DNA of 64,000 nt from a gamma proteobacterium HTCC5015. Lineage in GTDB: Bacteria > Pseudomonadota > Gammaproteobacteria > HTCC5015. Positions 1-64,000 of the stretch are shown in pieces. Numbering within the stretch: position 1 is the stretch's first letter; every line of letters begins with the position of its first letter. The notes beneath the pieces are model-generated. The model saw only the letters and a program-made list of their open reading frames with translations, did not search any database and was not told where the DNA came from. Made by a program: the position numbers and the translations under genes. Location of the stretch: positions 271,627 to 335,626 of the forward strand of contig DS990598.1 in the NCBI GenBank assembly GCA_000155715.1, in the 5' to 3' direction.

Positions 1-726
1 TAATGGTATCGTCGAGTTTATGAAACAATTAGCCGTGCAGATGCCTCCGCGAATGCGCATGCTGTCCGAGGAGATTCCGGTTTCTTCTCTGGCGAGTTGA
101 TGGACTGGCTGGAGCAAGGTGGCCACGGCTATCTCATCAAGGTGAAGCTGAAAGGACTGAGCGCTTTGCTTGATAAACAAACTTGGCAGGCGGTTTCAAA
201 TTGCCCGGGGTGGGAGCAGTGTGAGTTCACTCATGCCTGTGGTAAGTGGTCACGGTCCCGACGATTCATTGCGGTTAGGCGTCTTGCAAAAGTGAAAAAA
301 GAAGGACCACAACAGTCTCTGATTATCGAGCCGGTTTATGACTATTTCTGTTATGTCACCACCGAGCGATTAACGCCTTGGCAAGCACACAAAACCTACG
401 GTCAGCGCGCGACCTGTGAAACCTGGCTGGATGAAGCGAAGAATCAGATGGGCCTGGCACACTTGAAAAGCCACGACTTTGTCGCTAGTTCACTCATGTT
501 TCAAAGCGCTGTGCTTGCCTACAACACCATTCGGTGGATGGCACTTATCAGCAACCATCGCACACTAAGGCGTTGGGAAATCCAGACGATACGCGCATTT
601 CTGGTTCGGACTGCAGGACAGCTGCTTACTGGAAGTAATCAACTGAAGGTAAAAATACCCGATAAGCATCTCTATCCCAGTGAATGGGATGCTTGGCTGA
701 AGTTATCATTTATTAGCGAAGCCTAA
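1..726 (+). pseudogene. IS1380-family transposase, 5' truncated and frameshifted
   Basis: The frame from 97 encodes the C-terminal half of a DDE transposase of the IS1380 type: a YLIKVKLKGL block, the YDYFCYVTTE strand, RATCETWLDEAKNQMGL with the catalytic-type Glu, and a final RTAGQLLTGSNQLK segment. Just upstream the homologous peptide switches frame. The stretch NGIVEFMKQLAVQMPPRMRML reads in the frame of base 2 up to about base 64, and VRGDSGFFSGELMDWLE, with a DDE-type Asp, reads on in the frame of base 1. One base therefore seems to be missing near 62-66. The frame-1 reading also begins with a stop at bases 1-3. The gene is probably inactive. Family assignment is from recognised motifs; the frameshift is seen directly. 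Confidence 0.7.
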
Positions 727-820
727 CCATAAAATTTCCGCCAAAACGATAAAAATAAGTGGCTTTCAAACAGGGCCAAGCGCTCCTATTGCCTACTGAA
801 TACCAAAATCGGAAAATAGG
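1..820 (+). mobile_element. 3' remnant of an IS1380-like insertion sequence
   Basis: The left part of the element lies outside the window. What remains is the C-terminal part of a DDE transposase and about 100 bases of non-coding tail. An inverted pair, cctattgcc near 785-793 and ggaaaatagg at 811-820, could mark the right terminal region, so I place the boundary tentatively at 820. No target-site duplication can be tested because the other end is missing. Assigning the tail to the element is inference. Confidence 0.45.
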
Positions 821-963
821 TCGCCATTTAACCAAACAACGCAATGATTACTGCCAAGCTAATCTCAATCCTTGTCCGAATATCAGAGTGAATGACTTTC
901 AATCGGTCATCTAAGGTGTTTGAGCTACGAAAAAACACAGATTGCAGAATTTAGGTAAGAAAA

Positions 964-3369
964 ATGTTGGAGATCATCAGGATGACTTTTCACAGGAAAG
1001 CTTTGGCAATGGGCGTGCTGGCGGCGGTATACACTGTCCCCTCAATGGCCGATCACGTAACTTTGAATTCGGCCGATGGGTACGCATATTATTTCGACCC
1101 TTCCGAGGGAGACTTGAATAATATCAACAAGGGCGGTTTGTCGGACCCTATCAGCAACGTTCTACTGAGAGTGGACGGCGGCTCCTTCAATGGCAGTGGC
1201 TCTTCTTCCGAGCTGAATGGTCGGGCAAGGTTCTCCGGAACCAGCACCATTTCGGGTCTGACAGTGAGTCGCCAGACTTATGTCTCCTCTGATGAAAACC
1301 TGTTTCGCCAGATGAATTATCTCGAGAATACCACTGGCGCAGCCATTACCGTGGATGTTCGGATTGATGGCGATTACAGCGGCCCTAGCACAACCTACGT
1401 GGAATCCTCTGACGGTAATGCCACTCTGGATGCGGCCGATGTCTCCCACATCGTCGACTACAATGGCGGCATGCAGGTCGTGCATGTGTATGGCAATGCT
1501 GGTGCTGAGGAATCTGTAGATGTGGTTAGTGGCGCCGATGGCAGTGCAGTTTTTTACTACGAGTGGAGTGATGTCACCGTAGAAGCGGGTGAGACAGTGG
1601 CGATCATGACCTTTCTCGCTGGGGCCGATGATCTTTCCGCTGCTCAGGAACGGCAGGCGGCTTTTTCCGGGCTGGCCGGCGATGCTTTGCAGGGAATACA
1701 GAGCGCTGACCTAGGCAACATCGTCAACTGGAACTTTGAAGACTCTGACGGTGACACCATCCCAGATGTGGTGGAAGACGGCTTGGGTCTCGACAAAAAC
1801 GATGCCTCGGATGGTAATGGCGATCTGGATAACGATGGCCTGACTAACAAAGAGGAATACAACGGCAATACCGATTTATCGAACCCCGACTCAGACGGAG
1901 ATGGTCTTAGTGATGGTCAAGAAGTCAATGAGCTGGGTACGGATCCCAACTCCACGGATTCGGATGGTGATGGCCTAAGCGACCCTCAGGAAGTAGCGAC
2001 AGTCAATTACGACCCAACTGATGGCAGCGATGGCTTTATTCATGTTGTTACTAGTGGCGACACCGGTGAAAACCACCAGCCACAAATGGCGGTGGATGCC
2101 GAAGGCCGTTTCCATGTGGTCTGGCTGGAATATTCTGAAGATAGTGGCGAATTTGAAGTGCGCTACAAACTGCTAGATGCCAACTTCGACACGCTGATCG
2201 ACACGGTCGAGGTGACATCGTCTTGTAGCGACAACCAAGGTCACCCCACCATTGCGGTCAGCGCTGATGGCAAGGCTTATCTCGCTTGGTTTGATAGCGG
2301 TTCGAATGACGGTCTGATTGCTGCCATTGACCCAAGCAAGCACGATCTAGATGGTAGCAGTGCCGATATGGCTGACATTAAGGCCTTTACGGATGCTGCG
2401 GCAGACGCTAATGGCATTATCAGTGGTCTCACCGATATGAAACGTGCTCAGGTACAGATCGACAGCCGAGGCCGTATGCACATTGCTCACACCAATAATA
2501 GTAGCGAGATCGGATATCGTGTGTTCCGTGCTGACGGCTCTGAGGCCCGGGCGGTATCCACTCCCTTTAGCATCGATGGATATGACAGCTACGCATACAG
2601 TCAGGTGCGCATGGTGTTGGATTCGGACGACAATGCTCATATTGGCTACTCCGATGGCGATACGGCGTATTACGCCATGTATGACGGTATGGCGGAAGAA
2701 GTGCTGATCGACAGTACAGCCTTGCAGGGGGCGTCGTTTGGTGACAAAAACATGCATGTAAGTACCTCAGTGGACGGTGACGGTAATGTCTACGTCGTGT
2801 GGGGGCATAACGACGACGACGATAGCGGCAGTCCTAATAGTGCGATTGTTTTTGCTTCCTTCAGCTACGCCAGTGATGATCAAGATGGTGACAGCGCCGA
2901 CATGGACAACATTGGCTACGAGTATACTGAGCTGGATATCGCTGCATTGAACCCGTGGTACATCCACTCGGCTATGAATGCTGATGGCAATATAGTCGTT
3001 ACATACATGACGGGGGGTGGTAACTCAATGGCGCCGGTTAACTCGGTAGTGGTAAATACCGAAGGTGAAATTGTGGTCGCAGAGACCCGCTTCAGCGGCC
3101 GAGGTGAGGGCGACTATGAATCCTACAGTAACTTTGCCTTCACTACGGATGGCTACATGACCTACGCCACAGACACAGGTAGCCCGAAACACATCATGAT
3201 TGCCAATGCCGACTTTGTCTTTGAGCCAGTGACGACTCAGGATCAGCTGGAAAGCTCGCTTGATAAAGCGCTGGACTTTGGTGGTTCGTCTGCCTTTAAC
3301 CTTTGGGGGCTGGCAATTTTGTTACTGCCCATGGGTGTTCGCCTAATGGGCCGCAAGTTGCGGAAGTAA
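964..3369 (+). CDS. Exported protein with thrombospondin type 3 repeats and GlyGly-CTERM-like tail
   Basis: An 801-residue exported protein. A signal peptide ends near residue 29 (VPSMA|DHV). Residues about 260-347 contain tandem Asp-rich DSDGDG.SD motifs typical of calcium-binding thrombospondin type 3 repeats. The following 400 residues have recurring D.DGN and HxxW-like strands that suggest a beta-propeller-like fold, which is inference. The C-terminus has GGSSAF, a hydrophobic stretch (WGLAILLLPMGV) and a basic end (RKLRK), the layout of GlyGly-CTERM sorting signals cut by rhombosortase. Two in-frame starts are possible, at 964 and 982; each has a purine-rich stretch upstream. It heads a same-strand group of exported proteins that runs to 5045. 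The substrate is unknown; the protein is probably surface-attached or released. Confidence 0.75.
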   Translation: MLEIIRMTFHRKALAMGVLAAVYTVPSMADHVTLNSADGYAYYFDPSEGDLNNINKGGLSDPISNVLLRVDGGSFNGSGSSSELNGRARFSGTSTISGLTVSRQTYVSSDENLFRQMNYLENTTGAAITVDVRIDGDYSGPSTTYVESSDGNATLDAADVSHIVDYNGGMQVVHVYGNAGAEESVDVVSGADGSAVFYYEWSDVTVEAGETVAIMTFLAGADDLSAAQERQAAFSGLAGDALQGIQSADLGNIVNWNFEDSDGDTIPDVVEDGLGLDKNDASDGNGDLDNDGLTNKEEYNGNTDLSNPDSDGDGLSDGQEVNELGTDPNSTDSDGDGLSDPQEVATVNYDPTDGSDGFIHVVTSGDTGENHQPQMAVDAEGRFHVVWLEYSEDSGEFEVRYKLLDANFDTLIDTVEVTSSCSDNQGHPTIAVSADGKAYLAWFDSGSNDGLIAAIDPSKHDLDGSSADMADIKAFTDAAADANGIISGLTDMKRAQVQIDSRGRMHIAHTNNSSEIGYRVFRADGSEARAVSTPFSIDGYDSYAYSQVRMVLDSDDNAHIGYSDGDTAYYAMYDGMAEEVLIDSTALQGASFGDKNMHVSTSVDGDGNVYVVWGHNDDDDSGSPNSAIVFASFSYASDDQDGDSADMDNIGYEYTELDIAALNPWYIHSAMNADGNIVVTYMTGGGNSMAPVNSVVVNTEGEIVVAETRFSGRGEGDYESYSNFAFTTDGYMTYATDTGSPKHIMIANADFVFEPVTTQDQLESSLDKALDFGGSSAFNLWGLAILLLPMGVRLMGRKLRK

Positions 3370-3414
3370 CAGGACGAATGGTGTTGAGCCCTTCAGCAAT
3401 GAAGGGCTCATTAC

Positions 3415-3996
3415 ATGAGCAAGGGCTCTATGGGTTTCCACTACTTATTGTCGACATTGGCATTGATTAGCTTCTTAATAGTGCCGTCTGTTTACGCTCA
3501 GGTCATCGACGTTGACTATAGCAATTGCGACGAGCATGTCACCGTAGCGGTTAAAGAGGCAGATGTTCAAAAGGTGTTGGAAGTCTTGTCCGATCAGTTG
3601 GGCTTTGAGCTCCTGAAAAGCCAGAAGGTTAGCAAGTCAGTGAATCTATCTGGTCGCTTCAGCCAAGAGGTATTGCTTCAGAAAGTGTTGGCTGGGACCA
3701 ACCACTTTGTGAGCCAATCGCCTTCTAGGGACTGCGGTGGTCAGCTAAAGGTCAGTGAAGTTATCCTTCTAGCTCCAGGCGAAACGGTAATGGATCCCGG
3801 TGTGCAACGGTATTTGCCCAAGGTCAATCAAAAAAATCAGGGTAAAACGTTTCAACACATTGCGGATATGCGCACTTATGCTCGGGAAGTGAAAAATAAA
3901 GAGCGAAAAGCACGCAAGGCGCATATGACCCCAGAGCAAAGAACCGAGTTCATGTACCACAAAAAAAGGCTAAACAAATCCGATGAGTCTGAATAA
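3415..3996 (+). CDS. Small exported protein with STN-like (secretin/TonB short N-terminal) domain
   Basis: A 193-residue protein with an N-terminal signal peptide (hydrophobic residues 10-27, cleavage after VYA). Residues about 40-100 (VTVAVKEADVQKVLEVLSDQ ... VSKSVNLSGRFSQEVLLQKVL) show the beta-alpha-beta pattern of STN domains, which precede secretin channels or TonB receptors, but no barrel follows. The tail from about residue 140 is highly charged (KNKERKARKAHMTPEQR). It overlaps the next gene by 14 bases, which suggests translational coupling. A second ATG at 3430 is also possible. The STN call is from pattern only; a periplasmic adaptor is one reading. The function is not known. Confidence 0.6.
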   Translation: MSKGSMGFHYLLSTLALISFLIVPSVYAQVIDVDYSNCDEHVTVAVKEADVQKVLEVLSDQLGFELLKSQKVSKSVNLSGRFSQEVLLQKVLAGTNHFVSQSPSRDCGGQLKVSEVILLAPGETVMDPGVQRYLPKVNQKNQGKTFQHIADMRTYAREVKNKERKARKAHMTPEQRTEFMYHKKRLNKSDESE

Positions 3997-4435
3997 AGCC
4001 GTTATCATTTTTACGGGGCTTTTTTGGGTCAACTCCGTGTTGGCATGCGGGAATGAAAGTCATCCTGGTATGCTTTTTAATGGAGAACCCATGTCGACTC
4101 ACGGTATGAGTCCAGAGGACATTTTCGAAGCGTATCCAAAAGAAAAAATACCTCACAAATCGAATGTTAATAAAGTAGGTATCAAGTTGTCGGCGTTGCT
4201 TAAGCCCCTTGAGGGACAAGCTGGCAACTTACATATATCGACTTGTGGTAAGAAAGAGCGGACATTTTCTAGTGAGGATTTGCTCTCCAGTGAGCCCCAG
4301 AAAAGTCATTATTACTTGGCGCTGACTCGCAAGGAAACGCTCAAACTTGTTCATGCTACGGACCCTAATAGCAAAGGGGGCCAGGTACTCAAGAGAATTA
4401 CAGAGATCGAAGTCATAAAGGCTTCGGATCAGTGA
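3983..4435 (+). CDS. Small exported Cys-containing protein of unknown function
   Basis: 150 residues. The N-terminus MSLNKAVIIFTGLFWVNSVLAC is a short hydrophobic signal ending in LAC-G. It could be a lipobox, although Leu at -2 is unusual, or a signal peptidase I site after Ala. The mature part carries CGNESHPGMLFNGEPM and a second Cys near residue 88 (STCGKKERTF), so a disulfide is possible. The start overlaps the upstream gene by 14 bases. I do not recognise the family. The context, between an STN-like protein and a beta-barrel, suggests a periplasmic or outer-membrane role. Confidence 0.6.
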   Translation: MSLNKAVIIFTGLFWVNSVLACGNESHPGMLFNGEPMSTHGMSPEDIFEAYPKEKIPHKSNVNKVGIKLSALLKPLEGQAGNLHISTCGKKERTFSSEDLLSSEPQKSHYYLALTRKETLKLVHATDPNSKGGQVLKRITEIEVIKASDQ

Positions 4436-4499
4436 TTAATTTTAAATAAATAATTGAATTAACTTTTCAGAATTTAATAAAACAGGAAAGGAGATCGCT

Positions 4500-5045
4500 A
4501 TGAACACAACAATGAAAATCACCCTGTTGGCGGCTACGGCTTGTCTACTGCCCGTAACTGCAAGTGCTGACGATTTTGGCTACGGTGCCAAAACCGGTTT
4601 TTACACTGTTAGCCAGTCCGGTTTTGATCCAGCCTGGATGATCAGTGGTCACGTTTCTCACGACTTGCCCAAAATGATGGAAAAATTTGATTTTTCTCTT
4701 GAGCTTGAAGCGAGCACAACGATTACAGAAGGCGATGTCGATCTTGATGCACCCGCTGGAAGTAGTGGAGAGTACGATGCCACAGTGTTTTCTCTCTCTG
4801 CTGTCGGCCGCACCACTGGTGACTTGTATGGCATTGGCCGCTTAGGCTTTTCTGATACGGAGATTGAAGTGGGGGCCAGCGGTTCCGGTTTGCAATCCGT
4901 CAGTGGTAAAACAGAAAAGACGGGTGTTGTTTTCGGGGGCGGTGTTGGCATGGATTTGGGCGGTTTCCCGACCGAGTTTGAGCTGAACATTTATACCGTT
5001 GGCGATGAAAATGCTTACTACCTGACGGGTGGTGTGGCTTACTAA
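4500..5045 (+). CDS. Small outer-membrane beta-barrel protein
   Basis: 181 residues. A clear signal peptide ends at TASA|DDFG. The mature chain is made of alternating amphipathic strands rich in Gly, Tyr and Thr (for example GYGAKTGFYTVSQ and VVFGGGVGMDLGG) and ends in an aromatic residue (TGGVAY), as outer-membrane barrels recognised by BamA do. The length fits an eight-stranded OmpA/OmpX-like barrel. The ribosome-binding site AGGAAAGGAG lies at good spacing before the ATG. It follows the upstream exported genes by 64 bases of AT-rich DNA and is closed by a terminator. No enzymatic motif is visible. Confidence 0.7.
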   Translation: MNTTMKITLLAATACLLPVTASADDFGYGAKTGFYTVSQSGFDPAWMISGHVSHDLPKMMEKFDFSLELEASTTITEGDVDLDAPAGSSGEYDATVFSLSAVGRTTGDLYGIGRLGFSDTEIEVGASGSGLQSVSGKTEKTGVVFGGGVGMDLGGFPTEFELNIYTVGDENAYYLTGGVAY

Positions 5046-5061
5046 GTCTTGCCATTGTGTT

Positions 5062-5093
5062 GGAGACGGGTTTAGACCCGTTTCCAGCTTTTT
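5062..5093 (+). terminator. Rho-independent terminator after the beta-barrel gene
   Basis: Ten-base stem (ggagacgggt / acccgtttcc, one G-U pair), loop ttag, then a short T run. It lies 17 bases after the beta-barrel stop codon and closes the 964-5045 group. Confidence 0.8.
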
Positions 5094-5292
5094 ATGCATT
5101 ACACTTTTTGGGGTGTTGGTGTTTGTTGTTTGTACGAGCGCTGTAGCCGAATAATGAGCCCCATGTTCAACTACTGGCTACACAATAACGAACGGCTAAA
5201 ATAGCTATCGGTGCCCCCCGCCGCCTAGTTTCTAAAGGCGAGTTAAGCTTCTACTTATACGGGCCATTAAAAATGGGGGGGCAGTGGAGCTC

Positions 5293-5642
5293 CTATCGAT
5301 GAGCTGGATCGCGTTCATTGTCTATTTTGGATAAATCGATTAACAATTCGGTGTTGATGTTTCGTAGCCAAGAGTCGTTCTTAAAAGCTTGGTGGTAGGC
5401 GTCAATGTCCGACAGGGAGTGCTTTACTGCTTCCTCGGCTTTTTCTTGAGAGGCAGCGCGCATATAGCCAATCAGATAATGGGTTTTATTCAGCTCGAAT
5501 AGGAAAAAGCTTTCGAGAGTGACCCCTTCGTCGGCGAGTGTTTGCAGCGCGGCTTCGCGATTTTTTGAATATGGGTGGCCCACTCGGCGACGCGTTGTCG
5601 GCTATTGGGCTTGAGTTCGATAACCACGCAGGTGACATCCAT
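5293..5642 (-). pseudogene. DUF6176-like gene broken by a one-base deletion in a homopolymer
   Basis: Reading from the ATG at 5640-5642 gives MDVTCVVIELKPNSRQRVAEWATHIQK and then loses the frame. The continuation NREAALQTLADEGVTLESFF...YLIGYMRA...DIDAYHQAFK lies in the next frame down to 5293. The two halves join exactly at a run of six T (5561-5566, plus strand); seven would restore a single protein of about 116 residues with the DUF6176 pattern (N-terminal ELKPNS...EWA, central TLADEGV, C-terminal YHQAF). Either a recent mutation or a sequencing error explains this. The run is not a classical slippery heptamer. The gene lies downstream of rlmD on the same strand, and its function is unknown. 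Confidence 0.65.
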
Positions 5643-5743
5643 AGTACTGTTTCAGTTTGCTTTTTGATCAATGCAAACTATCCAGCGTTGCGCTAGATAG
5701 CAAGTGCTTAGTGCTCGTTTTAGCCGTTTCTTTCGGGAAGAAC

Positions 5744-7102
5744 TTAACGGACAAAAAGCCCCATGACTTCGCTGTGATGGGTGTGTGGGAATAAATCCCA
5801 AAGCTGCACGGTATCGAGTGTAAAGCCGCCGTTGACCAAGTGCTCCGCATCGCGGCTGAAGGTGGCGGGGTTGCAGGAAATGTAGAGCACGCGCTGTAGC
5901 TCGGGTTCACGGGCGAGGCGTTGGCAGAGTTCGCTGGCACCGTCTCGCGGTGGGTCGAGCAGGGCGTGGTGGATGCCGTCTAGTGTGTGGCGGCCAATGC
6001 CGTCGCTGTGCATTAAGTTCATGGTCTTAAATTCACACAGTTCAAAACCATTGTCGCGGGCATTGTGTCGCGCCTTTTCTACCATATTGTCGCTGCCCTC
6101 TAAACCAAGCACTTTTGCGCCGCCATTAGCGAGGGCTAAGCTGAAGTTGCCGACGCCGCAGAAGGCGTCTAACACATGGGCACCCGGTGGCACATGGAGT
6201 TGCTCAACGGCTGTGCGAACCATTTCGCGGTTGAGACCTCGGTTGGCTTGGCTAAATTCGCCCCAGCCCAGCGAGAGCTTTAACTCGCCGTCCAGTAAAT
6301 AGTAAGTGAGGTCGGAGTCGCCGTGGAGGGTTTCTACACGATGGTCGTCGCGCCAAGCTAGGGTGATGTTGTGCTGCTGGGCAAAGTTCAACATGACCGC
6401 TTTGCTGTCGTCGAGTGGCGCTTGATTGAGACGAAGGCACAGAGCCACTTGAGGGCCACTCGGGCTTTCGTTGAGAAAGGCATCGATATGGCCAAGGCGT
6501 TTTTTTAAACGCCACTGCGGCAGTGCGTCGCGCAGATGGGGAATCAATCGATTGATGGGCTCGACCAAAATCGGGCACTGGGATATAGGCTCGATGGTGT
6601 GGCTGCCGGCACGGCGAAAACCGAGATGGTATTGCTGACGTCGGCTGTCGAACCAACAGGCCAAGCGCGCTCGGCTGCGATAGCCGAGGCCATCGCGATT
6701 GAGTACCGCGCTGTCTAGGCAGCGATGGGGTCGGATATTGGCCTGCCGCGCTAGGGTGTCGAGCAGTGACTGGCGTTTGTGTTCAGTTTGCGCCTGCGGA
6801 CTTAAGTGCTGTAAATCACAGCCGCCACACTGCTGGTAGTGTGGACAGGGTGGAGTGACGCGTTGTGGGCTGGCTTTAATGACATCGAGTGTATAACCCG
6901 CATTAAAGCGTCTGCGCTGTTCAGTAAGCTTTGCTCTCACGCGTTCATTGGGCAGCGCCCCTTCAACAAAACAGGTTTTTCCCTGACTTTGGGCAATGCC
7001 TCGGCCTTCAAAGCTCAGTCGCTCGATATCCAGTTCAAGCTCGACAGGCGGCGGGGATTGGCGCGAGGGGCTGCGTTGATGTTTTTTAGGATGTCGTCGC
7101 AT
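5744..7102 (-). CDS. rlmD: 23S rRNA (uracil-C5)-methyltransferase RlmD
   Basis: A 452-residue SAM-dependent enzyme that methylates a uridine of 23S rRNA (U1939 in E. coli). A TRAM RNA-binding domain occupies about residues 20-80. A 4Fe-4S ligand set follows in CPHYQQCGGCDLQH (about 87-100), with a fourth Cys further on (SQCPI). The C-terminal Rossmann domain has VLDAFCGVGNFSLALA, then LDPPRDGA and the catalytic YISCNPATF with nucleophilic Cys. Length and motifs match RlmD rather than TrmA. It is transcribed divergently from hisC across 97 bases. Confidence 0.93.
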   Translation of the reverse strand: MRRHPKKHQRSPSRQSPPPVELELDIERLSFEGRGIAQSQGKTCFVEGALPNERVRAKLTEQRRRFNAGYTLDVIKASPQRVTPPCPHYQQCGGCDLQHLSPQAQTEHKRQSLLDTLARQANIRPHRCLDSAVLNRDGLGYRSRARLACWFDSRRQQYHLGFRRAGSHTIEPISQCPILVEPINRLIPHLRDALPQWRLKKRLGHIDAFLNESPSGPQVALCLRLNQAPLDDSKAVMLNFAQQHNITLAWRDDHRVETLHGDSDLTYYLLDGELKLSLGWGEFSQANRGLNREMVRTAVEQLHVPPGAHVLDAFCGVGNFSLALANGGAKVLGLEGSDNMVEKARHNARDNGFELCEFKTMNLMHSDGIGRHTLDGIHHALLDPPRDGASELCQRLAREPELQRVLYISCNPATFSRDAEHLVNGGFTLDTVQLWDLFPHTHHSEVMGLFVR

Positions 7103-7150
7103 GGCTTTATTGTAACGCCTTTGGACGGTCGTGCCTTTAGGGGGCTGGCT

Positions 7151-7166
7151 GGCAGTGATATAGTTT
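7151..7166 (+). promoter_or_regulatory. Candidate extended -10 promoter for hisC
   Basis: TG at 7156-7157, one spacer base, then TATAGT at 7159-7164, followed about 36 bases later by the hisC ATG. No good -35 hexamer is seen, as often with extended -10 promoters. Inferred from sequence only. Confidence 0.4.
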
Positions 7167-7199
7167 GCCTCTACCCTCGCCCACAGAACGGTTTTTTTA

Positions 7200-8273
7200 A
7201 TGAAGTCTATTCAAGACCTAGTTCGCCCCGAAATTCTTGAGCTCTCTGCTTACCCTGTGCCCGACGCGACGGGCTATATCAAACTCGATGCGATGGAGAA
7301 CCCCTATCCTTGGCCGGAGGCCATGTTGGATGAGTGGACGCATCGATTGCGCGATGTCGCTATGAATCGCTACCCAGACCCCAGCGCTCGGCAACTGACG
7401 GAGCGTTTAAAAACGGCCATGTCGGTGCCCGAAGGGCAGGGCGTGATGTTGGGCAATGGCTCAGACGAAATTATTCAGATTATGGCGATGGCACTGGCCA
7501 AGCCCGACGCCAAAATGGTGGCTCTGGAACCCGGCTTCGTGATGTATTCAATGATTGCCCGTTTTGTGGGCATGGAATACATCGGTGTGCCACTCAATGC
7601 CGAGGACTTTTCTCTCGATTTAGAGAAAACCGTGGAAACGATTAAAACGCATCAGCCCGAACTGGTGTTTATCGCCTATCCCAACAATCCCACCGCGAAT
7701 GCCTTTGACGCGATGTCGATTGAAAAAATTGTCGAGGTAGCGGAAGGGGTCGTCGTGATTGATGAGGCCTACCAGCCCTTTGCCGAAGACAGCTTTATGG
7801 GACGCCTCGGCCGCTTTCCCAATATGCTGGTGATGCGAACGGTGTCTAAGCTGGGTTTGGCGGGGTTGCGCTTGGGAATGCTGGCGGGCGCGCCCGAGTG
7901 GCTCACGCAGTTTGATAAAGTGCGTTTGCCCTACAACATTAATGTGCTGACCCAGCACAGCGTAGACTTTGCTCTGAGTCATCTGCCCGAGTTTGAACAA
8001 CAGGCCGCCCAGATTCGCGCGGATCGCCGACAGTTGTGTGAAGCGCTATCGAGCTTGGAAGGTGTCGAGCCCTACCCAAGTCGCGCCAATTTTATTTTAT
8101 TTCGCGTGCCCGAGGGTCGCGCTGCGGAATTGTTTGAGCGCCTGAAAGAAAGAGGTGTGTTGATTAAAAATATGAGCAAAGCTGGTGGCGTGCTTAGCCA
8201 TTGCTTACGCGTGACGGTGGGGACCGCCGAGGAAAATAAAGCGTTTTTAGAGGCGCTTAAATCGAGTCTCTAG
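7200..8273 (+). CDS. hisC: Histidinol-phosphate aminotransferase
   Basis: A 357-residue fold-type I PLP enzyme that transaminates imidazole acetol phosphate to histidinol phosphate in histidine synthesis. Motifs: KLDAMENPYPWP near the N-terminus, LGNGSDEIIQ binding the cofactor phosphate, YPNNPTAN, VVIDEAYQPF with the PLP-pyridine Asp, and MRTVSKLGLAGLRLG with the Schiff-base Lys. It is complete and of usual length. No strong ribosome-binding site precedes the ATG. It stands alone, away from other his genes; hisZ lies 38 kb away. Confidence 0.93.
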   Translation: MKSIQDLVRPEILELSAYPVPDATGYIKLDAMENPYPWPEAMLDEWTHRLRDVAMNRYPDPSARQLTERLKTAMSVPEGQGVMLGNGSDEIIQIMAMALAKPDAKMVALEPGFVMYSMIARFVGMEYIGVPLNAEDFSLDLEKTVETIKTHQPELVFIAYPNNPTANAFDAMSIEKIVEVAEGVVVIDEAYQPFAEDSFMGRLGRFPNMLVMRTVSKLGLAGLRLGMLAGAPEWLTQFDKVRLPYNINVLTQHSVDFALSHLPEFEQQAAQIRADRRQLCEALSSLEGVEPYPSRANFILFRVPEGRAAELFERLKERGVLIKNMSKAGGVLSHCLRVTVGTAEENKAFLEALKSSL

Positions 8274-8799
8274 CTGGTGGGTTGGGACGTTTGCTCGGGA
8301 TTGATTCTTGGCGCCAAAGCCTGTCGCCAATGTTTGGCCTCCATGGCGTCAATAAATAACTCTTTGTCGGCTTTGAATCTGTTCACATTTGTGCACTGCA
8401 CATAAAATAGTTCGCGTCGATTGGGTCTCGTTCATCCCCTGTTCTCCTGACTCAATCGATATGGCTGTCTTGAGTACCATCTTTTAAAAGATCGTGTACC
8501 GGGGGCTTGGAGAGTGGCATCGCACCCCTTTGATACCACTTCTCCAAGCCCTATTTTTTTGCCTTTTTCTCGCCACAGAGTTCACAGACGAGCACTAAGC
8601 ATTCCGATTATTGCGGGTGGCAGCACGATCGGTTTAGCGGATCAGCAGATCGCCGCGTTGCTTCGCTCCTCGATATGACGCACCTATCTTTTTATTATTC
8701 AGCGGCAAACAAAATCGTCCCAGTGTGAGATTCCAAAAAGCGCTCTGCGCCAATTTTAATGCACAAGAATCTCAGTGGCCTCTGTGGCCATAAACCCAA
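8274..8799. other. 526-base gene-poor region between hisC and sufE
   Basis: No convincing gene. A minus-strand open frame at 8270-8431 has a protein-like composition (ELFYVQC...KADKELFIDAMEAKHW...) but no ATG near its start and no ribosome-binding site; it may be a gene remnant. 8475-8500 holds a palindrome around cttttaaaag with flanking gtac, and 8503-8560 holds a strong hairpin with a T run. The rest shows nothing I can name. Confidence 0.5.
8503..8560 (+). terminator. Long hairpin with T run; terminator of hisC or of a small RNA
   Basis: The arm gggcttggagagtggcatc (8503-8521) pairs with gataccacttctccaagccc (8532-8551), with one bulged A and one G-U pair, followed by tattttttt. It is a strong intrinsic terminator by shape, but it sits 230 bases after hisC and just after a second palindrome (8475-8500), so it may end an independent small RNA. 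Confidence 0.6.
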
Positions 8800-9246
8800 T
8801 CAGGCAGCGACTTCGCTGGCGGCGATGGCGCGGATTTTTTCCACCATGGCGCGCAGACCGTTGCCGCGAGTGGGGGAGATGTGTCGGAAGAGGTCGAGCT
8901 TTTCAAACAAGCGGTCGATGTCGGTGTCGATTAAGTCTTGTGGGCTCTTGGCATTGAGTGCGGCGAGGATGATGGCAGCAAGTCCACGCACGATGATGGC
9001 ATCGCTGTCGATCAATAGGTAGAGCGTGCCGTCTGTAACGGTGTGAATCAACCACACTTGGCTTTGGCAGCCGTGGACATAGTTGTCTTCGATTTTTTCG
9101 GCGTCGGGAAAGCTGGGCAGTTGCTTGCCGAGATCAATGATATAGGCGTAGCGCTCTTCCCAGTCGTCGAGAAATTCGAAATCGCTCAGGATGTCATCGC
9201 TGTTAATACTCTGGCCCAGCGGATTGTCTTGAAACGGGTAGTTCAT
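8800..9246 (-). CDS. sufE: Cysteine desulfuration protein SufE
   Basis: A 148-residue SufE. It accepts persulfide sulfur from SufS and passes it to the SufBCD scaffold. The acceptor Cys lies in the conserved VHGCQSQVW (about residue 60), preceded by the F-DWEERYAYIIDLGKQLP helix. The gene starts 2 bases before the end of sufT and is the last of the suf operon. Confidence 0.93.
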   Translation of the reverse strand: MNYPFQDNPLGQSINSDDILSDFEFLDDWEERYAYIIDLGKQLPSFPDAEKIEDNYVHGCQSQVWLIHTVTDGTLYLLIDSDAIIVRGLAAIILAALNAKSPQDLIDTDIDRLFEKLDLFRHISPTRGNGLRAMVEKIRAIAASEVAA

Positions 9247-9248
9247 GT

Positions 9249-9791
9249 TTACATCATTCCCAGTTCGAGTTTGGCCGTGTCGCTGAGACGACCGTAATCC
9301 CAGGGTGGATCAAAGGTGAGCTCGACGGTTGCCTTGTCGACATTGGGAATAGACTCGGTTTTGTATTTTACCTCGTCGGCAATCACAGGGCCCATGCCGC
9401 AGCCCGGTGCGGTGAGTGTCATTAGGATAAACACTTCGTTGCCATTGTCGCCATCGTTGATGATCTGGCAGTCGTAAATTAAGCCGAGTTCCACGATGTC
9501 TACAGGGATTTCTGGATCAAAGCAGGTGTGCAACATTTGCCACACTTGCTCTTCGTTAATTGTGCCGTCTTCATTGGGGGTTAAGTCGCTCTTAGGCGGC
9601 TCTTTGCCTAGGGCGTCGGCGTCTTTGCCCTCGATGCGGGCGAGGTTGCCGTTAACGGAAACGGTGAAGGAGCCGCCGAGTGATTGAGTGAGCGTCACAA
9701 AGGTCTCGTTGGGAATTTCAATCTCTGTGCCCGCTGGTACGAGGCGGGCGGCGACGGCGCGTTGAGTGATAATGGTTTCGCGTTCTTGCAT
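9249..9791 (-). CDS. sufT: SufT, MIP18/DUF59-family Fe-S maturation protein
   Basis: 180 residues. The C-terminal part from about residue 80 is a MIP18 (DUF59) domain: EEQVWQMLHTCFDPEIPVDI, ELGLIYD, then LTAPGCGMGP with the conserved Cys, and a V-L-FDPPWDYGRLSD end. The N-terminal 75 residues (V-AGTEIEIPNETFVTLTQSLGG) are the extension typical of SufT. It helps load Fe-S clusters onto client proteins. It sits between sufS (24-base gap) and sufE. Confidence 0.9.
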   Translation of the reverse strand: MQERETIITQRAVAARLVPAGTEIEIPNETFVTLTQSLGGSFTVSVNGNLARIEGKDADALGKEPPKSDLTPNEDGTINEEQVWQMLHTCFDPEIPVDIVELGLIYDCQIINDGDNGNEVFILMTLTAPGCGMGPVIADEVKYKTESIPNVDKATVELTFDPPWDYGRLSDTAKLELGMM

Positions 9792-9815
9792 TCGCTCGTC
9801 AAACTCCGTAGCGGT

Positions 9816-11054
9816 TTACGCGGCAAACAGCCGTTGAATTTTTTCCAGGGCATCACCGAATTGATCGATCTCTGCCGTGGTGTTGTAAAAGGCCAGCGAG
9901 GCGCGGGCAGTGCCCGGTATGCCAAAGTGATCCATCAGAGGCATGGCGCAGTGGTGGCCCGTTCGAATGGCAATGCCCTGTTGATCGAGCAGGGTGCCAA
10001 TGTCGCTGGGGTGCAGGCCGTCGATCAAAAACGACAGCACCGGGACTTTGTGGTCGGCGGTGCCGATCAGCTGTATACCAGAAATGGCGCTGAGGCGCTC
10101 GGTAGCACGCGCGAGCAGTACGGACTCCGCCTGCTCGATGGCGTCGCGATCCAAGCTGTTCAAATAATCGATGGCCGCGGCGAGGCCGACAGCCTCGGCA
10201 ATGGCGGGCGTGCCCGCCTCAAATTTATAGGGCAGTTGATTCCATGTGGTCTTCTCAAAGCTGACGCGTTCGATCATCTCGCCACCGCCTTGGTAGGGCG
10301 GCATGGCCTGCAAAAGATCGGCGCGGCCATAGAGAGCACCAATACCCGTAGGGCCAAACATTTTGTGCGCGGAAAACGCGTAGAAGTCGCAATCTAGCGC
10401 TTTCACATCGGGCTGAAAGTGGGGCACGGCTTGAGCGCCGTCGATGACGGTGTAGGCACCCGAGGCCTTGGCTTCGGCGATCAAGGTCTCGATAGGGTTG
10501 ATGGTGCCCAGTACATTGGAAACATGCGTGACCGCGAGCACTTTGGTGCGCTCGCTCAGCTGTTGGCGAAAGTGCTCCAAATCCAATTCGCCGCGCTCGC
10601 TGATGGCGATGACTTTGACGCGGGCTCCCGTGCGTTCGGCGATCATTTGCCAAGGCACAATGTTGGCGTGGTGTTCCATTTGGCTGACGAGAATCTCGTC
10701 ACCCGCCGTGAGTTCGGCGGCCAATCCGTTGGCGACCAAATTGATGGCCTCAGTCGTGCCGCGAGTCCAAATGATTTCGCGGCTGTCACTGGCGTTGAGA
10801 AAATCGCGCACAGTGGCGCGGGCACCTTCAAATGCCGTGGTGGCTTTGTCACCCAGCGTGTGGGCGCCACGGTGTACATTGGAGTGACACTCGCGGTAGT
10901 AGCGATCCATCGCTTGCAAGACCGCTTCGGGACGCTGTGACGAGGCCCCGTTGTCGAGATAGACCAGCGGTTTGTCGTTCACGCGCTGACTGAGCAGGGG
11001 AAAGTCCCCGCGAATGCGCTCAATATCCCATGTCGTGTTCACGGCATCATTCAT
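9816..11054 (-). CDS. sufS: Cysteine desulfurase SufS
   Basis: A 412-residue group II PLP cysteine desulfurase that takes sulfur from cysteine for SufE. Motifs: VYLDNGASSQRP near residue 34, EHHANIVPWQ, IDGAQAVPH, the PLP Lys in AFSAHKMFGPTGIG, and the persulfide Cys in RTGHHCAMPLM (about residue 362). The start is taken at 11054 (MNDAVNTTWDIERIRGDFP): it has a GGAG about 10 bases upstream and matches the family length, while the longer frame adds an unrelated 25 residues. It overlaps the end of sufD by 8 bases. Confidence 0.94.
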   Translation of the reverse strand: MNDAVNTTWDIERIRGDFPLLSQRVNDKPLVYLDNGASSQRPEAVLQAMDRYYRECHSNVHRGAHTLGDKATTAFEGARATVRDFLNASDSREIIWTRGTTEAINLVANGLAAELTAGDEILVSQMEHHANIVPWQMIAERTGARVKVIAISERGELDLEHFRQQLSERTKVLAVTHVSNVLGTINPIETLIAEAKASGAYTVIDGAQAVPHFQPDVKALDCDFYAFSAHKMFGPTGIGALYGRADLLQAMPPYQGGGEMIERVSFEKTTWNQLPYKFEAGTPAIAEAVGLAAAIDYLNSLDRDAIEQAESVLLARATERLSAISGIQLIGTADHKVPVLSFLIDGLHPSDIGTLLDQQGIAIRTGHHCAMPLMDHFGIPGTARASLAFYNTTAEIDQFGDALEKIQRLFAA

Positions 11055-12366
11055 CGGACAGCGACTCCGCCGTTTTAAAGGCGTGTGAAAAGAAAGCGTT
11101 GAGGTGCTCGTCGACGGCTTCGCGAACATTGTCGATGGGCACTTCGTCGACCAGTTCGTTGATAAAGGCCATGCTCAAAAGCGCTTTGGCGTCGAGGCGG
11201 TTGATGCCGCGAGCGACTAAATAGAACAGGCTCTTCTCGTCGAGTCGACCAATCGTGGCGCCGTGGGCACACTTCACGTCGTCGGCGTAGATCTCCAGTT
11301 CGGGCTTGGTGTCAATTTCGGCACCGTTGGAGAGCAACAAGTTTTTGTTGTTCATCTCGGCCAGCGACTTTTGCGCATCTTGATGAATGTGGATGCGGCC
11401 GTTAAAGATCGCATGGGAGCGGTCGGCGGCGATATTGCGATAGGTTTCTTCGCTGTTGCAGTGGGGCGCGATGTGTTCGATGACGGTGTGGTTGTCAAAG
11501 TGCTGGCGCCCCTGAGTCACGGCGACGCCGTTGAGCTTGCACTCGGCACCGCTCTCTTCGAGGCGAACTTGCAAATCGTGGCGGCGCAGCTGCCCACCAA
11601 AGCCGATGTGATGGTGCTCCAAGCGCGCGTGTTGAGCGAGTACGGCGCCCGTGGCGCCAATGTGTTGGCTGTGCTCTGCTTCGAGTGCCAATCGCACCCA
11701 GTTGACGTGGGCGTTGGCCGCGAGTGTCATTTCTACTGCGGCGTTGGTCAACGTCGGGTCGGCACCCTCGCTGCTGTATTCTTCCACTACGGCAATCTGG
11801 CTGTTTTCGGCCGCCTCTAACCAAATGCGCGGATAGGAGGCACCAGCGTCGCCGTGAATGGCGAGATAGAGCGGCTGATCGAGTACCGCCCCCTTGGCTA
11901 AGCGAATGACGAGGCCGTCGGCGAGGTGCGCTTGGTTGAGTACCGCCAGTTGCGTGGTCTTCGCATCGAGACAGCTTCCCAGCTTGCCGGCCAGCGCTTG
12001 GGCTTGCAGGTCGTCGAGTTCGCTAAACGCCAGCAACTCAATGCCCGATTGTTGGGGCAGGCGGCTGGCGCTGCGGTCGATCCATCCGTTGCGAATGACA
12101 AGGCGGTAGCCCAAGCCGTGATGGGGCACGCTGTCGGCGCTGTCCGTCTGAGGGGCGTTAGTCCGCGTTTGGGCGATCTGATCGTCCAGCTTGAGCGCGC
12201 GGTAGGAGTACTTCCAATTCTCGGTGCGGCGCGTGGGCAGTGTTAAAGCACTCAGATGGGGCGCAGCCTCATCGCGCCACTTGGCCAGCGGTGCGGGCAG
12301 GGCGGAGGTATGCGCGGGCTTAACAAAAGCCGCTGGTAGCGTTTGCAATGACTTGGCTGCGCTCAT
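11047..12366 (-). CDS. sufD: Fe-S cluster scaffold subunit SufD
   Basis: A 439-residue SufD, which forms the SufBC2D scaffold. It shows the right-handed beta-helix region with GGQLRRHDLQVRLEESGAEC and the conserved C-terminal block (NSEETYRNIAADRSHAIFNG ... KPELEIYADDVKCAHGATIG ... LFYLVARGI). The His of KCAHGAT is the residue proposed as a cluster ligand. It starts 2 bases after the sufC stop and overlaps sufS. Confidence 0.94.
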   Translation of the reverse strand: MSAAKSLQTLPAAFVKPAHTSALPAPLAKWRDEAAPHLSALTLPTRRTENWKYSYRALKLDDQIAQTRTNAPQTDSADSVPHHGLGYRLVIRNGWIDRSASRLPQQSGIELLAFSELDDLQAQALAGKLGSCLDAKTTQLAVLNQAHLADGLVIRLAKGAVLDQPLYLAIHGDAGASYPRIWLEAAENSQIAVVEEYSSEGADPTLTNAAVEMTLAANAHVNWVRLALEAEHSQHIGATGAVLAQHARLEHHHIGFGGQLRRHDLQVRLEESGAECKLNGVAVTQGRQHFDNHTVIEHIAPHCNSEETYRNIAADRSHAIFNGRIHIHQDAQKSLAEMNNKNLLLSNGAEIDTKPELEIYADDVKCAHGATIGRLDEKSLFYLVARGINRLDAKALLSMAFINELVDEVPIDNVREAVDEHLNAFFSHAFKTAESLSDE

Positions 12367-12368
12367 GA

Positions 12369-13130
12369 TTAGGCCTCGGCGTTTGCGTCTTTGATGCCCA
12401 ACCAGCCGTAGCCGTGCTCTTCGAGTTCCAGCGCCAGTTCGCGGCCACCGGATTTGATAATGCGGCCACCGGCCAATACGTGAACGAAATCGGGCACGAT
12501 ATGATCGAGCAAGCGCTGGTAGTGCGTAACCATTACGATGGCTCGATCCGAAGCGCGCAGGGCGTTAACGCCGTCGGAGACAATTTTCAGGGCGTCGATA
12601 TCGAGGCCCGAGTCGGTCTCGTCGAGGATGGCCAATTTGGGCTCCAGCAATAGCGCCTGCATGATTTCATTGCGCTTTTTCTCGCCGCCGGAAAAGCCTT
12701 CGTTAACGCCGCGCTTGAGAAACGAGGCGTCGAGATCCACTTGCTCGGCCTTCTCGCGCGCCAACTTCATAAACTCGGGCGCGCTGATTTCGTCTAAACC
12801 GCGCTGTGTGCGCATGGCGTTGACGGCGGTTTTCAAAAATTGAATATTGCTGACGCCGGGGATTTCCACGGGGTATTGAAAGGCCAAAAAGATGCCTTCG
12901 CGAGCGCGCTCTTCGATTTCTAGCTCGGAGAGATCTTGGCCTTCAAAATCGATGCTGCCCTCGGTGATCTCAAAGGCTTCATTGCCCGCGAGCACTTGTG
13001 ACAGGGTGCTTTTTCCCGAGCCGTTGGGACCCATGATGGCGTGGACTTCGCCCGCTTTAATCTCTAGGTCAATGCCTTTAAGGATTTGTTTGCCTTCGAC
13101 ACTGGCGTGCAGATTTTTAATGCTAAGCAT
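12369..13130 (-). CDS. sufC: Suf ABC ATPase SufC
   Basis: A 253-residue ABC ATPase that powers the SufBCD scaffold. Walker A is [12 protein letters not shown], the Q-loop [11 protein letters not shown], the signature [11 protein letters not shown], Walker [13 protein letters not shown] (the SufC-specific DETDSGLD), and the H-loop VTHYQR. The start is taken at 13130 ([14 protein letters not shown]), the family start; a frame beginning 21 bases upstream adds only MKRREPY. Confidence 0.94.
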
Positions 13131-13204
13131 GTACGGTTCTCTTCGTTTCAATGCATTTAATTGGGTTTGAAAGCGTTTCGCTTGGGTTCGAGTCGGTTTC
13201 GACT

Positions 13205-14650
13205 CTAGCCCACGGCGCCTTCGAGGCTGACTTCCAGCAGCTTGCCGGCTTCTACGGCGAACTCCATGGGCAGTTCTTTGAAGACTTCCTTACAGAAACC
13301 ATTCACGATCATCGAGACGGCCTGCTCGGGGTCGATGCCTCGCTGTTGGCACAGGAACAACTGCTCGTCGCTGACTTTTGATGTGGTGGCTTCGTGTTCC
13401 AGCGTGGCGTTTTGGTGCTTGCTTTCAATGTAGGGGAACGTGTGTGCACCACATTGGTCGCCGATCAGCAGGGAGTCGCACTGGGTAAAGTTGCGTGCGT
13501 TATCGGCGGTGGGCGCAAAGCGCACCAAGCCGCGGTAGGACTGATCGCTGCGGCCCGCCGAGATACCTTTGGCGATAATCGTGCTGCTGGTATTTTTGCC
13601 GATATGAATCATCTTGGTTCCCGTATCGGCTTGCTGGTAGTTGTTCGTCAGGGCCACCGAGTAAAACTCGCCCACGCTGTGGTCGCCGCGCAGTACGCAG
13701 CTGGGGTACTTCCAGGTTACGGCGGAGCCCGTTTCGACCTGAGTCCAAGAAATTTTGGAATAGTCGCCGAGGCAGGCGCCGCGCTTGGTAACAAAGTTGT
13801 AGATACCGCCTTTGCCGTTTTCGTCGCCGGGGTACCAGTTTTGTACCGTCGAGTATTTAATTTGAGCATCGCCCAAGGCGACCAGCTCGACCACGGCGGC
13901 GTGCAATTGGTTTTCATCGCGCATGGGAGCGGTGCACCCTTCGAGATAGCTCACATAGCTGCCCTCGTCGGCGATAATCAGCGTGCGTTCGAATTGGCCG
14001 GTGTTGGCGGCGTTGATTCGGAAATAGGTCGACAGCTCTAGGGGGCAGCGCACGCCCTTGGGAATGTAGACAAAGGAGCCGTCAGAAAACACGGCGGAGT
14101 TTAAGCAGGCGTAGAAGTTGTCACCTGCGGGCACCACGCTGCCGAGATATTTTTCCACCAGCTCGGGGTGGGTTTGTACGGCCTCGGAAATAGGGCAGAA
14201 AATCACGCCCGCATCGGCCAGCTTGTCCTTAAACGTGGTGGCGACTGAAACGGAATCAAACACCGCATCGACAGCGACGCCCGCGAGCTTCTCGCGCTCG
14301 TGCAGTGGAATGCCCAGTTTCTCGTAGGTTTTTAAGAGCTCGGGGTCTACGTCGTCCAAGCTTTGGGGCATGTCTTCTTTTTTCTTGGGCGCCGAGTAGT
14401 AGGAGACGGCGTTGTAGTCAATTTTAGGGTAGTTGACGTGCGCCCACTCGGGCTCTTCCATTTCCAGCCACTGGCGATAGGCGTTAAGACGCCACTCCAG
14501 CATAAACTCGGGCTCTTGCTTGATCTTGGAGAGGCGGCGAATCACGTCTTCGTTGAGTCCGGGCTCAAAGGTGTCCGCCTCGATTTCGGTGACAAAGCCG
14601 TGCTCGTACTCGCGCTTAATCAGCTCTTCTGGCTTGGCACTATTGGCCAT
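13205..14650 (-). CDS. sufB: Fe-S cluster scaffold subunit SufB
   Basis: A 481-residue SufB, first gene of the suf operon. Conserved blocks include [20 protein letters not shown]-like text, [38 protein letters not shown] and the C-terminal [19 protein letters not shown] with the Cys used in cluster assembly. The start is placed at 14650 ([11 protein letters not shown]) because GGAG lies nine bases upstream; the longer frame from 14698 adds 16 residues without family support. The leader to the promoter is about 95 bases and contains a GC-rich hairpin (14711-14735). Confidence 0.94.
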
Positions 14651-14752
14651 AGCATTTGCTCCACTCGTCGTTGCTGCGATGTGGGACTCGGGCCCCATCT
14701 GCGATTAGGTGGCGCCACTCTCTAAGTGGCCGCCGCCTGTTTATATAAGGTC

Positions 14753-14785
14753 ATTGTACAATAACAGAGTAATTTAGTCAGGTAT
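14753..14785 (-). promoter_or_regulatory. suf operon promoter with overlapping IscR type 1-like site
   Basis: On the minus strand the -35 CTGACT (14776-14781) and -10 TACAAT (14753-14758) are exactly 17 bases apart. The 25 bases at 14761-14785, read in either direction, agree with the type 1 IscR consensus as I recall it (ATA-SYY-GACT-RWWWY-AGTC-RRS-TAT) at 22 of 25 positions. The near-palindrome covers the -35 element, where bound [2Fe-2S]-IscR would block RNA polymerase. IscR is not encoded in the window. Confidence 0.72.
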
Positions 14786-14845
14786 TAGCTGGCTGCGCGG
14801 TTGGGTGCCCTCCCCGACAGGGGAGCGGCGGCGGGCGTGGAAAGC

Positions 14846-15607
14846 TCAGTTGCGCAGCTTGTAGCCGGTTTTGAAAATCCACCACACGGCGCCTAAGCAC
14901 AGCGCCAAAAAGAGGCCGATCATGCCGAGGCTGAGGGCGACACTGACATCGGCGACACCGTAAAAGCTCCAGCGAAACCCGCTGATTAAGTAAACCACGG
15001 GGTTGAATAGTGTGATCTTTTGCCAAATGGGCGGCAGCATATCGATGGCGTAAAACGTGCCGCCGAGAAAGGTGAGGGGAGTGACGACCATCAGGGGAAT
15101 AACTTGCAGCTTTTGAAAATCGTCGGCCCAGATGCCGATAATAAAGCCAAACAAGCTAAAGGTAATGGAGGTGAGCAGTAAGAAGCCGATCATCCAGACG
15201 GGGTGTTCGACATGGAAGTCGACAAAAAACGTGGCGGTTAGCAGGGTGAGCAGCCCCAGCAGCAGCGACTTGGTTGTGGCGGCGCCGACATAGCCAATGA
15301 CGACTTCTAAGTAGGACACCGGCGCAGAGAGCACTTCGTAAATGGTGCCCGAAAACTTAGGCATATAAATGCCAAAAGAAGCGTTGCTGATGCTTTGACT
15401 GAGTAGCGACAGCATCACCAGGCCGGGAATAATAAAAGCACCGTAGCTGACGCCGCCGATGTCGCCCATGCGCGAGCCAATCGCCGAGCCAAAAACGACG
15501 AAATAGAGCGCGGTAGACATCACGGGGGCGGCAATACTCTGGCTTAACGTGCGCCAAGTGCGGGCCATTTCAAATAGGTAGATTGCGCGGATGGCGTAGA
15601 AATTCAT
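14846..15607 (-). CDS. ABC-2 type transporter permease (YadH-like)
   Basis: A 253-residue integral membrane protein with six hydrophobic segments and the ABC-2 pattern [19 protein letters not shown] ... [21 protein letters not shown] ... [19 protein letters not shown]. It pairs with the ATPase upstream (ATGA overlap) to form a half-type exporter of the YadGH kind. The substrate is unknown. The gene is separate from suf although on the same strand. Confidence 0.88.
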
Positions 15608-16536
15608 GTCGAGCTTTTCACCAGTTCAATGAAAATATCTTCCAGCGACGACTCGCGGGAGTGGAGGTCTTTAAATTCGATGCCGTGCTCGTCCAAGCGG
15701 CGCAATAGCGTGGCGATGCCGCTCGACTCGGTTTGCGAGTTGTAGCGATAGACCAGTGTGTTGCCCTCTTGCTCTAGGCTGAGCGATTCATCTTCAAGCG
15801 ATTTGGGCAGAGTGTCGAGGGGCACTTGCAGTTGAATGTTGAGTTGCTTTTGACCGAGCTGGCTCATGAGCTCGTTTTTCTCTTCGACGAGAATCAACTC
15901 ACCTTGGCGGATCACCCCAATGCGATCGGCCATGTCCTCGGCTTCTTCTATATAGTGTGTGGTGAGAATAATGGTAACGCCGTTTTCGCGTAGCCCGCGC
16001 ACCATTTCCCACATGTCTTTACGCAGCTCTACATCGACACCCGCCGTGGGTTCGTCGAGAAAAAGAATTTTGGGCTCGTGGGACAGCGCTTTGGCAATCA
16101 TGAGGCGACGCTTCATGCCTCCCGAGAGCGACATGATCTTATTGTCGCGCTTATCCCACAGCGATAAGTCTTTAAGAATTTTTTCGATGTAGTCGGGGTT
16201 GGGCGGCTTGCCAAACAGTCCGCGGCTAAAGGTCACTGTGGCCCAAACGCTTTCAAAGGCATCGGTGGTCAGCTCTTGGGGGACGAGGCCAATTTTGCTG
16301 CGCGCCGAGCGGTAGTCTTTGAGAATGTCATGGCCATCGGCAATCACCGTGCCATCGCTGGGGTTGGCAATGCCGCAAATAATGCTAATTAGCGTGGTTT
16401 TCCCCGCGCCATTGGGGCCGAGCAGGGCGAATATTTCACCCTCGTGGATATCGAGGTCGACCGACTTGAGCGCCTGAAAGCCACCTGCGTAGCGTTTGTT
16501 TAAATTTTTGACGCTGATAATAGGGTTGGAAGGCAT
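15604..16536 (-). CDS. ABC transporter ATP-binding protein (YadG-like)
   Basis: 310 residues with the start at 16536 ([16 protein letters not shown]). Walker [16 protein letters not shown]-loop LVPQELTTD, signature [15 protein letters not shown], Walker [13 protein letters not shown] and H-loop [10 protein letters not shown] are all intact. The C-terminal 70 residues form the extension usual in YadG/CcmA-type ATPases. An alternative start at 16671 adds 45 non-conserved residues that run into the divergent gene's leader. It overlaps the permease gene by ATGA. Confidence 0.9.
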
Positions 16537-16630
16537 GCTTTCAGGCCAATTGAGTGGTTTGGGGGCTGTGTTTGATTCGAGGGGGCATTGTAGCATCGCT
16601 TTTCTGTTTTCGAAGGATAAGGTAGTAACG

Positions 16631-17563
16631 ATGCATGTTGGAGTGTTGGGCGCGGGCGTCATTGGGAGCATTTTTGCTCATGCACTAGTGAATGGGGGAC
16701 ACCAAGTCACGGCTATTGCGCGAGGACGGCGTTTAGCGGATATACAAAAGCACGGCCTGCGCTTGCAAACATGGGGCAGCAAGGCTGTCTCCTCGGTCGA
16801 TATTGACGCCGTAGATCACCTAGAGGTCGAAACTGCGTTTGATGTGCTTTTAGTGTGCGTGCAAAGCCACCAAATAGAGGCTGTGTTGCCTGTTCTAAAA
16901 GGTTCTAGGGCGCGTTGTATCGTGTTTTGCTGTAACCAATTTGGCAACACGGCTGAAATTGCGCATCAGGTAGGGCGCGATAGAACACTGTGGCTTTTTC
17001 CAGCTGCGCTCGGAGAAATTGTCGATGGGGTTGTGCACGCGCGCGTTCTTTCGTCTTTAGAGTCGGCGATACAAGTGAATACTCTCGGGGTGGCTGACAG
17101 CGCCGCCAATCACCATATTGAAACGGTTAGACAACTTTGGAAAAGTATTGGCTTGCCTCTGGCCGTGACCAAACACTTAGACGCTTGGTTGCAAACTCAT
17201 ACGGCTTTTATGTTGCCGATTATGTGGTCGGGATTGTCGGCGCCGAATCGTAAAGCTTTTAAGCCCGATCTCACGCTGTCTCGTCATGTCAGTGCAGCGG
17301 TAAAAGAGTTGCTGGCCTTGGTGCGGGGCAGTGACGCTGGTTTGGCGCCTTGGAATATGAAAGTTGTGTCTCTCACGCCCGACTGGATGATCGCCCTAGT
17401 TTATCGGCTTACGATGGCAACGCCAATGGGCGTTAACGCGTTATACGGACATGTTGAACACGGGCGAGACGAAATGGTGCACATGCTGGCGGCAATTCGA
17501 AAAGAGGCCGCGAGTCAAAATCGCGAGTTAGTGGCTTTAGAGCGTTTGATCAGTACCGTTTGA
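16631..17563 (+). CDS. Ketopantoate reductase-like (ApbA/PanE family) dehydrogenase
   Basis: 310 residues with the start at 16631 ([19 protein letters not shown]), where the NADP-binding GAGVIGS begins at once. The N-terminal Rossmann domain (about 1-165, with FCCNQFGN) fits ApbA/PanE. The C-terminal domain lacks the usual catalytic Lys-Leu-x-x-Asn pattern and instead has [20 protein letters not shown], a variant seen in other members of the superfamily. So it is probably not the pantothenate enzyme, and its substrate cannot be told. It is transcribed divergently from the ABC genes. Confidence 0.75.
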
Positions 17564-17583
17564 TAAATAGGGTCGGCAGGGCT

Positions 17584-17612
17584 AAAAAAACGGGCGACCA
17601 CTGGCCGCCCGT
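17584..17612 (-). terminator. Terminator of the lipoprotein gene at 17653-18666
   Basis: Stem acgggcg / cgcccgt (17590-17596 with 17606-17612) with an A run at 17584-17590, which reads as a T run on the minus strand. It may also slow transcripts of the plus-strand gene ending at 17563. Confidence 0.75.
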
Positions 17613-17652
17613 GAAGCTATGCATCCTGCGAGCATAGGTGATGTTTTTTATT

Positions 17653-18666
17653 TTAATCGTCGCTGGCCGCTTTGAGCTTGGCGACTAAGCGTTTGTTGGC
17701 CTTTTTAATAGCGTCGAGCATCGCGGCTTCAAACTGAGCGGGGTTGGCCGCCAATGTGTGCTCGCGGTCAGTGCGGGTGCTAGTTCCCATGAGCCCCGAC
17801 AGTACGTTTAGACCCGTTTGAATGCCTTTGGCCGCTTTGTTGGTGGTTTCGCTGAAGTTGCCCATGGGCTTTTCAGAGTAAGTGGCTTGGCCGAGTACCG
17901 CTTCTGTGCTCTGGCTCTCGCTGGTTATGACTTTACCCCACACATGAGCGACTTGACCTAGAGAGACATTGGCGGAGGCGGTGCGGTTTCCCGTTGCACC
18001 AAAGCCACTGTTGGTTTGAACGCCAAAGGCCGCAAAGTTGGCGAGGTAGTCTGGATAGATCATGGTGACGTCCGTTTGTCCCGCCATTGTGTCCAGCACG
18101 AGCTTGGCTTTACCGACTTTGTTGAGAAAGCTTTTCTGGTGGATGTCGGGGTAGCCCGAGGCAATCACTACCGCTTGATCGTCTTCAACTTCGGGGAAGC
18201 CTTCAGCATTGAGGCCATTAAATTCTTTGGATTTTTTCAGTACGTCGCGACCAACCACTTCATAGCCCGCGGCTTTAAGTTGAGCAACGAAGTCAGCGTA
18301 GCCTTTGTCGACAATGCTCTGGAATGTGGCGGTGTCGACCCCGTCAAGTTTGGCGTTGACGTGCACATTGGCCTCGGGGCCCGTTTTAAAGCCGTAGCCC
18401 GTAGTGGCCTTGGCGCTTTGCCCAGCTTTTTTATCGAATGTGATCGTCATACCGGGGACGCCGACCTTGGTAATGCCTTTCATTTTTCGAGTGTCGCCGA
18501 TTACATCGGCTTGAGGTTTTTTGCGGAAGGTGCCCGTTTCAACCTGCTGGGGTACCACAGTGCCTGTGGGGTTTTTCTCTAGTTCGGAGTTTTTGGTGTT
18601 GCCTTGCATACAGCCGCTGAGAACCAGCGCCGAGCCTAGTGCGACCAAGGTGAGGTTTTTTTTCAT
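17653..18666 (-). CDS. Putative lipoprotein of unknown function
   Basis: 337 residues. The N-terminus MKKNLTLVALGSALVLSGC has a perfect lipobox (LSGC), so it is probably anchored in a membrane by a lipid. The mature part has no domain I recognise; it contains GYADFVAQLKAAGYEVVG, a pattern of small lipoproteins that take part in envelope assemblies, and VIASGYPDIH. Asp at +2 is absent, so outer-membrane sorting is expected. It lies upstream of its own terminator and is preceded by another lipoprotein gene. Confidence 0.7.
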   Translation of the reverse strand: MKKNLTLVALGSALVLSGCMQGNTKNSELEKNPTGTVVPQQVETGTFRKKPQADVIGDTRKMKGITKVGVPGMTITFDKKAGQSAKATTGYGFKTGPEANVHVNAKLDGVDTATFQSIVDKGYADFVAQLKAAGYEVVGRDVLKKSKEFNGLNAEGFPEVEDDQAVVIASGYPDIHQKSFLNKVGKAKLVLDTMAGQTDVTMIYPDYLANFAAFGVQTNSGFGATGNRTASANVSLGQVAHVWGKVITSESQSTEAVLGQATYSEKPMGNFSETTNKAAKGIQTGLNVLSGLMGTSTRTDREHTLAANPAQFEAAMLDAIKKANKRLVAKLKAASDD

Positions 18667-18684
18667 TGTTAGATTCTCTTGGTT

Positions 18685-18717
18685 AAAAAAGCCCCCAACG
18701 TGAGATGCGATGGGGGC
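18685..18717 (-). terminator. Terminator between the two lipoprotein genes
   Basis: Stem gccccca / tgggggc (18691-18697 with 18711-18717), followed on the minus strand by six T. It ends the transcript of the gene at 18741-19241, so the two lipoprotein genes are separate units. Confidence 0.8.
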
Positions 18718-18740
18718 GGATGAAATAGAGTGATTTTTTA

Positions 18741-19241
18741 CTAGCGATATTGGCCGTAAAAGGTGAAGCCTGTTTGATCGTAGTGGGTATCGGTACCGAC
18801 ATTGATCTCGTTAAAACCGGTTTCTAAGCTTGATAAGGCATATTGCACGCCAGCATCGCTATCGAACCAAATGGCTTCGTGTGTATTGCCTAAGTACAGC
18901 ACCGGGTCTACCAGCGTCACGCAATCTTCTGTGCCTGCATCGACCGTCAGAGAGCCGTCTGTGCTGACGATAAACTCGGTTGTCTTGCCGTCGGCGATAC
19001 CAGATCCTGCGGCACTTTCGCTGTAGGTAAGCTGGTAGGTGGTGGCGATAGAGGCGGGGATGGTTGCCGCGGTTTCGTTGGCACCCAATGGGCCTCGTGT
19101 AATCGTTGTACAGTCACTGGAGGGGTTTGCAGTTGTGTTGGTGCTGTTACCCGTGCCCGGAATGGGTTCGTTGCTGCTGTCGCAGGCGCTGAGTGTGATT
19201 CCCAATGCTAGGCTGATGGTCACCTTAGTTAATGTATTCAT
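18741..19241 (-). CDS. Small putative lipoprotein
   Basis: 166 residues with signal peptide and lipobox in MNTLTKVTISLALGITLSAC followed by DSSNEP. Asp at +2 resembles the enterobacterial inner-membrane retention signal, which may not apply here. A Ser/Thr/Asn-rich linker leads to a beta-rich domain with one later pair of Cys (SDCTTITRG and TEDCVTLVD). No family is recognised. Confidence 0.65.
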   Translation of the reverse strand: MNTLTKVTISLALGITLSACDSSNEPIPGTGNSTNTTANPSSDCTTITRGPLGANETAATIPASIATTYQLTYSESAAGSGIADGKTTEFIVSTDGSLTVDAGTEDCVTLVDPVLYLGNTHEAIWFDSDAGVQYALSSLETGFNEINVGTDTHYDQTGFTFYGQYR

Positions 19242-19396
19242 AGTGATTCCTTTTTGTTAGGTATTTATTTAGCCACTAGAGATATTAGTACCGTGGCATG
19301 GCGGTGGCTTCCCCCTAAATAGGGGGTAAAGGGGAGCGCGTTGAGGGCCGTTATCTGGTATGGTTCGCGCATTCAAAATCAGCCAGAAGACGCGAT

Positions 19397-20725
19397 ATGA
19401 GCGATTTTTCACAGTTTTTATTGCAAGCGGGTGGGGCCGTCTCGGGGCGCATCCGCGTGCCCGGCGACAAATCCATTTCCCATCGGTCCATTATGTTTGG
19501 CGCTTTAGCCGAGGGCACGACGACCGTTAGCGGTTTTCTCGAGGGCGAGGACAGCCTCAATACCTTGCGCGCCTTTCGGGCAATGGGCGTCGATATCGAA
19601 GGGCCCGCTGGCGGACGCGTGGTGATACACGGCGTGGGCATGCACGGTTTAACTGCGCCTCAAGGGCCGCTCGATTTGGGCAACTCGGGGACATCTATGC
19701 GCCTGATGGCGGGTTTGCTGGCGGCGCAGCCGTTTTCGGTCACCCTGACGGGAGACCGCTCTCTCTCCAAGCGTCCAATGGGGCGAGTGACCCAGCCGCT
19801 GGCGCTGATGGGGGCGGACATCGCCGCGCAAGAAGGTGGTCGCCCCCCTTTAGTCATTCCCGGTGGTGCCGCACTCAAAGGTATTGACTACCCGCTGCCG
19901 ATGGCCAGCGCGCAAGTGAAATCCTGCGTATTGCTAGCGGGTCTGTACGCTCAGGGCGAAACCTCGGTGGTCGAGCCCGCACCGACGCGCGACCACACTG
20001 AGCGCATGCTGCGCGGTTTTGGCTACGAGGTGTTGACGGAGGGCAGCCGCATATCACTCAGTGGCGGCGGTACGCTAAAAGCCACCGATATCGACGTGCC
20101 TGCGGATATTTCCTCGGCGGCCTTTTTCATGGTCGCGGCGAGTATTGCCGAAGAGGCCGACCTGACACTGGAGCACGTGGGTATTAACCCCACGCGCACG
20201 GGGGTCATCGACATCCTCAAGTTGATGGGCGCGAACATTGCGCTAGAAAATCAAAGAGAGGTCGGCGGCGAACCAGTGGCGGATATTCGCGTGCGCTCGA
20301 CCCATCTAAAAGGCATCGACATCCCCGAGAACTTGGTGCCGCTGGCGATTGATGAGTTTCCCGCACTGTTTGTCGCCGCCGCCTGCGCTGAAGGCCGCAC
20401 GGTATTGACGGGCGCCGAGGAGTTGCGCGTTAAAGAGAGCGATCGCATTCAAGTGATGGCGGATGGCTTGCAGGCGATTGGCGCCACGGCCACGCCCACG
20501 GCGGATGGCATGGTGATCGAAGGTCGCGGTGAGCAGCTGCAGTGCTTTGTCGGCGGCGAGGTGGAGGCCCATGACGACCACCGCATCGCAATGTCCTTTG
20601 CCGTGGCATCGCTGCGCAGCGCGGGTTCCATCCGCGTATGCAACTGTGAAAATGTGGCCACATCCTTTCCCAATTTTGTCGAGCTGGCGCAACAGGTCGG
20701 CCTAAAACTGGAGGCGATAGCGTGA
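19397..20725 (+). CDS. aroA: 3-phosphoshikimate 1-carboxyvinyltransferase (EPSP synthase)
   Basis: A 442-residue enzyme of the shikimate pathway that joins shikimate-3-phosphate and PEP. Visible motifs: [19 protein letters not shown] near residue 23, [16 protein letters not shown] (PEP binding), [12 protein letters not shown], and [16 protein letters not shown]. It is complete. It overlaps cmk by ATGA (20722-20725), which implies coupled translation. Confidence 0.95.
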
Positions 20726-21423
20726 TGACATCGACCATGGCACCGGTGATTACCGTGGACGGCCCCTCGGGGGCGGGCAAAGGCACCTTGTGCCAGTGGC
20801 TCGCCCAGCAGCTGGGCTGGCACCTATTAGACAGTGGCGCTCTGTATCGCTTGACGGCACTGAGCGCGATCAAGACACAAACGGACTTAGCCGACCACGC
20901 CGCGCTGGGCGAGCTCGCTCGCAATTTGGATGTGGTCTTCGATGCCGAGGGCAGCGACGGCGTCAAAACCTTGCTCGAAGGCGAGGACGTAAGCCGCCAG
21001 TTGCGCACTGAGGACACCGGAGCCGTGGCTTCACAAGTAGCGGCCGTACCCGAGGTGAGAGCGGCTCTGCTCGAGCGCCAGCGCAGTTTTTCCACAGCGC
21101 CTGGCCTAGTGGCCGACGGCCGCGATATGGGCACGGTGGTCTTTGTCGAGGCGCCGCTCAAGATCTTTTTGACAGCGAGCGCCGAGGAGCGCGCGCAAAG
21201 ACGCCATAAGCAGTTGATAGATAAGGGGTTTAGTGCTAATCTCGGCGACCTTTTACGGGACATACAGGCTCGCGACGAGCGCGACCGCAATCGAAGCAGC
21301 TCCCCACTGGTGCCCGCCGAAGATGCTATCGAGCTCGATACGACCTCGATGCCGATCGAAGCCGTTTGCCGCAAAGTGTATCAATTGGCCCGTGAAAGAA
21401 ATCTGGTGGCCGACAATAAATAG
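20722..21423 (+). CDS. cmk: Cytidylate kinase
   Basis: 233 residues; phosphorylates CMP and dCMP. The P-loop is [16 protein letters not shown], then [21 protein letters not shown] and the lid RAQRRHKQL. The aroA-cmk-rpsA order is common in gammaproteobacteria. A second Met at position 6 is possible as start; the ATG at 20722 overlaps the aroA stop. Confidence 0.95.
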
Positions 21424-21436
21424 TTGATTTTTAAGC

Positions 21437-21558
21437 TATAATTGTCGTTTGCCGATGAAGCCCTGCCCAACGGAGTGGGTGGGATTATTAACAATCTGGC
21501 AGGTTCGCAGGAGCGACGAAGACCTGTTGCAGAGTTATTTTTTTGAGACTAAAAATCC
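21437..21558 (+). promoter_or_regulatory. rpsA promoter (-10) and structured leader
   Basis: TATAAT at 21437-21442 lies 117 bases before the rpsA ATG; no clear -35 is seen. The leader contains a stem-loop around caggttcg / cgaagacctg (about 21500-21525). Ribosomal protein S1 is known to repress its own mRNA through leader structure in E. coli; the same here is inference. Confidence 0.5.
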
Positions 21559-23232
21559 ATGAGCGAATCTTTTGCTGAACTCTTTGAGGAATCCATTGCC
21601 CAGACGGAGATGAAGCCCGGTGCCCTAATCGATGGCACGGTGGTCGACATCCGCAACGACATGGTCATCGTATCGGCCGGTCTAAAATCTGAAGGCGTGA
21701 TTCCCGCATCACAATTCACCAACAGCGCAGGCGACCTAGAAGTCAACGTCGGCGATACCGTTGAGGTGGCTCTCGACACCGTTGAAGACGGTTTTGGTGA
21801 AACGCGTCTATCGCGTGAAAAAGCCAAGCGCGCCCGCACTTGGGCGGTATTGGAAAAAGCCCACGAGGCTGAAGAAATTGTCGAAGGCGAGATTACTGGC
21901 AAGGTCAAAGGCGGCTTTACCGTCGAGATCGACCAAGTGCGCGCCTTCCTACCGGGTTCGCTGGTGGATGTTCGCCCCGTGCGCGACACGGCCTACCTAG
22001 AAGGCAAAACGCTTGAATTCAAAGTGATCAAAATGGATCGCAAGCGTAACAATGTTGTGGTATCTCGCCGCGCCGTTGTTGAAACGATGTACAGCGAAGA
22101 GCGCGAAGAGCTGCTCAACAACTTGACCGAAGGCGCTATCGTAACGGGTGTGGTGAAAAACCTCACAGACTACGGTGCGTTCCTCGACTTGGGCGGCATC
22201 GACGGCCTGCTGCACATCACCGATATGGCTTGGAAGCGCGTACACCACCCCTCAGAGGTTGTGGCTGTAGGCGATGAAATCCAAGTGGTTGTACTCAAGT
22301 TCGACCGCGAAAAAACGCGCGTATCTCTGGGTCTCAAGCAGTTGGGCGACGATCCATGGGAAGACATTACGCGTCGTTACCCCGAGGGCTCTCGCCTGTT
22401 CGGCAAGGTCACCAACATTGCTGACTACGGCTGCTTCGTAGAAATCGAAGAAGGTGTTGAAGGCCTGGTTCACGTCTCTGAAATGGACTGGACGAACAAG
22501 AACGTTAACCCCGGCAAGATGGTTGCACTGGGCGACGAAGTTGAAGTCATGATTCTCGACATCGACGAAGAGCGCCGCCGCATTTCTCTGGGCATGAAAC
22601 AGTGCCACGCCAATCCTTGGGAAGCGTTTGCCGCCACTCATAACAAAGGCGATAAGATTGAAGGCAAGATCAAATCGATCACTGACTTCGGCATCTTCAT
22701 CGGCCTCGACGGTGGCATCGACGGTCTGGTTCACTTGTCGGATCTCTCTTGGGACGTGGCCGGCGAAGAAGCGGTTCGCGACTTCAAGAAAGGCGACGAG
22801 CTGGAAGCCGTTGTACTGGCCGTTGACCCCGAGCGCGAGCGCATCTCGCTGGGTGTTAAACAGCTAGAGCAAGATCCCTTTAGCCAGTTCATCGCCGCCA
22901 ACCCCAAAGGCAGCATTGTGAACGGCACCGTGATCGAAGTGGACGCCAAAGGCGCACGCATTGAGCTGGATGAAAACGTCGAAGGTTACCTCCGCGTTTC
23001 TGAAATCTCTCGCGAGCGTACAGAGAGCGCCACAGATGCTCTGAGCGTTGGCGATAAAGTCGAAGCCAAGTTCACTGGCGTCGATCGCAAAATGCGCGCC
23101 ATTACTTTGTCGATCAAAGCAAAAGATTCCGACGAAGAACAAGCGACAATTGCCGAGTACAAAAATGCCGGCAGCGGTGGCGCAACTTTGGGCGACCTGC
23201 TCAAAGAACAGATGGAAGGCGACGAGAGCTAA
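21559..23232 (+). CDS. rpsA: 30S ribosomal protein S1
   Basis: 557 residues with six S1 RNA-binding domains (roughly 20-90, 107-175, 190-262, 277-350, 363-437, 450-522). Domains 3-6 show the repeating [18 protein letters not shown] pattern. Domains 1-2 bind the ribosome and the others hold mRNA near the start codon. The length equals that of E. coli S1. It follows cmk after a 135-base leader. Confidence 0.96.
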
Positions 23233-23333
23233 GTCTCGTTACCCTATCTGGTCGGGAGCCGCTCGACGTGTGTCGGGCGGTTCTCACACTCCCAAGCTAA
23301 CAGCCATAGATAAAGCGATAACTGGGTTTCACT

Positions 23334-23642
23334 ATGCAAGATCGGCCAACTGTTACTAAATCAGAATTGATTGAAAATCTATCGCGCAAGCAGCCTCACT
23401 TGGCATACAAAGATGTTGAGCTAGCGGTTAAAACTTTGCTCGAAGAGATGAGTAACGCACTGTCGGGCGGTCAGCGCATTGAAATTCGAGGCTTTGGCAG
23501 CTTTAGTTTGCACTATCGTCCACCTCGCGTTGGTCGCAATCCCAAAACGGGTGAGTCAGTGGCCTTGCCGGGGAAATATGTCCCTCACTTTAAACCGGGC
23601 AAGCAGTTGCGCGAGTGCGTGAATGAGTCCGAAGCGTCTTAG
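23334..23642 (+). CDS. ihfB: Integration host factor beta subunit
   Basis: A 102-residue HU/IHF-family DNA-bending protein. It carries [16 protein letters not shown], the core [18 protein letters not shown] and the DNA-intercalating arm [13 protein letters not shown] with Pro, ending in [13 protein letters not shown]. The ATG at 23334 gives seven residues (MQDRPTV) before the usual MTKSEL start, and no other start codon lies between, so this IhfB has a short N-terminal extension. Confidence 0.95.
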
Positions 23643-23671
23643 GCTATACGGCTGAGGCACGATGTGACAAA

Positions 23672-23692
23672 GGCGGCATTGGCCGCTTTTTT
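23672..23692 (+). terminator. Terminator after ihfB
   Basis: Stem gcggc / gccgc with loop attg, followed by six T. It separates ihfB from lapA. Confidence 0.7.
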
Positions 23693-23764
23693 ATTGCCTG
23701 CTTTTTACTGTTCAGCCTGAAGTGTCGCTGTTATTCTCTGTGTACAGCGAAGGGAGGTTACCAC

Positions 23765-24058
23765 TTGAAACGCCTTATTCTATTGTTTATTGCCGCTCTA
23801 GCCGTTGCGGCGGGTGTTATGCTCGCCAGCGCCAATAGTCACTTTGTCGATTTCAATTACATGGCGGGTGACATTCGTTTGCCGTTTGTTGTTTGGTTGT
23901 TTTTTTCACTGCTCATCGGTGTATGTCTAGGGCTTTGCGTCGCTATGGTGTGGGCCGCGAGGCTACACAGGCAAGTGCGTCGCAGCGAGCGCAATCGCGA
24001 GATGCTACAAAAAGAATTGGATAATCTACGGCGCCTTCGCTCGGGAGTCGCCCAGTGA
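23765..24058 (+). CDS. lapA: Lipopolysaccharide assembly protein A
   Basis: 97 residues with two membrane helices (about 3-22 and 39-63) and a charged C-terminal coiled segment (RRSERNREMLQKELDNLRRL), as in LapA (YciS, DUF1049). It anchors and assists LapB in the inner membrane. The start is a TTG at 23765, supported by a strong GGGAGGT seven bases upstream. It overlaps lapB by four bases. Confidence 0.88.
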   Translation: MKRLILLFIAALAVAAGVMLASANSHFVDFNYMAGDIRLPFVVWLFFSLLIGVCLGLCVAMVWAARLHRQVRRSERNREMLQKELDNLRRLRSGVAQ

Positions 24059-25191
24059 TCGAGTGGTTGTTGCCGCCAGTGGTTCTGGTGGCACTGCTGG
24101 CGGGTTGGTTTGCCGGCCGCGGTGCACTGCGCAGGGAGCAAAACAAACCCGTCCGATTAAGTGCGGATTACTACCGCGGCCTCAACTACCTGCTGAATGA
24201 GAAACCCGATCAAGCGCTCGATGTGTTTTTGCGTTTGGTTGAAGTCGATCACGAGACGGTAGAAACGCACATCACACTGGGCAAGTTATTCCGCAAGCGC
24301 GGCGAAATTGAAAAGGCCATTCGCGTTCACCAAAACCTCATCGCTCGCCCCACGCTATCGCCCAGCGATCGCAGTTTAGCGCTGCTCGAATTGGGCCAAG
24401 ACTATCTCGCGGCGGGGGTACTCGACCGCGCCGAGGGTTTGTTCCAACAGGTGAGCGTCTCTGGCAATCGCCAAGTTGAGGCCATGAAAGGCCTGCTCAA
24501 TATCTACGTGCAAGAGCAGGAATGGAGCACGGCCATCGATATTGCCAGTGAGTTGAATCGACTCACGAAAGACGACTACAGTCATCAGGTCGCCCACTTT
24601 TACTGCGAACAAGCGCGGGAGGCGATTAACAACCAGCAGCTTGAAAAGGCGCGCCAGTGGTTGCAGCGCGCTCAGCAGGTGGATGGCTTTTCGCTGCGCG
24701 TTAACTACATGCGCGCCCAGCTTGAGCAGGAACTCGGTCACTATTCACAGGCGCTGGGCTTTTATGTGCGAGCGGTCGAACTGGATACGCGCTTTGCGGT
24801 AGACCTATTGCCCGAAATGGAATACTGCCTAGAGCAGGGCGACACACGCCGCATGCGCGTACATCTCGATGCCCTGTTTACCCGCCTGCGTCGCGACGGC
24901 GTCTATGTGCAGCCGCTCACCCGCAAAATCCGCGAAGAAGAGGGACTGCAAGCGGCGAAGCACTACTTGGAAAACATCCTAGAAAAGCAGCCCAGCCTCG
25001 AAGCCTTTTTAGACTGGCTGTCGCTGTTCCCTCTGGCGGTGGAGTCGAAGTTGGTGTCGGAACAGGTGCAAAAATTTGCCGCCGCACAGCAGCCTTATCA
25101 CTGCGAACAATGCGGGTATAATAGCCGTCGCTTGCAGTGGCACTGCCCGAGCTGTTCTAGCTGGGGCACGATTGTGCCAACGCCTCGTTAG
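24055..25191 (+). CDS. lapB: Lipopolysaccharide assembly protein B
   Basis: 378 residues: an N-terminal membrane helix (WLLPPVVLVALLAGWFAGR), about nine TPR repeats and a C-terminal rubredoxin-like metal site (YHCEQCGYNS ... WHCPSCSSWG). LapB (YciM) directs LpxC to FtsH proteolysis and so balances LPS and phospholipid synthesis. The start is GTG at 24055, overlapping the lapA stop (GTGA). The HflK/HflC modulators of FtsH are also in this window. Confidence 0.93.
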   Translation: MIEWLLPPVVLVALLAGWFAGRGALRREQNKPVRLSADYYRGLNYLLNEKPDQALDVFLRLVEVDHETVETHITLGKLFRKRGEIEKAIRVHQNLIARPTLSPSDRSLALLELGQDYLAAGVLDRAEGLFQQVSVSGNRQVEAMKGLLNIYVQEQEWSTAIDIASELNRLTKDDYSHQVAHFYCEQAREAINNQQLEKARQWLQRAQQVDGFSLRVNYMRAQLEQELGHYSQALGFYVRAVELDTRFAVDLLPEMEYCLEQGDTRRMRVHLDALFTRLRRDGVYVQPLTRKIREEEGLQAAKHYLENILEKQPSLEAFLDWLSLFPLAVESKLVSEQVQKFAAAQQPYHCEQCGYNSRRLQWHCPSCSSWGTIVPTPR

Positions 25192-25218
25192 TTTTTACAT
25201 CGCTCACTCAGGATTGCC

Positions 25219-25914
25219 ATGTCAGACCCACGCCTTGTTATCGCACTCGATTTTAATACGGAGTCCGACGTGTTGGCGCTCGTCGAGCGACTCGATCCTA
25301 GCTTGTGCCGTTTAAAAGTGGGCAAGCAACTGTTTGTGCGCTGCGGGCCATCGCTGCTGGAAACATTAGCCAAGCGCGGTTTCGATGTATTTCTCGATTT
25401 AAAGTTTCACGACATTCCCAACACCGTGGCCGAGGCCTGTTTGGCGGCTGCCGACTGGGGTGTGTGGATGGTCAATGTGCACGCTCAGGGAGGGCGTCGC
25501 ATGATGAGCGCCGCCGCCGAGGCACTACAGCGCCGAGGCGATGCGCCTTTGCTGATTGGCGTCACCGTGCTAACCAGCATGGATCAAAGCGATTTAATCG
25601 ACCTAGGCATTCAACGCCAACCCGCCCAATGGGCGCGCTCACTGGCGGGCTTGGCCCGCGAATCGGGGCTCGATGGCGTAGTGTGCTCCGCCCAAGAGGC
25701 GCCGCTGATGAAAGCCCACTGCGGGCAGAGCTTTCAATTGGTCACACCGGGCATACGCCCTGCGGGCAGTGCGGCGGGCGACCAGCGCCGCATTGTGACG
25801 CCCGCACAAGCGGTGGCCAACGGCGCCGACTACCTCGTCGTGGGGCGTCCCATCACTCAGAGCGACGACCCCACGCAAGCGCTACAGTCGATACAAGCCG
25901 AAATAGCAGGCTAG
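25219..25914 (+). CDS. pyrF: Orotidine 5'-phosphate decarboxylase
   Basis: A 231-residue TIM-barrel enzyme that makes UMP. The catalytic [10 protein letters not shown] motif lies near residues 60-70; VIALDF at the N-terminus and GIRP and [10 protein letters not shown] bind phosphate. It follows lapB by 27 bases, as in E. coli. Confidence 0.95.
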
Positions 25915-25985
25915 TTGGGGTGTCTAGCCAAGGCACAAGGATGCTGTTAGTCTAACTAGCGTTCATCAAGGAAGAGGAGAACGTT

Positions 25986-26255
25986 ATGAACACATGGAAA
26001 GCACTACTCTTGGCCACTTTCATTGGCCTTTTCGCCCATCCCGTCTTTGCTCAAGACAGCGTCAATATCAATACCGCCACTGCCGAACAATTGGCAGAGC
26101 ATCTCGATGGTATTGGCCCCGCCAAAGCCCAAGCCATTGTGGCGTTTCGCCAAGCCAACGGGCCCTTTTCAAGCGCGGATCAGTTGGTCGAAGTAAAAGG
26201 CATTGGGCTGCGCACGCTGGAATCCAATCGAGACGCGATCACAACTAGCGAATAA
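25986..26255 (+). CDS. ComEA-like helix-hairpin-helix protein
   Basis: 89 residues: a signal peptide (cleavage after VFA) and a single ComEA-type HhH DNA-binding unit: SVNINTATAEQLAEHLDGIG, then AKAQAIVAFRQANGPF and VKGIGLRTLE. Short ComEA proteins of this kind bind DNA in the periplasm, and in naturally competent species they take part in uptake. The ribosome-binding site is GGAAGAGGAG. It has its own terminator. Confidence 0.88.
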   Translation: MNTWKALLLATFIGLFAHPVFAQDSVNINTATAEQLAEHLDGIGPAKAQAIVAFRQANGPFSSADQLVEVKGIGLRTLESNRDAITTSE

Positions 26256-26296
26256 CACCCTCAGTGATCGATCTTCGGATCGCACTGCACCCCTTA

Positions 26297-26321
26297 GCCC
26301 CGCTATGCGGGGCATTTTTTT
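26297..26321 (+). terminator. Terminator after the comEA-like gene
   Basis: Stem gccccgc / gcggggc with loop tat and a run of seven T. Confidence 0.85.
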
Positions 26322-26444
26322 GGGGGCCGTATTTTAGTGAAATCGCCTGTTGATTGAGATGAACGTCATCAAGTAAAACAAAAGCACAGAGCGACACAGA
26401 GTGACGCAAAATCCTGTAATCTACGCAGTTGATAAGGAGTTACT

Positions 26445-27854
26445 ATGTCCATTGATGTTCTGTCATTACTTGTGGGCGCCGCACTATCTGGCATCGTCGT
26501 GGCGGCCTTGGTGTTTTGGGGGCTGCAAGCGCGCCAATCCAAGCGCGAGCGCGATCACACTGAAACTAACAATGCTCTAGCTCTGGAAAACCGCGAGCTG
26601 ACGACGCGCTGCGAGTCGCTGCAAGAGCAGGTAAAAGAGCGCGAGCAACGCTTGGAAAAAGAGCGCGCTGAAATCAAGGAGCTCGCCGAGCGCTATCAGG
26701 ATTTACAGGCGCAATACACCCACACGAAAACGACGCTGCACGAAAAGGAGCGCCAGTTTGATGACAAAATCAAATTGCTGGAAGACAACAAGCAACAGCT
26801 AAAACAAGAGTTCCAAAATCTGGCCAACAAAATCTTTGAAGACAAGGGCAAAGCGTTTAACGACTTGAGCCAGCAATCGCTGGACAATCTATTAAAGCCG
26901 TTTAAACAGCAATTGACGGATTTTAAAACCCGCGTTGAGAACATTCACCACCAAGAGACCACCCAACAAGCCAGCTTGACCGAGCAAATCAAAAGCCTGC
27001 GGGAGCTCAACCAAAAAATCACCGAAGAGGCGCAAAACCTCACCACGGCGCTGAAAGGCGAAAAGAAAACTCAAGGCAACTGGGGCGAGTACATCCTCGA
27101 AAACATTTTGGATAAATCCGGCCTAGTTCGAGATCGCGACTACCGCCGCGAGGTGAGCTTAAAAACCGAAGAGGGGCAGCGACAACGCCCCGATGCGGTG
27201 GTGTATTTGCCCCAGAGCAAACACCTGATTATCGATGCCAAAGTGTCATTAAATGCCTGGACGCGCTATATCGAATCCGAAACAGACGATGAGCGCCGCA
27301 TCGCTTTAAACGCTCACGTCGCAGCGATTAAAGATCGCGTGAAAGAGCTAAGTGATAAAAACTATTTCGATTTAAACGGACTCAACTCGCCCGAAGTGGT
27401 GTTTATGTTTGTGCCCATTGAATCGGCCTTCGCCGCCGCCCTCAGCCACGACCGCGATCTAGCGCTCAACGCCCTCGAAAACAATGTGTTAATCGCCACG
27501 CCCACGACGCTGTTGACCAGTCTCAATATCGTTAGCCAGTTGTGGCGCTTTGAAGATCAAAACAAACACTCCGCACTGCTGGCGGAGAGGGCGGGCAAAG
27601 TCTACGACAAGCTGCGCAGCTTTGTAGACAGCATGGATAAACTCGGCAATCAACTCGGTAGCGCACAAAAGTCTTACGATACCGCCATGGGGCAACTGAC
27701 CTCTGGCCGAGGCAATCTGATTAAACAAGCCAGTGACTTTGAAAAACTCGGCGTCAGTGTTCGAGCCGAGCTCCCCCGAGAACTGGTGGAAAAAGCCGAC
27801 TTAGAACTCGGCCACGAAGAGGGCGGTGACGCGGAGATGAATGATGAGTCGTAA
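26445..27854 (+). CDS. rmuC: DNA recombination protein RmuC
   Basis: 469 residues: an N-terminal membrane helix (about 5-27), a long coiled coil (about 30-210, rich in Glu, Lys and Gln) and the RmuC nuclease-like domain (GNWGEYILENILDKSGL, RPDAVVYLPQSKHLIIDAKVSLNAW). RmuC limits inversions at short inverted repeats, and its fold is related to restriction-type endonucleases. The gene ends where the accessory region begins. Confidence 0.93.
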   Translation: MSIDVLSLLVGAALSGIVVAALVFWGLQARQSKRERDHTETNNALALENRELTTRCESLQEQVKEREQRLEKERAEIKELAERYQDLQAQYTHTKTTLHEKERQFDDKIKLLEDNKQQLKQEFQNLANKIFEDKGKAFNDLSQQSLDNLLKPFKQQLTDFKTRVENIHHQETTQQASLTEQIKSLRELNQKITEEAQNLTTALKGEKKTQGNWGEYILENILDKSGLVRDRDYRREVSLKTEEGQRQRPDAVVYLPQSKHLIIDAKVSLNAWTRYIESETDDERRIALNAHVAAIKDRVKELSDKNYFDLNGLNSPEVVFMFVPIESAFAAALSHDRDLALNALENNVLIATPTTLLTSLNIVSQLWRFEDQNKHSALLAERAGKVYDKLRSFVDSMDKLGNQLGSAQKSYDTAMGQLTSGRGNLIKQASDFEKLGVSVRAELPRELVEKADLELGHEEGGDAEMNDES

Positions 27855-28086
27855 TGTGAAAGAAGACCTAAGGGACAACCACCGCTTTGCTATCTCGACT
27901 CACCGGGGTGGCGCTCGTCACCGTGTGCGCTATGTCGAGAGAGGGGGTGGAGCAGATGATTCGGATGAATGTCGTCTATGCCAACCCACTATTAAATCGC
28001 ACTCCGAAAAAAGTGAAAAAGAGTCGGCCAAGCGTTAGAGGTATAGGCGTAATAGGCCGTGCCCAGTTAACAGCAGAACCACCGTG

Positions 28087-28106
28087 GGTCGGGCTTCAGC
28101 CCGACC
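28087..28106. repeat. REP-like palindrome
   Basis: ggtcgggct-tc-agcccgacc, a perfect 9-base stem. It is the same class as the palindrome at 40532-40558, both sharing the tcgg.ct...ag.ccga core. Confidence 0.65.
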
Positions 28107-28327
28107 GTTGGAGAGCCGAAAAGGCAAGCGTTCTGGCTGCGCCTCCTCGCAATGACGGCAAAACGCTTCACTGTCATCCTGAACTTGATTTGCCTACAGG
28201 GATGTAGGTAAGGAGCGCGAGCAGGAGCGGAAGCTTCAGGATCTCCTTCACCTTGCCCGCCACAGTGTCGCTCCCGCTCAGGCGGGAGCCCAGCGGCTTT
28301 ACTACCCCACGCATCCAAAGACACTAG

Positions 28328-28347
28328 ATTCCCGCCTGCGCGGGAAT
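28328..28347. repeat. REP-like palindrome, attcccgc type
   Basis: attcccgc-ctgc-gcgggaat, a perfect 8-base stem followed by gacga. Repeats of this form are scattered in many proteobacterial genomes. It lies 29 bases beyond the stop codon of the minus-strand gene at 28376. Confidence 0.65.
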
Positions 28348-28375
28348 GACGAGTATTTCAGAGATTTGAGCTTGG

Positions 28376-28720
28376 CTACATATATGGCTTGAAATAACCA
28401 AAATATATAGCCCCTATTGCAGAAGCAATAACCAGACTAATAAAGGTAATATAGGCCGTTCGAGATGGTAGGTTTTTATTGGGAAACTCTAACCACACAA
28501 AAACTTTTCTGTTTACCAGCCATACAATGAAAGCCAATATAGCGGACAATAGAGTATTGAATGTAAAGCGCTCTGCCGCCATTAGCCACCAACCAGTGGT
28601 GGTTAATTTTACTGCAATGAAATCATGCGTCATCCATGCGGCGGATAAAAATCCAAATAGCAAAAGATTCGCTAGAACAAAAAGTTCAAATAAGAGAACG
28701 ACGGTTCGTGAAATTTTCAT
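28376..28720 (-). CDS. Small membrane protein of unknown function
   Basis: 114 residues from the ATG at 28720 (MKISRTVVLLFELFVLANLL). Three membrane helices are visible (about 5-27, 48-68, 86-108) with a short basic loop (NRKVFVWLEFPNKNLPSR). A frame from 28732 would need a TTG start. The DNA is AT-richer than the housekeeping genes. It is the last gene of the minus-strand run that starts at 29749. No family is recognised. Confidence 0.55.
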   Translation of the reverse strand: MKISRTVVLLFELFVLANLLLFGFLSAAWMTHDFIAVKLTTTGWWLMAAERFTFNTLLSAILAFIVWLVNRKVFVWLEFPNKNLPSRTAYITFISLVIASAIGAIYFGYFKPYM

Positions 28721-28762
28721 GTAACGTCGCAATTTTCGGCAGTGGTCCCATTGATTAATTTG

Positions 28763-29158
28763 CTATGTATTGCCACCCCAGTTTTTAGGGAAGTCCAGAT
28801 TTTTCCTAGAATCCAATAGCTTTTGATCAATCATTTTAATGTAAGGTCCAGCTGTATCAGTCCAATTCAACCCAAATTCTTTACCGCTATAACCTGAAGG
28901 CATATATCGCAATGTAACAGTTACATCATCGAAATCGACCACAACTAGATCTACGCAAGGTTTAATGTCGTTTGGCCCGTTATATGTTTTATTTACAAGA
29001 AACTCTACACTTTCTTCGGTAGAAGATGTTAGCTCTTCATTATAGCCCACGAGTCTAATATTTTCTCTAGGTAGAACCACACGCAGGTAAAGAGATGCCC
29101 ATGAAACAATTTCATTTAAGGCACCCTGAGTTATTATCGTGAATTCTTTTTTAGTCAT
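28763..29158 (-). CDS. Hypothetical protein, AT-rich accessory gene
   Basis: 131 residues from the ATG at 29158 (MTKKEFTIITQGALNEIVSW), chosen because GAGG lies seven bases upstream. The longer frame to 29206 overlaps the previous gene and lacks a site. The chain is soluble, mixed alpha/beta, with no signal peptide: helix TKKEF...YLRVVLPREN, strands CVDLVVVDFDDVTVTLRYM, ending in KNLDFPKNWGGNT. I do not recognise it. It has the same composition and direction as its neighbours. Confidence 0.55.
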   Translation of the reverse strand: MTKKEFTIITQGALNEIVSWASLYLRVVLPRENIRLVGYNEELTSSTEESVEFLVNKTYNGPNDIKPCVDLVVVDFDDVTVTLRYMPSGYSGKEFGLNWTDTAGPYIKMIDQKLLDSRKNLDFPKNWGGNT

Positions 29159-29196
29159 TATTAACCTCGGAGGCATAACGCTCCGCTTAGGTGAAT

Positions 29197-29565
29197 TTAT
29201 GTGCACTCTACTATCGTGTCACATACTGGACAAACAGCTTGCTTGGCTACACAGATAATGAATGCCTTGCATTTTTCGCATTGTCCTTGCTCGCAAGTTT
29301 GAGTTTCATTTTTTACCCACTCCAATTCTGCTAGCTGGGTGGTTGGCAGAGCCATAAACTCTGAATGGTGCTCTTCATCTACTTTATTCCTAAAAGACCC
29401 AAATGAAGATTGAACAAGACAATAGCGTTCTTTCTCGTATCCGTCGTCAAAAAAATTGTTGTGATTTTTATCGGTTACTGCCTCATAGAAAAAATCCGCA
29501 AAATCTTTCTCCGTAAGGCCGCGAATGTATTCGAGTGCAACCAACCTTTCTCTGCCATCATTCAT
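29197..29565 (-). CDS. Small protein with C-terminal zinc-ribbon-like cysteines
   Basis: 122 residues. The C-terminal third has CEQGQCEKCKAFIICVAKQAVCPVCDTIVEC, with two close CxxC pairs that probably hold zinc. The N-terminal part is acidic and helical (TEKDFADFFYEAVTDKNHNNFF). AGGTG with seven-base spacing precedes the ATG at 29565. It sits 31 bases after the 50-residue gene upstream. The family is unknown; zinc ribbons suggest protein or nucleic-acid contact. Confidence 0.6.
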   Translation of the reverse strand: MNDGRERLVALEYIRGLTEKDFADFFYEAVTDKNHNNFFDDGYEKERYCLVQSSFGSFRNKVDEEHHSEFMALPTTQLAELEWVKNETQTCEQGQCEKCKAFIICVAKQAVCPVCDTIVECT

Positions 29566-29596
29566 GCCAATTCACCTGACAGTTAAATTAGCGGCA

Positions 29597-29749
29597 TCAG
29601 GCCGCTGATGTTGATGCTGATAAATTATTGATAACAGCGCATTTAATTTTTTCTGCCAGAGATATAGGGCGTAGGGCCGTGTATTTCTGGCTTTGTCTGT
29701 GCTCGTGGCACTTTGATTGTTGAAAATTTTCCGGGAGGTGTTCGTTCAT
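29597..29749 (-). CDS. 50-residue small protein with near-perfect ribosome-binding site
   Basis: ATG at 29749, preceded by AAGGAGGTG with ideal spacing, the best Shine-Dalgarno match in this stretch. The product MNEHLPENFQQSKCHEHRQS...SLAEKIKCAVINNLSASTSAA is polar and basic, has two Cys, and lacks a membrane segment. The stop lies inside a small stem-loop (29590-29606), and the zinc-ribbon gene follows by 31 bases. The start is taken here rather than 29836 because of this site. No similarity is known to me; the case rests on translation signals and gene order. Confidence 0.5.
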   Translation of the reverse strand: MNEHLPENFQQSKCHEHRQSQKYTALRPISLAEKIKCAVINNLSASTSAA

Positions 29750-29884
29750 TTCGGCACCTCCTTGTGTTTGGTTTTTTGAATCTAGCATATTGTGGTGTGG
29801 CGGTGAATGATGGCTCTCTGTTGTAGGTGGCTTCATTTCGTTTGCAATGGCGTTGTGTGTTAATGGCGGTTTTGCTCTCGTTGC

Positions 29885-30922
29885 TTAGCTGTCGTTGGCG
29901 TATTGCTCGGCCAGTGCTTGGGCGGTGCGGGCGAATTCTCGGCGTAGTTTTACGGGCTTGATGACTTCGACTTTTTGGCCAAAGCCCTGTAGCCACCAGC
30001 GCAGCTCCATATTGTCGGCGACGGTGGCGGTGAGTTGGCTCGCTTCGCTGTTGTTCTTGGTTTTGATGGTTTTTATAACTTGATCGTCGCTGATGGGGCG
30101 TTCGATGAGGTGTTGAATCACATCGTTGTCGAAGTGCACTTTAAGGCGCAGCGTTTTTTCGGTGATCGGAAAGCCGAGTGTGTTCTTGACGTATTCCTCT
30201 AATCGAAAACCTTTGGGGCGCCGGGTTTTTTCGTAGCGGTCTTCGGCGCGGATAACGCGATGTAGAGCGTAGGATTTGACCTCATCCAGTGCTTTGCCTT
30301 TGTCGGCGCAGCCAACCAAGTAGGCGACGCCTTCTTTGTGGGCAATGCCCAGTGGGTGGAGGGTGTACTGTTTTTCTTCGCCATCTCGTCGGCGGTAGTG
30401 AATCGCCACCACATGATCGTCTAGCAGGGCTTGTTCGATGGTGCGAACTGCGTCGATGCACAGCTTGGGGGTTTTTAAGTGCGGGCCGCGTGTTGTGGTG
30501 AAGACTTTGTTGCGCCAGCGAGTCAGGCGCTGCCCGGATGCCTGGTGCTCTTTGAGTAGGGAGTCGGCGGCGTCTAGCAAGGGTTGCAGTTCTTGCAGGG
30601 TGGTGTGGGGCAGTTGGTGTTCGAGGGTGTCGCGGGCGACGACAAAGGCGAGCGCGGTAGAGGGCGTCATGCCGTTGATGTTGAGCTTTTGCCCGTGCCA
30701 AGACCACAAGATTGCAGTGCCTTCCTCTTGTCGCGAGAGCGGGAAGTAGTCGCTCAAAAAGTTGAGGTCGCGTTGCACGGCGCGTGTGAGGTTGCGCTTG
30801 TCGTCGCCAAAGCCTTCGTTCATTAAGTGGGAGACCAGTTCGCCGACGCCAGTCGAGCGCGGGCTGGCGGGGATTTTTTGCAGCAGCGTCCACTGCCGCA
30901 TCAGGGTGGTTCGATCAGACAT
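29885..30922 (-). CDS. WYL-domain transcriptional regulator
   Basis: 345 residues. An N-terminal winged-helix HTH (about 5-70: LMRQWTLLQKIPASPRSTGVGELVSHLMNEGF) is followed by a WYL domain (about 165-235: VVAIHYRRRDGEEKQYTLHPLGI, then GVAYLVGCADKGK and KSYALHRVIRAE) and a C-terminal WCX-type extension (TLRLKVHFDNDVIQHL ... LRWWLQGFGQKVEVIKP). WYL domains bind nucleic acid or nucleotide ligands; such proteins regulate DNA-damage genes and many defence islands. AGAGAGG lies eight bases before the ATG. It lies upstream of the small-gene run, in the same direction, with a gap of 135 bases. Confidence 0.88.
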   Translation of the reverse strand: MSDRTTLMRQWTLLQKIPASPRSTGVGELVSHLMNEGFGDDKRNLTRAVQRDLNFLSDYFPLSRQEEGTAILWSWHGQKLNINGMTPSTALAFVVARDTLEHQLPHTTLQELQPLLDAADSLLKEHQASGQRLTRWRNKVFTTTRGPHLKTPKLCIDAVRTIEQALLDDHVVAIHYRRRDGEEKQYTLHPLGIAHKEGVAYLVGCADKGKALDEVKSYALHRVIRAEDRYEKTRRPKGFRLEEYVKNTLGFPITEKTLRLKVHFDNDVIQHLIERPISDDQVIKTIKTKNNSEASQLTATVADNMELRWWLQGFGQKVEVIKPVKLRREFARTAQALAEQYANDS

Positions 30923-31031
30923 GGGCGAGCCTCTCTGGTGCAGAGCGGAGGGCTAAACAGGCGGAAACAGCGGGATATTGCCGATGGATCGACAAGCGGC
31001 TGGATGTAGTGCGGTGAAAGCTAAGAGAAGA

Positions 31032-31118
31032 TGGTGCCGGGGGAGGGACTTGAACCCTCACTCTGTTGCCAGAACCGGATTTTGAATCCGGCGCGTCTAC
31101 CAATTTCGCCACCCCGGC
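31032..31118 (-). tRNA. tRNA-Leu (anticodon CAA)
   Basis: 87 bases reading GCCGGGGTGGCGAAATTGGT from 31118, with a GGTAGACGC D-arm, anticodon stem CCGGA / TCCGG with loop TTCAAAA (anticodon CAA), a long variable arm typical of class II tRNA, the T-arm GGTTCAAGTCC, and an encoded CCA. It stands between the WYL gene and recD, a usual kind of insertion site, though I see no duplicated att segment. Confidence 0.96.
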
Positions 31119-31164
31119 TGGGGAAGCTGCGCATTCTAATAAAAACATCGCGCTAGGGCTAGAG

Positions 31165-33183
31165 TTATTCATATAAAAAATTCTCCAATTGTCGTTGTAG
31201 GCCACTAGAGCGCATGGTGGGGCGCTGGCTGAGCTGTTTGAGCAGCTGGGTATCGGCGCAGCACAGGCTGAATTGCGCCTTGGCGCGAGTGACGGCGGTG
31301 TAGACCAGCTCGCGGCTGAGTACGGGGCTGTCCTCGGGGGGCAGCAGTAGCGCCGTGTGTTCAAACTCCGAGCCCTGGGATTTGTGCACGGTCATGGCGA
31401 AGGCGGTTTCAACGTGGCTCAGGCGGCTGGGGGCAATCCAGCGCACGCCTTGATCCGCATCGGGGAAAACGGCGTAGAGCCTGTTGTCGCCGTTGGCGTC
31501 GGGTTTGCTGAGCACCAGTCCCGTGTCGCCATTCATTAGGCCCACGGGGTAGTCGTTTTTTTGAATCATGATCGGGCGGCCTTCGTACCAGACTGCTTTT
31601 GGCTGTTGCTCGTCATCGCGCGGGAGCAGGTGTTGGCGCTGTAAATCGGCTTCAATCGCTTGGTTGATGGCCTCTACGCCCCATTCACCGCGCCTGAGTG
31701 CGCACAGCAGCTGAAAGCGATTGCGCGCTTTCAGCAGGGTGAGAGCCCATTGATCAAAGTCGGCAGGCGCCGCGTCTGCCGCTGGCCGCTGTTGCTGGAG
31801 CTGTTGCAGATAGTGGGCGTAGCCCGTGGCGTCGAGCTCGGCGTTGCCCAGTCGACACAGTGAGCGCCACTGCGTTAGGGCGACGAGGCCAATGTCGCTG
31901 TGCCGTTGGAACAGTGGGTCGATGTCGTTTTGATGGCCGCCATTGATGGCCTCGGCCAGTTGGCCGATGCCGCTGTTGGCGTCAAAGCGGTGGCTGTGTT
32001 GCAGCAGCGTAATGCACTGTAGGCGGTCGTGCCCCTGGGGATTGATGGCGCTCGCTTTGAGGGTTTCGCCGCTGACGCGGCTCAGCCACTCGGCGTGTTG
32101 TGGCTGGTAGTCGATGTCATCGGCGCCCTGACAGAGATCGCCCATGACGGCGCCGGCTTCCACCGAGGCCAGCTGGTCTTTATCGCCCAGCAGCACGAGG
32201 TGGGTGGACTCGGGCAGGGCGCGCAGCAGGCTGTCCATTTGATCGAGGGCAATCATGCTGGCCTCGTCGACAATGACGACATCGCAGCGCAGCGGGTGGC
32301 GCTCGTTGTGGCGAAACTCGCGGCTGCTGGGAATGACGCCGAGCAGGCGGTGAATGGTTTTGGCTTTGACTTGCAGTTGTTCGCGCCAGTTGTCCAATTG
32401 GCCGTCGAACAGCTTGGGGTCAATGGCGTGGCTCTCCAAGGCGTGATTCATGGACTCCTGCATGCGCGCCGCGGCTTTGCCTGTGGGGGCGGCCAAGTAA
32501 ATGTGCAGCGTTTGATCGCTTTGCTGGGCGAGCAGGGCGCACAGCACTTTGACCACGGTGGTGGTTTTGCCAGTGCCCGGCCCGCCAGTAATCACGCTAA
32601 AGTGGCCGCGCAGTGCGTTGGCACAGGCGATTTTTTGCCAGTTGGTCGCGGCCTCGGAGTTTGGGCTGCTAGGAAATAAGGCGTCGAGTATCTTCGAGCG
32701 CGTTGCGGGGGTTTGAGGCGGTTTTAAGGCATTTTTAATGCGCGATGCGAGGTGTTGGGCGACGCGGTGCTCGGTGCGCCACTGGCTGTGCAAGTACAGG
32801 CGGCTTTCGTCGAGTACGAGTGGTTTGTCATCGTTTTTTTCGCCCACAAATTGGCTGGCCTGTAGAGCTGCTTTGAGCGCGGGCCAACCCAATTGGTAGA
32901 GCTCGCTCGCCAGATTGGTGTGGGGCGCCGCCGATGTGTGCTTGGGCGTTTCTCCCATCATGCGTTGTGCGCACTCGCCTTGCTCGGTAAACAGGCGATC
33001 AAGATCGAGGCAAATATGCCCCAAACTCAATTGTTGGCTCACGAGAGCGGCGGCCGCCAGTGCGCTGTCGTCGGCGCTGTCGTCCTGCTGCTGCAAAAAT
33101 TGCACGAGAGCCACGTCGATGGCGCGCAGCCAGCCCTGCTGGCGAGCGCGTTCTACGGCAGGGGGCAAAGGCTTATGCTGCAT
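31165..33183 (-). CDS. recD: Exodeoxyribonuclease V alpha subunit RecD
   Basis: 672 residues with the start at 33183 (MQHKPLPPAVERARQQGW). It is a superfamily 1B 5'-3' helicase: Walker A ITGGPGTGKTTTVVKVL (about 196-212), VDEASMIALDQM (motif II), LLGDKDQLASVEAGAVMGDL (motif III) and VHKSQGSEFEHT near the end (motif V-VI). The 110 residues encoded upstream in frame are low-complexity antisense-like text inside recB. It overlaps the recB end by 11 bases. Confidence 0.94.
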   Translation of the reverse strand: MQHKPLPPAVERARQQGWLRAIDVALVQFLQQQDDSADDSALAAAALVSQQLSLGHICLDLDRLFTEQGECAQRMMGETPKHTSAAPHTNLASELYQLGWPALKAALQASQFVGEKNDDKPLVLDESRLYLHSQWRTEHRVAQHLASRIKNALKPPQTPATRSKILDALFPSSPNSEAATNWQKIACANALRGHFSVITGGPGTGKTTTVVKVLCALLAQQSDQTLHIYLAAPTGKAAARMQESMNHALESHAIDPKLFDGQLDNWREQLQVKAKTIHRLLGVIPSSREFRHNERHPLRCDVVIVDEASMIALDQMDSLLRALPESTHLVLLGDKDQLASVEAGAVMGDLCQGADDIDYQPQHAEWLSRVSGETLKASAINPQGHDRLQCITLLQHSHRFDANSGIGQLAEAINGGHQNDIDPLFQRHSDIGLVALTQWRSLCRLGNAELDATGYAHYLQQLQQQRPAADAAPADFDQWALTLLKARNRFQLLCALRRGEWGVEAINQAIEADLQRQHLLPRDDEQQPKAVWYEGRPIMIQKNDYPVGLMNGDTGLVLSKPDANGDNRLYAVFPDADQGVRWIAPSRLSHVETAFAMTVHKSQGSEFEHTALLLPPEDSPVLSRELVYTAVTRAKAQFSLCCADTQLLKQLSQRPTMRSSGLQRQLENFLYE

Positions 33184-36100
33184 GGTGGTTGTCCTCGTCG
33201 TGGCGCTCGCTAAACAGCGCGTCGAGCGCGTCGAGTGTGTTGAGTTCGAGGCGCACGCTAAACACGCCTCGGCTCTCGCTTTGGTAGCCGCGCAAGAAGT
33301 AGTAGATCGCCCCCCCAAAGTGTTTGTCATAGTCGTAGTTGGGAAGGCGCTGCTTGAGCAGGCGGTGTAGCGCCAAGCTGTAGAGGGCGTATTGCAAATC
33401 GTAGCGGTGCTCGCGCACGGACTCGGCCATGGCGTCCTGGGTGTAGGCGCTGTCGTCGGGGCCGAGGTAGTTGGATTTGTAGTCGAGCACGTAGTAGCGG
33501 CCCTCGTGTTCAAAAACTAAGTCGATAAAGCCCTTGAGCAAGCCGTTGAGGCTCTGTGGTTTTAAGCCCGATGGGTCGTGGCCAATCAGGCGATCGATGT
33601 CGGTGCTGCGGCAGCCGTGAGCGGCAAAGTGAAACTCCATCTCGGTGTGGTACTGCGCGGGTTTTAAATCCGCGAGGGCAACGCGCTGGTTGTCGGGCAG
33701 GGGCAGCGCTTGCTGAACAATGCCGAGTAGCGCTTGAGGAAGGCGGTCTTGCCAGTGCTCCCACTGGCGCAGTTGTAGCTTGGGCAGCAGTTCGCTTTTG
33801 AACTCGGCTAGGCGTTGTTCGGCGCGCTCAAAGTGGGCCTCTCCCATCAATTCGAGTTGGCGGTGCAGAAAGTCGCCGGGCATGGCGCCTCGGGGAAACG
33901 GGTGCAGACCCTCGGGGCTGGGCAGTTCTGTGCTGGCCTTGCGCCGCTCGCCCTCGTCGGCAAGGCGCTCGTCAAAACCGCTGGCCGTCTCGGCAATGGG
34001 GTCGGCGCCGCGCAGCAGTGCGCTGTAGCTGGCCATCCACCAGCGCGGAGGCTGCGCGCGCTGGCACTCTCGGGGTTGGCCGAGCGGGGTGGCGTCGAGA
34101 TGGCCGAGATAGGGTTCTGAGTTTAGCTCGGGCGTGGAAAATTGAACCGAAGGCGCGCCCTCGGCCAGTGCTTGGAACGGCGCTTTGATGACCTCTTGGA
34201 AGGTTTTTTTGTCAATGTCGTCGGCGGGTAAATTCAGCAAGTGTCCCCACACACTCTGGCCGATTTTGCTTTTGTGAGCTCTGCCTAGTGTGGTGGGGGC
34301 GAGCCCCAGCCAGAGGGCGTGGCGGGGGCGGGTCATGCCGACGTAGAGCAGGCGCAAGTCCTCGGCCAATCGCTCCCTGTCGCATTGCTCCAGTGCGGTG
34401 GTGGAGTCGCTGACAATCTCTTCGGCACTCAGCGCCAGCTGCAGTTGCCCCTCGCCGTTGTGATAAGCCTGGGGGAAGTCTTTTGCGTTTGCGGGGCGGA
34501 AAGTGGCGCAGAAAGGCATGAAGACCAAGGGGTATTCCAAACCCTTGGATTTGTGCAGAGTGACGATTTTAATCAGTTCGTCGTCGCTCTCTAAGCGCAG
34601 CACTTGTTCGTCGCTACTGGCGTCGCGCTCTTCGGTAATGTGCTCTTCCAGCCAGCGCAAGAGGCCGGCTTCGCCATCGACTTGGCCGCTGGCGCTCTGT
34701 AGCAGTTCGGCCAGCTGCAATATATTCGAGAGGCTGCGCTCCGCGTTTTGGCGAGCGGCGAGGTGGAAGTCCCAGACGAGGTGGTAGATGACGGCCAACA
34801 CGCCGCTGCGCTGCCACAGCTGGTGGTACTCGGCAAATTGTTCATAGCGCCGATTCCAGCTCGCCTCGTCGTGGTTGAGGGCGTCGAGATCGGCCCACGG
34901 CAAGTCGAGCGTGATGGTGCCCAGTGCGGCGCGCATGTGTCGATCGTTGCGAGGCTCGTGGCAGGCGCGCAGCCAGTGCAGTACATCGCGGGCTTCAGGG
35001 CTGTCGAACACCGACTCTTTATTGGATAGATAGGCGCTGCGCAATTGGCGCTCGGCCAGCGCGTCGCGCATAACCTGCGCTTCGGAACCGCTGCGCACGA
35101 GAATGGCAATGTCTGAGGGTGCGAGGGCGGTGAATTGTCCCGCTTCATTGATAAAGCCCGCTCGCCGATCCCGAGCGAGGTTGAGTAGGCGCACGATTTC
35201 ACTGGCGGTATCGGCGGCGGATTGTTGCAGGTACTGGTTTTTACCGACGGCCACGTCGCTGTCGCGATACCACAGCGTGAGCGCGCAGTGCTCTTTCTCC
35301 ATCACGACAAAGCGCTCTTTGCGGCCATTGGCTTGTACCGCTTCAAAGGGGATGTCGGCCTCCATAAAGGCGCCGGATTTATGTTGGTTGCCTTGATTGA
35401 ACACGTGGTTCACGGCGGCCACCATGGGCTCGCTGCTGCGGTAGTTGCAGGGCAAGGTGTAGCGGCGCGTATCGTCGATGCTGCGGCGGGCGTCGAGATA
35501 GGTGTAGATATCCGCGCCGCGGAATTGGTAGATCGCTTGCTTGGGGTCGCCGATCATTACCAGAGCGTTTTGGCGGGTTTCTATCTCGGGGTAGAGCCGC
35601 TGAAAAATGCGCCATTGCTTGGGGTCGGTGTCTTGAAACTCGTCGACCAGTGCGATCGGGTACTGCTGGCGAATGCGCTGTGCCAAAGCGGTGTCGCTGG
35701 CATCGGGTGTGTCCAGCGCTTCGGCCAGCTGCGAGATCATGTCGTCGAAGCCAATCAAGCTGCGGCGTTGTTTGTGCGTGGCGATGCGCTCGGCAACCCA
35801 GTGGGCGGCGTGCAAGGCAATGGTGTCGGCGTTTTCGTCGAGGGTGGCAAACAGCGCTTCCAGTGCGGGAATGCTTTCAAACAGTTCGTGCTCAGGTGGG
35901 GTGCCGTTCTTCTTGGTATTTTCGGCCAGCCCCTCGGGGCTGAGATTGGTCCAACCCTTTTCGAGCTTGAGGGGGTGCTCGGGGTCGGCGAGCCAGCGCT
36001 CGAGTTCAGCAAACCACTGGTTGACGGTTTTTTCTTGGTACTTCTGTCCATTTAATGAAGTTTTCCACTCGGGAAAGTGTTCTCTTAGCGCTTCCATCCA

Positions 36101-36841
36101 GTGGTTTTTGTGCCAGCGTTGATGCCACTTCATAAGCGCTTGATGACGCTTTTTGTAGGACTTCGCCAAGTGGGCGGTGTAGTCGTCGCTGTCGATGGGC
36201 GGGGGGAGCAGTTCTACCCATTTTAATGGATTCTTTGCCGCGGCTTGCAGGGCGCTGGGTGTGCTGTAATTGAGCTCGAACTCTTTGAAGGCGTCGCCCT
36301 CTAGGGGCAGGGCGAAGCTGCGCCAGTAGTCGAGAAAGCTGTCGTCAGTGAGCGTCTTTTCATCTTCTTGTAGCGAGAGATTAAACAGGCTGCGGGAGTC
36401 GAAGGCGTGTTCGCGCAGCATGCGCTGACAAAAGCCGTGAATGGTGGTGATGGCGGCCTCGTCCATGTCTTGGGCAGCGGCGTTCAGCAAGTGCGCGCAG
36501 CGCGAGTGTTGCTCATCGGGGTAGTCGTTGAGCAGCGTAGTGAGTAGGGGGTCGAGCTTGTCTTTAAGGCGACCTGAAAAGGCCTCAGCGGCTTCGGCGA
36601 GGCGCTCGCGAATTCGCTCGCGCAGCTCTTGAGTGGCGGCCTCGGTAAAAGTCATCACCAAAATATCTTGTGGGCGCAGCGCCTGGGCGTGGCCGTCGGC
36701 GGATTGCAGGCTGTCGCCATGGCCTAGCACCAAGCGTAGATAGAGGCCCGCGAGGGTAAAGGTTTTGCCCGTACCCGCGCTGGCTTCAATCAGGCGCCGA
36801 CCGTGGAGCGGGAACGTCATTAGGTTCAGTGTTTGACTCAT
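33173..36841 (-). CDS. recB: Exodeoxyribonuclease V beta subunit RecB
   Basis: 1222 residues. N-terminal UvrD-like 3'-5' helicase: Walker A ASAGTGKTFTLAGLY (from residue 18), LVDEFQDTDPKQW (about 395), GDPKQAIYQFRGAD, and VTLHKSKGLEYPLVF. The C-terminal nuclease domain has EFHFAAHG, DLVFEHEGRYYVLDYKSN (catalytic Asp and Lys near 1120) and the YDLQYALY block, so nuclease activity is expected. It overlaps recC by ATGA. The complex degrades linear DNA until a Chi site and then loads RecA. Confidence 0.95.
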   Translation of the reverse strand: MSQTLNLMTFPLHGRRLIEASAGTGKTFTLAGLYLRLVLGHGDSLQSADGHAQALRPQDILVMTFTEAATQELRERIRERLAEAAEAFSGRLKDKLDPLLTTLLNDYPDEQHSRCAHLLNAAAQDMDEAAITTIHGFCQRMLREHAFDSRSLFNLSLQEDEKTLTDDSFLDYWRSFALPLEGDAFKEFELNYSTPSALQAAAKNPLKWVELLPPPIDSDDYTAHLAKSYKKRHQALMKWHQRWHKNHWMEALREHFPEWKTSLNGQKYQEKTVNQWFAELERWLADPEHPLKLEKGWTNLSPEGLAENTKKNGTPPEHELFESIPALEALFATLDENADTIALHAAHWVAERIATHKQRRSLIGFDDMISQLAEALDTPDASDTALAQRIRQQYPIALVDEFQDTDPKQWRIFQRLYPEIETRQNALVMIGDPKQAIYQFRGADIYTYLDARRSIDDTRRYTLPCNYRSSEPMVAAVNHVFNQGNQHKSGAFMEADIPFEAVQANGRKERFVVMEKEHCALTLWYRDSDVAVGKNQYLQQSAADTASEIVRLLNLARDRRAGFINEAGQFTALAPSDIAILVRSGSEAQVMRDALAERQLRSAYLSNKESVFDSPEARDVLHWLRACHEPRNDRHMRAALGTITLDLPWADLDALNHDEASWNRRYEQFAEYHQLWQRSGVLAVIYHLVWDFHLAARQNAERSLSNILQLAELLQSASGQVDGEAGLLRWLEEHITEERDASSDEQVLRLESDDELIKIVTLHKSKGLEYPLVFMPFCATFRPANAKDFPQAYHNGEGQLQLALSAEEIVSDSTTALEQCDRERLAEDLRLLYVGMTRPRHALWLGLAPTTLGRAHKSKIGQSVWGHLLNLPADDIDKKTFQEVIKAPFQALAEGAPSVQFSTPELNSEPYLGHLDATPLGQPRECQRAQPPRWWMASYSALLRGADPIAETASGFDERLADEGERRKASTELPSPEGLHPFPRGAMPGDFLHRQLELMGEAHFERAEQRLAEFKSELLPKLQLRQWEHWQDRLPQALLGIVQQALPLPDNQRVALADLKPAQYHTEMEFHFAAHGCRSTDIDRLIGHDPSGLKPQSLNGLLKGFIDLVFEHEGRYYVLDYKSNYLGPDDSAYTQDAMAESVREHRYDLQYALYSLALHRLLKQRLPNYDYDKHFGGAIYYFLRGYQSESRGVFSVRLELNTLDALDALFSERHDEDNHHAA

Positions 36842-39800
36842 GAGGTCGCTCCTTCAGCGGGGGAGGGCGAGTGGGCGACGATGTCGTCTCCCTGTGTCCA
36901 CTGTGTGTGTTCGACTAGGGGTTGGTAGAGCGTTTCCATCCAGCGCAGAAATTCACCACTGTGCTCCCACAGCACCTCAAAGCTGGCATAGCAGCGCTGT
37001 TGACTGGCGCTGAGGCGAGATTCGTAGGCGTTTTGAGCTTCACTGCGCGCCTGTTCTTCGTGATTCGCTTTTGCCGTCGCCAGTGTGTGGGCGTAGGCGC
37101 AGCCCGCCTCGAGTTGAATGGGCAGTGGTTGGGCGAGGGCGTTGCGGTAGGCGCTGATGAGTTGTTTGAGATAGTGCGCTGCCTGCTCGGCTGGCATGGG
37201 TGAGATACGCACGCCGCCCTCTTCACACAGTATCAGCGTGTGCAGCGAGTAGCCTAGGCTAGAGGCGGCGAGATGGTTGAGCCAGTCGTTGAGCAGGCGG
37301 TGGTATTTGAGCTGTCGGCCGCTGCGCAGAGTGCCGGGGGTGAGATTGATTTGGTAGTAGTGCGGGGTGCCGCTGGCGGTGCTGGCGAGTTCCCGAGTCC
37401 AGTCCTCTAGGGTCCACCCTAGCTCGTCGGCGAGGACGATGGCTTGCGGTGGCAGGGGTTGGATGAGTGCTTGTGACTGCTCGCGATAGCGGGAGAGTGT
37501 GTCGGCGACGTCGTCCAGTCGTTGTTCGATCAGCGTGAGACCAAACTCGCCCGGTGGCAGTTGGCCACTGGATAGCCAGCGGGCCTTGGCGCGATCGAGT
37601 GCGGCGTTTAGTCCCGATGGGCTCAAATCTTGAGCGCCGTCTTCGAGCAGGGATTGCCCCAATTGATAGCGATCGAGGCCGTCGAGGCTGAAGGGCTCGT
37701 GGTCGAGCACGCTGTCGTCGCCGTCGTCAAAGGCAATTTTTAAACGCTGGCGGAGAAAAACATCGCAGGGCTGGCGCAGCAGAAGACGCAAGTCGCTGAG
37801 CGATAGCGTCTGCGCTTCATTGCTGTCGATGGCTTTGAGGGTGGTGTTTCGATCACTGCTGCGAGGCTCGTCGAACCACTCGCGGGCATAGGTGAAATAT
37901 TGGGCACTTTGAAGCGTATCGAGGTAGCGCGGGCTATTGGCTTGCAGTGGGTGCTCCAGCGTTAAGTATTCGAGCAGAGTGGGGTGCGCGTCGTTATCGA
38001 GTTGGAAGCGCGCGGCGATATCGTCTCGCAGTTGCGCCAATAAAATCGATTGGGCGCGGACGCTGTTGTCGCGGATGCTGCGTCCTACCCAGCTGAGATA
38101 GAGCGCCTCGCGCGCACTGAGTGCGGCTTCTAAAAATAGGTAGCGGTCGTCGTCGCGGCGCGAGCGGTCGCCAGGGCGATAGTGCTCGCGGCGGCGCATT
38201 AAATCGAAGTCTTGCCTGGGTTGCTGGCGCGGGTAGTCGCCATCGTTAAGGCCTAGCAGACACACCATTTTAAAGGGCACGGCGCGCATGGGCATGAGCG
38301 AGGCAAAGTTAATGCAGCCCGCTAAAAAGCGCTGGTTGAGACCGCTATCGTCGAGCGCAGGCAGCAACTCTTCGCGCACCATAGAGAGGGGAATGGCGTC
38401 GTTAAAGTCGGCGCGCTGGCAGGCGTCGAGCCATTGTTCTAGAGCGTGGTTGAGGGCGTCGAACAGAGGGGCGTCGCTGTCGTCATCGCTGTCGAAAAAT
38501 TCCAGCAGGGTCTGGCCGATAAATTGGCTCCACTGGCTAGGTGTTTTGGCGTGTTGCAGAGACTGGCTGAAGCCATCGAGCGTGTTGATGAGACGCCACA
38601 GGGCGCCGATGGCCTCGGCGTCGCTGTTCGAAAAGGGGGCGCTGGGTTCGATGCCGTTCCAGCGCGCCTCGCTACTGTAGCCCAGCAATAGGCGATTCAG
38701 GCCAAAGGCCCAAGTGTTGGCACTGAGTGCTTCGCTGGGTTCGCTAGACTCGCTGGGGAGGTCGTGTTGAGCGCGCTGTTCGCGGTTTAAGCCCCATCGC
38801 ACTCCGGCTTGCTCAAGCCACTGTTTGAGTAGGCTGGGATCGCTGTTTTCCAGCCCGAAGCGACGCTGTAGCGCGGGGCTTTCTAAGAGCCCCAAAATGT
38901 CGCTCAAGCTAAAGCGCAGTTGGTCGCTGTGCAGCAATTGTTCAATGGCGTTGACGGTGGGGTTGGCGCTTTTAAGACTGCTGTCGGAAATGGTGTAGGG
39001 CAGATAGCGAGGATCTCGCTCTTGGCCCGTGCGAGGCTTGTAGAGGCCAAACACCGCTTCGATATGGGGTGCGTAGCGCTGGATGTCTGGCACCATCACG
39101 ATGACATCTTGCGGGCGCAGCGCGGGGTTGCGCTCAAAGGCGTCGAGCAGTTGGTCGTGCAGTACTTCCACTTCGCGCTGGGCGCTGTGGCAACTGTGAA
39201 AGCGCAGGCTGCGATCGCCCTCTAGTGAATCTTTAGACAGAATGTTTTTTTCTTCAGGCAGTGACTGTAAATCGTAAATACTGTGTTGCCACTGTTGCAG
39301 CAGTGTCGGCGATGCATTGTCGGCGGGGCTGTTGAAGACATCGATTTTTTCAAAGTGCTGTTGATAGTCTTCTGGCTGGTCAAACTCGGCGAGCAATTGC
39401 AGGTAATCTCGACCCTGTTGCCCCCAAGTGGCGAGCAGTGGCTGCTCGCTCTCGCTGTGCTCGGCGGCGACGGCGTCTTTGACGGCCTGACGCGTGGGCG
39501 CATGTTGTCGAATATCGCCCCAGTAGTGTTGGCAGGGGTTGTGCACCATCAACATGACTTGGGTATGCAAGCCCATAGCGGCCAATGCCTCGAGTGTTTG
39601 GTAGGGCAGGGAAGACAGGCCAAACACGGTGATGCGCGGTGGCAGATACGCGCTGTAGTCGCGGCCGCTGTGTAGAGCGTCGATAAAGCGTCGATGGATT
39701 TGGCCGCGGCTGAGTACGCTGTGTGAAGGCGTGGAGTCGGTTTCAATATCGTCGATTAGGCGTCGCCACAACTGTGCTTGCCAGTGGTCTTCCGCGGGCA

Positions 39801-40335
39801 GAGCGCGCGCTTGCTGCCCGCCAAATCGCGAGAGCCGGTCGCGTTGCTGGGCCCAATCCTCTAGCCAGTCGGCGCGATACACTTGGTATTGGTCAAAGGT
39901 GTCGGCCAGTTGCTGGCTCAGTTGGTAGCGCTTGCGCGTAGCGACGGTCTCGTCATCGCTAGTGAGGTAGTGGCGAAGCACGCGAAAGGCGTCGTCCTCG
40001 ACCAGCTCGGGCAACAAGCGCATCAGGCGCCACTGCAACGTCGCTTTGTCGTAGGGTGACGCCGTGGGGACTTTGTCGTTGCCCAACACCGCGCGGTAGG
40101 CGCTCCACAAAAAGCGCGAGGGCATTTCAAAGCGCTGCCCCGCTTGAATGCCGAGGCCGCCGTCCTCGCGATCGGCGGCAATATTGAGTTTGAGCCACTG
40201 GGCCATGCCGTTGGACTGAACCAAAAACACTTCCTCGGCGAGGGGCGGCAGTGGATGCTCGGCCTGCCAGTTTATGGCGAGCTTGAGCAAGTCCTCAATG
40301 TGGTTGCTGTGTAAGGCAATCAAGCCGTTCGACAT
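36838..40335 (-). CDS. recC: Exodeoxyribonuclease V gamma subunit RecC
   Basis: 1165 residues, of usual RecC length. Diagnostic text: LIALHSNHIEDLL at the start, VFLVQSNGMAQWLKLNIA, PSRFLWSAYRAVLG, ITVFGLSSLPYQTLEAL, DVIVMVPDIQRYAPHIEAVF, VCLLGLNDGDYPRQQPRQDFDLM. RecC is an inactivated helicase that scans for Chi. It is the first gene of recC-recB-recD, an order in which all three are tightly overlapped; ptrA, placed between recC and recB in E. coli, is absent. Confidence 0.95.
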   Translation of the reverse strand: MSNGLIALHSNHIEDLLKLAINWQAEHPLPPLAEEVFLVQSNGMAQWLKLNIAADREDGGLGIQAGQRFEMPSRFLWSAYRAVLGNDKVPTASPYDKATLQWRLMRLLPELVEDDAFRVLRHYLTSDDETVATRKRYQLSQQLADTFDQYQVYRADWLEDWAQQRDRLSRFGGQQARALPAEDHWQAQLWRRLIDDIETDSTPSHSVLSRGQIHRRFIDALHSGRDYSAYLPPRITVFGLSSLPYQTLEALAAMGLHTQVMLMVHNPCQHYWGDIRQHAPTRQAVKDAVAAEHSESEQPLLATWGQQGRDYLQLLAEFDQPEDYQQHFEKIDVFNSPADNASPTLLQQWQHSIYDLQSLPEEKNILSKDSLEGDRSLRFHSCHSAQREVEVLHDQLLDAFERNPALRPQDVIVMVPDIQRYAPHIEAVFGLYKPRTGQERDPRYLPYTISDSSLKSANPTVNAIEQLLHSDQLRFSLSDILGLLESPALQRRFGLENSDPSLLKQWLEQAGVRWGLNREQRAQHDLPSESSEPSEALSANTWAFGLNRLLLGYSSEARWNGIEPSAPFSNSDAEAIGALWRLINTLDGFSQSLQHAKTPSQWSQFIGQTLLEFFDSDDDSDAPLFDALNHALEQWLDACQRADFNDAIPLSMVREELLPALDDSGLNQRFLAGCINFASLMPMRAVPFKMVCLLGLNDGDYPRQQPRQDFDLMRRREHYRPGDRSRRDDDRYLFLEAALSAREALYLSWVGRSIRDNSVRAQSILLAQLRDDIAARFQLDNDAHPTLLEYLTLEHPLQANSPRYLDTLQSAQYFTYAREWFDEPRSSDRNTTLKAIDSNEAQTLSLSDLRLLLRQPCDVFLRQRLKIAFDDGDDSVLDHEPFSLDGLDRYQLGQSLLEDGAQDLSPSGLNAALDRAKARWLSSGQLPPGEFGLTLIEQRLDDVADTLSRYREQSQALIQPLPPQAIVLADELGWTLEDWTRELASTASGTPHYYQINLTPGTLRSGRQLKYHRLLNDWLNHLAASSLGYSLHTLILCEEGGVRISPMPAEQAAHYLKQLISAYRNALAQPLPIQLEAGCAYAHTLATAKANHEEQARSEAQNAYESRLSASQQRCYASFEVLWEHSGEFLRWMETLYQPLVEHTQWTQGDDIVAHSPSPAEGATS

Positions 40336-40393
40336 GGGTTGCTTCCCTGACGGTATGGTTTAAGTCTTCACTAAACAGGCAGTGTAAAGCAAC

Positions 40394-40414
40394 TTGCGTC
40401 ATTTTGTGACGCAA
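40394..40414. promoter_or_regulatory. Perfect inverted repeat upstream of recC
   Basis: ttgcgtca-ttttg-tgacgcaa: two perfect 8-base arms with five bases between, 58 bases before the recC start. On the minus strand it ends seven bases before a TACACT -10-like hexamer, placing the repeat over the -35 area. It has the form of a dimer operator; the binding protein is unknown. Confidence 0.5.
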
Positions 40415-40518
40415 TACATGAATGGATTCTGGTTTTGTGTTAGCGCGCCGTTCTGTCGGCGGGGTTGTGCACTTCTTTCAAGCGGCAGAACGATGCATGC
40501 GCTGCTGATTCCCTTAGG

Positions 40519-40558
40519 CCTAGCAGCCTGCTAGGTGTCGGCCTAAAGGCCGACCTAC
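40519..40558. repeat. Two adjacent palindromes upstream of miaA
   Basis: cctagcag-c-ctgctagg (40519-40535) runs into gtcggcct-aa-aggccgac (40537-40554, flanks extend the pairing to about 40558). The first shares tagcagcctgctag with 52134-52147; the second is the same class as 28087-28106. Confidence 0.6.
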
Positions 40559-40602
40559 CTGTGAAGGGTAGATGGGCTGCGGAAAATGGAGAGCGGCTTG
40601 GT

Positions 40603-40608
40603 TATAAT
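40603..40608 (+). promoter_or_regulatory. Candidate -10 of the miaA promoter
   Basis: A consensus TATAAT eight bases before the ATG at 40616. No matching -35 is seen. If used, the mRNA would be leaderless for that start, or have about 45 bases before the alternative start at 40661. Confidence 0.35.
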
Positions 40609-40615
40609 GGGTGCG

Positions 40616-41599
40616 ATGAATCAAACCACTGCCTCTCCCCATTCGCTGACATTGCCGCCGATGCCGAAAATTCCGATTGTGTGCTTAATGGGCCCGACGG
40701 CTACGGGGAAAACGGCGTTGGCGGTGGCGTTGGCTCAGGCGCTGGACGGCGAGGTGGTGAGTGTCGATTCGGCGTTGGTCTATCGCGGTATGGACATTGG
40801 AACGGCCAAGCCGGATTGGGCTGAGCGGGACGGGGTGCCCCATCATTTGATCGATATTATCGAGCCGAATCAAACCTATTCGGCGGCGGACTTTCGCCGC
40901 GATGCGTTGGCGCTGATTGGGGATGTTCACGCTCGCGGTCGTGTGCCGATTCTAGCCGGTGGCACGATGCTGTACTTCCGCGCCTTGCTCGATGGCATGG
41001 CCGAGATGCCCGAATCTGATCCCGCCGCTCGTGCTGGATTAGAGGCCGAGCTGGCCCAGCGCGGTGCGCAAGCGCTGCACCAAGAGTTGCAACAAGTCGA
41101 TTCCCATGCTGCGGAGCGCATTCATCTTAACGATCCCCAACGCCTGTTGCGCGCACTGGAAGTGTATCGCAGCAGTGGCGTGCCTCTGAGTGAATGGCAT
41201 GTGCGCGCCCAGCAAAGCGCCTACGCTGGACCCGTTCTCAAGCTGGGGTTGATTCCCGAGGATCGCCCGCGCCATCGGGCGCTGGTAGCCAGCCGATTTA
41301 TGGCCATGATCGAGGCGGGTTTTGCGGATGAGGTTCAGGCGCTGTATCGGCGCGGCGATTTGCGGCTGGATATGCCCTCGGTACGCTGTGTGGGGTATCG
41401 CCAGCTGTGGCAATATTTTAACGGGGATTGGGATTGGGATCTGGCGGTGGAAAAGGCGATTACTGCCACGCGGCAGTTGGCCAAGCGGCAAATGACATGG
41501 TTGCGCAAAGAGTCGGATTTAACGGCTTGGAATGCCTTTGAACTAAATCGAGCTGAGTCTGTCGATTTTGTGCGTGATTGGTGCGCTAAAAGCAAATAA
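40616..41599 (+). CDS. miaA: tRNA dimethylallyltransferase MiaA
   Basis: About 327 residues. It adds dimethylallyl to A37 of tRNAs that read UNN codons. The P-loop is LMGPTATGKTALAVALA; then VSVDSALVYRGMDIGTAKP, AGGTMLYFRALLDGMAEMP and VGYRQLWQYF. The start is uncertain: 40586, 40616 and 40661 (MPKIPIVCLMG, closest to family N-termini) are all in frame, and none has a strong ribosome-binding site. It is followed by hfq, a conserved order. Confidence 0.93.
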   Translation: MNQTTASPHSLTLPPMPKIPIVCLMGPTATGKTALAVALAQALDGEVVSVDSALVYRGMDIGTAKPDWAERDGVPHHLIDIIEPNQTYSAADFRRDALALIGDVHARGRVPILAGGTMLYFRALLDGMAEMPESDPAARAGLEAELAQRGAQALHQELQQVDSHAAERIHLNDPQRLLRALEVYRSSGVPLSEWHVRAQQSAYAGPVLKLGLIPEDRPRHRALVASRFMAMIEAGFADEVQALYRRGDLRLDMPSVRCVGYRQLWQYFNGDWDWDLAVEKAITATRQLAKRQMTWLRKESDLTAWNAFELNRAESVDFVRDWCAKSK

Positions 41600-41635
41600 T
41601 CTTAACTTTTTAGAGCCCAAACCCTAGGTTGACTG

Positions 41636-41644
41636 TGCTAGAAT
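41636..41644 (+). promoter_or_regulatory. Candidate extended -10 promoter of hfq
   Basis: TG at 41636-41637, one base, TAGAAT at 41639-41644, about 93 bases before the hfq ATG. A nearby TTGACT is too close to act as its -35. Confidence 0.35.
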
Positions 41645-41736
41645 TCCGCTGCTATCGCGGGGCGCAAGGTGCTTCGCGTGGCTCTGGTTTGCAGTCAGCC
41701 AATGACAATAAATGAATATTATTAGGAGCAATCATC

Positions 41737-41976
41737 ATGGCTAAAGGGCAACAACTCCAAGAACCTTATTTGAACGCACTTCGCAAAGAGCGCGTGCCCG
41801 TTTCTATTTTTTTGGTCAACGGTATTAAATTACAGGGTCAAATTGACTCTTTCGACCAGTTTGTCGTGCTGTTGAAAAACAGCGTGAGTCAAATGGTTTA
41901 TAAGCACGCTATTTCTACAATCGTGCCTGCGCGCGCCGTGCGCGTGAATTTTGGCGACGAAGGCGAAAGCGAATAA
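41737..41976 (+). CDS. hfq: RNA chaperone Hfq
   Basis: 79 residues. Sm1 motif [16 protein letters not shown] and Sm2 [12 protein letters not shown] are intact; the N-terminus [20 protein letters not shown] carries the Gln-8-type proximal-site residue. The C-tail is very short, as in pseudomonads and unlike E. coli. A strong TAGGAG precedes the ATG. It works with small RNAs. Confidence 0.96.
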
Positions 41977-42023
41977 CTGCATTGCTCCTTCACGCCTACC
42001 ATCCAGCGTTTAACGCTTTCATT

Positions 42024-42045
42024 GTGGTCGCCTAATGGCGACCAC
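42024..42045 (+). terminator. Hairpin containing the hflX start codon
   Basis: A perfect 9-base stem gtggtcgcc / ggcgaccac with loop taat; the first two bases of the annotated hflX ATG are in the loop. It is followed by cttgttt, a weak T tract. It could be an attenuating terminator after hfq or a device that hides the start codon. Confidence 0.45.
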
Positions 42046-43393
42046 CTTGTTTGAGCGCCCTAGTTCTGGCGAGCGAGCGCTGCTCGTCCATGTTGAAATT
42101 ACCCAAAACCTCGTTGCCGCAGGTGGTCGTAAACGCCTGTCGGTCAGTCGCGAGGCCGAGGAACAGGAATTCCACGAGCTGGCGACATCGGCGGGCTCAG
42201 AGCCCATTTTGGCGGTGCGCACATCGCGCTATCGGCCCGACCCCAAATTGTTTATTGGCTCCGGCAAAGCAGAGGAAGTCGCCGATTTAGTGCGGCACCA
42301 CGAGATTGAGTTGGTGTTAGTTGATCACACCATTAGCCCCTCACAAGAGCGCAACCTAGAGCGCCTGTTTAAGTGTCGCGTGCTCGATCGCACGGGGCTA
42401 ATTTTGGATATATTTGCCCAGCGCGCCCGTAGCTTTGAGGGCAAGCTGCAAGTCGAGTTGGCGCAGCTCAAGCATATCGCCACGCGCTTAGTGCGCGGCT
42501 GGACGCACCTCGAGCGGCAGAAGGGGGGTATTGGCTTGCGCGGCCCCGGTGAAACACAGCTAGAGACCGACCGTCGCCTTATTGGGCAGCGCATAAAAAT
42601 GCTGGAGAAAAAGCTGAAAAAAGTCAGCCGCCAGCGGGAGCAGAGTCGCTCCTCGCGACAGAAGGCCGAGGTGCCAACGGTCTCTTTAGTGGGGTATACC
42701 AACGCCGGAAAGTCGACGTTGTTCAATCACATTACAAACGCCGAGGTGTTTGCTCAAGATCAACTCTTTGCCACGCTCGACCCCACTCTGCGGCGTTTGG
42801 TTCTGCCCGATAAACGCGAGATGGTGCTGGCTGACACGGTCGGCTTTATTCGCGATTTGCCCCACGATTTGGTGGCGGCTTTTCGCTCGACACTGCAAGA
42901 GACCGAGGAAGCCAGCTTGTTGCTGCATGTCATTGATGTGGCTGACGACGAGCGCGAGCTGCGTATGCAAGAGGTGGAGGATGTGCTCGCTTTGATCGGT
43001 GCGGATTCTGTGCCCCAAATCCGCGTCTACAATAAAATCGATCAAACGGAACGAAGCCCCGAGCTGCGCTACGGCGAAAACGGCGAGGTCAGTGAGGTGT
43101 ATTTGTCGGCTCATACGGGCGAGGGTCTTGAAGAATTGATGACCGCCCTTATGGATGCACTGGCGACCTCGCAATATGTGGCTGAACTATGGCTTGAACC
43201 GAGCGAGGGGAAACTGCGCGCGGCACTATACGCTCAAGGTGTGGTCGATGATGAACAAGTGGATGAGCGCGGGCGCTGTCTGCTACAAGTGCGATTGACC
43301 GACGAGATGGTGGGGCGCTTGGGCATTGATGAGTCGCGCGTGAATCGACTCGAAGGTACGGATTACCTTGCGACGGCAGGGGCGGGTCAATAA
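42035..43393 (+). CDS. hflX: Ribosome-associated GTPase HflX
   Basis: 452 residues. The N-terminal HflX domain (LFIGSGKAEEVADLV, CRVLDRTGLILDIFAQRA, GGIGLRGPGETQLETDRR) is followed by a G domain with GYTNAGKSTLFNH (about 220), ADTVGFIRDLPHDLV and NKID. It splits stalled ribosomes. The ATG at 42035 lies in a hairpin and has no Shine-Dalgarno; TTG at 42047 would give MFERPSSGERALLVHV, which aligns with the MFDRYDAGEQAVLVH start of E. coli HflX, and may be the true start. Confidence 0.95.
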   Translation: MATTLFERPSSGERALLVHVEITQNLVAAGGRKRLSVSREAEEQEFHELATSAGSEPILAVRTSRYRPDPKLFIGSGKAEEVADLVRHHEIELVLVDHTISPSQERNLERLFKCRVLDRTGLILDIFAQRARSFEGKLQVELAQLKHIATRLVRGWTHLERQKGGIGLRGPGETQLETDRRLIGQRIKMLEKKLKKVSRQREQSRSSRQKAEVPTVSLVGYTNAGKSTLFNHITNAEVFAQDQLFATLDPTLRRLVLPDKREMVLADTVGFIRDLPHDLVAAFRSTLQETEEASLLLHVIDVADDERELRMQEVEDVLALIGADSVPQIRVYNKIDQTERSPELRYGENGEVSEVYLSAHTGEGLEELMTALMDALATSQYVAELWLEPSEGKLRAALYAQGVVDDEQVDERGRCLLQVRLTDEMVGRLGIDESRVNRLEGTDYLATAGAGQ

Positions 43394-43455
43394 ACTACCC
43401 GTACTTTTTACGGTAGCCACAGGGGCTGCCATTTTAAAAGAAACTTGGAGAAGGC

Positions 43456-44637
43456 ATGGCCTGGAACGAACCTGGCGGCGGCAATAACCGCCCGAACGAC
43501 CCTTGGGGAAACAACGGGGGCAATCGCAACGGTGGCAATCAAGGGCCGCCCGATTTGGACGAGATTCTGAGCAAGTTCTTTGAGCGCATCAACAAGCTGT
43601 TTGGTGGCTCGGGAAGCGGCGGCTCTGGCTCGGGACAGGGTCCCGACAAAGCCGTATTGGGTTTAGTGGCGATCGTTGCCGCGATCGTCTACATCGTTTG
43701 GAGCTTTACGATTATCCAAGAGGGTGAGCGCGGTGTTATCCAAACGTTTGGTGAGCACACCAACACGGTTGGCCCTGGCCCCATTTTCACTTGGAAGCCC
43801 TTTCAAACGATTCGACGCGTCAATGTCGATAATGTGAATAGCATCGACAGTGGCCGATACACCAAGAATCAACGTGAGATGCTGACAAAAGACGAGAACA
43901 TCGTCATTGTTCGCTACAGCGTTCAGTACAAAATCAATAACGCTGAAAACTTCCTATTCAACTTAGCCGACCCTGTAGAAACGCTGTATCAAGTTGCAGA
44001 GAGCTCTGTGCGCGAAGTTATTGGTCAAAACGATATGGACCAGATTACGACGCAGCAGCGTGAAAAAGTGGTGGTTAAGGCGCGCCAGCGCACACAAGAC
44101 ATCATGGATAGCTATCAGGCGGGGATTGAAATTACCAACTTCAACTTCTCTGACGCCAAATATCCCGAAGCCGTTCAGTCGGCCATTGATGACGTGACGC
44201 GCGCGCGGGAAGACCACGAGAGATACATCAACGAGGCGCAAGCCTACAGCAACCAAATCATTCCTGAAGCTCGCGGTGAGCGAGTGCAGATGGTGGAGAG
44301 AGCCAAGGCCTACAAAGCGCGCGTCGTAGAGAGCGCCGAGGGTGAGGCTGAGCGGTTCTTGAGTCTTTACAACGAGTATCGCAAAGCGCCGCAGGTCACG
44401 CGTGACCGCCTTTACATTGATGCGGTGGAGTCGGTAATGAGCTCGACGCACAAGGTTATGGTCGATACCGAAGGGGGCAACAACATGCTGTACCTGCCTC
44501 TGGATAAAATTCTCGAGAAGCAGCGTCACTCTCAGACCACGGGCAGCGCTGCAAACTCGAACAGTGCGACCAATAACTCATCTTCTAGCAACGGCGGAGG
44601 CAACAAATATCGCAGCCGCACACGGGAGGTTCGCTAA
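43456..44637 (+). CDS. hflK: FtsH modulator HflK
   Basis: 393 residues: a Gly/Asn-rich cytoplasmic N-terminus (NEPGGGNNRPNDPWG), a membrane helix about 73-95 (VLGLVAIVAAIVYIVWSF), then an SPFH/band-7 domain (IIQEGERGVIQTFGE ... DENIVIVRYSVQY) and a coiled region. The Ser/Asn-rich tail (SAANSNSATNNSSSS) is low complexity. HflK and HflC form a cage around FtsH in the inner membrane. GGAG lies eight bases before the ATG. Confidence 0.95.
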   Translation: MAWNEPGGGNNRPNDPWGNNGGNRNGGNQGPPDLDEILSKFFERINKLFGGSGSGGSGSGQGPDKAVLGLVAIVAAIVYIVWSFTIIQEGERGVIQTFGEHTNTVGPGPIFTWKPFQTIRRVNVDNVNSIDSGRYTKNQREMLTKDENIVIVRYSVQYKINNAENFLFNLADPVETLYQVAESSVREVIGQNDMDQITTQQREKVVVKARQRTQDIMDSYQAGIEITNFNFSDAKYPEAVQSAIDDVTRAREDHERYINEAQAYSNQIIPEARGERVQMVERAKAYKARVVESAEGEAERFLSLYNEYRKAPQVTRDRLYIDAVESVMSSTHKVMVDTEGGNNMLYLPLDKILEKQRHSQTTGSAANSNSATNNSSSSNGGGNKYRSRTREVR

Positions 44638-45521
44638 TGCGTAGCCTACAAACTATTGCCATCCTAGGCGCGATTGCAGTCGCTTTGGTGCTGGCCAGTA
44701 CCTTTACTGTCGACGAGCGCGAATTTGTGATTAAAAAGCGTTTGGGTGAAGTGGAAAAAGCCGATTACGAGCCCGGTTTGCAGTGGAAAATTCCCTTTGT
44801 TCACAGCATTCACAAGCTCGATAAGCGCCTGCAAACCACCGATTTGCCCTCGGAGCAGTACCTCACTTCCGAAGATAAATACATGGAAGTGGACTCCTTT
44901 GTGAAATGGCACATCGATCCTGAGAATGTCATCACATTCTTTACTTCTACCGGTGGTGAGAGCCGAAATAATATTTTGCAGGCCGACAACCGTTTGGCCG
45001 CCTTGATCGATGACACGATGAAAAGCGTGATTGCCAAGCACACCATTCAAGAAGCGATTAACGAAAAGCGTAATGAGATCATGCAGAAGGTGCAGAAGTC
45101 TTTGAATGTCGAGGCCAAGTCGCTGGGCATTCTGGTGACAGATGTACGCATTAAGCGTTTGGACTTTAGCGATCAGGTGCGTGGAAAAGTGTTTGAGCGC
45201 ATGGTCAAAGATCGCGAAAAAGTCGCTCGCGAATGGCGCGCGACGGGTCAAGAAAAAGCCAAGGGCATTCGCGCCGAGGCCGATCTAAAGCAGCAAACCA
45301 TTTTGTCGGATGGCTATCGCCAAGCCGAAGTGATCCGGGGTGAAGCCGATGCTCAAGCGGCCAACATCTACGCCAAGGCGTTTGGTCGCGACGAGGAGTT
45401 TTATCGCTTTTATCGCAGCCTCGATGCATATCGAAACAGCTTTTCTAGCGATTCCGATATGATGGTTATCGATCCAAAATCGGACTTTTTCCGTTACTTT
45501 AATAACATTCGCGGCCAGTAA
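44637..45521 (+). CDS. hflC: FtsH modulator HflC
   Basis: 294 residues: an N-terminal membrane helix (about 5-22), an SPFH domain (VDEREFVIKKRLGEVEKADYEPGLQWKIPF-type text) and a coiled C-terminal part (AREWRATGQEKAKGIRAEAD). It shares one base with the hflK stop codon (TAATG), so translation is coupled. It ends in a strong terminator. Confidence 0.95.
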   Translation: MRSLQTIAILGAIAVALVLASTFTVDEREFVIKKRLGEVEKADYEPGLQWKIPFVHSIHKLDKRLQTTDLPSEQYLTSEDKYMEVDSFVKWHIDPENVITFFTSTGGESRNNILQADNRLAALIDDTMKSVIAKHTIQEAINEKRNEIMQKVQKSLNVEAKSLGILVTDVRIKRLDFSDQVRGKVFERMVKDREKVAREWRATGQEKAKGIRAEADLKQQTILSDGYRQAEVIRGEADAQAANIYAKAFGRDEEFYRFYRSLDAYRNSFSSDSDMMVIDPKSDFFRYFNNIRGQ

Positions 45522-45555
45522 TAGTCCTGCCGCGAGCAAAGTGGTAGAATAAACC

Positions 45556-45588
45556 ACGGGCGGTTCCTTGATGGAATCGCCCGTTTTT
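45556..45588 (+). terminator. Terminator after hflC
   Basis: A 12-base stem acgggcggttcc / ggaatcgcccgt with one G-U pair, loop ttgat, then five T. It separates the miaA-hflC group from the DUF2065-hisZ-purA group. Confidence 0.85.
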
Positions 45589-45621
45589 GTGTGTTGTTCG
45601 TATCGCTGAGAGAGTGCCTTC

Positions 45622-45807
45622 ATGTTGGAAACATTATTAACGGCTGTTGGACTCTACTTGGTACTCGAGGGGATATTTCCCTTTGTGGCGCCCAAGCAGT
45701 GGAAGCGCACGATGCTGGAAATGTTGCGTGCCTCAGACGACGCACTGAGAATCTGTGGTTTGCTGATGATGCTGGGTGGCGTCGCCTTGCTCTACATCGT
45801 CCGCTGA
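45622..45807 (+). CDS. DUF2065 family membrane protein (YjeT-like)
   Basis: 61 residues, two membrane helices (about 4-22 and 42-60) joined by APKQWKRTMLEMLRASDDALR, the pattern of DUF2065/YjeT. In many gammaproteobacteria this small gene lies between hflC and hisZ or purA, as here. GAGAGAG precedes the ATG. Function unknown. Confidence 0.85.
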   Translation: MLETLLTAVGLYLVLEGIFPFVAPKQWKRTMLEMLRASDDALRICGLLMMLGGVALLYIVR

Positions 45808-45835
45808 CCTCTAAACCCAAGAAAGTGGCTTCGTT

Positions 45836-47032
45836 ATGACCATTGAGAACCCCTGGCTGTTACCCCAAGGCATTGAAGAAATTCTGCCCGAGCGCGCGCT
45901 GGAGCTGGAGAGCCTGCGCCGCCAGCTGCTCGACCTCTACCATAGCTGGGGCTACGACTTGGTGATGCCGCCCTTTATCGAGTTTCTCGAATCGCTATTG
46001 GGCGATTTGGGCAAAGACCTCGATCTTAAAACATTTAAGTTAACCGATCAGTTGAGCGGGCGCTTGATGGGGCTGCGGGCCGATATGACACCGCAAGTGG
46101 CGCGGATTGACGCCCACGTGCTCAACCGCGAAGAGCCCACCCGCCTGTGCTATATGGGCACGGTGTTGCACACGCGCGCTAGCGAGTTCGCCGCGTCGCG
46201 CAGTCCTCTGCAGGTGGGCTGTGAACTCTACGGCCACAGCGGCGCCCAGTCGGATGTTGAAGTGTTGCGCCTAATGGTGGCGACGCTGCGCACGGCGGGG
46301 GTCAAAGATTTTACGGTCGATCTCGGCCATGTGGGTATTTTCCGCGGTCTCGCCAAGGCGGCGGGTCTGTCTCAGCGCGACGAGGCCGAGTTGTTTGATC
46401 GCCTGCAGCGAAAATCGATTCCCGAAATTGAGCAGTGGCTGTCGGGTCGCGGCTTGAGTGAAGAGCAGCACCGTCATTTAGCCGCGCTGGCGCACTTGAA
46501 CGGTGGCCTGAGTGTGTTGAGCCAAGCGCGCTCTCAGCTGGCGGGCGCACCTCAAGATGTGCTCGAGGCCATCGACACGGTGGCCGACATCGCCGAGCGC
46601 CTGCAGGCACTCGACAGCGAAGTGCCCTTACACATCGATTTGGCCGAGCTGCGTGGTTATCACTATAAAACGGGGGCGGTGTTTGCCGCCTATTTGCCCG
46701 GCAGTGGTCGCGAAGTGGCACGTGGTGGGCGCTACGATGGCATCGGCGAAGCCTTTGGGCGCGCGCGTCCCGCCACGGGTTTTAGTACCGATTTGAAAGC
46801 CTTGGTCGGTGTCAGCTGCGCCGCGCCCGAGCGCAGCCAAAACGCGATTTTAGCGCCAGCGCCCAGTGAGACACAGGGCGACCGTGCCCTCGAGGCCAAG
46901 GTGGCCGAGCTGCGCGAGGCTGGTGAGCGCGTTATTTATCAACTGGAAGGCGATGAGACGGACCCTCTCGACTTGGGTTGTGACCGCCAGTTGTCCCACC
47001 GCGATGGGCAGTGGGCGCTAGTTTCTCTATAA
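45836..47032 (+). CDS. hisZ: ATP phosphoribosyltransferase regulatory subunit HisZ
   Basis: 398 residues resembling the catalytic core of histidyl-tRNA synthetase: WLLPQGIEEILPERA, then GYDLVMPPFIEFLESLL (motif 1), RADMTPQVARIDAH and CYMGTVLHT (motif 2-like), and GGRYDGIGEAFGRARPATGFS (motif 3). It lacks an anticodon-binding domain. HisZ joins a short-form HisG, so the genome should carry a short hisG elsewhere. The spacing to purA is 48 bases. Confidence 0.92.
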   Translation: MTIENPWLLPQGIEEILPERALELESLRRQLLDLYHSWGYDLVMPPFIEFLESLLGDLGKDLDLKTFKLTDQLSGRLMGLRADMTPQVARIDAHVLNREEPTRLCYMGTVLHTRASEFAASRSPLQVGCELYGHSGAQSDVEVLRLMVATLRTAGVKDFTVDLGHVGIFRGLAKAAGLSQRDEAELFDRLQRKSIPEIEQWLSGRGLSEEQHRHLAALAHLNGGLSVLSQARSQLAGAPQDVLEAIDTVADIAERLQALDSEVPLHIDLAELRGYHYKTGAVFAAYLPGSGREVARGGRYDGIGEAFGRARPATGFSTDLKALVGVSCAAPERSQNAILAPAPSETQGDRALEAKVAELREAGERVIYQLEGDETDPLDLGCDRQLSHRDGQWALVSL

Positions 47033-48376
<1,344 letters not shown>

Positions 48377-48424
48377 CGTCCGTCGCCGCATCGTTTGATG
48401 CGGTTTTTATGGATTGTGTCACTC

Positions 48425-48447
48425 AAAGCCCGCTTTTCGCGGGCTTT
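48425..48447 (+). terminator. Terminator after purA
   Basis: A 9-base stem aaagcccgc / gcgggcttt with loop ttttc. The T tract after it is interrupted. Confidence 0.75.
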
Positions 48448-48512
48448 GTCATTTAGATTAAGTATTTCTCCGCTAGATTGACGATTTCGTCTAATGGTCA
48501 GCTGAGTGGAAC

Positions 48513-48938
48513 ATGTCTGCAGTACACAGCACGGGGATTGAGCGCACGGTGTGGCGCTTGTTAGAGGATCTACCTCCAGCGCGGCAAAAAGCCTGTTGGC
48601 AACTGATTGATCTGATGTCGGAGATCACGGGAGAGCAAGGGGTACTCTGGGGAGAGGATGTCGTCGGTTTTGGTCGCTTTCAGTATCGGCGCGGCAGTGG
48701 CAGCCGAGGCGAATGGTTTTTAGTGGGGTTTTCACCGCGCAAGCAGCACTGGGTGATTTACAGTCTCAACGGCTTTGAGGGCTGCGACGAGTGGAGACAG
48801 CACCTTGGGCGTCATAAGCTCGGCCGCTGTTGCCTGTATTTAAAGGATCTCAACCAAGTCGATTTTGGTGCATTGAGGCAGCTGCTGGTGAAAACCATCG
48901 AAGACTTGGATACGGACGCCGACGACGGAGCGGATTGA
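48513..48938 (+). CDS. DUF1801 domain protein
   Basis: 141 residues. The DUF1801 pattern is clear from about residue 40: GEDVVGFGRFQYRRGSGSRG, then EWFLVGFSPRKQHWVIYSLNGF and LGRHKLGRCCLYLKDLNQVD. No catalytic residues are known for the family, and its role is unknown. It stands alone between the purA terminator and a tRNA gene on the other strand. Confidence 0.82.
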   Translation: MSAVHSTGIERTVWRLLEDLPPARQKACWQLIDLMSEITGEQGVLWGEDVVGFGRFQYRRGSGSRGEWFLVGFSPRKQHWVIYSLNGFEGCDEWRQHLGRHKLGRCCLYLKDLNQVDFGALRQLLVKTIEDLDTDADDGAD

Positions 48939-48986
48939 GAAACCCCGTGGCTCGCTGGCAAAAGAGCGTTGGAATCGATCTAAAGA

Positions 48987-49073
48987 TGGTGCGGAAGAGA
49001 GGACTTGAACCTCCACGGCCGTAAGGCCACTAGCACCTGAAGCTAGCGCGTCTACCAATTCCGCCACTTCCGC
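48987..49073 (-). tRNA. tRNA-Leu (anticodon CAG)
   Basis: 87 bases from GCGGAAGTGGCGGAATTGGT at 49073. Anticodon stem CTAGC / GCTAG with loop TTCAGGT gives anticodon CAG; the long variable arm around ggccttacggcc is that of class II tRNA; T-arm GGTTCAAGTCC and encoded CCA. It converges on the DUF1801 gene. Confidence 0.96.
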
Positions 49074-49324
49074 ATAGGTGAGGCGCGAATTATACGAATT
49101 TCCCCTCGGGTAACAAGCCCTTTTCAACGCATTGGCGCTATAGCCACCTGTGCTTAGTCTGCAATTCGTCCTATTTTCTAGACACTCAAATATTTCAGCG
49201 AGCACCTGTTCGCTCAAAAAAGCCAAAATGCACTTGCCTGTCGACAGTGCCCGCATACAATGAAGCCACTTTATACAAGGGCCATGCCCAAAAAATGCGG
49301 CGACTGACCGACACGAGGAGATAA

Positions 49325-51355
<2,031 letters not shown>

Positions 51356-51376
51356 TTTGAAGCGCTTGGACGCGAG

Positions 51377-51404
51377 GGCGCACGGCTTGCCGTGCGCCTT
51401 TTTT
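51377..51404 (+). terminator. fadH terminator that ends at the next start codon
   Basis: ggcgcacgg / ccgtgcgcc stem with loop cttg and six T at 51399-51404. The next base is the A of the ATG assigned to the metallopeptidase gene. Confidence 0.85.
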
Positions 51405-52136
51405 ATGGCTGCAGATATCCTAGAGCATCAACATAGAGATCAAGTGATTCGCTATCACTTGAGACGCACTCGGCGGAAAAGTATCGGGGTCTATGTTTTT
51501 CCCGATGGCCGCGTCGAGGTGCGTATACCGCTGCGAGCACGCCAAGCTAGGGCCGAGGCCTATGTGGCACAGATGTCGGATTGGATTGTCCAGCAGCTGG
51601 CACGTTGTTCCTCCGAGGGGCCACAGCGGCCTGTGCGCTATGAATCGGGTACTGAACACTACTACGCTGGGCGTCTCTACACCCTTCATGTCGAGTTGGG
51701 TTCTCCCCAGAGAGTCGAGCTCAGCGGTGATCAACTGCGTCTGTATTGTCTGGATCCCAGTGATATTCAGCGTGTGGAGCGCGTGTTGTACCAGTGGTAT
51801 CGCCAGCAAGCCGAGCGACATCTTCGCGATCGTGTGGCGACGTGGTGGCAGGTGATGCGAGTTGACTTGCCGCACTCGACGGCGCCCGATCTACGCTTTC
51901 GCCGCATGAAACGGCGCTGGGGCAGCTGCTCTCAGCGCAATAGCATTTCACTCAATGTGGAATTGATTCGCTATGACCCGCGCTGTTGGGATTTGGTGGT
52001 GGTTCACGAGCTGTGTCATTTAAAAGTGTTTCACCACGGCCCGGCGTTTTACCAGTTGATGACTCGCTATTTGCCCGATTGGCGCGCTCGACAGCAGCAG
52101 TTAGAGGGGATGGACAGGCGCAAATCGGTGGATTAG
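51405..52136 (+). CDS. YgjP-type (DUF45) metal-dependent hydrolase
   Basis: Up to 243 residues. The zinc motif VVHELCHLKVFHHGPAFY (HExxH-type as HELCH) and the preceding MKRRWGSCSQRNSISLN block define the YgjP/SprT-like DUF45 family. The N-terminal half (RRTRRKSIGVYVFPDGRVEVRIP) also matches. The ATG at 51405 follows a terminator directly and has no ribosome-binding site; GTG at 51444 with AGAG upstream is a reasonable alternative, since family members start close to that point. Substrate unknown. Confidence 0.85.
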   Translation: MAADILEHQHRDQVIRYHLRRTRRKSIGVYVFPDGRVEVRIPLRARQARAEAYVAQMSDWIVQQLARCSSEGPQRPVRYESGTEHYYAGRLYTLHVELGSPQRVELSGDQLRLYCLDPSDIQRVERVLYQWYRQQAERHLRDRVATWWQVMRVDLPHSTAPDLRFRRMKRRWGSCSQRNSISLNVELIRYDPRCWDLVVVHELCHLKVFHHGPAFYQLMTRYLPDWRARQQQLEGMDRRKSVD

Positions 52137-52147
52137 CAGCCTGCTAG
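52134..52147. repeat. Second copy of the tagcagcctgctag palindrome
   Basis: Identical over 14 bases to 40521-40534. Here it covers the stop codon of the metallopeptidase gene. Confidence 0.5.
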
Positions 52148-52163
52148 CGGGGCGGACTAATCC

Positions 52164-52192
52164 TTGCCGCGCTTACGGGGTCGCGCTATATT
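52164..52192 (+). promoter_or_regulatory. Promoter of the cold-shock gene
   Basis: TTGCCG (52164-52169), 17-base spacer, TATATT (52187-52192). It leaves a leader of about 45-50 bases before the ATG. Confidence 0.6.
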
Positions 52193-52246
52193 GAGGTCGA
52201 AACGCCACCAGAGCGTAAGAATTTAGATATAAAAACAGGGGTTGAT

Positions 52247-52453
52247 ATGGCAACTGCAGGAACAGTCAAATGGTTTAATAACGCCAAGGGTTTCGGATTT
52301 ATTGTGCCCACTGAGGGGGGAGACGATATTTTCGTTCACTACAGCGCAATCATTGGCGACGGATTTAAGACGTTAGTTGAAGGTGATTCGGTCACCTTTG
52401 AAGTCGAAGAGGGGCCAAAGGGCAAGCTGGCCCAGAATGTGGTTAAAGAATAA
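52247..52453 (+). CDS. Cold-shock family protein (CspA-like)
   Basis: A 68-residue single OB-fold. RNP1 KGFGFI and RNP2 DIFVHYSAI are intact. It binds single-stranded nucleic acid and melts RNA structure. It is very acidic at the C-terminal half ([17 protein letters not shown]). AGGGG precedes the ATG, and its own terminator follows. Which paralogue it is cannot be told. Confidence 0.93.
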
Positions 52454-52473
52454 CGTAATACCATCGAGCATCT

Positions 52474-52507
52474 AAAGGGCTGGCATCGTCAGCCCTTTTC
52501 TATTTTA
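52474..52507 (+). terminator. Terminator after the cold-shock gene
   Basis: Stem aaagggctg / cagcccttt with loop gcatcgt, then ttctatttt. Confidence 0.85.
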
Positions 52508-52574
52508 GGCCTGTGTCTGCTCATCACTTAGTGATAGAGTTTTAAGCAAATGGATAGGGATTACGGGAACAGTC

Positions 52575-52940
52575 ATGCAGCGTGTCTTATTAGTCGAAGA
52601 TAACGCGGATAATCGCGATTTAATTGAGGCGATGATCGGCGACCGCTTCGAGTTGAGTATGGCGTCGGACGGCGGTGAGGCGCTAGGCCTGCTGGCTGAT
52701 CGAGAGCGGTTTGATGTGCTGCTTCTCGATATATCTCTGCCCGAAATGGATGGTGTGGAGTTATTGCAAAAAATTCGCACGCTGCCCGACTACCATCAAG
52801 TGCCTGCTGTGGCGTTGACGTCTCACGCTATGAAGGGTGATCGAGAGCGTTTTCTCGCCAAGGGGTTCGATGGCTATGTCAGCAAACCCATTATTGATGA
52901 GCGCGATCTTCTCAATGTAATGGATTCGCTGCTGAATTAA
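52575..52940 (+). CDS. Single-domain response regulator (CheY-like)
   Basis: A 121-residue receiver domain only. The acidic pair is E8/D9 (LLVEDN), the phosphoacceptor D52 (LLLDISLPEMDG), switch Thr in ALTSHAM, Lys in YVSKPI. No output domain, so it acts by contact or as a phosphate relay to or from the hybrid kinase six bases downstream. Confidence 0.92.
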   Translation: MQRVLLVEDNADNRDLIEAMIGDRFELSMASDGGEALGLLADRERFDVLLLDISLPEMDGVELLQKIRTLPDYHQVPAVALTSHAMKGDRERFLAKGFDGYVSKPIIDERDLLNVMDSLLN

Positions 52941-52946
52941 CTGTCT

Positions 52947-55412
52947 ATGTTGTCGTTTAACAAGTCGTCACAATTTCGCATGCGCCCACTGACGTGGGTG
53001 CTGCTCTCTCTGCTGCTGGTTATCGTGCTCGGTGCCAGTATTCCCTACTTTTTTGAGCAAGTAGAACGCCAATATGTCGAGGGTTCGACGATTGGTTTTG
53101 CCGCTATTGTTCTGTTGATTGGCATGTTGATGATTCGTCGGCTCAATCGACGCCTGCAGAGTTTGGCCGAGGTGGCCGAGCATATTGGTCGCGGCAATTA
53201 CTTAGTGCGTTCACCCGATGAGGGTCGCGATGCGGTGGGCGAGTTGTCGCGCTCCGTCAACGCCATGGTGGATAAGATTCAATCCTCAGTAGAGGCCTTG
53301 GAAGAAAAGCAGAAAGAGCTTGAGAGCAATCGCCTGCAACTGGAGGAGCAGAACCTTCAGTTGAGTGGCGAGCAGTCTCGCCAAGAGGCCTTTGGCCAGT
53401 TTCTCAGTGATCTCAACAGTGTGGATCTGGGGCAAATTGCTTACTGTGGATTGTCTTTTGCGACGGAGCAGACTGGAGCGGTGCTGGGCCAGTTTTATCT
53501 CAGTGACGAAGAGGGCATAAAGCTCTTAGGTGAGTTAGGCGTTGATCGTCAGGCTCTCGCCGACTTGCAGCTGGGCAGCGGTGAAGGCTTGCCAGCAGAA
53601 GTGCTTCGCCGCGGGCAGTGGATTGTTTTGGAAGGCTTGAGTGGTGCCAGCTTGCCCCGAGTGAATTTGGGCATTAGCCGAGTCGATATTATGGTCTTGG
53701 TGGCGGCGCCCGTGGTGTTCCAAGGGCGTTCTCTCGGCGTGTTGCTACTGGCTTATACCGATGATTTCAGCCAGCGTCAGCGCATGCAAGTACAGAGTGT
53801 TTTGGATGCCTTGGGCGGCAGCTTAAACAACGCCATGACCTACAAAATGGTTCAGCGCCAAGCGCTCAAGCTGGAGCAGGCCAACCAAGAGTTGCTCGAA
53901 GCAGATCGCCTGCGCAGCGAGTTTGTGGCGAATATGAGTCACGAACTGCGCACGCCGCTCAATTCGGTTATTGGCTTTTCCTCCGTGTTGATGAAAAACC
54001 GCAATCAATCCCTGCTCGAAAAAGACTTAAACTTTGTCGAAAAAATTCACCGCAACGGCAAGCATTTACTGAGTCTTATCAACGATATTCTCGATTTGTC
54101 TAAAATCGAGGCGGGTCGTATGGAAGTCGAGCTGCGCCCCGTTTTGGTTCAAGACGTAGTGCGAGATACGAGTGAGATGTTGCAAACACAGGCGGAGGCA
54201 AAAAATGTCGCACTTCGCGTCGAGGGGCAATTGGATTTGCCCTATATTCAAACCGATGGCGACAAACTCCGTCAGGTGCTGATTAACCTAGTGGGCAATG
54301 CCTTAAAGTTCACCGAGCGCGGCAGTGTGACCTTGAAAGTGGGCGTTGAATCTCAATGGTTGCGCATCGACGTGATTGATACGGGGATTGGTATTGCCGA
54401 AGACAAGCTAATGACCGTTTTTGAACCGTTTCGACAAGCGGATGCTGGCACTACGCGCCAATACGGTGGTACAGGGCTGGGCTTGGCTATTACGCGCTCA
54501 ATTGTCGAAATGCTCGATGGGCGCGTTGAGCTCGATAGTGTCCAAGGGCAGGGAAGTACCTTTAGCGTTTATCTGCCGATGAATTCGATGGCCGAGAAAC
54601 CGCCCAAGCCAAAGCACTCTGAGCCCACGGCTGAGAAAGTGGAGCATTCGGCAAGAGCGCTTCAATCGGGCCTTGAGCAGCGGCGTGTTCTCGTCATAGA
54701 CGACGATAGCGACGCCCGAGAGTTGACGGCAAATTATCTCAGAGAGGGCGGCGTGACCGTCGAAACGGCCGACAGCGGCGAAACGGGGTTAACGAAAGCT
54801 CGTCAGATGCGCCCCGATGCCATTACGCTCGATATTATGATGCCGGGATTGAGCGGCTGGGAAGTGTTGCGCGCTTTAAAAGCGGACCCCGAGCTCGCGA
54901 GTATCCCCGTTGTGATCGTGAGCATCGTTGCCGAAAAGCGCAAAGCCTTGGTTTTGGGAGCGGTGGATGCACTGGAGAAACCTCTAGTACCTGAAGCTTT
55001 GATGTCGGTGATGGAACGGTGTCTCGCCCAAAGCCAAGCCAGTCGCTTGATGGTCGTCGACGATAGCCATGATGTGTGGGACTTATTCGAATCGGCCTTG
55101 TCGAGTCGAGTGCAAACGATACGCTTTGCCGAACACGGCAAGGCCGCTCTGGCATTGTTAGAAGAATATGTGCCCGATTTAATTTTTCTCGATTTAATGA
55201 TGCCAGAAATGGATGGGCTCACCTTTTTGCGACACCTGCGAAGCGACGCCCGTTTTGAACATATTCCGGTCGTGGTCGTCACGGCCAAGCCCCTCAGCAT
55301 GGAGGAGCGCCGTGAATTGGAAATGCGCGTGGTCGATATAGTAGAAAAAGGTGAGCAAATGATAGAGAGTCGACTACTCAAAACACTTGAAGAGGCCCTT
55401 GAGTCGAAATGA
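52947..55412 (+). CDS. Hybrid histidine kinase with GAF and two receiver domains
   Basis: 821 residues. Two membrane helices (about 15-35 and 43-60), HAMP (61-115), coiled coil, a GAF-like domain (about 150-295), HisKA with SHELRTPLNSVIGF (H332), HATPase_c with the N box NLVGNALKFTE, G boxes DTGIGIAED and GGTGLGLAI, then two REC domains (LVIDDDSD...LDIMMPG at about 588-700; MVVDDSHD...LDLMMPE at about 705-815). There is no periplasmic loop of size, so the signal is probably felt by GAF or the membrane. It overlaps the next gene by ATGA. Confidence 0.93.
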   Translation: MLSFNKSSQFRMRPLTWVLLSLLLVIVLGASIPYFFEQVERQYVEGSTIGFAAIVLLIGMLMIRRLNRRLQSLAEVAEHIGRGNYLVRSPDEGRDAVGELSRSVNAMVDKIQSSVEALEEKQKELESNRLQLEEQNLQLSGEQSRQEAFGQFLSDLNSVDLGQIAYCGLSFATEQTGAVLGQFYLSDEEGIKLLGELGVDRQALADLQLGSGEGLPAEVLRRGQWIVLEGLSGASLPRVNLGISRVDIMVLVAAPVVFQGRSLGVLLLAYTDDFSQRQRMQVQSVLDALGGSLNNAMTYKMVQRQALKLEQANQELLEADRLRSEFVANMSHELRTPLNSVIGFSSVLMKNRNQSLLEKDLNFVEKIHRNGKHLLSLINDILDLSKIEAGRMEVELRPVLVQDVVRDTSEMLQTQAEAKNVALRVEGQLDLPYIQTDGDKLRQVLINLVGNALKFTERGSVTLKVGVESQWLRIDVIDTGIGIAEDKLMTVFEPFRQADAGTTRQYGGTGLGLAITRSIVEMLDGRVELDSVQGQGSTFSVYLPMNSMAEKPPKPKHSEPTAEKVEHSARALQSGLEQRRVLVIDDDSDARELTANYLREGGVTVETADSGETGLTKARQMRPDAITLDIMMPGLSGWEVLRALKADPELASIPVVIVSIVAEKRKALVLGAVDALEKPLVPEALMSVMERCLAQSQASRLMVVDDSHDVWDLFESALSSRVQTIRFAEHGKAALALLEEYVPDLIFLDLMMPEMDGLTFLRHLRSDARFEHIPVVVVTAKPLSMEERRELEMRVVDIVEKGEQMIESRLLKTLEEALESK

Positions 55413-57559
55413 CCGATCCCTTTAGCCCCGATAGCGAATACGATGTTCCCATTCTCGTCGTGGACGATACACGAGATAACCTCGACCTACTCGAGGCCCT
55501 GCTGATCGGCGAGGGCTACCAGAATGTTATTTTGGTGGAAGACGGCCCCGCCGCCTTGCAAGCCGTGCAAGACAACGCCGACATTGGCTTGGTGCTGCTC
55601 GATTTGATGATGCCCGGCATGAGTGGCTACGAAGTGTGTGCGCAACTGGTTAACAACCCGGAAACCCAAGACATTCCGGTGATTGCCGTTACTGGCGGTG
55701 GCTATGTGCAAAACGAAGCCCTGGAAAAAAGCTTTCTAGCCGGTGCGATTGATTACATACCAAAGCCGATTAATGAAGTGGAGTTGTTTGCGCGGGTCAA
55801 GGTGGCGATACAACTCTATTTAGAGCGGCGCTTGCGCAAGGTGAGCGTGGCCAAAACCACAGAGAATGAAGAGAGATTTCGCACCATTTTTCACGAGGCG
55901 CCCATTGGCATAGCCCAGCTGGATAGCGACCTTAAAATTGCCACAGCCAATGTGAGCTTTCAGCACCTCGTTGGCGTGGCCACCGGGCAGCTGGTTGGGT
56001 GTTCAGTCTACGATTTACTGGCGGAGCAAGAGGCCAGTGCAGCGTCGGAGGGATCAGCGCGAGATCAATTGGGCTCACTCTTGGCGGGGAGTAAAACGTC
56101 GGCGGAAGTGGCGCTGCGCGTCGAGGGGCGGGAACCGGTTTGGGTGAACCTATTTTTAAAAGCGCTGCTGCAGCAGGGGTACGGGGCTGAGAACAGCTAT
56201 ATTCTGATCGCTGAGAATATTACCGAGAAAAAGCAGGTTTCCGATCACGTTCACGAAATCGCCTATCATGACAATCTCACGGGTGGGGCGAATCGCGCGC
56301 GCTTTCAAGATGAAGTGGCCCGTGCAATAGCGCACGCCGAAAAGGCATCCAGCCAGTTTGCCGTTTTAATTTTAGATTTAGATTACTTTAAAACCATTAA
56401 CGACAGTCTCGGCCACGAGGTCGGCGACGAGATGTTAAAAGAAGTCGCCAGAACACTTCAGGAGTGTATTCGAGATAGCGATTTACTGGCGCGTCTCGGG
56501 GGCGATGAGTTTGGCTTGCTGCTACCTCGTGTGCGCTCGCCTCAAGATGCGTGCACAGTGGCCCAGAAAGTGCTCAATCGGATGCAAGAGCCCATCTGTA
56601 TCGAAAACCACGAATTTTACGCGGGGGCGAGTATCGGCATTAGCTTTTACCCCCAAGATGGCGAATCGATGCAAGGTTTGATGCGCTCCGCAGATACGGC
56701 AATGTATCGCGCCAAAGAATTAGGGCGGCAAAATTACCAGCTGTTTAATCCCTCGATGGATCGAAATGTGGAGCGCCGGTTAGATTTAGAGCAAGACTTG
56801 CGTCGTGGCATTAAGGAAGACGAGTTCTATTTGGTGTACCAGCCTCAAGTCGATGCCAGTGTCAATCGAGTCACTGGCTTAGAGGCGCTAGTGCGCTGGA
56901 AACACCCCAGTAAAGGCACTCTAGCGCCCCATCATTTTTTGGAGTTGGCAGAGGAAACCGGCCTCATTTTGATGTTGGGGGATCGCTTAATTCGACAGGC
57001 GATCAAGCAGTCCAAGCAATGGCTAGATGCGGGTATGGACCCCCACGTGGTTGTCAGTGTGAATCTGTCTTTGCGTCAATTTCAGCAGCACGATTTGGTG
57101 CGCCGTCTCGCGCAATACCTAGAGGATGCGCAGTTACCGTCCAAAAACTTTGGCATTGAAGTCACGGAGAGTATTAACGCCTTGGACAAATCCCTAGTGA
57201 TTGCTGCGCTGGATAACTTCCGCCAAATGGGGCTGCAAATTGCGCTGGATGATTTTGGCATGGGTTACTCTTCGCTCAATCATCTACGCTATTTTCCACT
57301 TGACGCCTTAAAAGTGGATCGATCCTTTATCGTGCAAGCGACAGAGAGCCCAGTGGGTCGAGATATTCTTCAAACCATCATCCAGCTTGGCAATACGCTG
57401 GGTTTAAAGGTCGTGGCCGAAGGCGTCGAAACCGATGAGCAGCATCAATTGGTGCAGTCGATGGGAGGGGCGGCGATACAAGGCTATTACTACAGCCCCC
57501 CCCTAGAGGCGGAAGCGGTTATTGATTGGTTGAACAGTGTCACCCTGACGGGCGCCTAG
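55409..57559 (+). CDS. REC-PAS-GGDEF-EAL cyclic-di-GMP protein
   Basis: 716 residues. Receiver domain (VVDDTRDN ... LDLMMPGMSG), a PAS domain (about 150-275), GGDEF (RLGGDEFGLLL, about 364) with an RxxD inhibitory site (RDSD) five residues before it, and EAL (GLEALVRWKHP, about 492) with ESINALD, LDDFGMGYSS, LKVDRSF and VVAEGVE, all intact. Both synthesis and hydrolysis of c-di-GMP are therefore possible. It is the likely output of the operon, phosphorylated by the kinase whose stop it overlaps. Confidence 0.93.
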   Translation: MTDPFSPDSEYDVPILVVDDTRDNLDLLEALLIGEGYQNVILVEDGPAALQAVQDNADIGLVLLDLMMPGMSGYEVCAQLVNNPETQDIPVIAVTGGGYVQNEALEKSFLAGAIDYIPKPINEVELFARVKVAIQLYLERRLRKVSVAKTTENEERFRTIFHEAPIGIAQLDSDLKIATANVSFQHLVGVATGQLVGCSVYDLLAEQEASAASEGSARDQLGSLLAGSKTSAEVALRVEGREPVWVNLFLKALLQQGYGAENSYILIAENITEKKQVSDHVHEIAYHDNLTGGANRARFQDEVARAIAHAEKASSQFAVLILDLDYFKTINDSLGHEVGDEMLKEVARTLQECIRDSDLLARLGGDEFGLLLPRVRSPQDACTVAQKVLNRMQEPICIENHEFYAGASIGISFYPQDGESMQGLMRSADTAMYRAKELGRQNYQLFNPSMDRNVERRLDLEQDLRRGIKEDEFYLVYQPQVDASVNRVTGLEALVRWKHPSKGTLAPHHFLELAEETGLILMLGDRLIRQAIKQSKQWLDAGMDPHVVVSVNLSLRQFQQHDLVRRLAQYLEDAQLPSKNFGIEVTESINALDKSLVIAALDNFRQMGLQIALDDFGMGYSSLNHLRYFPLDALKVDRSFIVQATESPVGRDILQTIIQLGNTLGLKVVAEGVETDEQHQLVQSMGGAAIQGYYYSPPLEAEAVIDWLNSVTLTGA

Positions 57560-57798
57560 GCTTTAGGGGGCAAAAGGCGACATGGTGTCGCCTACAAGCA
57601 ACTTTCCCAATTTGTAAGAAATGGCAGAAAGCCCGTCAGAATAGGCTTTCTGAGGATTTTTGACGAACTTTAAGGCTGCCGCCAAAACCTAAGGGAACAC
57701 AGGGCGACAGAGGGCGGTAAAATCGTCTTTTCTCGTGCTACTGGTACCGGCGATCTCTGACTATTCTTAGCATTACAGAATAAAGACGGGGTATTGCC

Positions 57799-58644
57799 AT
57801 GAAAAATGTAAGCATTCTTCCTATTCGCCGTAACTTGAAGTTTAACCTCAATCCCGAGCGCGCTCTGGATTGGCATCAAGACGGTCTGAATGTCGCTCAG
57901 TTTCTTAATACGATGAGCTTGTTTTTCCCAGTGGGCGAACGCTTTTTTATCGATAGCGTGCGTCACTACCGCAGTGAAATTACTGACGAAGAGCTCAAAA
58001 AAGCCGTCACGGCTTTTATCGGCCAAGAGGCCATGCACGGTCGCGAGCACGATGAGTACAACCAGTACGTAGCCGATGCCGGCGTGCCTATTGCAGCTCA
58101 AGAAGAAGTCGTGACTAAGCTGCTCAACTTTGTACAGCGTGTTGCTCCTGAGCGTTTCCAGTTGGCGGCAACGGTTGCCCTTGAGCACCTAACGGCCATT
58201 CTCGGCGGCGGCCTTTTGGATCTGCCTGAAATTATGGACGGTTCTGAAGAGGGCTATAAAGCCATTTGGAATTGGCACGCACTGGAAGAGACTGAACACA
58301 AGGCCGTCGCCTTTGATGTCTATCAGGTAGCGGTGGGCAAAGACAGCGAGATTCTGCCTTATATTGAGCGCTCCGCAGCTCTGGTATTGGCGACGGGCAT
58401 CTTCTTCAGCTTGTTCCTGCCGTTTTACGCCTACAATGTGGCAATCCACGGTGGCTTGACCGATTGGAAAGGTTGGAAGGCTGTGTGGAAGCACACGTGG
58501 CAGAAAAAGGGCATTTTCCGCAACATTACTAAGCCTTGGTTCGACTGGTTCAAACCCGGTTTCCACCCTTGGGATCACGATAACCGTGAGAAGCTGGAGA
58601 TGTTTGCAGAAATTTTGGGTGAGCGTTTAGACGAAGCCGCCTAA
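57799..58644 (+). CDS. Predicted metal-dependent hydrolase (PF10118 type)
   Basis: 281 residues, helical. It contains ferritin-like carboxylate/His pairs: FPVGERFF, FIGQEAMHGREHDEYN, VALEHLTA and WHALEETEHKAVAFDVY, which suggest a diiron site. A hydrophobic segment (LVLATGIFFSLFLPFYAY) follows. The family is common in environmental gammaproteobacteria, and its substrate is not established. It has its own terminator. Confidence 0.8.
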   Translation: MKNVSILPIRRNLKFNLNPERALDWHQDGLNVAQFLNTMSLFFPVGERFFIDSVRHYRSEITDEELKKAVTAFIGQEAMHGREHDEYNQYVADAGVPIAAQEEVVTKLLNFVQRVAPERFQLAATVALEHLTAILGGGLLDLPEIMDGSEEGYKAIWNWHALEETEHKAVAFDVYQVAVGKDSEILPYIERSAALVLATGIFFSLFLPFYAYNVAIHGGLTDWKGWKAVWKHTWQKKGIFRNITKPWFDWFKPGFHPWDHDNREKLEMFAEILGERLDEAA

Positions 58645-58668
58645 ACGAAGCGTAAAGCTTTCAATAAG

Positions 58669-58697
58669 AGCCCGCCATTTTTGGCGGGCTTTTTTTG
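58669..58697 (+). terminator. Terminator after the metal-dependent hydrolase gene
   Basis: An 8-base stem agcccgcc / ggcgggct, loop attttt, seven T. The minus-strand RND gene ends 22 bases further on. Confidence 0.88.
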
Positions 58698-58718
58698 TGG
58701 CCTTTGTTGGGGTGCTGC

Positions 58719-61046
58719 TCAGCGCGGCGCAGGTGGTGTTCCCGCCTGTTTATAGCCCGCCTTATCCACCAGTAACAAAACGGCGGGAAGCAGGAAGAAA
58801 TCCGCAATAAGTGCCAGCGAAATGGTAAGAGCCAACAAGATGCCCATATCGACGCTGGGGTTAAAGTGCGCCAGCAAGAGGAGTAAGAAGCCACAGACCA
58901 ATACCACAGAGGTGATAATCAAAGCGCTGCCTACGGTGCGAAAAGCGTAGCGCACGGCCTCGGGGGCATCGTAGCCGCGCTCTCGACGGGCGCGCAGATA
59001 CTTACTGAGGAAGTGTACAGAATCGTCGACAACAATCCCCAAGCTGATAGAAATCACAACAGAGACGGACAAGCTGATCTCGGCTTTATAAAATCCCCAG
59101 ATACCGTAGGCCACAGCGACGGGTACTAAATTGGGCACAAGGGAAATTAAGCCCAGTCGCACCGAGCGCAGGGCGAACATCATGACCAGAGAAATCAGAA
59201 CCAGACCCGTGCCCGCACCGTAGACGAGGCTGCGGATATTGCGTCCCGACATATGGGCAAAGATTAAATCCAGGCCCGTCCCTTCGGTCACATCTAGGGC
59301 GGGTGCGTTGTCTTCTACCCATGAAATGACTTTTTTGTCGAACTCCAGCATTTCAGTGGAGTCACTCTTTTTGAGAATGACATTCAGCCGAGATGCCGAT
59401 CGATCTAAGTTCTGGCGGTCGTCCAAGCTGAGCCCAGCAGGGAGAGACATTTCATACAGTAAAAAATACTGGGCCGCTGCCGAAGTGGAGTCGGGTATGC
59501 GGTGATAGGCTTCGTCGCCGTTGTGTAAGTCGCGGTTTAAGTCCTTGATCGTATCGGCCAAGCTCTCCACATGGCCCACTTTGGGCTGTTGCCTTAACCA
59601 CTGTGACATTTCGTCGAGCTGCTGTAGGTACTCTGGCGAGTATATGCCGTTGCTGCCATCGTGACTGCGCACCGTGTATTGCACATTGTGAATGCCAGCG
59701 AGTTTTGTGTTGACCGCTTCCATGGTTTGGCGAATCTCGTAACTTTCGTCGAAGTACTCGTTCCAGCGCTCGGTCATGTAATTGTTGCTAAGCCCCGACA
59801 TCAATCCCACGGCAATCAACCCGCCAATCAACATGACGGGGCGGCGATGATTGATAACCCAAAGGGCAAAGCGGTCGAGTCGAGCGTTGGGGGTCTCGTC
59901 AGTGGCTTTGGCGGGGGTGATTTTAGGGGTCGGTAAAATAAACAGTAGAGCGGGCAGCAAGAGCATGCTCAAGACATAGGCCATGGCCACGCCAAAGGCG
60001 ATCATATTGCCGAGTAAGCGGTAGGGGGGTGAGTCGCTGGTGTTCAAGCAGAGTACGCCAATCGCGGTACTCAAACTGGTGATAAAAATTGGTTGAGCGT
60101 TAATGCGCAACGATTCGGCGATGGATTCGCGGCGGCTCTTGCCGTGTTGAAGTTCGTAGTAGTAGCTCACCAAGATGTGCACGACATCGGCGATGGCAAT
60201 TGTGGTAATGGCGGTGGGCACGAAGGCTTGAGTGGGAGTGATGGTGACGCCGAGCCCTGTGAAGAAGCCGAAAGTGCTAAACGTGGTGATCAGTATGATG
60301 CCTATGGTGAGAGCCATGCCGCTAAAACGGCGCAACATAAACCACAGAAGAACCATAAAGACGGCGTAAGTGGCGGCAACCAGTGTGCCGACATCTTGAT
60401 TGAATATGGAAGTAATCGCCGCATTCGTAGCGGCACTACCGCCGACGGTGATTTTAATGTCGGGGTAACCACTGCCCATTTCTTGGGCGAGTTGCTTGGC
60501 GGCATCCGTGACAGCGATGCCAGCTTGTTTGTCGTCTTCGGGGAGGTTGAGTACGACGGTGATAGAGGTGGCACTGCCCTCGGGGTTAATTAAAGCCTGT
60601 ACTAGAGGCTCTCGGGCAGCGAGCTTTTTAATGAAGTCCACATGACTAGGGTCGTTTGCCGCATCGAGATCTGGCAGTAGGTTTTCCACCACCAGCGTGT
60701 CGTTCTCCGCCCGCGTGTGTTGGTGATTGGCCAGTGAAGAGGCGCGCATGGCGTGGGGAAGTGTCCAGGCCTCCTCGGTGAGCCGATAGATTAATTCCAT
60801 GGCCTCCGAGCGGTAGAGGTCCCCCGATTTGGGCTGCAGCAAAAAGGACACGCTGTCCTGCTTGCTGAATTCGTCTTCGACTTCTTCAAAGGCCAGTAAC
60901 TGGGGATTGTCCTCTGAGAAGTAGGCGCGGAAATTTGAGGCGATGCTGAAATCTTTTAAGCCGCTGAAAAGCAGGAGAATAAACAGCATGCTGGCAATAA
61001 CGATGGTGTAGCGCCAGCGTTCTATCCATTGTGTGTAACGAGTCAT
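58719..61046 (-). CDS. RND/MMPL-family exporter with sterol-sensing-like domain
   Basis: 775 residues with two repeats, each one membrane helix, a large periplasmic loop and five helices (first helix about 14-32; clusters near 220-375 and 615-760). Motifs such as FGFFTGLGVTITPTQAFVPT, IAIADVVHILVSYYYEL and the second-half IVVDDSVHFLSKY are those of MMPL/HpnN-like transporters, which export lipids or hydrophobic compounds. No membrane-fusion partner is adjacent. It is divergent from the TSUP gene over 188 bases. Confidence 0.85.
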   Translation of the reverse strand: MTRYTQWIERWRYTIVIASMLFILLLFSGLKDFSIASNFRAYFSEDNPQLLAFEEVEDEFSKQDSVSFLLQPKSGDLYRSEAMELIYRLTEEAWTLPHAMRASSLANHQHTRAENDTLVVENLLPDLDAANDPSHVDFIKKLAAREPLVQALINPEGSATSITVVLNLPEDDKQAGIAVTDAAKQLAQEMGSGYPDIKITVGGSAATNAAITSIFNQDVGTLVAATYAVFMVLLWFMLRRFSGMALTIGIILITTFSTFGFFTGLGVTITPTQAFVPTAITTIAIADVVHILVSYYYELQHGKSRRESIAESLRINAQPIFITSLSTAIGVLCLNTSDSPPYRLLGNMIAFGVAMAYVLSMLLLPALLFILPTPKITPAKATDETPNARLDRFALWVINHRRPVMLIGGLIAVGLMSGLSNNYMTERWNEYFDESYEIRQTMEAVNTKLAGIHNVQYTVRSHDGSNGIYSPEYLQQLDEMSQWLRQQPKVGHVESLADTIKDLNRDLHNGDEAYHRIPDSTSAAAQYFLLYEMSLPAGLSLDDRQNLDRSASRLNVILKKSDSTEMLEFDKKVISWVEDNAPALDVTEGTGLDLIFAHMSGRNIRSLVYGAGTGLVLISLVMMFALRSVRLGLISLVPNLVPVAVAYGIWGFYKAEISLSVSVVISISLGIVVDDSVHFLSKYLRARRERGYDAPEAVRYAFRTVGSALIITSVVLVCGFLLLLLAHFNPSVDMGILLALTISLALIADFFLLPAVLLLVDKAGYKQAGTPPAPR

Positions 61047-61234
61047 TAGCAGTATTTCATTTTATAAGTTGCGGGCATTGTACTGACTCATTACAAAAAG
61101 TGAGCATATTGGCGTGTAATCTCCCGTTTCGTCGTGGCCCTGCGAACGGATCGAAAAGTGCATATCCATATAGCTCGAAGGTGCCTGTTGGCGATCAATC
61201 CTTGTTACATTATTCAGCTATTCGCGAGGATTTT

Positions 61235-62050
61235 ATGCTGTTTGAACTGCCCGATCTCATCACGCTGTTGCAATACGCCTTAGCAGGTGCGGCTGTGGGT
61301 TTTGTGGTGGGGCTGACGGGCGTCGGTGGCGGTTCGTTTATGACGCCGATTTTGGTCTCTGTGTTCGGTGTCAAAATGGCAGTCGCGGTGGGGACTGATC
61401 TTCTGTATGCCGCCATCACTAAAGCCAATGGTGTGTGGGTGCACAAGCGGCAAAAAACGGTGGAGTGGCCCGTGGTGAGCCTGTTGGCGGCGGGCAGCTT
61501 GCCTGCCTCTGTTGCCACAGTCGTTTTTTTAAGTTTGCTGCAGCAGCGAGGCATCGATTACGCACAATATCTCACCATCACCTTGGGTGTGATGTTAACG
61601 CTGACCGCGATCGTGCTATTGATTCGACCTTGGCTGGTGTCTGAGCGCCAAATTGTGGCGGAGGAGCTGGGCACCGAAAAGCCCTCTCGGAAAGTGGCGG
61701 CTTTAACGGTTGTCACAGGCGTCGCTTTGGGGATCCTCGTCACGCTGTCTTCCGTTGGCGCGGGCGCTTTTGGCGCCGCGGTGCTGATGGTGATGTATCC
61801 GCGTATGCCGATGATTCGAGTGATTGGCACCGATCTCGCTCACGCGGTGCCGTTGACTTTGATTGCGGGCACGGGGCATATGCTGCATCTCGGCCATGTC
61901 GACTTTGGTTTGTTGTTAGGATTGCTCATAGGTTCATTGCCAGCTATTTGGTTGGGAACTAAACTGGCTAGCCGACTGCCTGATGCTTGGATTCGCCCAG
62001 TGATGGCGTTGATACTTCTCGGTCTCGGTATTAAATACACGGTGTTTTAA
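61235..62050 (+). CDS. TSUP (TauE/SafE) family permease
   Basis: 271 residues with the start at 61235 (MLFELPDLITLLQYAL) after GAGGA; the frame from 61031 adds 68 non-conserved residues that overlap the RND gene start. About eight membrane helices and the repeat motif GAAVGFVVGLTGVGGGSFMTPIL ... VTLSSVGAGAFGAAVLM define the family, which moves sulfite, sulfonates or other organic anions. The stop codon shares a base with the dsbB ATG (TAATG), so they are co-translated. Confidence 0.88.
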   Translation: MLFELPDLITLLQYALAGAAVGFVVGLTGVGGGSFMTPILVSVFGVKMAVAVGTDLLYAAITKANGVWVHKRQKTVEWPVVSLLAAGSLPASVATVVFLSLLQQRGIDYAQYLTITLGVMLTLTAIVLLIRPWLVSERQIVAEELGTEKPSRKVAALTVVTGVALGILVTLSSVGAGAFGAAVLMVMYPRMPMIRVIGTDLAHAVPLTLIAGTGHMLHLGHVDFGLLLGLLIGSLPAIWLGTKLASRLPDAWIRPVMALILLGLGIKYTVF

Positions 62051-62550
62051 TGAACTTTTTACAGCTTCCTCGTACGCCCTATGTTTTGCTCGCCAGTGTG
62101 TGCGGGGCTTTGTTAGTGATTGCGCTCTATATGCAATACGCCATGGGCTTGGCGCCGTGCAATTTGTGCATGTTTCAGCGGGTGGCCGTATTTGGATTGG
62201 GGCAGGGCGCCTTGATTGCTGCAGTGTGTGCGCCCGTGGGCAAGGGCCGCTACTGGGCCGCGGGCGCTCTCGGTGTGTTTTCACTGTCTGGCTTGGCGCT
62301 TTCAGCTCGGCAGCTGTGGTTGCAGAGCTTACCTAAAGATCAAGTGCCCGCCTGCGGTCCCGATCTCGACTGGATGCTCGAATCTTATCCGTTGACGGAA
62401 ATGATTATGGAAGTGCTCAAAGGTTCGGGCGGCTGCGCCGAAGTGCAGTGGACGTTTTTAACGCTGAGCATACCGGGCTGGACGGCGCTCTTTTTCTCAG
62501 TGGCGACGCTGTTCTTATTAGCGACGATGAGTTGGCGCCGACCGAGTTAA
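62050..62550 (+). CDS. dsbB: Disulfide bond formation protein B
   Basis: 166 residues, four membrane helices. The quinone-linked pair is CNLC (LAPCNLCMFQRV, about 37-40) and the second periplasmic pair is Cys in VPACGPDLDWM and GGCAEVQW. DsbB reoxidises DsbA. The gene starts inside the stop codon of the TSUP gene. Confidence 0.93.
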   Translation: MNFLQLPRTPYVLLASVCGALLVIALYMQYAMGLAPCNLCMFQRVAVFGLGQGALIAAVCAPVGKGRYWAAGALGVFSLSGLALSARQLWLQSLPKDQVPACGPDLDWMLESYPLTEMIMEVLKGSGGCAEVQWTFLTLSIPGWTALFFSVATLFLLATMSWRRPS

Positions 62551-62573
62551 CGGGAATAACCCCTTCAATTAAT

Positions 62574-62603
62574 AAAAAAGCCGAGTGTCGACTCGGCTTT
62601 TTT
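62574..62603. terminator. Bidirectional terminator between dsbB and the araC-type gene
   Basis: Stem agccgagt / actcggct with loop gtcg, six A before and six T after, so it can end transcripts from both sides. Confidence 0.85.
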
Positions 62604-62624
62604 GTGGCGGTAGCGCGCTCTTAG

Positions 62625-63413
62625 CTATTCTTCGACAAAGTAGCGCATGGTTTGGCTGCGGTTAAACACCGACGACGGCGTAATGCCAAACATGTTGCGA
62701 AAGGCGCGGCTAAAGTGGGCGGAGTCCGTGAATCCGGCGTCTAGGGCGGCGTCGGTCAGTGAGCTGCCGTCGGCCACATAGGTGATGACGGTTTTCATAC
62801 GAACCCATTGGCGAAAGCGGCGAATGGGCACGCCCGTTTGCTCTTTAAACAAGTGGATGAAGCGCGTAGGGGAGAGGTTGACGACCTCGGCGAGTTCTTC
62901 CATGGAGTAGCTCGCCGAGGGCTCTGCGCGAATCATATCGAGGACTTTGCGAATGCGTGGATCGATTTTCTCCTCGTTTTCGTAGTCGTAGCCCGTTCCG
63001 TAGATCACTTGTTTGATCAGGTTCTTGGCATCGTTGACGCTCGGCGCTTCATCGTGAATTTTATTGATGAGCTGAATTAAGTTCTCCTCATCAATGTGGT
63101 CGTACATCACCTGCCAGTCACCGTGGGGCATGCTACCCGTGATGTTCATATAATCGATGCTTTCCGGTTCGATGTGCAAAATCGCGGCGGCCGTGCCCCC
63201 AAACTGATTTTCGTGGACACAACCCGGTGGAATCAGCGCCGTGCGGCACTCGCGCCAGTTTTCCGTCTCGGTTTCGAGCACTGAAAAAGTGCCATCTAAG
63301 CCAATGATCAGCGCGGCGGCGCCGAGACGGTGCTCGGCAATGTCGGGGAACCGGCTGATATGCAGTACGCGGCGATCCCAAATGTAAATCGTCGATTGAT
63401 AGCGGTCTTCCAT
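62625..63413 (-). CDS. AraC-family transcriptional regulator
   Basis: 262 residues with ATG at 63413 (MEDRYQSTIYIWDRRVLHI). The C-terminal AraC DNA-binding domain has both HTH units: SMEELAEVVNLSPTRFIHLFKEQTG and SLTDAALDAGFTDSAHFSRAFRNMFGITPS. The N-terminal 130 residues look like a cupin-type sensor (VLETETENWRECRTALIPPGCVHEN). The ligand and targets are unknown. It ends at the bidirectional terminator. Confidence 0.9.
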   Translation of the reverse strand: MEDRYQSTIYIWDRRVLHISRFPDIAEHRLGAAALIIGLDGTFSVLETETENWRECRTALIPPGCVHENQFGGTAAAILHIEPESIDYMNITGSMPHGDWQVMYDHIDEENLIQLINKIHDEAPSVNDAKNLIKQVIYGTGYDYENEEKIDPRIRKVLDMIRAEPSASYSMEELAEVVNLSPTRFIHLFKEQTGVPIRRFRQWVRMKTVITYVADGSSLTDAALDAGFTDSAHFSRAFRNMFGITPSSVFNRSQTMRYFVEE

Positions 63414-63449
63414 CGCAGTGTCCAAATGAATTGCTAGTTGAGAGGGATT

Positions 63450-64000
63450 CTATAGACCGCAGCTAGAAATTACAAAGCGCTCTCCTGCAAGTGCCTGCAA
63501 AAAGAGGCGTGCTCGGGGAGGCAGCGTATCGGGTTGTGTCGCGAAGGCTTGGGCGGTTGTATCAACGGCCTGAGAAAAGCGTTTCGTTGAAAGCAGCTGT
63601 TGACTGTTTAAGTTGTCCACGCTGACGCTAAATGGCAGCCCGCAAGCCTGGCTGAATAATTTTTCGATGGCTTGGGGTCTGACTTCTACCCGTTCAAATT
63701 GCGTTTGCATTTCTGTACTGCGGCCGTCGGGTTCGTACCAATAGCCGTAGTCCACTTGCAGGCGCCGCTTTGGCCCGGCAATACACCAATGGGCAATTTC
63801 GTGCAGGGCGCTGGCGGGGTAGTCGCGATTAAAGAAAATGCGGTGATACGGGTATTGGTGATCGGCGGGCCAGTACAGGGGTTCCTCGGCCCCGCCCACA
63901 AGCTGGGTGCGCTCGCTTTGCTCAAAACAATCGGCAAAGTGTTGGATGAGCTGCAAGGCGAGAGAATCGGTGACTGGGTGGGGGCAGTGTGGAGCGCGCA
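63450..64000 (-). CDS. epmC: Elongation factor P hydroxylase EpmC (probably 5' partial)
   Basis: Recognised by EEPLYWPADHQYPYHRI, ASALHEIAHWCIAGPKRRLQVDYGYWYEPDGR (iron-binding HExxH-like core) and PFSVSVDNL. It hydroxylates the beta-lysyl-lysine of EF-P. The reading frame stays open to base 64000 with no ATG or GTG; the only start inside the window is a TTG at 63956 without a ribosome-binding site, which would cut the usual N-terminus slightly. I therefore treat it as running off the window. The EF-P partners are not in the window. Confidence 0.85.
   Translation of the reverse strand, partial: RAPHCPHPVTDSLALQLIQHFADCFEQSERTQLVGGAEEPLYWPADHQYPYHRIFFNRDYPASALHEIAHWCIAGPKRRLQVDYGYWYEPDGRSTEMQTQFERVEVRPQAIEKLFSQACGLPFSVSVDNLNSQQLLSTKRFSQAVDTTAQAFATQPDTLPPRARLFLQALAGERFVISSCGL

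Follow-up and report, generated by a model that had tools for sequence, protein, structure and literature searches.

What is the run of small genes that lies between rmuC and recD in the gamma proteobacterium HTCC5015? The 64,000-nucleotide stretch of DNA that was analysed is called the window below. The initial annotation described the run as four AT-richer small genes, all in one direction downstream of a WYL-domain regulator and bordered by a tRNA-Leu gene, and suggested a single system with a possible role in defence. The neighbours of the run are as follows.

26445-27854, plus strand: rmuC
29885-30922, minus strand: WYL/WCX regulator (Pfam WYL and WCX domains), a neighbour only
31032-31118, minus strand: tRNA-Leu (CAA), a neighbour only, outside the proposed array
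about 31165-33180, minus strand: recD

The regulator, the bordering tRNA gene, and rmuC and recD as the opposite borders of the run were all confirmed. The small genes are indeed AT-richer, with a GC content of 0.38-0.43 against 0.57-0.61 in the WYL gene and recD and a third-position GC of 0.31-0.42 against 0.69-0.73; the WYL gene is host-like in composition. An acquired AT-rich island of unknown genes, as first proposed, is supported. Three small ORFs of 122, 131-137 and 114 amino acids do lie in one direction, on the minus strand, but the fourth, the 50-residue protein, falls inside an attI-like element. The run shares its strand with the WYL gene, which lies upstream, but the same element stands between that gene and the first small gene; its left edge is 95 bp from the end of the WYL gene. 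The run is very probably a small integron cassette array that lacks an integrase gene: an attI-type leader followed by three captured cassettes with decayed attC sites. Counting this one, at least nine leader-plus-cassette units are dispersed round the chromosome. Its parts are listed below.

29576-29789, minus strand: attI-type leader element, 214 bp, with the crossover core AACTG^T (G at 29580), an element of which the genome has at least nine copies
29597-29749, minus strand: ORF of the 50-residue gene, inside the leader, probably no gene
29579-29605, minus strand: palindrome GCGGCC..GCCGC plus ATTTAACTGT, adjoining the crossover point and common to the DNA beside intI
29197-29565, minus strand: cassette 1 ORF, 122 aa, with a C-terminal CxxC..CxxC zinc-ribbon-like end; the cassette begins at the attI core (G at 29580)
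29172-29197, minus strand: attC remnant between cassettes 1 and 2, AATTCACCTAAGCGGAGCG^TTATGCC, centre missing
28763-29158, minus strand: cassette 2 ORF, 131 aa (137 aa from the upstream ATG at 29176)
28719-28768, minus strand: weak attC-like site where cassettes 2 and 3 meet (attC model R2 over 4 kb, unfiltered: 10.6 bits, E=0.16)
28376-28720, minus strand: cassette 3 ORF, 114-aa membrane protein, after the core G^TTACATG
28067-28350, no strand: palindromic repeats ending the array, with an inverted repeat at 28267-28350 and GTCATTCCCGCGCAGGCGGGAATC at 28327-28350

The leader is a repeated element. The DNA that leads from the integron integrase gene (intI) of this genome to its first cassette and the DNA under the 50-codon ORF are alike in two collinear blocks, and each block exceeds every simulated control. 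A pattern taken from the second block, GCGGCCNNANGCCGCTNATTTAACTGT, was matched at nine genomic sites and in reverse at none (control, 0). One site is beside intI, one is in the window, and seven others are on five contigs; because the count is based on one pattern search, at least nine is a lower bound. The window copy was also found by a leave-one-out model, R3, built from the eight other copies (96.7 bits, E=5.4e-29). Across the nine copies the leader extends for up to about 260 bp, from TGTGCTA or a close variant at the left to AACTG^T at the right, with internal deletions in two of the nine. The copies are 52-89% identical, an identity at which they would be old. In all nine the similarity ends at one common G^T point, where a cassette starts, and the left edge of the conserved part is nearly identical in all. 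At locus L037 the copy occupies the place of attI, with intI on one side and the first cassette on the other; the other eight are copies without intI.

The 50-codon ORF is probably attI DNA rather than a gene, because it lies inside the leader and its ATG is missing from every other copy. The start codon is replaced by ATC, ATA or ATT in all eight, none of which has an equivalent reading frame, and the product has no relative in plasmids.

The hairpins of the leader covary among copies. Nine pairs have changed on both sides, the covariation score is reached by 0 of 500 shuffles, and slid controls score far lower. Three inner stems are of either a ATATGCGGC or a TTAACGGC type and switch together, a pattern that repeated binding sites for the integrase could explain. 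Hairpins of the GGGAGGTG..CACCTCCC type were seen in leader copies, for example in the window (29576-29789) and at L053:3506-3764. For the leader hairpin and the co-changing stems together, structured RNA and repeated binding sites are both possible. An extended -10 promoter may be present at TGTGCTA/ATATGCTA; we infer its activity, because the sigma-70 promoter search of the window gave no match on the TGCTA motif of the leader. With the best five candidates per genome taken in 369 genomes, the leader model gave only chance-level matches in the 368 others of the class. In plasmids, matches to the element did not exceed chance, and no exact 20-mer of it was found in viral contigs. The leader model detects arrays whose attC sites have decayed beyond normal detection.

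The window is such a case. Its genes start at integrase cores, at AACTG^T for the first and then at G^TTATGCC and G^TTACATG for the second and third. The start and end of cassette 1 are complementary at 10 of 12 positions (p about 0.003); an anchored complementarity test of the same cassette was not significant. The attC remnant at 29172-29197 was unrecognised by the attC model, the R''/R' complementarity between start and end was not significant for cassettes 2 and 3, and cassette 3 has lost its 3' attC and is followed by the palindromic repeats. This leaves one weak match and one unrecognised remnant, short of the two recognisable attC sites by which a cluster of attC sites lacking an integron integrase (CALIN; PMC9024848) is usually recognised. 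No intI is present in the window, so it does not hold a complete integron either. The window array is the most decayed of the nine.

Of the products, only that of cassette 2 has a known relative among integron cassettes. Searches of 369 genomes, plasmids, phages and viral contigs gave no relative of the cassette 1 protein, and searches of plasmids none of the cassette 3 protein. A scan of GTDB contigs with the 137-aa protein gave no relatives, the small proteins match no Pfam, NCBIfam or PADLOC family, and a PDB search with them gave nothing useful. Single-sequence structure predictions were poor (pLDDT 46 for the 122-aa and 37 for the 137-aa protein). A tblastn search with the 137-aa protein found homologues, 41% identical in the alignment, in two Alteromonas macleodii plasmids. 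There the gene lies in a row of small hypothetical genes split by repeated, roughly 115-nt palindromic sites, with an integron integrase-like stretch about 3 kb from it. This row is an integron cassette array. The core and leader of the Alteromonas cassette are recognisable before the start codon of window cassette 2, because the sequences before the two starts, GTTATATGCTTCGAGG..ATG and GTTATGCCTCCGAGG..ATG, are alike. An RHS gene near the Alteromonas array had raised an identity as immunity proteins for this family, which was dropped in view of the attC sites there. RHS-repeat protein genes, one or more and with several repeat matches, also occur in HTCC5015 at G000:C30:65400-69900 (L039).

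The sister arrays retain what the window has lost. At the seven sister loci, attC sites stand directly after the first gene with no intI nearby, as in a CALIN. In most of these sites R'' complements the R' of the cassette itself by 6 to 10 exact anchored nucleotides; three matches are individually significant at p<0.05. An attC model built from 12 sites has covariation beyond both controls and detects sites outside its training set, including four in the Alteromonas array (three with E 0.0008-0.02, one with only 0.56). Unrelated AT-rich genes follow each leader core, and GC is low in all arrays. The cargo includes the following.

L052 (G000:C30:184300-191300), 462-2357, minus strand: Pycsar pair in the cassette array behind the leader (PADLOC PycC, 7e-147; membrane effector PycTM, 2.4e-29)
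L053 (G000:C29:34200-41200), 1580-3005, minus strand: CAP12-type TIR protein and YefM-YoeB pair, consecutive (TIR protein: PADLOC PDC-S35, 2e-111)
L051: TIR protein and SMR pump
L050: Phd-ParE
L054: Hfx_Cass5 and SUKH protein (Pfam names the Hfx_Cass5 family after integron cassettes)
L048: Sel1 protein

At L051 a HigB-like gene is followed by a HigA-like antitoxin gene (3752-4117, minus strand), whose end is a short way upstream of the leader's left edge. At L037, remnants with a shared end motif (10820-10847 and 11248-11275) surround a piece of an IS30-like transposase, and similar CTTAGTATCAAG ends occur in L051, L053 and L048. In several arrays such remnants lie within or close to attC sites, which would suit an insertion sequence with a preference for attC.

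For the suggested defence role, known phage-defence genes are carried by the sister arrays, but Pfam, NCBIfam, PADLOC and PDB searches found no such function for the three proteins of the window. The idea suits the sister arrays better than the window array. That the genes form one system is not supported; behind the attI-type leader they resemble cassettes that are independent of one another.

The sole integron integrase of the genome is at G000:C22:17119-17937 (TIGR02249, 342.8 bits against a cut-off of 265). Its gene, L037 9114-10001 on the minus strand (G000:C22:17113-18000), adjoins a palindromic repeat. As assembled it stops at HTFRHSFATRLLESA, short of the segment where IntI3 has its catalytic tyrosine; complete homologues exist elsewhere. 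In the seven sister loci tblastn found no intI except a 5' remnant in L052, next to the leader. On the preferred reading, an integron integrase acting at the leaders most likely inserted the cassettes, each leader would supply a promoter for the expression of its first cassettes and serve as a working attI/Pc, and the attC sites of the window cassettes have decayed. The sequences themselves show the repeated leader, the cassette homologue in a real integron and the attC sites at the seven sister loci, whereas a working attI/Pc, an integrase serving the copies in trans and expression from each leader are inferences. The arrays would be frozen now, because the only intI ends before the catalytic tyrosine as assembled. 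Counted in support of the array are the integrase above cut-off, the nine leaders, the leave-one-out match, the Alteromonas homologue, the sister attC sites, the cassette-type cargo and the low GC. Counted against it are the poor attC sites of the window, complementarity in cassette 1 that is significant in one of two tests, and the lack of relatives for cassettes 1 and 3.

One integrase may have acted in trans, or each array may have lost its own intI; L052 alone keeps intI 5' sequence beyond the start region. There is about an even chance that the arrays were once complete integrons, or belonged as pieces to one, that each lost intI through deletion or rearrangement, and that one integrase never served them in trans. 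Loss of intI is a published origin of integrase-less arrays (PMC8618304), the copies appear old at 52-89% identity, several retain sequence up to the ribosome-binding and start region of intI, and the remnant in L052 lies beside its leader; however, no intI remnant extends past the start region in seven copies, and the left edge of the conserved part is nearly the same in every copy. More tentatively, and with some doubt, the genome may hold a distributed integron, in which attI-plus-promoter platforms were multiplied over the chromosome and one integrase served all of them in trans. If this is true, many cassettes would be first in line and expressed at once rather than waiting in one long array.

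It is improbable that the repeated element is not attI at all, being instead a structured repeat found at many places, an attC of unusual length, or an off-target hotspot similar to attG that takes cassettes. Several covarying hairpins in the element would agree with this, and insertion at attG sites has been described (cited in PMC12444791 and PMC12901181). However, one copy sits where attI should be, after intI and ahead of the first cassette, the nine copies diverge at a common G^T where a cassette starts, and attG sites are described as divergent from attI and not as near-full copies of it.

An undescribed defence or damage-response system of four WYL-regulated small genes is very hard to credit: the genes are unknown, of one strand and directly downstream of a WYL gene, and WYL proteins can regulate defence loci, but the fourth gene belongs to the repeated element, the leader separates WYL from the rest, one gene has an integron cassette relative, and WYL homologues occur without these genes. 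The control by the WYL regulator that had been proposed is not supported by the four inspected homologue loci (L003-L006, about 30-35% identical, three genomes), none of which has the small genes of the window beside it; regulator and putative effectors are not linked across these genomes, and Pfam, NCBIfam and PADLOC place no known defence domain among the small genes. A scan of GTDB contigs with the WYL protein gave no relatives. For the rmuC-recD interval, three genomes of the same family offered no matching recD, and their rmuC was about 30% identical or not found. The WYL regulator shows no link to the cassettes and no sign of controlling them.

The usual picture of an integron is a single platform and a single array, the first cassettes of which are best expressed. 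At least nine leader-plus-cassette units in one genome, several with phage-defence and toxin-antitoxin genes, are a different layout, in which the origin of scattered integrase-less arrays becomes testable. Integrase-less arrays as such are common, and off-target insertion, loss of intI and rearrangement have been proposed as their origins (PMC8618304, PMC9024848). Cassettes as stores of phage defence are likewise already published (PMC12444791 and papers cited there). Within open-access full text and a limited set of search wordings, no description was found of many arrays in one genome each headed by its own near-full attI-like leader.

CALINs (PMC9024848) share with these arrays the presence of cassette genes and attC sites and the absence of an adjacent intI. 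The arrays here differ in that each retains an attI-like leader, up to about 260 bp in length, and by the customary two-attC rule for CALINs the window copy would not qualify. In Xanthomonas, several CALINs lie away from the intI locus and one array is near recD, but the portion of PMC12444791 consulted mentions no repeated attI-like leader for them. Cassettes at attG sites (cited in PMC12444791 and PMC12901181) also occupy dispersed genome positions; attG sites differ strongly from attI, whereas all sites here are copies of one leader. The Delta-attI-type cassettes of clinical integrons (PMC12901181) also carry attI sequence away from intI, mostly as 14-18-nt pieces downstream of the cassette gene, whereas near-full leaders head separate arrays here. 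The sedentary chromosomal integron of Vibrio (papers from 2025, cited in PMC12444791) shares promoterless small cassettes with toxin-antitoxin and phage-defence cargo. There the cargo sits in one long array, whereas here it is divided among at least nine short ones, and the single intI here is truncated as assembled.
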